Part shown: positions 1 to 29,495 of the stretch, piece after piece
Position numbering within the stretch: position 1 is the stretch's first letter
How the letters are laid out: the number at the start of each line of letters is the position of its first letter
From: a virus
Virus record (IMG/VR): IMGVR_UViG_3300043410_000582
Span: 1-29,495 of that record
Strand: one strand, 5' to 3'
Length of the DNA: 29,495 nucleotides
Translations under genes and position numbers: made by a program
Notes under the pieces: generated by a model
What the model saw: the letters and a program-made list of their open reading frames with translations, nothing else
The model's database searches: none
Told to the model about the DNA's origin: nothing

Positions 1-899
1 AGGATGTTGAAGCCACCGAAGTAGTACCAACCGATGGTGTGGTAACGACGGAGCGCATCGATCTGAGGACCGACAACTGTTGAGATGTCCTGTCCCTGAG
101 CTTCTGCGAGTGCTTCACGACCTGCAACGATTGCCTTGTAGACATTCACTGCTGGTGAGTTTGTGTTCACTGCGTAAGGAACACGAGGTGTTTCAACAAC
201 GAACGCACCTTCAATAACGCCGACTGCGCCAGCCACGAATGGTGTGCGGTCTACGTACTGTGTAAGTGCCTGGAATCCGCCTGTACCAGTTTCTGCACGG
301 AGGTCAGCTGTCTGGCGTGGGTGGAGGTATGCTGCGTAGAGTTCACCAATACGAGGCAAAGCCTTGTTTGTGCGAAGTTCTGTAACAGCTTCACGAATAG
401 CAGATACAGTCATTGTATCGTTCTTTGTGATTGTGTTTGTTGTTGTTGCTGAGCCACCGTAGATGATGTTTGTGTTGCCTGCGCCTGTGAGGACAGCAGC
501 AACTACAGCATCGATAGAGTCTGCAGCGTTGTATGCGATGATGTCAGCAAGTGCTGTGTCAACATCGTTGAAAGAAGTCAAGTTGAGCTTCTTTGTTGTT
601 GTTACTGCTGAACCGTATTCGTTCAATGTAACTGTAATCTGGTTTGGGTTACCAAGAGCAATAGAAGATACGTCAGAAGATTCTGTCAAAGTCGTTGTCG
701 CCTGAGCGAGGTCTGAATAGATCGAGAATACAACTGATGAACCTGGCATTGCCTGCTGAACTGGCTTAACATCTGCAAGAGCACGCATTACTGGAATGCT
801 ACGAAGTGCCATACGAACGTATTGGTCATACGCTGTTTGGACAAGATTGCTAATGGATGATGTGCTAGTCAGCGAACCATAAGGGACGTTTCCTGCCAT
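1..899 (-). CDS. Major capsid protein, N4-gp56 family (3' end cut by window edge)
   Basis: This reading frame starts at the ATG ending at 899 and stays open to the left edge, giving the first 299 residues. The N-terminal region contains the hallmark pattern of N4-gp56 family capsid proteins: a segment reading LVQTAYDQYVRMALRS, then a PVQQAMPGSSVVFSIYSDLA stretch, then a TLNEYGSAVTTTKKLNL stretch and a D-x-ADIIAYN segment. This family builds the icosahedral head shell. The gene sits 25 bases downstream of a scaffold-like gene, the usual scaffold-then-capsid order, and has an AAAGG Shine-Dalgarno-like site about nine bases before the ATG. The C-terminus lies outside the window, so total length is unknown. 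The assignment is by recognised sequence pattern, not by a search. Confidence 0.9.
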   Translation of the reverse strand, partial: MAGNVPYGSLTSTSSISNLVQTAYDQYVRMALRSIPVMRALADVKPVQQAMPGSSVVFSIYSDLAQATTTLTESSDVSSIALGNPNQITVTLNEYGSAVTTTKKLNLTSFNDVDTALADIIAYNAADSIDAVVAAVLTGAGNTNIIYGGSATTTNTITKNDTMTVSAIREAVTELRTNKALPRIGELYAAYLHPRQTADLRAETGTGGFQALTQYVDRTPFVAGAVGVIEGAFVVETPRVPYAVNTNSPAVNVYKAIVAGREALAEAQGQDISTVVGPQIDALRRYHTIGWYYFGGFNI

Positions 900-924
900 T
901 TAGGTTTGCCTTTCGTTAGGTTTG

Positions 925-1389
925 TTAGAGTCCAGACTGTCTAATAACTTCGTCCAGCTCTTCTTTGGTATTAGCGTTCATAAGCTTCCGCATAATGTCA
1001 TCGTGAGAATCAGGAGTTAAACCCTGCTCTGTAACATTATTCATCTTCTTGTACGCCGCCGCAGTAGCTGGGTCGACAACAGGCTGGTTGGATTCAGTAG
1101 CTTGGAAACCAAAAACGTCGCCATTTTCGTCAAGCCACTTAGACAAAGACTCCTCAGTTGGGTCTAAGTCCGATGGAATAAACTTAGCAATTTTGCTATT
1201 TACTCCGCGAGATTCGAGAACGTCTTTAATGTTTCGTTCACGTTGTGCTTTGGAAATCTCACCAAACTGAGCCTTAAGCTCCGCTAGTTCTTTTTCCTTT
1301 TGCTTGTTTGCTTTACGCAACTGTTTAACGAGATCATTCGATTCCATCGTGAAATCGTCTTCGTCGTCCTCGTACTCGAAATTGGACAT
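925..1389 (-). CDS. Capsid scaffold-like protein
   Basis: The protein has 154 residues if started at the ATG ending at 1389, which has GGGAG eight bases upstream. The frame is open a further 29 codons upstream, but that part crosses a hairpin and lacks a ribosome site, so the shorter start is preferred. The N-terminus is very acidic (EYEDDEDDF). It is followed by a charged coiled-coil of about 35 residues (KQLRKANKQKEKELAELKAQ), then a segment with the motif SKIAKFIPSDLDPTEESL and a short C-terminal helix. An acidic start plus a coiled coil directly before the capsid gene is typical of phage scaffolding proteins, which guide head assembly and are then lost. The function is inferred from architecture and position. 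Confidence 0.75.
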   Translation of the reverse strand: MSNFEYEDDEDDFTMESNDLVKQLRKANKQKEKELAELKAQFGEISKAQRERNIKDVLESRGVNSKIAKFIPSDLDPTEESLSKWLDENGDVFGFQATESNQPVVDPATAAAYKKMNNVTEQGLTPDSHDDIMRKLMNANTKEELDEVIRQSGL

Positions 1390-1477
1390 AGTCCATCTCC
1401 CATTCATATTAGTTAACGTAGACCTCATATAGTTCTGGGGATCACCTATATGGCTTCTACTACCGATTATTGTCACT

Positions 1478-1501
1478 CCACTGGGCCGGTCGTTCCAGTG
1501 G
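1478..1501 (-). promoter_or_regulatory. Hairpin upstream of the scaffold-capsid pair
   Basis: A perfect 7-bp stem, CCACTGG with CCAGTGG and a 10-base loop, lies in the roughly 120-base gap between the upstream virion gene (stop at 1511) and the scaffold start (1389). This is the longest gap in the late operon. No U-tract follows on the minus strand, so it does not look like a terminator. It could be an RNA processing or stability element that lets scaffold and capsid be expressed more strongly than upstream genes. That role is inference. Confidence 0.4.
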
Positions 1502-1510
1502 CAGGTCTAT

Positions 1511-2749
1511 TTAGTACTGGCCAGCTTGGCCGTATGTTGATCCGTAGATCGCTTTATCTCGTCCTAGTGCGCCAACGCCTGACTGTCCACCGAATGAGGC
1601 TTGCTCAAGAGATACAAGTTTTTCACGCTGCTTCTTAGCAGCTGCTGCACCTTGTGTACCAAAGACTTCAGCCTCTGCAACCTGCTGGTTGTAAGACTGT
1701 TGTCCGTAGATGTCAGCAAGCTGTGAGCCACGTGGAAGAATTCCAGCGATAGTCTGGTATCCCTGTTGTGCTTGGTCCTTGGTAACACCGTATGCTGCAA
1801 GACTTTCTGCTCCACCGAGAGTTGTAGGAAGTCCTTGAGAAAGTGCTGCTCCACCAATCTCAGCTGCTGTGACCTTGCGCTTGATAGAGTCAAGCGCATT
1901 CTTAGGGTCAAGTGCGTAAGCCAAGATGTCGCCATTTGTAATATCTGGATAGAAGTTCTTCAATGCGTAAGCAACTTCTGGGTTAGCGTTAAGCACTCTG
2001 TTCTGTGCTGTCTGTAGACGGTTCTCAAGTTCTACTGCCGAGACATCGTTGGCAATAAGGTTAGTGAATCCTTCTTGTGTCCCGATAGAGTCTTTCTTCC
2101 AGTAGGACTCAGGGAGTCCATAGTTACGCATAAGGTTTTGGTAAGCATCTTCTTTAGCAAGGTAAGTTGCTTCATCAAGTGCTGTGAGTCCCTTAGCGAT
2201 ACGCTTTGCATTACCAGCAAAACGCTGTTGGTATGCAGGAGTTTCACGAAGCTTGATAGTAAATTCTGCAGGTGAAGAACCTGAGACGATAAGACTCTTG
2301 AGCGGATCTACCAAGTTCTGTAGTCCGTACTTAGAAAATTCTGCGTAGAGTAAATCGTATGCAGACTGACGCTCAGCCTTCTTTTCTGCAGCAAGAGTAT
2401 CTGCTGCAATCTGTGCTTCTGACTTTAAGGTTGCACTGGGTGTGGCACCGCCACCACCACCGCCTCCACCGCCGCCACCTGCTGCTTGGCTTTTTGCTGC
2501 AGTCGCCGCGTTAATAGCAGCACCTAGTGCTGCACCTGTTTTACCTGCAATAGCTGCTTGATATTCAGCGTTAGTAAGGTCTGTTGCTGGGTTAAATGAG
2601 TCACCAAACTTACCTGTTACTGGGTTAAGTCCACCACGTGATGCAAGGTACTCAGCAGAGCTGAGGCCTTGTGATGCAGCGTTAGCAGCAATGACACGCT
2701 TGTTAGCCGCGCTTAGCGAATTGACGTCTGTTACAAAATTGTCAGCCAT
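1511..2749 (-). CDS. Virion-associated protein with polyglycine linker
   Basis: This is a 412-residue protein starting at an ATG with AGGGG about six bases upstream. It has an Ala-rich N-terminal segment of about 95 residues, an uninterrupted run of 11 glycines, then a helical body containing a FTIKLRETPAYQQRF motif and a segment LDEATYLAKEDAYQNLMRNY. The C-terminus is Gln-, Gly- and Ala-rich. The glycine run looks like a flexible linker joining two independently folded parts. The gene lies in the late operon between a related helical protein and the scaffold gene, so a structural or DNA-ejection role is likely. I do not recognise a named family with certainty. Its xLRxxxxYxxR-like segment resembles one in the next gene upstream (2752-4272), suggesting a shared module. 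Confidence 0.7.
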   Translation of the reverse strand: MADNFVTDVNSLSAANKRVIAANAASQGLSSAEYLASRGGLNPVTGKFGDSFNPATDLTNAEYQAAIAGKTGAALGAAINAATAAKSQAAGGGGGGGGGGGATPSATLKSEAQIAADTLAAEKKAERQSAYDLLYAEFSKYGLQNLVDPLKSLIVSGSSPAEFTIKLRETPAYQQRFAGNAKRIAKGLTALDEATYLAKEDAYQNLMRNYGLPESYWKKDSIGTQEGFTNLIANDVSAVELENRLQTAQNRVLNANPEVAYALKNFYPDITNGDILAYALDPKNALDSIKRKVTAAEIGGAALSQGLPTTLGGAESLAAYGVTKDQAQQGYQTIAGILPRGSQLADIYGQQSYNQQVAEAEVFGTQGAAAAKKQREKLVSLEQASFGGQSGVGALGRDKAIYGSTYGQAGQY

Positions 2750-2751
2750 TG

Positions 2752-4272
2752 TTACCCCTGGAATCCAAAGTCTTTGAGTACTGTAAGGGCTGCATTAGAA
2801 ACATCTTTCTTTGCTTGCTCTGTGTACTGCCAACGATCATCTTGACGTAGTGCTTTCTTAAAGTCATACAGGTTCATATCACCCTTGTCGGTGATAGCAG
2901 TACGAAGTAGTGGGTCATTGAGATCAATCTGATCTGGGTCACCAATATCAAGCACTGTTGCCATTACCTGACGATATGGCTTGAAGACCTGAGCTAAGTC
3001 ATATCCTTGCGCTAGTAAGTCGCGTACGTACTGTGGCTGACCTTGCGCTGCAAGCTTACGTGCATCTTGCTTGACTCTATCAATATCAATCTTGCCACTA
3101 GCGATGTTCGCAAGAACCTGCTGCTCGTTAGCTCCACCTGGAAGAATGTCGCTAATCTGGAATCCGTTATCACGTGCTGCTTTAACCAAAGTCTTGTAGT
3201 TATCAAGAGCTTCGCCTGAGTAACCCATAGTTGGCTTACCGGCAATCGTTCCACCGATAGGCTTGATAGCCGCAGCAAGGAAGTCTGTAGTCATCGCATC
3301 GTCGATACCGACGTTAGTGATGTACATATTCTCAGCAGCACGACGAAGGGCAGCTGGGTCATTAGCAGCGCTTGAACCCATAGTGCGTGCCTTGTCAGCA
3401 AGCTTGCGTTCTAGTGTTGAAATCTGCTTTTCATAGTCAGTGCTTCCGTCAGCCTGACCAGAGGCTACCAAGTCTTGGTAGTTGTAAAGCTGCACATAGC
3501 GTTGCTTGATTTCTGCAGAGTTCTTCTTGAACCATACGTCATCACGAAGCTTCTTACGGAAGTTATCGAGAGTCATTCCTGGAGTATTGACATACTCCTT
3601 GAGCAAAGCGTTAAGGCTTGGTACGTGCTTGAAGATAGTCTCAGGCAACGCATAATCTTTATCTGCTGCAGCAAGCAGGGCTTCTTCTTGTTTAGCTCCT
3701 GGTGTTGCTGGTGGTGTTGCTGGTGTCTGCTTACCCTTGTCGCCAGTGCCACTTGGTGTTGGAGTCTTGCCAGCTGGAGTTTGATCTCCGATTGGAGTCA
3801 AAGGAGCAGGCTTCTCTTTTGCAGCCTCTTGCTGAACAACTGACTGTTCCTTCTTAGGAGCTTTACCAAATGCGTCGCGTTCTGCTTCAATAGTCTTCAG
3901 GCTTGCACGAGCACGCTCAAGCTGACGCTGAATCTTCTTGGCTTCGTCTGTGTCACCTTCATCAAGTTCTTGAAGAGACTTCAACTTCTTGCGGTTAGAG
4001 TCAATGTTTTCGTATAGGCTTTGAGCCTTGGTTGTAAGGTCGCGTGCTTTGACTACATTGTCATAAACTTCAACAATAGCCTTAAGGCGCTTAGCGCGTT
4101 CAATATCTTTTGGATCGCCAGTTCTAGCAGCATCTGCTCTAGCATCAGCGTATTCACGCTTCTTCTGCTCACCGTCTGAAGTGACAACCTTCATACCAGA
4201 CTTCTCTGGTACGCGGAAATCTTTTATCTGCTTGAGGACCCATTCCTTGTAATCCTGTACTGTTGTTGACAT
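2752..4272 (-). CDS. Virion-associated helical protein
   Basis: This is a 506-residue protein whose ATG overlaps the upstream stop as TAATG, with GGAGG about nine bases before it. The first 130 residues are highly charged and predicted helical to coiled-coil (for example KLKSLQELDEGDTDEAKKIQ). They are followed by a Pro-, Thr- and Gly-rich low-complexity linker at about residues 150-195, then a helical C-terminal part with the motif FRKKLRDDVWFKK. The last 100 residues contain YDFKKALRQDDRWQYTEQAK, another copy of the same kind of short module. The repeated (R/K)LRxDxxW/Y pattern also occurs in the neighbouring 412-residue protein. No enzyme motif is visible. Position between the giant virion protein and the capsid genes suggests a minor virion or ejection protein; this is inference. 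Confidence 0.68.
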   Translation of the reverse strand: MSTTVQDYKEWVLKQIKDFRVPEKSGMKVVTSDGEQKKREYADARADAARTGDPKDIERAKRLKAIVEVYDNVVKARDLTTKAQSLYENIDSNRKKLKSLQELDEGDTDEAKKIQRQLERARASLKTIEAERDAFGKAPKKEQSVVQQEAAKEKPAPLTPIGDQTPAGKTPTPSGTGDKGKQTPATPPATPGAKQEEALLAAADKDYALPETIFKHVPSLNALLKEYVNTPGMTLDNFRKKLRDDVWFKKNSAEIKQRYVQLYNYQDLVASGQADGSTDYEKQISTLERKLADKARTMGSSAANDPAALRRAAENMYITNVGIDDAMTTDFLAAAIKPIGGTIAGKPTMGYSGEALDNYKTLVKAARDNGFQISDILPGGANEQQVLANIASGKIDIDRVKQDARKLAAQGQPQYVRDLLAQGYDLAQVFKPYRQVMATVLDIGDPDQIDLNDPLLRTAITDKGDMNLYDFKKALRQDDRWQYTEQAKKDVSNAALTVLKDFGFQG

Positions 4273-4877
4273 TAGCGCAGGCCTCCAAGTTCTTGCATCA
4301 TAATCGCATAGGCGTCAGTTGCTCGGTAATCTTTTGCTTCAGTTGTAGTAGCAAGCTTCTCTCGAACAAGTTGTTCTTCGTCTACGCCACCCTTTGTATA
4401 GGTGCTAGATGCACCAGTACCAGAGCTAGTTGTAGTTTGAATATCTGGCTGCTTCTTTTGTGCAGCGTTAACAAGGCTTGTGTACTTAGCCTTTTCAGCC
4501 TTGGTAAGGTTACGACCGATAAGGTCTTGAGCCACAGTATCTAGTAACTTTGCAGTCTGAGTAGGACTTGTTACATAAGTCTGTGTTGTAGTGGTGGTAT
4601 CGCCCGCTCCATCACCACCGCCACTGAGAAGGTCGGAAAGAATGTCATATCGGGTGGCTGTGGTAGCGCGGCCAAGTACCTTATCAAGAGCAACCTGTTG
4701 CTTATACTTTGCGTCTAGCTTTGCAAGCGCTGTATAGAAGTTAACATCAAACTTATCTGTGACCTTGCCAGTCCACAGCTTGGCTGCTTTTAACTGCTTT
4801 GCTAGGGCAAGGCGTGCCTCCTTGGAACCCTTCGCTACGTCTTGTGCAAAGACGTCAAGCGTTACTTCTTCAGCCAT
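4272..4877 (-). CDS. Hypothetical late-operon protein
   Basis: This is a 201-residue protein with AGGAG seven bases before the ATG. Its start lies eight bases inside the end of the giant upstream gene, so translation is probably coupled. The N-terminal third is Lys- and Ala-rich and helical. A central linker is rich in Gly, Asp and Thr (GGGDGAGDTTTTTQTY), and the C-terminal part contains a second low-complexity Thr- and Ser-rich segment before a short helical end (AKDYRATDAYAIMMQELGG). Helical blocks separated by disordered linkers match the style of the two downstream virion genes. No family is recognised. It is probably a minor structural or internal protein by context. Confidence 0.62.
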   Translation of the reverse strand: MAEEVTLDVFAQDVAKGSKEARLALAKQLKAAKLWTGKVTDKFDVNFYTALAKLDAKYKQQVALDKVLGRATTATRYDILSDLLSGGGDGAGDTTTTTQTYVTSPTQTAKLLDTVAQDLIGRNLTKAEKAKYTSLVNAAQKKQPDIQTTTSSGTGASSTYTKGGVDEEQLVREKLATTTEAKDYRATDAYAIMMQELGGLR

Positions 4878-7800
4878 TTGTGTCTCCTAGTAATGATGCA
4901 AACAATGTGTTGTATGCGCTCATAGTATTTTCGTTTGCCTTAGCAAGTTCACGAATCTTGACGATTGCGTCATCCTTCATAAACGAAACAAGGTTTGTTG
5001 TACCTGATACGTTTTCAAGCGCTTGCTTTTCCATCTGGTAAGAATCGTAGACATCAAGCATTGCCTTCAGTGACTTCTGGATAGGACCACGTACTGTTAC
5101 GCTCTTGTCGTTGAGCATATTGCGAAGATCGTCAATAGCACGCATACGTTCAATAGCCTTCTTGCTACCCTGTGATAGCTCCTCTTGGAGCATAGGACGT
5201 CCTGCCTTGAATGTAGTAGCCCAGTCTTGGAATTCCTGCCGAGCAGTAGAACGCTCGATATCTGTAACCATTAGAGAAAGAGAAGACTCGTATTCGTTCT
5301 TCTTGCTGTAATAAGTCTGAAGATCTGCTGCTGTCTGTACCTCACGTAGGTAATCATCCACACGCTTGTTGTACTTAAGACCCATATCCTTCATAGTCTT
5401 GTAAGCATCCCAAGAGAAGCCAGACTTATTAGGAATCAAGAATGCTGCACCCTGTGGGTACTTTTCGAAAAGCCCTCTGTTCTGGTCTACGAAAGCGCCA
5501 GATTCTTCAGCATATTTGATAATAGCAACTGTCTTCTTTTCAGACTCTGGAATGGTGAAAGGAATCTCGTTAGGGAACAGTTCAACCCACTTAGCCATAG
5601 CTGCGTCGTAGTCACCTGGGTACTGGTCTAGAAGACCGTTCCAAGCTTGCTTAAAGTTCGCCTTACCGTTGTCCTTAATCCAAGCAGCCATATCAGACTT
5701 TAGCTGGACTGATGGTGATGCTGGTGCAACAAAGCCAAAGATGAATCGTGTACCTAGAATACCTAGTGTGGTGTTCTTAATACGCTGACGATACTGCTCT
5801 TGCTCAGCAATAGTAGGTGGAATGATGTTTCCGAGTGCGTCCTTCTTTACTGGAAGTCCGTGCCCTGAAGCCTCAAGATAAGTTACCGCTTTACGCCAAG
5901 CACTTGCGTACTGTGAGTCACGCTCGTCCTTGTCCATCGCTTCGTATAAACGATTGATGTGTGCTGGCAAGAATGCAGAGACATAAGACTGTCCAACTGC
6001 GTACTTACCTAGTGAAAGCTGTGTAATTGTATCGGCTGCTCCTGGAGCACCAAAGACATCTACCAAGTTTGATAGTGTCTTGATGGAGATACCAGCAAGT
6101 GGACCGTTAAATGTAGGAAGAATAGAATCCTGGTTCAAAGATGGTGTGAGCATCTTGATCTGTGCGCCAAACTGCACCGGCATTGGAGTCTTAAACTCAG
6201 GAGCAATACCTAATCCAGCCATTGCTGTCTGCACAGCACGGTAGATAGGTTCCATTCCTGGGTATACAAAGTACTTTTCGCCTTGGTCATCCTCTTGAAC
6301 CCAGCCATTGTGGCTGATTCCGTCGAATGTAAGGGTTGCCTTACGTACAGACATTGGGTTATAGCGCACTGCACGATAGAAACGACGGTACATATCTTCT
6401 GTAGCACGGTAGAAACGTGAGAAGTTACGTGCGCTGAATGCAATCTGTGTACGAACTAGAGGATTATCTACGTACGCAAGGGTCTGTGCCACTGCACGCT
6501 CTTCGATAATCTCTGCAAACTGGTGCTTTGCACGCTCTGTTGCCTTAGCAATCTTGCTAGGAGTAGGGTTCTGAAGCTTGCTTACTACAGATTCAATGTA
6601 CTTAGCCTCAAGGCCACTAGATTTCATCTGCTTACGTAAGCGAATAATCTCTTCAAATACGATTGGCTCACGTGACATACGTGCGTTAGCCATACCTAGC
6701 CAAGTCCAGCCCTTAGATACAGTAGAAGCTGTTACGTTTCCTGAGTCTGAAATAGGAACAAGCGTAGGACCGAGGATGTACTCTGGCATATCTGCTGAGT
6801 TGGTAGGCAGATCATCAAGAGTAATCTTGCCTGAGACAATCCAGTCGCCGTTTTCATCCTTAATACGAATCTTGTTAAGAAGATCAAGGTTTACATCCTT
6901 GTTAGGAGTACCGCTCTTCTCGAAGATTTCCTTAGCACGATTGTAAACAATCTCTGCGTGTGTCTTCTCGTCAATGTTACGTGCTTCAAGCTGTGCTTCC
7001 TTGCGGAATGAAGGGTTCTTCTGCATCCACTCTTGCATCTTGAGGATTGCAGACTCTTTATTGTCAAGGTTTGCTACAGCAATAGCACCAAGTTCGTCGT
7101 TTGCGTAGTAGTTCATACGCATAAGCCAAGTAAACATAGAAGCTTCGTCCTGGTTACCCAGTGAGATTGGACGATATCCAGCATCTCCCTTAGCACGAGC
7201 AAACTTCTTAGCTCTTGGGTCGGTTACAACTAGCGCTTCTGAACGAACTCCGTGAGTACGTGTGAAGATAGTCGAACGAGTGATGTAATCTCCACCTGTA
7301 GCGAAGTTAAATCCGCCTTCAGATACAAGACCAATAGTGTTATCTAGGTTTCCGTAGACAAGGTGCTCAGCAAGAATGTTTGCTTCTTCTTCGAACATAG
7401 GCTTTAAGCCCATAGCCTTGCGATATCGGTTTATTCTGCCTGATGTAAGGGCAGTTGCCATAATGCGACGTGTCTGACCGACAGCTCCACCTGTAGTGGC
7501 AGCCTTAAGTTCTGCGATTTCAGAAGCAATAGCTGCCTTGGTAGTAGCATCTGTTGCTGCTTTGAGTTCTACGTTCTTAAGCTTGATTTGTTCCTTAGCC
7601 AAACGAATTGACTCGTCAACACCAGCAAGTTCTTTCTGGTACTTATCTGCTTCGTTCTTGTTAAGGATACGCATTACAGAACCAAGTGGATTATCGTTCC
7701 AAGTCTCTGTCTTACGTGCTGCTTCAAGCGCTGTGTTTACGCGTGTAGAAAGGTAACGGCTCTTTGCGAGTCCCCAAGGAGATCCGCCTACTGCAAGGTG

Positions 7801-9696
7801 AACCATTAGGTCTTCACCTGCGTTACGAAGAGCATAGCGTGGGCCAGCGAGTGTGAGGAATGACCAGTATCCAGTCATCTTGTCAACCCACTCTTTGTTA
7901 GCCTGGTTGAACATCTGCCCAATAATGCCTGAACGTGCTGCTGCACGGTCGATATCCACCATATTTGGTGTTGTCATCATTGATGAATAGTCAGATGGGA
8001 TTGCTCCAATATCCTTGAAGTCATCTCCAAAGTTACCTACAGCAAATCGGGTGTCACCCTTACCTGTAGTAACGCGAGTAATCTTCTGACCAGCTTCTGT
8101 AAGGTTAAGACCGCGTGCTTCTGCGATTGTCTCCCAGAGGCCCTTGACCATTTCCTTACGCTTACCGATATCGTCAATGCTTTCGAATGTTTCTGAAATC
8201 ATCTTTGAATCTTGCTTCGTCATTACTAGACGAGCAAGGCGATAAACCTGAGTTGAAGCATCAGTGCTGACTACATCGAACATATCGTCCTTGAATAGCG
8301 GAGCGATATTAAACTTAGCCTTAGCCTTATCTAAGCGAAGCGCAATAGCCTGGCTAGTAAGACGAGCAAAACCCTTTTGGCTCTGGTTCTCTTTAAGCTT
8401 TTCACCGAGGAGTTTTGAGTCCTGTGAAAGAGACTTGACAATTCCATCGGTATCAGATGGGCTACCATAGATAGAGTCCATAATACGTGGCGCAGCACGG
8501 TCAATGTTAATGACCTTATCAGCCATCGTAACAGTTGCGATACGCAACTTACGTGAGGTGTCTAGCTTAGGAAGGATAACGCGCTTACGTCCAGCTGATC
8601 CCTTAAGGATAGTGACTGCTTCTTCGGTATTAAGGAAGAAGGCCTTTGCTGTATTAGCGTCTGTAATCTCAGACTTCTGGAAGCTACGTACAACTTCTGG
8701 TCCGAACTCAGGAGCCATAATCTCAAGCTCACGACGAGTTGCTGCCATCTCAGCTGGATTGCCAGCCTTCTGTGCCTTAGTAAAGTTATCAAGTTTTGCG
8801 CCGTATTGGTCCCAGAAACTGACAACCTGTGGCTTTGTAAATAGCTGGTCTACCTTGACAGAACTTGCACCGATTACATCGAGTGAGTACTTACCGATTG
8901 TGTAGAGGCTTTTAATCTTAGAGCCAACAACAAGTGGGTCTGCAAACAAACGGTACGCTGCATCTAGTGAACCAGATGTAATGCTGTAGATAAGTCCGGT
9001 CTTCTCAAGTTGCTGAGGTAGTACAAGGTTAGCGAACTGACGACCTGGTGAGAACTTAGCACGGTCTACGTTAGCAAGGGTTTCCTGCCATAGAGCACGT
9101 TCCTTATCCACGTTTACTACACCAGGAATTGATGTGTTGCGTGGGTCATCGAGCATTAGGTACTTCTGCTCTTCAGGTGTTGAGCTAGCCCAAATCTTTG
9201 CTGGGTCTTCGCCAGCCTTGATACGCATTGCTATGCCTACAGCCGTTTGGCCGTACATAGCTTTTGCCTTTTCAATACGGCCTTCGTTGAAAACCTTATC
9301 GCCCTTGTCGTTTGCTTTATCCCAAGCAAAGCCAATTTCGCCCTGTGACAATGGAATAGCAAGCGCACGATAGGTACGTGTCATAGCATCAGATACTTCT
9401 GTGATGCCCTTGAAAGCTAACTTAACTGGAGCAACGGCTGGAAGAGTTGCGTAGTGCCACGCTGTGCTAAGCCAGCCACGTGATGGCTTGGTAGCAGGGT
9501 CTTCAGTGCCGTACTTCTTAATCAGATCATCTTGCTGATCTTTAGGCAGAGATGCAAACTTCTTATCGGCTACATCTTTAGGAAGGTTAGTGAGTTCTTT
9601 GTGTACGAACAAAGACTTAACAAGGTCATCAACCTGCTTCTTAGGTTCGCCCTGTAAATTAGCAGCAAGCGCTGCAGCTTTAATGTTATCGGTCAC
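4870..9696 (-). CDS. Giant virion protein, probable internal or DNA-ejection protein
   Basis: This 1608-residue protein, the longest in the window, starts at GTG with GAGGT about nine bases upstream. It is mainly helical, with hydrophobic stretches (for example around TGYWSFLTLAGPRYALRN) and a long charged coiled-coil near residues 730-770. A segment near residue 1130, IAFSARNFSRFYRATEDMYR, is followed by DGISHNGWVQEDDQGEKYFV. This resembles LPD38-type domains that I recall in large polyvalent phage proteins; that resemblance is from memory. It lies between portal and capsid genes, where podovirus-like phages often keep internal virion proteins carried into the host with the DNA. No polymerase, protease or lysozyme catalytic motif was recognised. 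The 'ejection protein' label is inference from size, composition and position. Confidence 0.7.
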   Translation of the reverse strand: MTDNIKAAALAANLQGEPKKQVDDLVKSLFVHKELTNLPKDVADKKFASLPKDQQDDLIKKYGTEDPATKPSRGWLSTAWHYATLPAVAPVKLAFKGITEVSDAMTRTYRALAIPLSQGEIGFAWDKANDKGDKVFNEGRIEKAKAMYGQTAVGIAMRIKAGEDPAKIWASSTPEEQKYLMLDDPRNTSIPGVVNVDKERALWQETLANVDRAKFSPGRQFANLVLPQQLEKTGLIYSITSGSLDAAYRLFADPLVVGSKIKSLYTIGKYSLDVIGASSVKVDQLFTKPQVVSFWDQYGAKLDNFTKAQKAGNPAEMAATRRELEIMAPEFGPEVVRSFQKSEITDANTAKAFFLNTEEAVTILKGSAGRKRVILPKLDTSRKLRIATVTMADKVINIDRAAPRIMDSIYGSPSDTDGIVKSLSQDSKLLGEKLKENQSQKGFARLTSQAIALRLDKAKAKFNIAPLFKDDMFDVVSTDASTQVYRLARLVMTKQDSKMISETFESIDDIGKRKEMVKGLWETIAEARGLNLTEAGQKITRVTTGKGDTRFAVGNFGDDFKDIGAIPSDYSSMMTTPNMVDIDRAAARSGIIGQMFNQANKEWVDKMTGYWSFLTLAGPRYALRNAGEDLMVHLAVGGSPWGLAKSRYLSTRVNTALEAARKTETWNDNPLGSVMRILNKNEADKYQKELAGVDESIRLAKEQIKLKNVELKAATDATTKAAIASEIAELKAATTGGAVGQTRRIMATALTSGRINRYRKAMGLKPMFEEEANILAEHLVYGNLDNTIGLVSEGGFNFATGGDYITRSTIFTRTHGVRSEALVVTDPRAKKFARAKGDAGYRPISLGNQDEASMFTWLMRMNYYANDELGAIAVANLDNKESAILKMQEWMQKNPSFRKEAQLEARNIDEKTHAEIVYNRAKEIFEKSGTPNKDVNLDLLNKIRIKDENGDWIVSGKITLDDLPTNSADMPEYILGPTLVPISDSGNVTASTVSKGWTWLGMANARMSREPIVFEEIIRLRKQMKSSGLEAKYIESVVSKLQNPTPSKIAKATERAKHQFAEIIEERAVAQTLAYVDNPLVRTQIAFSARNFSRFYRATEDMYRRFYRAVRYNPMSVRKATLTFDGISHNGWVQEDDQGEKYFVYPGMEPIYRAVQTAMAGLGIAPEFKTPMPVQFGAQIKMLTPSLNQDSILPTFNGPLAGISIKTLSNLVDVFGAPGAADTITQLSLGKYAVGQSYVSAFLPAHINRLYEAMDKDERDSQYASAWRKAVTYLEASGHGLPVKKDALGNIIPPTIAEQEQYRQRIKNTTLGILGTRFIFGFVAPASPSVQLKSDMAAWIKDNGKANFKQAWNGLLDQYPGDYDAAMAKWVELFPNEIPFTIPESEKKTVAIIKYAEESGAFVDQNRGLFEKYPQGAAFLIPNKSGFSWDAYKTMKDMGLKYNKRVDDYLREVQTAADLQTYYSKKNEYESSLSLMVTDIERSTARQEFQDWATTFKAGRPMLQEELSQGSKKAIERMRAIDDLRNMLNDKSVTVRGPIQKSLKAMLDVYDSYQMEKQALENVSGTTNLVSFMKDDAIVKIRELAKANENTMSAYNTLFASLLGDTNG

Positions 9697-9699
9697 TGG

Positions 9700-10104
9700 T
9701 TAATTACCTCGTGCTAAAGCTTCTTGGTATAAAACCGCGATCTCTCCAGTGTTGTCGTAAGGAAGCATTGCAGCCAAAGAATCTGAGAGCTTATTTGTTA
9801 CCTTTGTCATCTGTAAAGCAGATGAACCAGCACCTGGACCCATATCGATACCTGCTGTAATAGGTTCGTTTGGACGCTGTGTTGGTGCGTATAATTCAGT
9901 AATTGGAGTTGCAGTTGGCACCTGTGGTGCCTCTGAAAGCATTGGTGACTTTGGCGCTCTCTCTAAAGGAGCTGCTGACTTAGCTGCATCGTATGCAACT
10001 CCGTCACCGTAAGACTGTGATTGGTATTCAAGATCTGTACGCTTTGCGTAAGGTCCAGGACCTGATACACCCCGCATAGGGTTCTTAGCGTCTTCAAGCG
10101 CCAT
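9700..10104 (-). CDS. Small proline- and alanine-rich late protein
   Basis: This is a 134-residue protein with a strong AGGAGG site six bases before the ATG, overlapping the upstream stop by 11 bases and ending four bases before the giant virion gene. The first half is low in hydrophobic residues and rich in Pro, Ala, Ser and Gly, so it is probably disordered. The C-terminal 50 residues form a short helical region (ALQMTKVTNKLSDSLAAMLP). No family is recognised. Its place between portal-linked small genes and the giant virion protein suggests a structural accessory or connector role, but nothing in the sequence proves it. Confidence 0.6.
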   Translation of the reverse strand: MALEDAKNPMRGVSGPGPYAKRTDLEYQSQSYGDGVAYDAAKSAAPLERAPKSPMLSEAPQVPTATPITELYAPTQRPNEPITAGIDMGPGAGSSALQMTKVTNKLSDSLAAMLPYDNTGEIAVLYQEALARGN

Positions 10105-10309
10105 CTGTATCCTCCTGAATAGTTTCTAAATCTGTAGCGAAGTCTTCCCACGCTTTGTTTAATTCCGTTTTGCGATTAGCATTGTAAACGGATAATTCTA
10201 ATAAATCCTCTGCGGCTGCTGTAAACACTTGCATTAAATTATATCCAAGTTCAGCGCCTACTACTAAGAAGTCAGCAAAGCGTACTGGACGGCGAACTTT
10301 GTTATCCAT
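10094..10309 (-). CDS. Small hypothetical late protein
   Basis: This is a 71-residue protein beginning MDNKVRRPVRFADF. The frame can be extended three codons to a GTG, but the ATG at 10309 has GGGGTG six bases upstream and is preferred. The protein appears to be mostly one helical bundle with an amphipathic central segment (ELGYNLMQVFTAAAEDLLEL) and a very acidic C-terminus. It overlaps the next gene by 11 bases. No family is recognised. Its position after the portal is compatible with a small head-completion or connector component, which is a guess from gene order only. Confidence 0.55.
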   Translation of the reverse strand: MDNKVRRPVRFADFLVVGAELGYNLMQVFTAAAEDLLELSVYNANRKTELNKAWEDFATDLETIQEDTDGA

Positions 10310-10336
10310 CCAGTACACCCCGCTTCATAAAAGTTT

Positions 10337-10474
10337 TTACTTCTTAACTTTCTTACCTGGCTTAGCTGTTCCAGCGAATGGAGCCATTACCTTACCGCCT
10401 GATACCTTATCTCCTGCCTTGCTGCCTTCAACTGGCTTAGACATTGGAGCTGGTGCCTGTGTTCCTTTTTTCAT
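10337..10474 (-). CDS. Tiny basic protein downstream of the portal
   Basis: This 45-residue, strongly basic protein begins MKKGTQAPAPMSKPVEG and ends GTAKPGKKVKK. It is rich in Lys, Pro, Gly and Ala and has no hydrophobic core, so it is probably disordered. It is supported by an excellent ribosome-binding site (GGGAGGTG, four bases before the ATG) and by filling the gap between the portal stop and the next gene. It could bind DNA or RNA or decorate the portal; no function can be read from the sequence. Confidence 0.55.
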   Translation of the reverse strand: MKKGTQAPAPMSKPVEGSKAGDKVSGGKVMAPFAGTAKPGKKVKK

Positions 10475-10491
10475 ATTTCACCTCCCTCGCG

Positions 10492-12258
10492 TTATGCCGC
10501 GCCGCCGATTGATGCGAGCAATGATGCAATATCTGGTTTTCCTTGTGGAGCTTGTGGTGCTTGTGGACCGCCAGCAGCAGGGGCTGCACCGCCAGGTTGT
10601 TCCATACTTGGCTGCGAGGCAGGGACGGGAGCCATACCTGCTACTGGGGGCTGAGGCTGCATCGCTGCTGTCTCAGGCTGAGGTTCTGGCATAAATGCCT
10701 TCTCCACAACAGTTTCAATACTCATTCCCTTTTGACGATTCTTGATCATCTCTGCAAAGGAAGTAATAATCTTCATTGGGTCTTGACCCTGTGCAACCAT
10801 CTGTGGGATTGCAAGTGCGGTCTGACTGATAGCTGCACGAAGTGCATCGCGCATCTCTTCGATATCAACCTTCTGTTCTTCCTGACCGACGTTGATTTCG
10901 ATAGGAAGTTCACGGCGTACATAGTCGCGTGAAACAAGTTTATCTGAACGCATCTGTAGCAAAGCCACTGTTGCGTTGTTTGGGTTCATACCAGACATAA
11001 TGCCGTAGCGAACATCTACGGTGTAGTCACCAGCAATAGCCTTAGCTGGTGTGTACTTTATCGTGTAAGGAGTTCCATCATCCACACCGCGAATTTCTTT
11101 AACCTGGTTACCAAAGATTTTCTCATCGGTCTTGAAGCAAAGGCCAATAAGCTCAACAAACATACGAGCAAAGTGCGATTGCGCCGCTTTGATCTGTGTG
11201 TCAAAACCAGCTTGAAGGGCTTGAACACCACGACCTGTAACAATCGAAGCATCTGAGTTTCCTCCACGAGTTTCTGGATAACGAGCACCGGTACGAAGTT
11301 CACGTTCTAGAACGCTTGACTCACCGAATACACCCTGTGGAAGTTCAAGCGGAACGCGACGGATACCCTGTGGGTTTGCAGAACGCATAATTGAATCTGG
11401 TCCAAGAGCAAGTTCTTGCACATCCTGTGGGATAGCAATAGGTGCCTGGATAGATTTCTCTGCTGCCTGAATCTGTAGGACTGCCATACGAGCACGAGCG
11501 AGCTGAACACCAAGCACATCGTCATACTGACCACGTGCTTCACCATCAATAGATGGACGCATAGCAACGCGTGCCATACATTCACCGATTGGGTTTGGTG
11601 TATTAGATAGAACTAAGCCGTTACGTTCTGGTAGATAGATAAGATCTTGATCTTTATCGTGGTAACGAACCAACGAAAGGTATGGAGAACCTGGTGTGTA
11701 CTGGTTCTTACCAACGATTTCGTTGTAGAACTCAGGGTACATAGAAGCCAAAGTCTGTGCATCCATACCCACAATTTGGGTAAGAGACAAGCAACGACCG
11801 AAACGGTCAATCTCTGGGTATGTACCAAAAGGGTTAATCAACTTGATAATTGGGTTTGACTCTTCATAATCAAGTTCAACGCGACCGATAAGCATTCCGT
11901 ATGTGTTGTACCAGTCAGCACCGGTGTACATCTGTACGCCTAGTTCTGAACGGTCTACATAGTAGTTAGCAATACGTCCACGTAGGTCTGCTGCCTTGCG
12001 TGCTGTATCGGAAACGGTATTAGCTGCTGAACAGTTAAATGATGGCAGTGGCGCCATTGACTCTGCGAGGTCGCGTGCAGCGACGTCAATGATGTTAGCG
12101 ACGAGTGGCTTTGGGTACTCATCTGAAAACATTGATGGGTAGACCTTAGAGATGTCTCCCTGACGTACCGAAAGGACGTCACGCATACGACCGTCACGCG
12201 CTGCGTACTTGGTCTGTAGACGTGCTACCTTAGCGGTAACCTCTTTAACTGTTAACAT
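10492..12258 (-). CDS. Portal protein
   Basis: This is a 588-residue protein whose ATG has AAGGA six bases upstream. It lies two genes downstream of the large terminase, the usual place for the portal. The body contains a typical mixed alpha/beta portal pattern: an N-terminal helical region with the TyrVal-Asp segment NYYVDRSELGVQMYTGADWY, beta-rich stem-flanking sequence (LIGRVELDYEESNPIIKLIN), and a long helix with QLARARMAVLQIQAAEKSI. The C-terminal 100 residues are Pro-, Gln- and Ala-rich and probably disordered. Portals form the dodecameric DNA gate at one head vertex and dock the terminase. The size is normal for the family. The identification combines gene order with overall pattern, not a single diagnostic motif. 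Confidence 0.8.
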   Translation of the reverse strand: MLTVKEVTAKVARLQTKYAARDGRMRDVLSVRQGDISKVYPSMFSDEYPKPLVANIIDVAARDLAESMAPLPSFNCSAANTVSDTARKAADLRGRIANYYVDRSELGVQMYTGADWYNTYGMLIGRVELDYEESNPIIKLINPFGTYPEIDRFGRCLSLTQIVGMDAQTLASMYPEFYNEIVGKNQYTPGSPYLSLVRYHDKDQDLIYLPERNGLVLSNTPNPIGECMARVAMRPSIDGEARGQYDDVLGVQLARARMAVLQIQAAEKSIQAPIAIPQDVQELALGPDSIMRSANPQGIRRVPLELPQGVFGESSVLERELRTGARYPETRGGNSDASIVTGRGVQALQAGFDTQIKAAQSHFARMFVELIGLCFKTDEKIFGNQVKEIRGVDDGTPYTIKYTPAKAIAGDYTVDVRYGIMSGMNPNNATVALLQMRSDKLVSRDYVRRELPIEINVGQEEQKVDIEEMRDALRAAISQTALAIPQMVAQGQDPMKIITSFAEMIKNRQKGMSIETVVEKAFMPEPQPETAAMQPQPPVAGMAPVPASQPSMEQPGGAAPAAGGPQAPQAPQGKPDIASLLASIGGAA

Positions 12259-12270
12259 TGTAATCCTTAA

Positions 12271-12498
12271 TTAGCGTTTCTTACCAGGTGTGTAATTCTT
12301 TGCGCTTGTTCCCTGATCTGATGAAGTTCCAGACTTGCCAGTCACTACAGCCTTAGCTGCTTCCTTGACCTGAGCCTTTAGATTTGCAACTGACTTATCC
12401 GCGTTACGAGCGCCAGCTGCTACCTCAGTAGCAATAGCTGTCGGGATATCACGAACTTCTCTTGCGACTGTCTTAAAGTAATTTGTGATGCGTGGCAT
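12271..12498 (-). CDS. Small basic helical protein
   Basis: This is a 75-residue protein beginning MPRITNYFKTVAREV, with AAGG six bases upstream. The frame is open further upstream, but this ATG forms a TAATG overlap with the preceding stop and is preferred. It is Lys-, Ala- and Thr-rich, mostly one amphipathic helix followed by a polar tail ending PGKKR. The PGKK-type basic tail resembles the tail of the tiny protein at 10337-10474. No family is recognised. It sits between terminase and portal. Confidence 0.55.
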   Translation of the reverse strand: MPRITNYFKTVAREVRDIPTAIATEVAAGARNADKSVANLKAQVKEAAKAVVTGKSGTSSDQGTSAKNYTPGKKR

Positions 12499-12686
12499 TA
12501 GAAACCTTGTGTTTCTTGTCCGTGTACATCTGTAGGCCACTCGACAAAGTCTGTCATATCTGCTTGTGCCTTAGCCATCATATACTTGGCATCTACTACT
12601 GGGTTAATCTGAGGCATCATTACTGCGCCCTTGTCAATATATTCTTGTTCACCTTCAGCGTTTGTCTTATAGCTTGGTGTTAGCAT
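12498..12686 (-). CDS. Small hypothetical protein between terminase and portal
   Basis: This is a 62-residue protein whose ATG has AGGAG seven bases upstream; the same AGGAG spans the terminase stop codon, implying coupled translation. The sequence is polar and acidic (EYIDKGAVMMPQINPVVDAK) with no hydrophobic segment or recognised motif. Conservation of such small genes between terminase and portal is common in actinophages, but the role is unknown. Confidence 0.55.
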   Translation of the reverse strand: MLTPSYKTNAEGEQEYIDKGAVMMPQINPVVDAKYMMAKAQADMTDFVEWPTDVHGQETQGF

Positions 12687-12694
12687 TTTGTCTC

Positions 12695-14554
12695 CTAGAC
12701 GAATGTTTTGTTCTGTGCTGCGAGCGCTTCATCAATGTTGATGACTACTCGCTTTCCTAACTCCGCCCTGGAGAGGAAAGGATTCTTAAGGTGGTGCGTT
12801 GCGTACTGACCGTAGTTGAGCATCTCACGTGCTCGGATCTCACAGAACCAGAGCGCCATTACGATATCGGTCTTACCCTTAGTCGTAGGTGTCCACGTAA
12901 TCAACTGCTCTACTAGAGCCTTGATGTTCTCTGTCTGATCACTCGGTAGGTGTATCAAGTTGTCGCGGTGATGTTTACCGTCTGCCTGCTTGGTACCAAA
13001 CAAGGTAGCCATAGATGCAACACCAAAGCCTGAGTCCCACTTATTAGAACCAGTATGGTGTTCACGCAAGATAACGCCGCGTCCTGCCAAGAATAAACGA
13101 ATGCCTTCATCCTGAGTAAGGAATGCCTGGAAAGCGTTCTTCTCAATAATCCACTCGGACGGACTGTATAGCTGCGTCCAGTTAATAATGATGTCGCGGA
13201 TCTGCTGAGGTGACGGACGCGTAATCTTGATAACGTCTACGATGTAGCGCTTACTAGTATTACGGTCAATGGCGTAGCAGACTGCCGCGGTATCGCCAAC
13301 AATCGCTGGGTCCATACCGCAGATAAAGCTGAAGCCTGTTAAGTCTTTAGGATGACCGGGGTGTCCCATCTCAAGGCGTCCTGCTTTACGCATTCCGTCC
13401 ATAGAACCACGAACACATACTGGGTCAAACGCTGCGTTCTCAGACACATCTTGTTGCTGGTAGACCAGCGCCCAGGTTGAAGCATCCATCGCTTGACGTT
13501 CGTTATATAAGTTACGACCAGACCATCTAGGATATAGACCGTCTTCGTTCTTATCGTCCTCACCCTGTCCATCAAATGGAGCATCGGAGTGTGGCCAGAG
13601 GGTAACCCACTTGTCGGGGTCCTCATCAATTTCCAGAAGTGCCGGCATCGCTAGATACTTCCACGGAACCTGACCGCCTGGGTAGCGGTCTTCGTTACGT
13701 AGTTCGCGGTATAGGTCAACGGATGCTACACGGGTTCCAATAACAATGAGCTTACCTGTAGGGTTAAGACGAGAGCGTACGTCCTGGGTTAACCAGCGTA
13801 TCTGCTTCTCAAACTCATTAGCGTTCTTTAGTGTGACCGCGTCATCGACAATAATCATATCGGCACGCTTACCGTAAATCTGACCGCCAATACCGACGGC
13901 CTCGATGTTTGGATCCTTTTCAGAAGACTCACGAAGCTCATCACCAAAGGTGACGCGGGTTGCCTGCCAAGAAGCGGTCTTAGAGTTAAACCCTACGCCA
14001 GCTGCATAAGCGCTCTGTAGGTCTGCATACATAGGATGCGTCAGTCGCTGCTTGATGGCGTAGAGAAAGTCGGCAGCTAACTGCTGCGTCTGTGATACAA
14101 TCAATACTCGGAAGTTTGGGTTCTGAGCTACCTTCCACGTGACGTAGTCGACGGTGACCGTAATCGACTTGGCGTGGTTTGGCGGAATGTTAATGAGTAC
14201 GCGGTTAGAGGCAAGACCAGGTTCGTACTTCATACTGGGATGGAGCCAAGATGGCTCACGTCCTTCAATCACATCTATAAGGTTTACTTGATGTGGGAAA
14301 GTCTTGCTATGTAGAAAGCGCTGGCGGAACTCCACGAAATCGATATCGTGAACATCGCCGGAGGCGAAGGACTTTTCCTTTAAGCCTAGACGGGTACGAT
14401 CAATCTTGTCTGCAAATACCTTATCGGTACGGCGATAGTACTCATACGTCTTCATCGACTTGCCGGCTGAACCGCAAGCGGCGTCGATGGTCATACCTTC
14501 TGCGACACAGCCGAGGATAATCCTCTTTGCTATATCTGCTGAATTCTCTGCCAC
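12695..14554 (-). CDS. terL: Large terminase subunit (DNA-packaging ATPase/nuclease)
   Basis: This is a 619-residue protein. The frame can be read from a TTG at 14578, but the GTG at 14554 has AGGAG five bases upstream and is chosen. A Walker A-like motif PPNHAKS lies near residues 124-130, a Walker B motif MIIVDDA near 233-239, and a motif-III-like strand KLIVIGTR near 268-275. The C-terminal nuclease domain starts around 425 with FICGMDPAIVGDTAAVCY, which contains the first metal-binding Asp. The protein cuts concatemeric DNA and drives it into the head through the portal. The first 60 residues (AEGMTIDAACGSAGKSMKTY) look like a helix-turn-helix of the kind usual in small terminases, and no separate small terminase gene is seen nearby. 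It is the first gene of the minus-strand late operon. Confidence 0.95.
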   Translation of the reverse strand: MAENSADIAKRIILGCVAEGMTIDAACGSAGKSMKTYEYYRRTDKVFADKIDRTRLGLKEKSFASGDVHDIDFVEFRQRFLHSKTFPHQVNLIDVIEGREPSWLHPSMKYEPGLASNRVLINIPPNHAKSITVTVDYVTWKVAQNPNFRVLIVSQTQQLAADFLYAIKQRLTHPMYADLQSAYAAGVGFNSKTASWQATRVTFGDELRESSEKDPNIEAVGIGGQIYGKRADMIIVDDAVTLKNANEFEKQIRWLTQDVRSRLNPTGKLIVIGTRVASVDLYRELRNEDRYPGGQVPWKYLAMPALLEIDEDPDKWVTLWPHSDAPFDGQGEDDKNEDGLYPRWSGRNLYNERQAMDASTWALVYQQQDVSENAAFDPVCVRGSMDGMRKAGRLEMGHPGHPKDLTGFSFICGMDPAIVGDTAAVCYAIDRNTSKRYIVDVIKITRPSPQQIRDIIINWTQLYSPSEWIIEKNAFQAFLTQDEGIRLFLAGRGVILREHHTGSNKWDSGFGVASMATLFGTKQADGKHHRDNLIHLPSDQTENIKALVEQLITWTPTTKGKTDIVMALWFCEIRAREMLNYGQYATHHLKNPFLSRAELGKRVVINIDEALAAQNKTFV

Positions 14555-14573
14555 GTATTCTCCTAATAATGTG

Positions 14574-14611
14574 CCCAAGCGATTTAGCCGTGGCTAGGGA
14601 TCTCTCTTGGG
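14574..14611 (-). promoter_or_regulatory. Stem-loop in the terminase leader
   Basis: CCCAAG at 14574-14579 pairs with CTTGGG at 14606-14611, and inside it TAGC at 14585-14588 pairs with GCTA at 14593-14596. The element lies 20 bases upstream of the terminase GTG start, so it would sit in the mRNA leader just before the AGGAG. It may modulate terminase translation or stabilise the late mRNA end; the role is inferred. Confidence 0.35.
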
Positions 14612-14691
14612 CTGTTCTAAATGGGGCCGTGATGGACGGGCCGGAATCTGCGATTCCTTATACCAAGGGGAATATGCGTTTTACTACTACT

Positions 14692-14829
14692 GGAAGCTAC
14701 GCTTCCTATACCAAGTGTTTGTCTCACATACTGGGATATCAATGATCTAGATTTAGATATACCTATCCCATATTTAGTGGTACTACTCGCTTCGCCCTAG
14801 GGGGCTACGCGAAGGGTTTCACCCGTAGC
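14692..14829. repeat. Cluster of short hairpins, partly mutually exclusive
   Basis: GGAAG-CTACG-CTTCC is a perfect hairpin at 14692-14706. CTTCGC at 14790-14795 pairs with GCGAAG at 14809-14814. The competing structure GCTAC 14804-14808 with GTAGC 14825-14829 encloses GGGT-TTC-ACCC (814-824 of the same thousand). The second and third structures share bases and cannot form together, the arrangement seen in attenuators. No downstream gene on the same strand is evident before the terminator-like hairpin at 14884, so the function is unknown. Confidence 0.4.
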
Positions 14830-14883
14830 GTAAGGTCGTAAACCGGACATCTTCCCCGCTTTACTCCCTTACTATATATAAGG

Positions 14884-14910
14884 CGGGAAAAATAACACGT
14901 TTCCCGTTTT
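14884..14910 (+). terminator. Terminator-like hairpin in the control region
   Basis: CGGGAAA at 14884-14890 and TTTCCCG at 14900-14906 form a perfect 7-bp stem with a 9-base loop, followed by TTTT. This is the shape of a weak plus-strand intrinsic terminator; on the minus strand no T-run follows. It would end a plus-strand transcript coming from the 14570-14830 hairpin region, for which no confident gene exists, so the assignment is tentative. Confidence 0.35.
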
Positions 14911-15041
14911 GTACTCTGTGAGTTGTAACACAGTAGGTATAACCGCAGGTCAACAGCTATATCCGATGATCTCACTTTAGGAAATATATTTTTCTGGGGA
15001 GTATACAGTCACTGCCACCAATAGTTTAACACGGGGGGAAG

Positions 15042-15117
15042 TTATCCACAGGGCAACGGGCAGACCCCCCACCCCCTCCCGCGGTTATCCACACCCTGTG
15101 GACAATGTTGTGGATAT
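15042..15117. other. DnaA-box cluster, candidate replication origin
   Basis: Two exact TTATCCACA boxes lie at 15042-15050 and 15085-15093 on the plus strand. An inverted TGTGGACAA at 15097-15105 is the complement of TTGTCCACA, the box form common in actinobacteria. TGTGGATAT at 15109-15117 is a one-mismatch inverted box. The middle pair are head-to-head with three bases between them. An AT-rich stretch (about 14979-14995) flanks the cluster and could be an unwinding element. DnaA is the host initiator protein, so this suggests replication started by the host. The boxes are seen directly; the origin role is inference. Confidence 0.65.
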
Positions 15118-15236
15118 CTTTTGCAGGATATTGCAGGGCGGGCAGTACCCTCGGCACCCCTCAACCTTTAACTCTGGCCAGCCTTAGTCCTTGACCCGCC
15201 AGCCGTCAGCACTCAACCAACACACAGCAACCTCAC

Positions 15237-15295
15237 AAGTTACTGAAAAAGATCTTGAGTAACTTAGCGACCGACTGCTTTTTAATTGTCGACAA
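15237..15295. promoter_or_regulatory. Nested palindromes, probable operator region for the early operon
   Basis: AAGTTACT at 15237-15244 and AGTAACTT at 15258-15265 form a perfect inverted repeat; within its spacer is the palindrome AAGATCTT at 15249-15256. Twenty bases further on is the palindrome TTGTCGACAA at 15286-15295, followed by a GACAAAG direct repeat through 15305. Such symmetry upstream of the first plus-strand gene suggests sites for dimeric repressors or activators. A TTGAGT at 15255-15260 could be part of a promoter, but its partner -10 is not clear. Confidence 0.45.
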
Positions 15296-15427
15296 AGCGA
15301 CAAAGTCAGCCCTCAAATCGTTACCATTTCGTTATATTCAAAACCCCCCAAATGGTCGACTTCTTGACCCGCTGGTCTTAAACTGGAGCCAATGGGAACA
15401 ACCAACAAGCCCACGAAAGAGGAAAAA

Positions 15428-15634
15428 ATGCAAACCGTTTACCAGCAACTAGAAGAAGAATTAGAAGCACTGAAAAAAGAATACACAGCACTAACAATTT
15501 CAATTCCACGCGATGAGACATATGCACAGCAATTAGAGCGCCACCTGCTCAATGGTCGCATTGCTGGGATTAAGTACGCGCTAGGTATCCACGAGGCACA
15601 CAGCGCCCGCATCGTTGCAGATATGGAGGCATAA
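15428..15634 (+). CDS. Small coiled-coil protein, first gene of the early operon
   Basis: This is a 68-residue protein starting at the ATG at 15428, with GAGG eight bases upstream. An upstream in-frame ATG at 15392 lacks a ribosome site. The N-terminal 20 residues form a strongly charged heptad helix (YQQLEEELEALKKEYTAL), and the remainder is helical with the segment HLLNGRIAGIKYALGIHEA. It could dimerise through the coiled coil. No family is recognised. It is followed two bases later by the next gene, so the two are probably co-expressed. As first gene after the operator-like region it is a candidate early host-takeover or regulatory protein, which is a guess. Confidence 0.6.
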   Translation: MQTVYQQLEEELEALKKEYTALTISIPRDETYAQQLERHLLNGRIAGIKYALGIHEAHSARIVADMEA

Positions 15635-15636
15635 AA

Positions 15637-15963
15637 ATGACAACAATCGAGACTTACAACGGTTGGACAAACCGCGAGACTTGGGCGACCAAGTTGCACA
15701 TCGACAACGACCAAGTGATGCAAGAGATGGCTCAGGACTACACACTCACCGCACTCAGTGAGCACTCAAGCGCCGAGGACTGCTCAGCCGTCCAGTGCCT
15801 CGCTGAGTCCCTTGAGTACTGGATTACTGAAGACCTCTTGACCCGCGAAAACATTGCAGGCAATGAGGGGCTTTGGATGATGCTCTCCGATATTGGGAGC
15901 CTGTATCGCGTGAACTGGCGAGAATTAGCGGAGGCTTACATCTCCGACCAACCCGACAACTAG
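15637..15963 (+). CDS. Small phage protein with YNGWTNRETW motif
   Basis: This is a 108-residue protein beginning MTTIETYNGWTNRETWATKL. The YNGWTNxETW signature followed by an aliphatic and Asp/Asn pattern is shared by a widespread family of small phage and plasmid proteins of unknown function (I recall it as DUF7249, not checked). The rest is a mixed helical region with an acidic surface and a conserved-looking end (WRELAEAYISDQ). It lies two bases after the preceding gene and is followed by an unusual run of hairpins rather than directly by the next gene. The protein is cytoplasmic, with no signal or membrane segment. Its function is unknown. Confidence 0.75.
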   Translation: MTTIETYNGWTNRETWATKLHIDNDQVMQEMAQDYTLTALSEHSSAEDCSAVQCLAESLEYWITEDLLTRENIAGNEGLWMMLSDIGSLYRVNWRELAEAYISDQPDN

Positions 15964-15969
15964 ACCGAA

Positions 15970-16017
15970 ACACCCGCAAGGGTGTCCGACCGTTACGCGG
16001 TCGCTGACGAGGTCAGC
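15970..16017 (+). repeat. Array of three tandem hairpins between early genes
   Basis: Three back-to-back perfect 6-bp hairpins fill this stretch: ACACCC-GCAA-GGGTGT (15970-15985, a GNRA tetraloop), CGACCG-TTACG-CGGTCG (15987-16003) and GCTGAC-GAG-GTCAGC (16003-16017). They lie between the stop at 15963 and the next start at 16045. None is followed by a U-tract, so they are not intrinsic terminators. They could protect the mRNA from nucleases, direct processing, or be a regulatory RNA. The second hairpin closely matches one at 16316-16331. Confidence 0.6.
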
Positions 16018-16044
16018 ACAACCAAGAGAAGAAGAGGGCGAAAG

Positions 16045-16278
16045 ATGGAAAGTTTAGTAAAAACGACTTATGTCTCAGAGTGTGACTGTGGGCGATATAT
16101 GGCAGGAAGCGCTCAATATGATCGATTGGACGGCACACTCTACGCCGACCACGACTGCCCCGCGTGCGGTGCTGAGTTCGTGGTAGACGGCTGGCACGAC
16201 AAGTGCGACACTTGCGAGGAGTATCACCCAGAGGACGAACTCTGCGGGTTTGAGGACGAAGAGGAGGGCGAAGAGTGA
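16045..16278 (+). CDS. Acidic multi-zinc-ribbon protein
   Basis: This is a 77-residue protein starting at the ATG at 16045, preceded by AAGAGGGCGAAAG; a longer GTG-started frame would run through the hairpin array and is rejected. Cysteines come in knuckles: CDCG near residue 14, CPACG near 40 and CDTC near 56, with nearby His, fitting one or two zinc sites. The C-terminus is extremely acidic (EDEEEGEE), and those codons also supply the ribosome-binding site of the next gene. Such zinc ribbons usually bind nucleic acid or a protein partner. No specific family is recognised. Confidence 0.65.
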   Translation: MESLVKTTYVSECDCGRYMAGSAQYDRLDGTLYADHDCPACGAEFVVDGWHDKCDTCEEYHPEDELCGFEDEEEGEE

Positions 16279-16406
16279 GCGAGGTCTTGTACTTTGGCTC
16301 GGTAATGCTTGCCCTGACCGCTTACGCGGTCGGAGGCTGGCTACTGTGGCAGGGCGTGGAACTGGGCTACTGGATTTACTGCAAGATGACAGGCAAGGAT
16401 TACTGA
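16275..16406 (+). CDS. Small single-pass membrane protein
   Basis: This 43-residue protein starts at a GTG that overlaps the previous stop as GTGA, with the strong site GAGGAGGGCG five bases upstream. Residues about 5-26 form one hydrophobic segment (VLYFGSVMLALTAYAVGGWL), ending in Trp, then a short polar tail ending KMTGKDY. This is a typical small phage inner-membrane peptide. A perfect hairpin, GACCGC-TTAC-GCGGTC at 16316-16331, lies inside the coding sequence. The role (host membrane modification, superinfection exclusion or holin-like) is not determinable. Confidence 0.6.
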   Translation: MSEVLYFGSVMLALTAYAVGGWLLWQGVELGYWIYCKMTGKDY

Positions 16407-16417
16407 ATGCGGTCTGT

Positions 16418-16443
16418 CGTGCTGGGATTGGTTGCCCAGCACG
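16418..16443 (+). repeat. Intergenic hairpin in the early operon
   Basis: CGTGCTGGG pairs with CCCAGCACG (9 bp, perfect, 8-base loop) in the 80-base gap between the membrane peptide and the next cysteine-rich gene. No U-tract follows. An 18-codon frame covering it has no ribosome site and is not called. It is probably a transcript-stability or processing element, by analogy with the hairpins at 15970-16017. Confidence 0.45.
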
Positions 16444-16485
16444 GCGGTCTGCGGTCAGATTGACAGCAGAAGAGGAGGGCGAGGA

Positions 16486-16704
16486 ATGGAAACATTCACC
16501 GAGTACTGGACTCCTGAGCGCTTGAAGTGTACCGTCTGCGGAGAGAGCAATCTCGACGAGATGCTGTGCTTCAACTGTAAGGGAATGGGCGAGTGCCTAA
16601 ACTGTTGCGGATGTGAGGACTGGTGCGACAAGTGCGAAGTCCAAGAAGTGCATCTTAGCGATATTGACTGCTTAGCATACGAACAAGAGGAAGAGGGAAA
16701 GTAA
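16486..16704 (+). CDS. Cysteine-rich acidic zinc-binding protein
   Basis: This is a 72-residue protein starting at ATG after the site GAGGAGGGCGAGGA. It carries about eleven cysteines, arranged as CTVCG, CFNC, CLNCCGCEDWC and CDKC, enough for two or three zinc sites, in an acidic chain. The C-terminus EQEEEGK again encodes the next gene's Shine-Dalgarno. It resembles the neighbouring zinc-ribbon genes in style, not in alignable sequence. It may act as a small nucleic-acid-binding or host-interaction protein. No family is recognised. Confidence 0.62.
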   Translation: METFTEYWTPERLKCTVCGESNLDEMLCFNCKGMGECLNCCGCEDWCDKCEVQEVHLSDIDCLAYEQEEEGK

Positions 16705-16926
16705 ATGTTAGATGGAGAACTCGTACAAATTGCAGATGACTTTACAAGTTTCAGCAAGTATGTAGACGGTATCGACTCGATCGATGGGCAGACCTTTGAC
16801 TTGATTAGTCAGGCCTTGAAGTTAGAGTCCGGCACCTTTACAGATTCAGAATGTATCTCAATCATTGAGAGCATTATCAAAAACTACCACGAGTGGCACA
16901 GGGTGGATGCGGGAAAGGTGGCGTAA
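16705..16926 (+). CDS. Small acidic hypothetical protein
   Basis: This is a 73-residue protein whose ATG follows the previous stop with no gap, using the GAGGAAGAGGG coded by the previous gene's end. It is acidic and appears helical (LISQALKLESGTFTDSECIS, then IIESIIKNYHEWHRVDAG). There is no cysteine pattern, membrane segment or known motif. It ends in a TAATG overlap with the next gene. The function is unknown; it is supported by tight coupling on both sides. Confidence 0.58.
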   Translation: MLDGELVQIADDFTSFSKYVDGIDSIDGQTFDLISQALKLESGTFTDSECISIIESIIKNYHEWHRVDAGKVA

Positions 16927-17084
16927 TGGGAACTGATAGCTACTACGCGTTCGACCCAGTATTTAATGACACATCGGACTTTATTGAGTGCGATACCTGT
17001 GGCAGTCTGTTTGACCATAACGAGTACAACTCTTTCACGTGCAGTGCGTGCGAGAGTGGAGAAGTAAAGGAGGAAGACGAATGA
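16926..17084 (+). CDS. Small zinc-ribbon protein
   Basis: This is a 52-residue protein whose ATG overlaps the previous stop (TAATG); GGTGG lies upstream. It has two CxxC knuckles, CDTCG near residue 22 and CSAC near 39, spaced like a minimal zinc ribbon, with an acidic tail KEEDE. The last codons contain AAAGGAGG, a perfect ribosome site for the frame beginning at 17081. It is probably a zinc-stabilised nucleic-acid- or protein-binding peptide. Confidence 0.6.
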   Translation: MGTDSYYAFDPVFNDTSDFIECDTCGSLFDHNEYNSFTCSACESGEVKEEDE

Positions 17085-17137
17085 CAATATGCGGAGACCA
17101 TTTGGTACCAGTTAAAGAATGTGGGTGCTTACGATGA
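17081..17137 (+). CDS. 18-residue cysteine-containing peptide, probable coupling frame
   Basis: This tiny frame begins ATGA on the previous stop and reads MTICGDHLVPVKECGCLR. It has the best Shine-Dalgarno of the operon (AAAGGAGG) and ends by overlapping the next ATG as ATGA. The next gene has no ribosome site of its own, so translation of this peptide is the likely way ribosomes reach it. It may be a real Cys-containing peptide or only a relay frame. Confidence 0.45.
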   Translation: MTICGDHLVPVKECGCLR

Positions 17138-17256
17138 GCGAGACAATGCAGGAGATGATGGAGAGGGAGAAAGCGGAGGCTATCCGCACCCTGAAACTAG
17201 CTAACAGTGCGTTCTCACGCATCTTTGGGATAGATGAGGAGGGCGACGATGAGTAA
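17134..17256 (+). CDS. Small helical hypothetical protein
   Basis: This is a 40-residue, mostly helical, charged protein (MQEMMEREKAEAIRTLKLAN) with an acidic end (DEEGDDE). Its ATG overlaps the preceding stop (ATGA), and its last codons carry GAGGAGGGCGA, the ribosome site of the next gene, which starts eight bases before this one ends. It is supported by being embedded in a chain of couplings. No function is known. Confidence 0.5.
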   Translation: MSETMQEMMEREKAEAIRTLKLANSAFSRIFGIDEEGDDE

Positions 17257-17491
17257 TGTCGTAGCCTTCCATCCCCGTCGATCGACTCTCATACTCTTGT
17301 ATGAGGTAGTGGACGAGCAGGGCAACGCAGAGTGGGGCGGGGAGCGCCCTGAAGAGGCGCTTAAATGGATAGCTAATTCACCCACAGCCACACGAATTCT
17401 TGTGTCGGGATGGGAGAGCGACGAGGAGGACGCCCACCTAGTGGGCCAGCCTCTTGATGTAACAGACCTAGTAAAGGCAGCCAGTCGATGA
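17249..17491 (+). CDS. Small hypothetical alpha/beta protein
   Basis: This is an 80-residue protein starting at the ATG at 17249 after GAGGAGGGCGACG; five extra upstream codons in frame are not needed. It has an alternating strand-helix pattern: STLILLYEVVDEQGNAEW as a likely beta hairpin, EEALKWIAN as a helix, ATRILVSGWE as a strand, then a C-terminal helix. No family is recognised. It is coupled to neighbours on both sides (8-base overlap upstream, ATGA downstream). Confidence 0.55.
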   Translation: MSNVVAFHPRRSTLILLYEVVDEQGNAEWGGERPEEALKWIANSPTATRILVSGWESDEEDAHLVGQPLDVTDLVKAASR

Positions 17492-17706
17492 CCTACTGGA
17501 TAAGTATGGGAACTGTCCTACTGATAGGATACGGGTTGATTAGATGGAGTGGGAGAGAAGATGAGCAAGCGAACGAAGGCAGTAGTGGCAGCACTGGCGT
17601 TGTTGCTACTGGCAAGTTGGGTTTACGATCCCCTGCCAAGCATAATGCCCAAGCAGATACCAGTAATTACAGCACGAACCAAGGCTACAATGGAGGAGAA
17701 GCGTGA
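17488..17706 (+). CDS. Small membrane protein, overlaps the transglycosylase start
   Basis: This is a 72-residue protein beginning ATGA on the previous stop. Residues about 4-20 are hydrophobic (WISMGTVLLIGYGLIRW), followed by a polar, Gly-, Ser- and Asn-rich tail, so it is a single-pass membrane peptide. Its last two thirds are read in another frame from the transglycosylase gene starting at 17561. It ends in a GTGA overlap with the frame at 17703. It could be holin-like, given that the overlapping gene is a cell-wall enzyme. Couplings on both ends support it; the absence of a strong ribosome site and the overlap lower confidence. Confidence 0.5.
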   Translation: MTYWISMGTVLLIGYGLIRWSGREDEQANEGSSGSTGVVATGKLGLRSPAKHNAQADTSNYSTNQGYNGGEA

Positions 17707-17995
17707 GAATAAACGAATCGCAAGAGAATATAGTCGCGCTCTCGGATATTCGAGAAGAGAAGTTGCGTGCCTTGTCACCCTATGGACCCGTGAAAGCAGG
17801 TTTGACCACCTTGCCAAGCCAGTCGACAGTAAAGGGAGAAAACGAAGCACGGCTTATGGAATTGCTCAACTCCTTGGAGAGCGTAGCGGAGAGCCTGCAA
17901 TACAAGTCCTTCACGGTTTACGATACCTTGGTGTGCGCTATAGAGGGAGTGCGTGTCGCGCTCTCAGCTGGCACACAAGACACGGGTGGTACTGA
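17561..17995 (+). CDS. Membrane-anchored or exported lytic transglycosylase
   Basis: This is a 144-residue protein with GGGAG five bases upstream of the ATG. Residues 6-20 are a hydrophobic segment after a basic start (MSKRTKAVVAALALLLLASW), a signal peptide or signal anchor. The catalytic domain has TRESRFDHLA with a likely catalytic Glu near residue 78, then STAYGIAQLLG and the end SACRALSWHTRHGWY. This pattern is typical of actinobacterial SLT-like lytic transglycosylases, which cleave the glycan strand of peptidoglycan; the paired cysteines near 70 and 132 are also usual. It may be a SAR-type lysin or an exported wall-remodelling enzyme. It lies in the early operon, away from the M15 endolysin, and shares its whole length with two other frames. 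Confidence 0.82.
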   Translation: MSKRTKAVVAALALLLLASWVYDPLPSIMPKQIPVITARTKATMEEKRENKRIAREYSRALGYSRREVACLVTLWTRESRFDHLAKPVDSKGRKRSTAYGIAQLLGERSGEPAIQVLHGLRYLGVRYRGSACRALSWHTRHGWY

Positions 17996-18011
17996 TGAAG
18001 AGTCGATTTAA
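17703..18011 (+). CDS. Overprinted hypothetical protein inside the transglycosylase gene
   Basis: This is a 102-residue frame almost entirely within the transglycosylase gene but in a different frame. It starts at GTG overlapping the stop of the 17488 gene (GTGA), with GGAGGAG five bases upstream, one of the best ribosome sites in the window. The product is acidic and looks protein-like: helical charged N-terminus (LSDIREEKLRALSPYGPV), a long amphipathic helix (EARLMELLNSLESVAESLQY) and a small C-terminal helix. It ends 16 bases past the methyltransferase start. Good initiation signals and composition support it, but overlapping frames can mislead, so confidence is moderate. Confidence 0.5.
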   Translation: MRINESQENIVALSDIREEKLRALSPYGPVKAGLTTLPSQSTVKGENEARLMELLNSLESVAESLQYKSFTVYDTLVCAIEGVRVALSAGTQDTGGTDEESI

Positions 18012-18458
18012 TGATGGGCTTAAGACGTCGCTATCAGATTCTTGGACAACTCCACGAAGTACTTACGATGTGCTTGACAGAGAGTTTCATTTTGCACTCG
18101 ACGCAGCAGCCCTGCAAGCATCCACTCTGGTACCGGAAAACTGGTACGGACCAGATCATCCTGAGCCATCACGTCAAGATGCGCTCACTCGCTCCTGGTT
18201 GGATGACTGTAACGGTGGGACCGTGTGGCTTAACCCACCGTACGGCAGAGCTATTAAATCCTTTATGGCAAAAGCTAACCAAGAGGCTCAGGGGGGGTCC
18301 AGGTCGTTGCTCTTGTCCCAGCACGTACTGACACTCAATGGTGGTGGGATAGCGTCATCCATCACGAGGTTAGATTTATTAAGGGCCGGCTTAAGTTTGG
18401 AAATCAGACCAACTCTGCGCCATTCCCATCAGCAATAGTAGTAATGGGTATGCTATAG
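17995..18458 (+). CDS. Phage Dam-like DNA N6-adenine methyltransferase, needing a -1 frameshift at 18291-18297
   Basis: The ATG overlaps the transglycosylase stop as TGATG. The first 101 residues contain SDSWTTPRSTYDVLDREF, ALDAAA and the catalytic motif WLNPPYGR near residues 78-85, matching phage DNA N6-adenine methyltransferases, which modify adenine to evade host restriction or to mark phage DNA. After a run of seven G at 18291-18297 the zero frame reads on to a stop at 18438 without family sequence. The -1 frame reads VQVVALVPARTDTQWW, then HHEVRFIKGRLKFG and APFPSAIVVMG, the family's conserved C-terminus, to the stop at 18456-18458. The full product would be 154 residues, near normal length. 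This is either programmed frameshifting or slippage on G_GGG_GGG, or a single-base indel. Confidence 0.82.
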
Positions 18459-18480
18459 TACGCACGCCCTCCTAAGTAGG

Positions 18481-18518
18481 CCCACCGGAGTTTACCTCTT
18501 TCGCCGGTGGGTTTACTT
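18481..18518 (+). terminator. Intrinsic terminator of the early plus-strand operon
   Basis: CCCACCGG at 18481-18488 pairs perfectly with CCGGTGGG at 18504-18511, followed by TTTACTTCTTT. It lies 23 bases after the methyltransferase stop and in the gap between convergent operons; the minus-strand methyltransferase gene also stops inside its tail. On the minus strand the tract after the stem is not T-rich, so action mainly on the plus strand is expected. Confidence 0.8.
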
Positions 18519-19121
18519 CTTTCTAATCCATACTTGTGAGTTGCGTACAAGCTCTTCGTACTCACCCTCGTGGCGATCAAGGAACATATGAATACCCAGC
18601 TTAGGTGCGTGTATATCAATGCCGTCAGGGTGTTGCCATTCGTAATCGTCAATGGCTAGTAACCCACCTGACTTAAGCCAAGGCCACGATAATTCGCAGT
18701 CCAATAGCGCAGAAGCGCTGGTGTGGTGTGCGTCCACATAGATGAAGTCGTATTGTATAAAGCGTTCGTGGTCAAGAAGAAAAGACTGAGTGGTTTCATC
18801 AAAAGATCTAAGTTTACTTTTGTATTTATTAGTCTTTAATCTGTATGTGTTATACACATCCTTGAAATCCATCTCTTCTTGGATAGGTTCATTAGGTGCA
18901 CCTTGCCACGTATCAACATCAGTCAGAAGAGTATCTTTGCCAGTCAGTACGTTCTCTAGTAACCAAAGGCTTGCGTCTCCTGTGAATACACCAAGCTGCA
19001 GATAATTAAGATCATCTTTGCCTGCTTCGGGTAGCAAGAATCGCTCAAAGTTGTGCTGTGCTATCTGCTTAAACCAATTAGGATACTCAGTAGCAGTCAT
19101 CGTGGTTACACTCGCATCCAT
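18513..19121 (-). CDS. Class I SAM-dependent methyltransferase
   Basis: This is a 202-residue protein. The glycine-rich SAM-binding segment LQLGVFTGDASLWLLE lies near residues 41-56, followed by the acidic strand-2 motif TDVDTWQG. Further on come FIYVDAHHTSASALLDCE and the post-motif SGGLLAIDDYEW, the pattern of Methyltransf_24 and TylF-like enzymes that often methylate small molecules or sugars. The substrate here is unknown and could be a virion glycan, host metabolite or nucleotide derivative. The ATG at 19121 gives a 35-base overlap with the gene upstream; the ATG at 19100 is an alternative, and neither has a clear ribosome site. It is the last gene of the replication operon. Confidence 0.8.
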   Translation of the reverse strand: MDASVTTMTATEYPNWFKQIAQHNFERFLLPEAGKDDLNYLQLGVFTGDASLWLLENVLTGKDTLLTDVDTWQGAPNEPIQEEMDFKDVYNTYRLKTNKYKSKLRSFDETTQSFLLDHERFIQYDFIYVDAHHTSASALLDCELSWPWLKSGGLLAIDDYEWQHPDGIDIHAPKLGIHMFLDRHEGEYEELVRNSQVWIRKK

Positions 19122-19374
19122 TTTTATTTAGCCAATCGTGCAGTCTTTGCCATCGCTTCCTAAACTTATCACGCTTGCGTTCTATATCACGCGTCATCTT
19201 CAGGTGAGCTTGCCCTTCGGGACTTGCTTGCCATTCTTTACGCTTGCGTTCACGCTCTTCTTGGTTCTCGATCCAATCAATAATGTTCTTTGCGTAATCA
19301 GTGTACGCCTTGTTGTATGCTTCTATCTGATTACCGTAATGAGTGATTGTATACTCCTGATATTCTTCTTTCAT
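19087..19374 (-). CDS. Charged helical protein with C-terminal Cys-His cluster
   Basis: This is a 95-residue protein whose ATG overlaps the FmdB-like stop (ATGA). It is dominated by a long, highly charged helix (ENQEERERKRKEWQASPEGQ then KMTRDIERKRDKFRKRWQRL), and ends in a short cluster GCECNHDDCY that could bind a metal. The many Arg and Lys residues suggest nucleic-acid contact. No family is recognised. Confidence 0.6.
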   Translation of the reverse strand: MKEEYQEYTITHYGNQIEAYNKAYTDYAKNIIDWIENQEERERKRKEWQASPEGQAHLKMTRDIERKRDKFRKRWQRLHDWLNKNGCECNHDDCY

Positions 19375-19550
19375 TTCTTATTGTCCGTACTGTAGAAGCC
19401 AGGTGCATTGAAGAGTACAGTGGGAGCAGACCACTTGCGTTGGAACTGCGTGTGGCAGTTGTCGCAGATGTATGTCTCTTCGGGGTCGTTGATACCACGT
19501 GAGATGGTGCGTACATCACCGCACCCTGGGCACTCATAGTCATAGGTCAT
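19371..19550 (-). CDS. FmdB-type zinc-ribbon protein
   Basis: This is a 59-residue protein beginning MTYDYECPGCGDVRTI, with ATGA overlaps on both sides. Two CxxC knuckles, CPGC near residue 7 and CDNC near 29, surround a PEETYIC segment, the layout of FmdB-like zinc ribbons: a YxYxCxxCG start, then a second knuckle and a hydrophobic end (APTVLFNAPGFYSTD). FmdB-family proteins are small putative regulators or nucleic-acid-binding modules of uncertain function, common in actinobacteria and their phages. Confidence 0.78.
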   Translation of the reverse strand: MTYDYECPGCGDVRTISRGINDPEETYICDNCHTQFQRKWSAPTVLFNAPGFYSTDNKK

Positions 19551-19930
19551 AGCTTCACTGCCTCCTTCGTATCCAAGTAACCAACTATCTTATCCACCTT
19601 CTCGTTCCTATCGAACTCGGTAGTGGCAGGCATAGGGTGAACGAACCACTCAGGCTCATCAAGTTCTGTAAGATCAAAAGAGTAGATACCAAGTGGTGTG
19701 CTGTTGATATAGAAGGGCAACAACTCACGATGGTATGCCTGCTCTATCAGCTTGCGGTACTTCATCTGCTCTATAAGTAGCGTAGAATAATGGGTTTGGC
19801 GACACTTCAATTCGATGAAGTGACCAGCCTTTGCACTGGTGCAATCGAATGCGTCAAAGATTCCAGGTGCCTTCTCTAAATCTGGATAAAGATTAAGGCG
19901 CAGGAATTCAAAGAGCAACTCTTCGTTCAT
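19547..19930 (-). CDS. PD-(D/E)XK-type nuclease-like protein
   Basis: This is a 127-residue protein coupled by ATGA overlaps to both neighbours. After an N-terminal helix it reads FDAFDCTSAKAGHFIELKCR near residues 25-44, with Asp then a strand ending E-L-K (E40 and K42) and a following helix with Gln (LLIEQMKYRKL). This is the core of the PD-(D/E)XK fold used by restriction enzymes and resolvases. It probably binds Mg and cleaves DNA, or is a degenerate relative. Context in the replication operon next to a sigma-like gene gives no further target. Confidence 0.62.
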   Translation of the reverse strand: MNEELLFEFLRLNLYPDLEKAPGIFDAFDCTSAKAGHFIELKCRQTHYSTLLIEQMKYRKLIEQAYHRELLPFYINSTPLGIYSFDLTELDEPEWFVHPMPATTEFDRNEKVDKIVGYLDTKEAVKL

Positions 19931-20559
19931 CGGTAAGGACTAGCCCCGCCAAGTTTATTGTTCAGCTCACGCAGAGCGTGGTTACATCGCCTATCTGCTG
20001 AACTCTTACCGCACTCAAGGACCTGTGCTATCTGTTCTAGTGTGAAGTTCTCGTGGTAGCGCAGCGTTAATATCTTCTGGTCCTCTGCACCAAGACCAAC
20101 GAAACCCTTCTTAATATCAAGGAGCATAGCAAGTAGGTTGCCACCTTCTGCTGGGCTTGATGAACCCTTTGGTTGCCCGTCACGTATCATCTCTTGTGCC
20201 TGCTCTAGCACAGTACCGTCCAGTACTGAGGCAATAACGAATGGTAGTAGTTGACCAAGCGTAGCTGTCTCGTAGTACGCCTCGTCTCCTAGTTGATAGC
20301 CAGACTTGGTAGCCTTCTCCTTACGACAGTAGCGCTCAGCTACACGTGTCATCTGCCACGCTAAGCGTTGCTCGTTATGTCTGCGCTGTTCTGTATTAGG
20401 TTCAGATAACTGTTCGTTGATCCAGTCAGCACGAGTCATAGCCCAGAGCAAGCACTCTTGCTTGATGTCTGCACGTTCGGTCCACTTATCGAAACGCTTA
20501 TACACAGCGTTAGCTACGCTAGGTACGATGTCATAGATGGATAGGTGTAGTTCAGTCAC
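19927..20559 (-). CDS. Sigma-factor-like protein (region 4 helix-turn-helix)
   Basis: This is a 210-residue protein started at GTG, overlapping the upstream stop by eight bases. The C-terminus has LGAEDQKILTLRYHENFTLE followed by QIAQVLECGKSSADRRCNHA, matching sigma-70 region 4: a helix-turn-helix that recognises the -35 element. The N-terminal half (VYKRFDKWTERADIKQECLL) could be a reduced region 2, but no clear -10-binding motif is seen. It would direct host RNA polymerase to phage promoters, for example the late ones, whose promoters here do not look like host consensus. Alternatively it is a sigma-like DNA-binding regulator only. Confidence 0.72.
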   Translation of the reverse strand: MTELHLSIYDIVPSVANAVYKRFDKWTERADIKQECLLWAMTRADWINEQLSEPNTEQRRHNEQRLAWQMTRVAERYCRKEKATKSGYQLGDEAYYETATLGQLLPFVIASVLDGTVLEQAQEMIRDGQPKGSSSPAEGGNLLAMLLDIKKGFVGLGAEDQKILTLRYHENFTLEQIAQVLECGKSSADRRCNHALRELNNKLGGASPYR

Positions 20560-20860
20560 AGTTAGGTAGTTCCGAATCTATAAGGTGCTGAAGGTTCAGC
20601 ATTTTGATAGCAAGGAAGTCGATGTAATTACTTGCATCAGCTAACTCTTCAATCAATTCTCTGATGGTGTCTGAGAAAGTAAAGGACTCAAACTTCTGAC
20701 CCTTAGCGTGTGAGTATTGTGCGTGCCCTACACCACGCACACGACTGGCACGTAGAGAGGCAAACGATTCAATGAAAGAGGTAAGGTCATCAGTACTGAC
20801 ACCGCTATCACGATAGCTAGTGACAGCAGCGTGATCTACTAGCGGGTTGGTATTGGACAT
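20552..20860 (-). CDS. Small helical protein, possibly MazG-like
   Basis: This is a 102-residue protein started at the ATG ending at 20860 (MSNTNPLVDHAAVT), with AAGGAG 11 bases upstream. An earlier in-frame ATG at 20941 would add 27 residues that coincide with a more convincing small gene in another frame, so the shorter start is chosen. The C-terminal helices contain DTIRELIEELADASNYIDFL, with an EExxD arrangement like all-alpha nucleotide pyrophosphatases. The GHAQYSHAKGQKFESF segment is typical of small phage proteins in this context. Function as a nucleotide-pool enzyme is possible but unproven. Confidence 0.6.
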   Translation of the reverse strand: MSNTNPLVDHAAVTSYRDSGVSTDDLTSFIESFASLRASRVRGVGHAQYSHAKGQKFESFTFSDTIRELIEELADASNYIDFLAIKMLNLQHLIDSELPNCD

Positions 20861-20955
20861 ATTAGAAGTGTCTCCTTCTCCACGTCCACCTGCAAGATGC
20901 GAAAGCCCATAGTATGCAAAGTCTGTATCATCTGCAGCCATTCACCCTTATCCAT
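20839..20955 (-). CDS. Small 38-residue protein
   Basis: The frame reads MDKGEWLQMIQTLHTMGFRI, then LQVDVEKETLLICPI. Its ATG has AGGTGAAGG upstream and overlaps the end of the TOPRIM gene; its end overlaps the next start by 22 bases. The amphipathic helix followed by two beta-type strands looks like a genuine micro-domain. It competes with a 5' extension of the downstream gene in another frame and is the more protein-like of the two. No function is known. Confidence 0.5.
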   Translation of the reverse strand: MDKGEWLQMIQTLHTMGFRILQVDVEKETLLICPIPTR

Positions 20956-21598
20956 TTCCTTCACCTACCAACAGGGCTTGCGTTGCTTCTGCACCGTGAG
21001 CCAAGTAGTAGTCGTTGATGTCCATATTGGGTGGTAAGTATACTATCGTCCCGTTTAATACTTCTTGTTGAACACGCTTAGAGAATTCCATTCCTGGGTT
21101 TGACCCATCCTCCTTCACGTCGTTGTCTCCCACGATATAGACAGTGTCGTAACCGCTGAGTAACTTAGCAAAGTGTGGCTTCCACGCTTGGACTCCAGGT
21201 ACACCCACTGCTGGGATACCAAGGACTCCTGAGACTATGACTGTATCTAACTCACCTTCGCATACAACGATGTGCTTACTCAGGATAGTGGTATCAACTA
21301 CGTTGTATAGGTGTGCCTTCTGCCCAGTAGGTGAGCCGTACTTTGGTAGCCCACCATCAAGGCGCCTGAACTTAAAGCCTACGCAGTGACCAAGAGCTGT
21401 GATGTATGGAATAGATATCCACCCAGTGTGTAGTTCGTGTCCGTTCATAGGCTTGGTAACAGTACCCAGCATATAGAGCGCAGCTACCTCTTCAGAGATC
21501 CCACGTTCTTCGAGCGCGATTATTGCCTCTGGACTTATTTCCTGAGCGTATCGGTTCGCCGCTTCCAGAAGCAATTTCGACTGCCCTTTTAAGTCCAT
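20948..21598 (-). CDS. DNA primase, TOPRIM part
   Basis: This is a 216-residue protein. The TOPRIM motifs are clear: VVCEGELDTVIV with the metal-binding Glu near residue 114, and VYIVGDNDVKEDG with the DxD near 158-160. Upstream of it are the segments LLEAANRYAQEISPEAI and ALEERGISEEVAALY, which in phage primases directly follow the zinc domain. The protein makes RNA primers for the DNA-copying fork together with the DnaB-like ATPase at 23114. The matching zinc-binding part is a separate frame (21492-21884) that overlaps this one by 107 bases, so the primase is split or requires a +1 frameshift. Confidence 0.85.
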   Translation of the reverse strand: MDLKGQSKLLLEAANRYAQEISPEAIIALEERGISEEVAALYMLGTVTKPMNGHELHTGWISIPYITALGHCVGFKFRRLDGGLPKYGSPTGQKAHLYNVVDTTILSKHIVVCEGELDTVIVSGVLGIPAVGVPGVQAWKPHFAKLLSGYDTVYIVGDNDVKEDGSNPGMEFSKRVQQEVLNGTIVYLPPNMDINDYYLAHGAEATQALLVGEGNG

Positions 21599-21884
21599 CG
21601 TTAAACTCCAAGTTCTCTAGTATGCACACTATGTTGACTGCGTTGCCACCCTTACCGCAGGTGAAGCAAAAATATAAATTGGTATGGGTGTTGATAGATG
21701 CAGAGTTTCTACTGTCATTGTGCAATACGCACTTGACAGATACATCCCTGCCTTCTCTTACCTGACCACCGAAGTACCGAACTATCGGTCCTATCGGGAT
21801 GTCGTTGGCGTCAACGTCCCCTTTGAATCCTTTGTTCTTACGTACCCTTGACCAGTCTTGTGCTGGCATTCGCATCCCCCGCAT
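21492..21884 (-). CDS. DNA primase, CHC2-type zinc-binding part
   Basis: This is a 130-residue frame with a CHC2-type zinc domain: CVLH near residues 52-55 and CFTC near 73-76, followed by GKGGNAVNIVCILENLEFND. This domain lets bacterial-type primases read template DNA for primer start sites. The last 30 residues (from about SGSGEPIRSGNKSRGNNRAR) are read in the region where the TOPRIM gene has already begun and look like non-family sequence. The start is uncertain; ATG at 21869 (MPAQDWSRV) is another option. The frame begins inside the small zinc gene at 21791-21964. Confidence 0.78.
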   Translation of the reverse strand: MRGMRMPAQDWSRVRKNKGFKGDVDANDIPIGPIVRYFGGQVREGRDVSVKCVLHNDSRNSASINTHTNLYFCFTCGKGGNAVNIVCILENLEFNDGLKRAVEIASGSGEPIRSGNKSRGNNRARRTWDL

Positions 21885-21964
21885 TGTTCGTGATGTGCTT
21901 GGCTAAGTTTGAACTGGTTCAAGCGATTGTATTCGCCTGCTTCGCTACAAGTTTGACAGATCAT
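21791..21964 (-). CDS. Small zinc-finger-like protein overlapping the primase start
   Basis: This 57-residue protein begins MICQTCSEAGEYNRLNQFKL and then reads HHEQCGGCECQH: a CxxC followed by CxxCxC with several His residues, giving a compact metal site. It has AAGGTGG upstream, overlaps the previous stop as ATGA, and its 3' half is read in another frame by the primase zinc ORF (94 bases). Similar short cysteine-rich frames sit near replication genes in actinophages. The role is unknown. Confidence 0.6.
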   Translation of the reverse strand: MICQTCSEAGEYNRLNQFKLSQAHHEQCGGCECQHKTGQGYVRTKDSKGTLTPTTSR

Positions 21965-22128
21965 TCTTCCACCTTCTCAAAAGATTCAATCAATTCTTGG
22001 TAGGTAATGTGTGGGCCATAATGCTCACTGCCTTCTGGTTGCAACATTATCCAATAACCTTTCTGAGCGGGGCTAAAAGAATCGTACGCCTTGAACTCAG
22101 TGCCAGTAGCTTTACTCCGCCACTTCAT
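21961..22128 (-). CDS. Small hypothetical replication-operon protein
   Basis: This 55-residue protein begins MKWRSKATGTEFKAYDSFSP, with ATGA overlaps on both sides. The pattern suggests a small beta-helix domain with aromatic residues (GYWIMLQPEG). No family is recognised. It is supported by tight overlaps and by filling the gap between convincing genes. Confidence 0.58.
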   Translation of the reverse strand: MKWRSKATGTEFKAYDSFSPAQKGYWIMLQPEGSEHYGPHITYQELIESFEKVEE

Positions 22129-22352
22129 CCTTCGTACCACTGCTCTTCTTCCATAGCATAAGCAATCGCTTTGGCAGCCTTGATTCGTTCTTCCATTTCA
22201 GCTCTGCGCTTAGGACTGATGTAGTAAACGCTGATATCAAAGAAGACAAGTGACAGCTGGAAGCCACGTCTGTGTAGCGTAAAGCCTACTGATACTGCTG
22301 TGAAGTACCAGTCAATATCAATATCAATCCTCTTGAATAGTGTCAGGTTCAC
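22125..22352 (-). CDS. Small hypothetical protein with aromatic-rich core
   Basis: This is a 75-residue protein started at GTG with GAGGAG seven bases upstream (inside the preceding gene). It contains alternating hydrophobic strands (FTAVSVGFTLHRRGFQLSLV, then FFDISVYYISP) and a charged C-terminal helix (RRAEMEERIKAAKAIAYAME). The first part could be a small beta sheet rather than a membrane span because Arg residues interrupt it. No family is recognised. Confidence 0.58.
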   Translation of the reverse strand: MNLTLFKRIDIDIDWYFTAVSVGFTLHRRGFQLSLVFFDISVYYISPKRRAEMEERIKAAKAIAYAMEEEQWYEG

Positions 22353-22446
22353 TTGGTAACTCCTCTTCGATTGCTTCTACTACTTCTTCAACAGGGTCTA
22401 CTGGACCTGTCGACGTACTGATTACTCCGTGTGGTACTGGTGTCAT
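22324..22446 (-). CDS. Small acidic peptide
   Basis: This 40-residue frame begins MTPVPHGVISTSTGPVDPV and ends with an acidic stretch (EEVVEAIEEELPSEPD). It starts on an ATGA overlap and carries the GAGGAG ribosome site of the next gene within its codons. Low complexity and strong acidity suggest disorder. It may mainly serve translational coupling. Confidence 0.48.
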   Translation of the reverse strand: MTPVPHGVISTSTGPVDPVEEVVEAIEEELPSEPDTIQED

Positions 22447-22610
22447 TCGTATTTCCTCATATCGTTATATGTTTGTAGGTCGTGCTCTAACCCCAGTAGC
22501 CATCTAGCTTCTGGAATATCTATAATCTTTCTATCTAACATTTCAAATACTCTCTCGTATGGATGAGGAAAGTACTTGATAAGTGTTTCAGTTTGCCTTC
22601 TTGGAAACAT
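22443..22610 (-). CDS. Small hypothetical protein
   Basis: This 55-residue protein starts at the ATG at 22610 (MFPRRQTETLIKYFPHPYER), with AGGAG eight bases upstream and a TAATG overlap with the resolvase-like gene. An extra 15 upstream codons lack a ribosome site. It is basic at the start and helical, with the segment IIDIPEARWLLGLEHDL. No family is recognised. Confidence 0.55.
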   Translation of the reverse strand: MFPRRQTETLIKYFPHPYERVFEMLDRKIIDIPEARWLLGLEHDLQTYNDMRKYE

Positions 22611-22966
22611 TACTGCTTCTCCTTTAGCCATTGAGTTAGATCCTGCACAACCCAAGCCTTCTCTATGCCAGCGTTGCGACGCTTAACTACAACATAATGC
22701 AGTGGCACTTCCCCATTACCACGAGCCTTAGCGTAGTTAAGCGCCTCAACTTCTGCTTGCCTCCAGAACTCCGGCAGGTCTAGTCTTGCCGTGTTCTTGA
22801 GTTCTAGTATGTAGGTCTGTCCCGCGACAACTACAACTAAATCACCTTCGTCATCTTTACCCGCTAAACGTAAGCGCTCAGCTGCTACACCCAGCTTTCG
22901 AAACCATTTCATTACATCGATCTCGAAGGCTGCGCCTTTAGCTTTATTGTACTTCGGACTGCTCAT
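22610..22966 (-). CDS. Holliday-junction-resolvase-like endonuclease
   Basis: This is a 118-residue protein with the PD-(D/E)XK core: KGAAFEIDVMKWFRKLGV (helix with the first acidic residue near 15), then GDLVVVVAGQTYILELKNTA with Asp near 42, Glu near 55 and Lys near 57, then a helix with Gln (EFWRQAEVEAL). Phage enzymes of this type cut four-way DNA junctions made during recombination and replication, helping prepare concatemers for packaging. Length and motif spacing are normal for the family. The upstream small gene overlaps its start by 23 bases. Confidence 0.8.
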   Translation of the reverse strand: MSSPKYNKAKGAAFEIDVMKWFRKLGVAAERLRLAGKDDEGDLVVVVAGQTYILELKNTARLDLPEFWRQAEVEALNYAKARGNGEVPLHYVVVKRRNAGIEKAWVVQDLTQWLKEKQ

Positions 22967-23114
22967 TTTTACCCGTGTCGTAGACAGCGTTACCGTTCTC
23001 GTCGACCTTAATCTTGAATACCTTTAGTTCAATCAAGGCCATAATGAGGTTAGCCATATCAGCCTTGAGTTGTTTGATTTCATTCTTTAGGTATTGAATC
23101 TCAGTGTTAGCCAT
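22944..23114 (-). CDS. Small coiled-coil protein
   Basis: This is a 56-residue protein starting at an ATG that overlaps the DnaB-like stop (TAATG). The first 33 residues form a heptad-type helix (TEIQYLKNEIKQLKADMANL), followed by a short strand-like segment KVFKIKVDENGNAVYD. It probably oligomerises. Its end overlaps the resolvase-like start. No function is known; a helicase- or resolvase-associated accessory role is conceivable from position. Confidence 0.55.
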   Translation of the reverse strand: MANTEIQYLKNEIKQLKADMANLIMALIELKVFKIKVDENGNAVYDTGKNEQSEVQ

Positions 23115-23992
23115 TAGACCGCTATCTCATTTCCGTATTCATCTTCGGGTATGTAGTTGCCAGTGTAACCATATCGAGCATCGTGTTGAAGCATTGCTCC
23201 ATACGAATTCTTATCGGCTATCTGACAAGCACCATAGTTGACTAACAGTATCGCATAGTCCTTGCCATCCGCAGCGTGTGGACCGAAGCGATTCTTTACT
23301 GCTGCAACCTTTAACTCTGCAGTGGTTGGGTTGTACCCAAGTGTAAGTATCAAGGCAGGTAACTGACTGACCTTACCGTGGATAGCACGACGTGCTGGTG
23401 GCTCTGTTGGATTGCCGTACTCTGATTGCTCAGAGACGTGGTGCAGTACCAATACACAAGCCTCAGTCTTACGTGCCATATCGTGAAGCTCCATCATAAT
23501 TGCACGAAGCCCAGCCCATTCGTTGTCTGTCTCAGCAGCTACGTTCATAAGGTTATCTATGACGATCAACTCAGGGGCTTGGCCGTACAACTCTACATAA
23601 GCCTTAATCTCTAACTCAATATCATCGAGTGACGGACTAGAGTCAAAGACCCACTTGATATGTTTTAACTTGTCGATGTACTCATCGTAGTGGTGGCTAT
23701 CAGAAGATAGCCGTTGCTCTACGTTGACTTGATTGTGGCCTGATACGTGCGCTGCTGCTCTCATCATCACCGTTGTTGTATCGGTATCAGCTGAGAAGAA
23801 CAGCGTAGGTACTTTGGCTTTGACTGCGTAAATCAATGCGAACATTGACTTACCAGCGTTAGGTGCAGCAGCGACCATACAGACCTGTCCCCTTCGGAAC
23901 TTAATCTGCTTCTCTGCAAGAGCCGTCCATACGTCAGGAAGAGGTGTTGCTTTGGTGAGGACTGTTCCCCACGCACGCTGTAAATCAAGCAC
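23114..23992 (-). CDS. DnaB-like replicative helicase ATPase (RecA fold)
   Basis: This is a 292-residue protein. The chosen start is GTG at 23992, with GGAG six bases upstream and an 8-base overlap with the WhiB stop; a TTG four codons earlier has no ribosome site. Walker A APNAGKS lies near residues 43-49 and Walker B LIVIDN near 142-147, followed by VLVLHHVSEQ, a DnaB/RecA-type sensor region, and a C-terminal LKVAAVKNRFGP segment. It would unwind DNA at the phage fork. The N-terminal helical domain of host DnaB is missing, as in many actinophage versions. It pairs functionally with the split primase at 21884-20948. Confidence 0.85.
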   Translation of the reverse strand: MLDLQRAWGTVLTKATPLPDVWTALAEKQIKFRRGQVCMVAAAPNAGKSMFALIYAVKAKVPTLFFSADTDTTTVMMRAAAHVSGHNQVNVEQRLSSDSHHYDEYIDKLKHIKWVFDSSPSLDDIELEIKAYVELYGQAPELIVIDNLMNVAAETDNEWAGLRAIMMELHDMARKTEACVLVLHHVSEQSEYGNPTEPPARRAIHGKVSQLPALILTLGYNPTTAELKVAAVKNRFGPHAADGKDYAILLVNYGACQIADKNSYGAMLQHDARYGYTGNYIPEDEYGNEIAV

Positions 23993-24248
23993 AAAACTCT
24001 CCAAACGGAAGCACGATATTCTTTTGACGGCGTATCTCTTTACGTTGGTACTCAGTTAAACCGCCCCAAATACCAAAGCGTTCGTGTCGTACGCCCCAAT
24101 CTGCACACTCTTCTTTGTGGGCACAGCTACCGCAGATAGAAGTAATAAGTTTCTTTTCAGGAAACGAACTACTCTGTTCTACTGGGTAGTACATCTCTGT
24201 GTCTATGCCCCTACAGCTAGGATCCTCGAATTCCCAAGGCCCTCGCAT
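23985..24248 (-). CDS. WhiB-like iron-sulfur transcription regulator
   Basis: This is an 87-residue protein with the four cysteines of the WhiB family: C12 in DPSCRG, C39 and C42 in CGSC and C48 in EECADWG, which hold a 4Fe-4S cluster. They are followed by the GIWGG turn (59-63) and a basic segment YQRKEIRRQ. WhiB proteins are found only in actinobacteria and their phages and act with the housekeeping sigma factor. Phage copies can dampen host genes and block superinfection. No Shine-Dalgarno is visible before the ATG. This gene is the strongest host clue in the window. Confidence 0.93.
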   Translation of the reverse strand: MRGPWEFEDPSCRGIDTEMYYPVEQSSSFPEKKLITSICGSCAHKEECADWGVRHERFGIWGGLTEYQRKEIRRQKNIVLPFGEFCA

Positions 24249-24251
24249 ACA

Positions 24252-24626
24252 TTAACGAACCCAGATAGTCTCGCACTTATCCGCTGCACCCTTTGGTGCT
24301 GCACACATATAGCCCTGCCAAGGTCCACGTGCTGATGTGCCTGTCTTAAACGCCATCACTCCGTGCTTGCAGTTCTTTGTACCAGGTTGTTCGACTGGTG
24401 CTGCAACTGGTGTTGCATTGAAGGCTGCCTGAATGTTCTGTACTGCAGCAGCAGTAGCGTTGCTACCACCAAGGTCAGCAGCTGTTGACTTAATTAACTG
24501 TGCAACCATTGATAGGTCAACAAGACCTGTCTCTAGGTCCTTTACATCAGCAGCGTAAAGGTTGATAAGAGTTCCGTCAGATAACTTGTAGTTAATCTGG
24601 AACTTTGTGTTCTCGTTTGCAGCCAT
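24252..24626 (-). CDS. Replication-operon protein with C-terminal zinc-ribbon-like motif
   Basis: This is a 124-residue protein with GGAGG eight bases before the ATG. The N-terminal half is a small beta-rich domain (TKFQINYKLSDGTLINLYAA), the middle is an Ala- and Pro-rich linker, and the last 40 residues have CKHGVMAFKTG, then GPWQGYMCAAPKGAADKCET, a Cys-His arrangement able to bind zinc. Proteins ending in this CxHG...C...C pattern are common in actinophage replication modules. A single-stranded DNA-binding or nuclease-partner role is plausible given its place between a Cas4-like nuclease and the helicase, but not shown. Confidence 0.65.
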   Translation of the reverse strand: MAANENTKFQINYKLSDGTLINLYAADVKDLETGLVDLSMVAQLIKSTAADLGGSNATAAAVQNIQAAFNATPVAAPVEQPGTKNCKHGVMAFKTGTSARGPWQGYMCAAPKGAADKCETIWVR

Positions 24627-25586
24627 TTATTTTCCTCCGATAGTTTTGATATTTAGTCTTGTAGATTCATTACCAACAACCTTTGGTACGAACCCTAGAA
24701 GTTTCTCAACTTCCTTTGCATCAACTGACTCACGTCCTTTGACTGTTGTCCAACTGATTTCGATACCGCTTTTAGTAGTACCGGTTGCTCCTTCGAGCGA
24801 AGCCTTCAAGGTTTCTCTTTCCTTTTCCAGCTCTTTGATCTTGCTATCTAACTGTAGATAGTGCAGTGCGTGCTTGTCAACTTCTTCGTCCTCAATCACG
24901 ACTTCACTAAGGACGATACGTTCTTTCTTTAGACCACCGCAACCCATCTGCTCTGTTGCATCGTAGTACTGGCAGTAATCTTTACAGAAGCTAGCGTCTT
25001 TCTCTGGCTCTGGAAGTGTTGTAGATGCCTTGACATTTGCAAGCCAAGACAAAGCAGCAAGTGCCATAGTCTCATCGTAAGGTTCTGTATGTACCTTTAT
25101 GTCCTTCTCTGCACCGTCACGTGCTATTGCTACCAAGTTAACTGTCTTGACTTCATAGCCATTCTTAGATAGCAAGTAACCATAGAGCTGTACCTGCCAG
25201 CGCTGTTGGTTTGATGGGAAGTAACCAAGGTTCTTAATCTTGCTTGTCTTCCAGTCAATCACAGCACCAGTGCTTGGTACGAATAAGTCCACGTGTGCTT
25301 TCATATCACCGTAGGCAACCTCAGTTTCCACCAAGTATTCTTTACCTTCAGGATCGAGTGCACCGATAGCATCTTCGATAGCTGCGTGAATAGCAGTACC
25401 CATAATGGCAGCCAACTTAGATTGGTTGTCATTGGTATGTGGCTGTGCGTTTAGTCTGTACCAAACCTTGCGCTTACATCCACCAATCTCTGATGGTCCT
25501 ACCTCAGTCTGTAAACTGCGGTCACGACTAGCATCACGTGCGTGTAGCACGTGCAGCAGTAGTTCCTTTGGATCTTCTATCGCCAC
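24627..25586 (-). CDS. Cas4/RecB-like iron-sulfur exonuclease
   Basis: This is a 319-residue protein started at GTG with GGAGG about ten bases upstream. Nuclease motifs appear in order: GTAIHAAIE (His near 67), HVDLF (Asp near 100), VIDWKTSK (Asp 111 and Lys 113) and QVQLYGYLL (Gln and Tyr near 131-135), the RecB-family arrangement. One cysteine near 37 (GGCKRK) and three near 201, 205 and 216 (FCKDYC and MGC) match the Cas4/AddB 4Fe-4S cluster. It probably resects DNA ends for recombination. The C-terminal 100 residues add a coiled coil (DSKIKELEKERETLKASL). It ends directly before the zinc-ribbon gene. Confidence 0.88.
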   Translation of the reverse strand: MAIEDPKELLLHVLHARDASRDRSLQTEVGPSEIGGCKRKVWYRLNAQPHTNDNQSKLAAIMGTAIHAAIEDAIGALDPEGKEYLVETEVAYGDMKAHVDLFVPSTGAVIDWKTSKIKNLGYFPSNQQRWQVQLYGYLLSKNGYEVKTVNLVAIARDGAEKDIKVHTEPYDETMALAALSWLANVKASTTLPEPEKDASFCKDYCQYYDATEQMGCGGLKKERIVLSEVVIEDEEVDKHALHYLQLDSKIKELEKERETLKASLEGATGTTKSGIEISWTTVKGRESVDAKEVEKLLGFVPKVVGNESTRLNIKTIGGK

Positions 25587-25681
25587 TTGCGGTCATCCCT
25601 CCAGGATAAGAACGTATCGAAAGCGTATGCTCCGACAAATCCCACGATAAAGCTAACCGCAATAATAATCAAGTCTCTCAT
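25577..25681 (-). CDS. Small single-pass membrane peptide
   Basis: This 34-residue peptide reads MRDLIIIAVSFIVGFVGAYA and ends WRDDRKWR. It has GAGGAGG seven bases before the ATG, a very good site, and an ATGA overlap with the metallopeptidase stop. Residues 4-20 are a clear membrane span with a basic cytoplasmic-type end. It overlaps the nuclease start by ten bases. It may anchor something to the membrane, but the function is unknown. Confidence 0.62.
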   Translation of the reverse strand: MRDLIIIAVSFIVGFVGAYAFDTFLSWRDDRKWR

Positions 25682-26010
25682 TTATCTTCCTCCTCTGTAA
25701 CTTTCTTAACTCCGAATACCCATTCTAGTAAAGCTGGGTTGTCTTGTAAAGTATCTACGATGTGGTATCCCACCAAGTCGCAGACTTCTTCCACGTCGAA
25801 CCGCTTGCGATTAGCAAGCAGGGACTCGTGGATAACAGCGTGTGTTATCTCGTGCATCAGCACGTGGATCATCTTGTCTTCGGGTAGGTTGTGACGCATA
25901 GTGATTCGATTATTCTCACTAATAGTCATACCGTAACTATCCTCGTCGTGATGCTTGTAGTCAATCTTGTATCTCTGACCGAAGATTTTTACCGAATAGA
26001 TTCTGGGCAT
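25678..26010 (-). CDS. ImmA/IrrE-type zinc metallopeptidase
   Basis: This is a 110-residue protein with the zincin motif HEITH near residues 53-57 and a downstream helix with acidic residues (RFDVEEVCDLVGYHIVDTL) that would give the third ligand, then NPALLEWVF. Small phage proteins of this kind belong to the ImmA/IrrE-like group, which cleave repressors or act in stress control. No ImmR-type repressor gene is seen in the window. It is the first gene of the replication operon. An extended -10 (TGGTATACT) lies just six bases upstream of the ATG with no ribosome site, suggesting a leaderless mRNA. Confidence 0.8.
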   Translation of the reverse strand: MPRIYSVKIFGQRYKIDYKHHDEDSYGMTISENNRITMRHNLPEDKMIHVLMHEITHAVIHESLLANRKRFDVEEVCDLVGYHIVDTLQDNPALLEWVFGVKKVTEEEDK

Positions 26011-26016
26011 AGGAAA

Positions 26017-26025
26017 AGTATACCA
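26017..26025 (-). promoter_or_regulatory. Extended -10 promoter for the replication operon, probably leaderless
   Basis: On the minus strand the sequence reads TGGTATACT with the last T at 26017, matching an extended -10 element (TGnTATAnT). The metallopeptidase ATG begins at 26010, six bases further on, so transcription would start at or next to the A of the ATG. No Shine-Dalgarno precedes the start. No strong -35 is seen, as expected with an extended -10. Leaderless mRNAs are common in actinobacteria. Confidence 0.65.
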
Positions 26026-26043
26026 GTATCAGCGTGTCGCAAG

Positions 26044-26073
26044 ACACATACCAAGTTGAGGTATGTGTATAAT
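26044..26073 (+). promoter_or_regulatory. 25-bp operator palindrome and consensus -10 of the divergent plus-strand promoter
   Basis: ACACATACC at 26044-26052 and GGTATGTGT at 26060-26068 form a perfect 9-bp inverted repeat with a 7-base spacer. Its last base is the first base of TATAAT at 26068-26073, a perfect -10. A repressor bound here would block this promoter and, being about 20 bases from the minus-strand -10, perhaps also the replication operon. A smaller hairpin GTGTC-GCAA-GACAC (26034-26047) overlaps the left arm. No clear -35 was found. Confidence 0.62.
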
Positions 26074-26103
26074 TGCGAGCGTGAGCGAGCAGAAACAGAC
26101 CGG

Positions 26104-26205
26104 GCGCCCTAGAAGGGCGCAGGCAGTAGGTAACCGTCAGGTTACCGTGTCCCTCCGTCTACCAACCCTGCCAAGAATGAAGCACAGGAACCCTCTACGA
26201 GGGTT
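26104..26205 (+). repeat. Three hairpins in the leader and start of the zinc-ribbon gene
   Basis: GCGCCCT-AGA-AGGGCGC (26104-26120), GGTAACC-GTCA-GGTTACC (26129-26146) and AACCCTC-TAC-GAGGGTT (26189-26205) are perfect 7-bp hairpins downstream of the TATAAT promoter. The first two lie in the leader and the third is inside the first codons of the gene at 26177. There are no U-tracts. The arrangement copies the three-hairpin array at 15970-16017. Confidence 0.55.
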
Positions 26206-26410
26206 GCCACAGGTCACAGGAAGCGATTTGCGGGACTTAGGTCCCATCCACGTCTGTCCGTGTGGCTCTCAGGTCTTCAGCATTATGGCAGCCTTTGATG
26301 ACTATGAGCTAGTTTGGTATTTCTTAGACGGAACCTGTGTCAACTGCGGTAACTTGGTAAAGGTTCCTTGCCCACCGGATCGGGATGAAGCACAGTCTTT
26401 CGGAGATTGA
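26177..26410 (+). CDS. Small zinc-ribbon protein of actinophages
   Basis: This is a 77-residue protein. I place the start at the ATG at 26177 because the family sequence RGLP...DLRDLGP begins just after it; no good ribosome site precedes it, and longer frames run through the leader hairpins. Core motifs: HVCPCGSQVF near residues 26-34, then DDYELVWYFLDG and CVNCGNLVKVPCPPD near 54-68, a two-knuckle zinc ribbon seen often near HNH genes in actinophages. It may bind nucleic acid. It overlaps the next gene by 26 bases. Confidence 0.68.
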   Translation: MKHRNPLRGLPQVTGSDLRDLGPIHVCPCGSQVFSIMAAFDDYELVWYFLDGTCVNCGNLVKVPCPPDRDEAQSFGD

Positions 26411-26738
26411 CGAACCTAATCGGACTGGCATCTGTTCAGTCTGTGGCCCTACCAAAATCAAACTTAGAAACTCCAAAGCAGCCTCCCTCGGTGGACGCTA
26501 CAAGTGCAAGGCTGTCTACAAGAAAGCCATCAACAAGTATGCCTACCCGTACACAGTTCACAAGAAGGACTATTGCGAGCACTGTGACTTCAAGCCAGTA
26601 CACATCAGCCAGCTAGACGTTGACCACATAGACGGTAACCGTTGGAACAACGACCCGTCCAACCTGCAGACTCTCTGTGCTAACTGCCACAGGCTGAAGA
26701 CCCACTTGAATGATGATTCAAACTCTGGTATTTTTTAG
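26385..26738 (+). CDS. HNH endonuclease
   Basis: This is a 117-residue protein with a full HNH domain: CEHC near 64-67, then LDVDHIDGNRWNNDPSNLQT with the metal-binding His near 81 and the Asn of the second motif, then CANCHRLKTHLN near 98-109 with zinc cysteines and the last His. A further CxxC near residues 17-20 adds an N-terminal finger. Such enzymes nick or cut DNA: either a homing endonuclease or a packaging- or recombination-related HNH. It is not adjacent to the terminase, so free-standing homing or replication-linked activity is more likely. It ends at a terminator. Confidence 0.85.
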   Translation: MKHSLSEIDEPNRTGICSVCGPTKIKLRNSKAASLGGRYKCKAVYKKAINKYAYPYTVHKKDYCEHCDFKPVHISQLDVDHIDGNRWNNDPSNLQTLCANCHRLKTHLNDDSNSGIF

Positions 26739-26782
26739 GCACTGAGCAAGGAAACATAAGTACTTGCTTGAGTGCTGGACAC

Positions 26783-26823
26783 AACCTCTACAGTCTTCGC
26801 GGCCTGTAGGGGTTTTGTTCTTT
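26783..26823 (+). terminator. Intrinsic terminator after the HNH gene
   Basis: AACCTCTACAG at 26783-26793 pairs with CTGTAGGGGTT at 26804-26814 (11 bp with one T-G wobble) around a 10-base loop, followed by TTGTTCTTT. An imperfect stem at 26739-26775 (GCACT...AGTGC) precedes it directly after the HNH stop. Together they should stop the plus-strand transcript. Confidence 0.8.
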
Positions 26824-26824
26824 C

Positions 26825-26833
26825 TGCTATAGT
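26825..26833 (+). promoter_or_regulatory. Extended -10 promoter for the candidate small RNA
   Basis: TGCTATAGT matches the extended -10 consensus (TGnTATAnT). It directly follows the HNH terminator. Transcription from it would start near 26840-26841, which is exactly the 5' end of the long helix of the structured element downstream. No clear -35 is present. Confidence 0.5.
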
Positions 26834-26840
26834 TTATTTG

Positions 26841-26904
26841 CAGGTCTGCCGACAATGGTTCCAGGGGAACTTTTCCGTAAGGATAGGTGGACCTGTCTAA
26901 TTTT
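26841..26904 (+). ncRNA. Candidate structured small RNA in the convergent gap
   Basis: A 10-bp helix closes the element: 26841-26850 (CAGGTCTGCC) with 26886-26895 (GGTGGACCTG), including one U-G and one G-U wobble. Inside are two hairpins, GTTCC-AGG-GGAAC at 26858-26870 and TCC-GTAA-GGA at 26874-26883 (GNRA loop), making a three-way junction. A T-rich end (TCTAATTTT) follows. The wobble pairs would be A-C mismatches on the minus strand, so the plus strand is the likely RNA. A TGnTATAGT promoter is placed for a start at the helix base. No coding frame is present, and it matches no RNA class I recognise. Confidence 0.45.
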
Positions 26905-26910
26905 GGGCAT

Positions 26911-26949
26911 AAAAAAAGAGGCCCACCATCCCCGAAGGGACAGTGGGCC
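26911..26949 (-). terminator. Strong intrinsic terminator of the late/lysis operon
   Basis: On the minus strand GGCCCAC (26943-26949) pairs with GTGGGCC (26920-26926), with an inner TCCC-TTCG-GGGA stem capped by a UUCG tetraloop, followed by seven T (26911-26917). It lies 21 bases after the stop of the last lysis gene and is the best terminator in the window. Confidence 0.88.
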
Positions 26950-26969
26950 AGTAGCCTCGCAGTCAATAA

Positions 26970-27113
26970 TTACTTTTTAGGTGTAGCAAATCCAAACACA
27001 CCTGAGAGTACAGCCCAAAGGATTGCACGGTAGTCAAGGTCGAAGTTACTAGATGCCCAAGCAGCAAGGAATGCACCAGCTGCAAGTACTACAGGGTTTT
27101 TCATATTCTTCAT
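26970..27113 (-). CDS. Small membrane protein, second holin candidate
   Basis: This is a 47-residue protein beginning MKNMKNPVVLAAGAFLAAWA and ending with a second hydrophobic segment (AILWAVLSGVFGFATP) and KK. Two short membrane spans with an Asp-containing turn fit a small class II holin or holin partner. Its ATG overlaps the endolysin stop (ATGA), and a terminator follows, so it is the last gene of the lysis cassette. Confidence 0.65.
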   Translation of the reverse strand: MKNMKNPVVLAAGAFLAAWASSNFDLDYRAILWAVLSGVFGFATPKK

Positions 27114-27559
27114 TTTACTTCTTTCTTCTTAGGTAATGGCTTGAGTGCTGCCTTTACTTTGTTTATCTTGAACTCGCCTAACCAAGGGAACCAAGGTGAG
27201 GTGTCGTACCCACACGTCTCCTTGATGGAGATGTGAAGATGATGTTTGTGTTTGTTTGGTCCAGTGTAATCGCGGTTGCCTTTTTCAGGTGACCAGATCT
27301 TTCCGTTGAATATCAAATACTTAACTCTTTTATCTGCCTGTAACTTAATAAAAGCAAAGGCACAGTCGATACCAAATACTGGGTCGTGAGTTACATCTAC
27401 TGCAAAGCCTGAGTTGTGGTCAGAGTTTGGGTTCTGCTTCACGTGAGCCGCTGATGGCAAGAGTCCATCGCTGGCTTTCTTGCGTTTAGGCTTAAGGGCA
27501 GTAGCCTGACGAAGGACAGCAATAGCAGCAGGGCACGCCTTCTTTGCTAATGGAATCAT
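27110..27559 (-). CDS. Endolysin, M15-type zinc peptidase
   Basis: This is a 149-residue protein with the M15/D-Ala-D-Ala peptidase pattern: PNSDHNSGFAVDVTHDP with His near 48 and Asp near 55, and NKHKHHLHIS with the last zinc His near 109. Enzymes of this class cut peptide stems of peptidoglycan. There is no signal peptide, so export would rely on the holin. It lies between a holin-like gene (27556-27756) and a second membrane peptide and overlaps both. A basic C-terminal tail (LPKKKEVK) may bind the cell wall. It is distinct in mechanism from the transglycosylase at 17561, which attacks the glycan strand. Confidence 0.85.
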   Translation of the reverse strand: MIPLAKKACPAAIAVLRQATALKPKRKKASDGLLPSAAHVKQNPNSDHNSGFAVDVTHDPVFGIDCAFAFIKLQADKRVKYLIFNGKIWSPEKGNRDYTGPNKHKHHLHISIKETCGYDTSPWFPWLGEFKINKVKAALKPLPKKKEVK

Positions 27560-27756
27560 TGCTTATCCCTTGTAATAATGTCGTAGATAATTTCAAGTTT
27601 GGTTTCAACTCTAGTAAGTCTGTCATTCATTGAGCTGCCACTATTAGGCTTAAGCTCGCTGAGGTAGTGTTTGATAACCCAACGGATGGAGGCACCTGCT
27701 GCAACAGTGACAGCAAGTACTCCTGATATGGTCGTAGACCAATCTGCGATAGACAA
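27556..27756 (-). CDS. Holin-like membrane protein
   Basis: This is a 66-residue protein started at TTG, with AGGAG six bases upstream overlapping the stop codon of the tail gene. Residues about 7-28 form one membrane span (TTISGVLAVTVAAGASIRWV), followed by a charged, coiled-coil-like cytoplasmic tail (NDRLTRVETKLEIIYDII). One N-terminal span plus a charged tail directly before the endolysin is the layout of many actinophage holins, which form the lesion that releases the endolysin. A bitopic anchor protein is an alternative. Confidence 0.72.
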   Translation of the reverse strand: MSIADWSTTISGVLAVTVAAGASIRWVIKHYLSELKPNSGSSMNDRLTRVETKLEIIYDIITRDKQ

Positions 27757-27765
27757 CGGCAGCTC

Positions 27766-29495
27766 CTATGCTGTTCTGATTGTGACTAGTAGTAACCCGC
27801 CGTATCCGCTATAGCGTTTATCGGTAGGGGTCTTATTGATAAAGTCCATCTCTTCGATGAGACCAAGGTAAGACTCACCCGTACGGAAATCCTCCACACG
27901 GATAAGGTCACCAAGATTTTCTACGCTTTGCATATTAAGCAAGCGGTCATAGGCATAGCCTTCATAACCAATAGGGTTATTGAACTTGTCCATTGCGTGA
28001 TCGTAGAGTTCTACTGGGTACTGAATCAGACGCTGACGTGGAATAGAAGGCAGTACTCGTACCTGATATCCAGTAAACAAAGGACCCTTTGTATTATCTG
28101 ATGTAGACCTATCCATCACAAACTTAAAGCCAAGATACTGCTGAGGTGTGGCAGGGTATGGAATACCAATCTGGGTAATGTCTGCACCCTGTGCAAAAGA
28201 ACCGATTGCGTACTCGTTGTTGTACTGGTCTACTGAGTAGATAGCCAGTGCACCATTGACTGATTCAAAGCGTGGCTGTAAGAACTTAAAGATCTTGTTC
28301 TCAAGTGTGTTGTATCGGATGTAGCCCACACGAAGTGTTGCCTGCTCTACTAGTCTTGTTGCTGACTCAATATAAATCTTGCCATCATCTGTGCCGTTGT
28401 TGGCTGTACAAAATACCAAACGATTTGTATTGCCTGCAAATGAACAGGACGTTGTAGTGAAACCTGTCAGGTCTGGGTCATATAAATCCCAAGCGTAGGC
28501 AAATACCAAGGTAGTTCCTACCTGTTGGCCAAGGTCAACGCGGGTAACACCAGGGTTGCCATCAACACCAGTAGTGCACCAGAGATACTTGTCGTATCCT
28601 GCTACGTCATAGACTGGCTGGTCTGTTTCAAAGATAAGTGGGCCATAGTTGATGGACCCGTCTTGGTCAGATACTGCAGCCACTCGCAAGCCAAGGCTTG
28701 TACCGATAGCCATATAGCCAAGGTAGTAATAGATTCTAAATGCTACTTCACCTACTGGAAGTTCAGCTGCAGTGATAGCACTGGTCAGCGTAGGCATAGC
28801 ACCTGCTGTAGTCAGCGTAAACTTGTAGATGTTTGACTGGATACCACCGTAGCCTGCAATATAGATTGCTGCCCCTGATGATGTAATGCTAGTAAAGATA
28901 TGATCTGGGTCGTTGTGCTTGTAGACCGCAGTAGGTAATACAGTTGCAGTTGTAGAGAACTCATAGACTGAGTCGTTGACTGCCATAATGATACGCTCTT
29001 TGGTGTATTCCATAACAGCGTTAGCAACTGTGATACCAGGCTTATCGAACATAAGGATATCGCCAGCGCCAGCAACTCCTGTAAGTAACTTCTTCCAGAC
29101 CTGTAACTTGCCACCGACTGCGTCATTAGTTACCCAGTATGCGTAAGTACCATCATCGCAGATAGCATAGACTTTATCTTCAACGCCAGCGTTATAGTCA
29201 ATGAAGTGGGTTAGTGTTCCATCCACATCAATCTTGTCTACGTCGTACTCATCCCACAGAAGGACTGCGTCCTTGTTGCTGTAGCGAATAGAGCGCATAA
29301 TCTGGAACGGACGGTTGTTAGACTGCAACTCACCTGTTGTCAGGTGTGTGCTGTCTACATCCTTGAGTAATGTAATTTGGCCCTTAGTCCAGACGTCACA
29401 GCCCTTGCCGTAGGTAAACTGAAAGCGTAGCGATTCATCTTGCTGAGGCTCAAAGAACTTGATGCCTTGTCCAAGGTGGAAGCTTGACTGTGAAC
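27766..29495 (-). CDS. Tail-type structural protein, probable beta-propeller (5' end cut by window edge)
   Basis: About 575 residues are visible; the frame is open to the right edge, so the true start lies outside. The sequence is beta-rich with repeated short strands and aromatic-Gly turns, for example YAICDDGTYAYWVTND, IIMAVNDSVYEFSTTA, AIYIAGYGGIQSNIYKFT and VYDVAGYDKYLWCTTG, a pattern of propeller-like repeats. The C-terminus has a different, mixed domain (RVEDFRTGESYLGLIEEMDF). Proteins of this sort are usually tail or baseplate components, sometimes receptor-binding. It lies directly upstream of the lysis cassette, consistent with the end of a late operon. No exact family is assigned. 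Confidence 0.7.
   Translation of the reverse strand, partial: SQSSFHLGQGIKFFEPQQDESLRFQFTYGKGCDVWTKGQITLLKDVDSTHLTTGELQSNNRPFQIMRSIRYSNKDAVLLWDEYDVDKIDVDGTLTHFIDYNAGVEDKVYAICDDGTYAYWVTNDAVGGKLQVWKKLLTGVAGAGDILMFDKPGITVANAVMEYTKERIIMAVNDSVYEFSTTATVLPTAVYKHNDPDHIFTSITSSGAAIYIAGYGGIQSNIYKFTLTTAGAMPTLTSAITAAELPVGEVAFRIYYYLGYMAIGTSLGLRVAAVSDQDGSINYGPLIFETDQPVYDVAGYDKYLWCTTGVDGNPGVTRVDLGQQVGTTLVFAYAWDLYDPDLTGFTTTSCSFAGNTNRLVFCTANNGTDDGKIYIESATRLVEQATLRVGYIRYNTLENKIFKFLQPRFESVNGALAIYSVDQYNNEYAIGSFAQGADITQIGIPYPATPQQYLGFKFVMDRSTSDNTKGPLFTGYQVRVLPSIPRQRLIQYPVELYDHAMDKFNNPIGYEGYAYDRLLNMQSVENLGDLIRVEDFRTGESYLGLIEEMDFINKTPTDKRYSGYGGLLLVTIRTA

Follow-up and report, generated by a model that had tools for sequence, protein, structure and literature searches.

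A Dam-like methyltransferase gene split at seven G

The window, that is, the whole stretch of DNA analysed, is a virus contig of 29,495 bases that encodes phage terminase, portal, helicase and sigma-like proteins. Its plus strand carries a Dam-like methyltransferase gene matching the PF05869 profile (17995..18438), which as it reads now, out of frame (OFF), encodes 147 aa. Reading from the ATG at 17995, the codons at the G run (18291..18297, plus strand) are CAG GGG GGG TCC. Up to this run the zero frame encodes 101 family residues, including WLNPPYGR and ending in AQGG at the seven G, followed by 46 non-family residues to the stop at 18436-18438. The C-terminal methyltransferase part lies in the -1 frame (18297..18458, plus strand), extending from VQVVALVPARTDTQWW through RFIKGRLKFG to PFPSAIVVMGML and a stop at 18456-18458. 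PF05869 matched across both parts and broke at the tract: positions 5-85 fell in the zero frame (E 2.3e-13, 50.6 bits; cut-off 28.1) and positions 89-128 in the -1 frame (E 0.0011, 19.1 bits, a score that for the C-terminal part alone lies below the whole-protein cut-off). The -1-frame part also matched PHROG_111 (1.8e-14). Joined, the two frames give a protein of 154 aa, and the gene shows no lesion besides the shift at the tract. For comparison, an in-frame relative (L004) matched PF05869 at 76.5 bits, and the NPPY catalytic motif was invariant. The initial annotation had described a gene split across two frames at seven G in exact register, with the run as the cause of the split, family sequence lost from the zero frame after it, and a family C-terminus in the -1 frame that one slip would join into 154 residues; this observation is confirmed.

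The gene upstream (17549..17995, plus strand) has a weak Phage_lysozyme2/transglycosylase-like match, and its TGA overlaps the methyltransferase ATG as TGATG, an arrangement that suggests translational coupling of the methyltransferase. Downstream lies a convergent gene with a family match to Methyltransf_24 (PF13578; 18513..19121, minus strand); a homologue of it is located directly upstream of the methyltransferase on the same strand in L004. By inspection, the stretch between the convergent methyltransferase genes (18481-18520) holds CCCACCGG...CCGGTGGG followed by a T-rich sequence, likely a terminator. Further away, positions 15033-15095, without clear genes and situated between a minus-strand terminase block and plus-strand genes, contain G6 and C6 runs and two DnaA-box-like TTATCCACA sequences, making this stretch a possible replication origin. 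The closest terminase relatives were from unassigned Caudovirales and next from Streptomyces phages (43-47% identity), which hints weakly at an actinobacterium as host. A DNA-level search of annotated phages gave no match to the window.

Another IMG/VR record (L002, sample 3300047560) was the same as the window over 10,303 bp except for the tract, which is G9 there and G7 here. The frame is broken in both copies, but in opposite senses, so a single -1 frameshift cannot serve both. In the collections searched, we found no in-frame copy of the window's exact phage, and an exact-sequence scan with the window's G7 context returned no further contig.

Recurrence of the tract and frame states among relatives

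The initial annotation had proposed comparing the run in related phages. Among 80 relatives, loci collected by scanning for the N-terminal part only, a procedure blind to the tract, the same codons carried G7-G10 in 33 and G2-G4 in 47, with no G5-G6 in between. The run thus recurs at the same codons, but its codon register is not conserved, as the tract starts at codon position 1, 2 or 3 depending on the lineage. Family-wide IMG/VR scans for the motif and then a run at the same spacing retrieved G runs of at least seven in 70 contigs and A runs of at least seven in 4; these scan-selected sets were picked for carrying the tract or for resembling the window, and their frequencies are no population estimates. 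The longest tracts among relatives reached G13. All but one of the contigs compared were metagenome assemblies. Across 84,980 bacterial and archaeal species genomes, a tract at the same spacing appeared in one contig (L257), part of a Dehalococcoidia metagenome-assembled genome; this contig may represent a prophage or a virus that was binned along. In the collections searched, the tract form therefore appears to be essentially viral.

Codon usage makes such a run improbable at random. GGG makes up 16% of the glycine codons outside the site and, in tract-free genes, 8% of those at the site. When the tract-bearing in-frame genes were resampled synonymously, 3.1% of draws had a run of at least seven G at any position of the gene. 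Compared with 33 of 80 relatives at one site, this indicates that the tract is more than chance. In a tree computed with the tract excluded, tract presence changed 19 times, at least 10 of them forced by well-supported branches, although support on this tree is limited by the short alignment.

We then asked for the frame of 146 distinct genes in which both halves could be placed. All 85 tract-free genes were in frame; of the 61 tract-bearing ones, 46 were in frame and 15 were out of frame, eight in one direction and seven in the other (Fisher p 6.7e-7 for frame state versus tract presence). Out-of-frame genes mostly sat next to in-frame (ON) sisters on the tree. A GenBank phage, nd12 (OR777946.1; L371:1195-1623), carries G9 at the same site and is likewise out of frame; this methyltransferase of the same kind is filed as a 'hypothetical protein' (WRQ08096.1).

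These frame states bear on a suggestion of the initial annotation, programmed -1 ribosomal frameshifting at G_GGG_GGG, by which ribosomes would read across the split and produce the complete enzyme. In its favour, the window heptamer is in exact register and the gene is otherwise intact. However, the relatives show neither a conserved in-register heptamer nor a fixed direction of shift, most tract-bearing genes are already in frame, and the G9 copy of the window's phage would need another shift than the G7 copy. Nor did we find a stimulatory structure: the fold of 18298-18370 gave z = -0.32, seven relatives shared no consistent structure, and the stem that had been proposed at about 18317-18348 falls away, its pairing being absent from the minimum-energy fold. 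Frameshifting of the lambda G/GT type, used in tail assembly, relies on a conserved slippery site with a fixed direction in tail genes; the present case has in common with it a slippery run in a phage gene, whereas conserved site, fixed direction and tail gene are all absent. We regard programmed frameshifting as highly improbable.

An ordinary pseudogene, with a frameshift picked up at random by a decaying gene, would agree with the broken frame in both copies of the window's phage. Against it stand the missing second lesion, the recurrence at the same codons and the absence of any break in the 85 tract-free genes. Complementarily, pN/pS of OFF C-termini against in-frame relatives was 0.178, compared with 0.163 for ON pairs; by this measure, out-of-frame C-termini are under purifying selection like in-frame ones. 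In-frame and out-of-frame states are thus both found in an otherwise intact, selected gene, and decay is a very unlikely account of the window gene.

Tract length in near-identical contigs and structure of the tract site

Three contig pairs had flanks that were 100% identical over about 407-442 nt and tracts of unequal length, namely G7/G9 (the window and L002), G7/G8 (L036 and L040) and G10/G9 (L009 and L011). As a control, we compared homopolymers in 111 near-identical contig pairs covering 246,511 aligned bp. G/C runs of 8-10 differed in length in 10 of 29 comparisons, all within methyltransferase tracts (six in the Dam-like gene, four in a second gene), whereas A/T runs of 6-9 and G/C runs of 6-7 differed in 0 of 101, with control runs of at least eight outside methyltransferase tracts being few (8 A/T comparisons). 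The length polymorphism between near-identical genomes hence exceeds that of other homopolymers.

The initial annotation had offered a rival explanation, a one-base error in the G run; the true gene would then be in frame. Homopolymers are error-prone, the data are assemblies, and neither copy of the window's phage is in frame, all of which would suit a sequencing or assembly error. Yet the other homopolymers in the same contigs were constant, and near-identical contigs were frequently concordant at G8 to G10. In addition, OFF genes occur in many lineages and in GenBank phage nd12, and since the tract is maintained at its site, error cannot account for its presence. The recurrence, the control homopolymers and the G9 contig disfavour this explanation, which we consider unlikely overall, but it could still hold at the window contig itself, even with a locus that is phase variable.

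Predicted structures place the tract where its length could vary. The L004 model reached a mean pLDDT of 81, with four other models being poorer, and locates the tract in a loop between a helix (85-98, after NPPY) and a strand (103-109). A frame shift at this point would remove three strands and one helix from the model, and the OFF state would be expected to lose activity. The glycine loop has room for two to four glycines, in keeping with a site that can vary in threes, and related genes with G9 and G12, or with G10 and G13, are in frame at either length. Fold searches returned modest matches, to methyltransferases, the best being a cap-specific adenosine methyltransferase (E 1e-4), with E. 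coli Dam at E 0.004; the NPPY motif and a methyltransferase fold thus coincide in the PF05869 protein.

Proposed slipped-strand switching of phage methyltransferases

In Campylobacter, poly-G phase variation has a usual cutoff of 7 G and proceeds at ~1e-4 to 4e-3 per division (PMC8224891), with tracts of G7-13 (PMC6321876). The range of G7-G13, the absence of G5-G6 in the unselected relatives and the shifts in both directions match this behaviour, from which we infer slipped-strand mispairing. Together with a mononucleotide tract of at least seven inside an open reading frame, these findings argue that the window's phage very probably carries a contingency locus, in which a poly-G tract inside a Dam-like adenine methyltransferase gene changes length by slipped-strand mispairing. 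The gene is here in the OFF state, and the run at 18291-18297 is its putative switch. The polymerase slippage mentioned in the initial annotation holds up if DNA polymerase and a heritable change of length are meant.

Slippage could also occur in RNA, where RNA polymerase adding or dropping G would let each DNA length yield some full-length enzyme. A long G run could permit this, and both shift directions are compatible with it. However, the tract in the DNA varies in length from one near-identical phage to another, the majority of genes already read in frame at the DNA level, and the lower edge of G7 coincides with the replication-slippage range of Campylobacter. As the main explanation, transcriptional slippage is quite unlikely; it may act as leakage beside phase variation.

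According to the slipped-strand model, tract length would change through mispairing during phage or host DNA replication, and this change, heritable and reversible, would turn the gene ON or OFF. A phage population would then be a mix of methylating and non-methylating virions. The ON state may protect against host restriction, and in the OFF state phages may escape modification-dependent restriction or save the cost of methylating, which would be a form of bet-hedging. Restriction of unmethylated and of methylated DNA have both been reviewed (PMC12707154).

The proposed switch resembles the poly-G contingency loci known from Campylobacter, Helicobacter and Neisseria, among them phase-variable restriction-modification genes (phasome, phasevarions), in its intragenic G tract of 7-13, its ON/OFF frames and its methyltransferase target (PMC6321876, PMC8224891, PMC12003011). 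In contrast to these bacterial loci, it resides in phage genomes, we noticed no partner restriction gene, switching is predicted from sequence, and the same codon site is used in many lineages, having been repeatedly gained or lost. With the phage Dam-like family PF05869/PHROG_111 it shares sequence family, NPPY motif and size. Among annotated phage records, however, the best relatives listed (all <60% identity) mostly match in one unbroken piece; environmental virus contigs often carry the tract form, and we saw it in one GenBank phage (nd12). Phages also encode diversity by diversity-generating retroelements and invertible tail-fibre segments, in which dedicated enzymes vary adhesins; in the present case, it is DNA methylation that would be varied, by simple slippage of the tract. 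Long homopolymers have been noted in N4-like phages, with their regulation left open (PMC3670811). In the open-access full-text literature, we found no report of phase-variable phage methyltransferases, which is no proof of novelty. The slippage mechanism itself is known in bacteria.

Other runs of at least seven G in related contigs lay mainly in C5-cytosine methyltransferase genes (PF00145), ahead of the PTLNxxDN segment. A scan for this tract retrieved at least 120 IMG/VR contigs, and among the matches listed, 18 of the 91 genes with a resolvable frame were out of frame. Where contigs carried both genes, their states differed: the adenine gene was OFF and the cytosine gene ON in L098, the adenine gene ON and the cytosine gene OFF in L141, L069 and L074, and the cytosine gene ON at its PTLNxxDN-side tract with the adenine gene OFF in L006; as a C5 gene may hold more than one tract, its overall state is less sure. 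With the adenine and C5 genes in different states, the methylation pattern could be combinatorially variable.

C5 tracts, ON and OFF, were seen in L006, L017, L069, L074, L090, L098, L111, L124, L141 and L148, some genes having two tracts. Tracts of G8-G9 were additionally observed in a DPPY-motif methyltransferase-like ORF (L131:492), a C5-type methyltransferase-like ORF (L093:4867) and a further ORF (L084:4135), and in one lineage a conserved G8-G9 tract follows soon after the methyltransferase (L045:3371, L073:5648 and L130, minus strand 8002).

More broadly, there is about an even chance that environmental phages keep a multi-gene methyltransferase phasome of adenine and cytosine enzymes, in which independent poly-G slippage creates many patterns per population and hedges between restriction of unmethylated and of methylated DNA. 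For annotation, the tract is a warning, since OFF genes are filed as unrelated hypothetical proteins, as in phage nd12, or would be mistaken for pseudogenes. If phages do own phase-variable methyltransferases, a population would alter its DNA modification by slippage, faster than by gene gain or loss. This would bear on the passage of phages through restriction systems and make viral bet-hedging directly testable.
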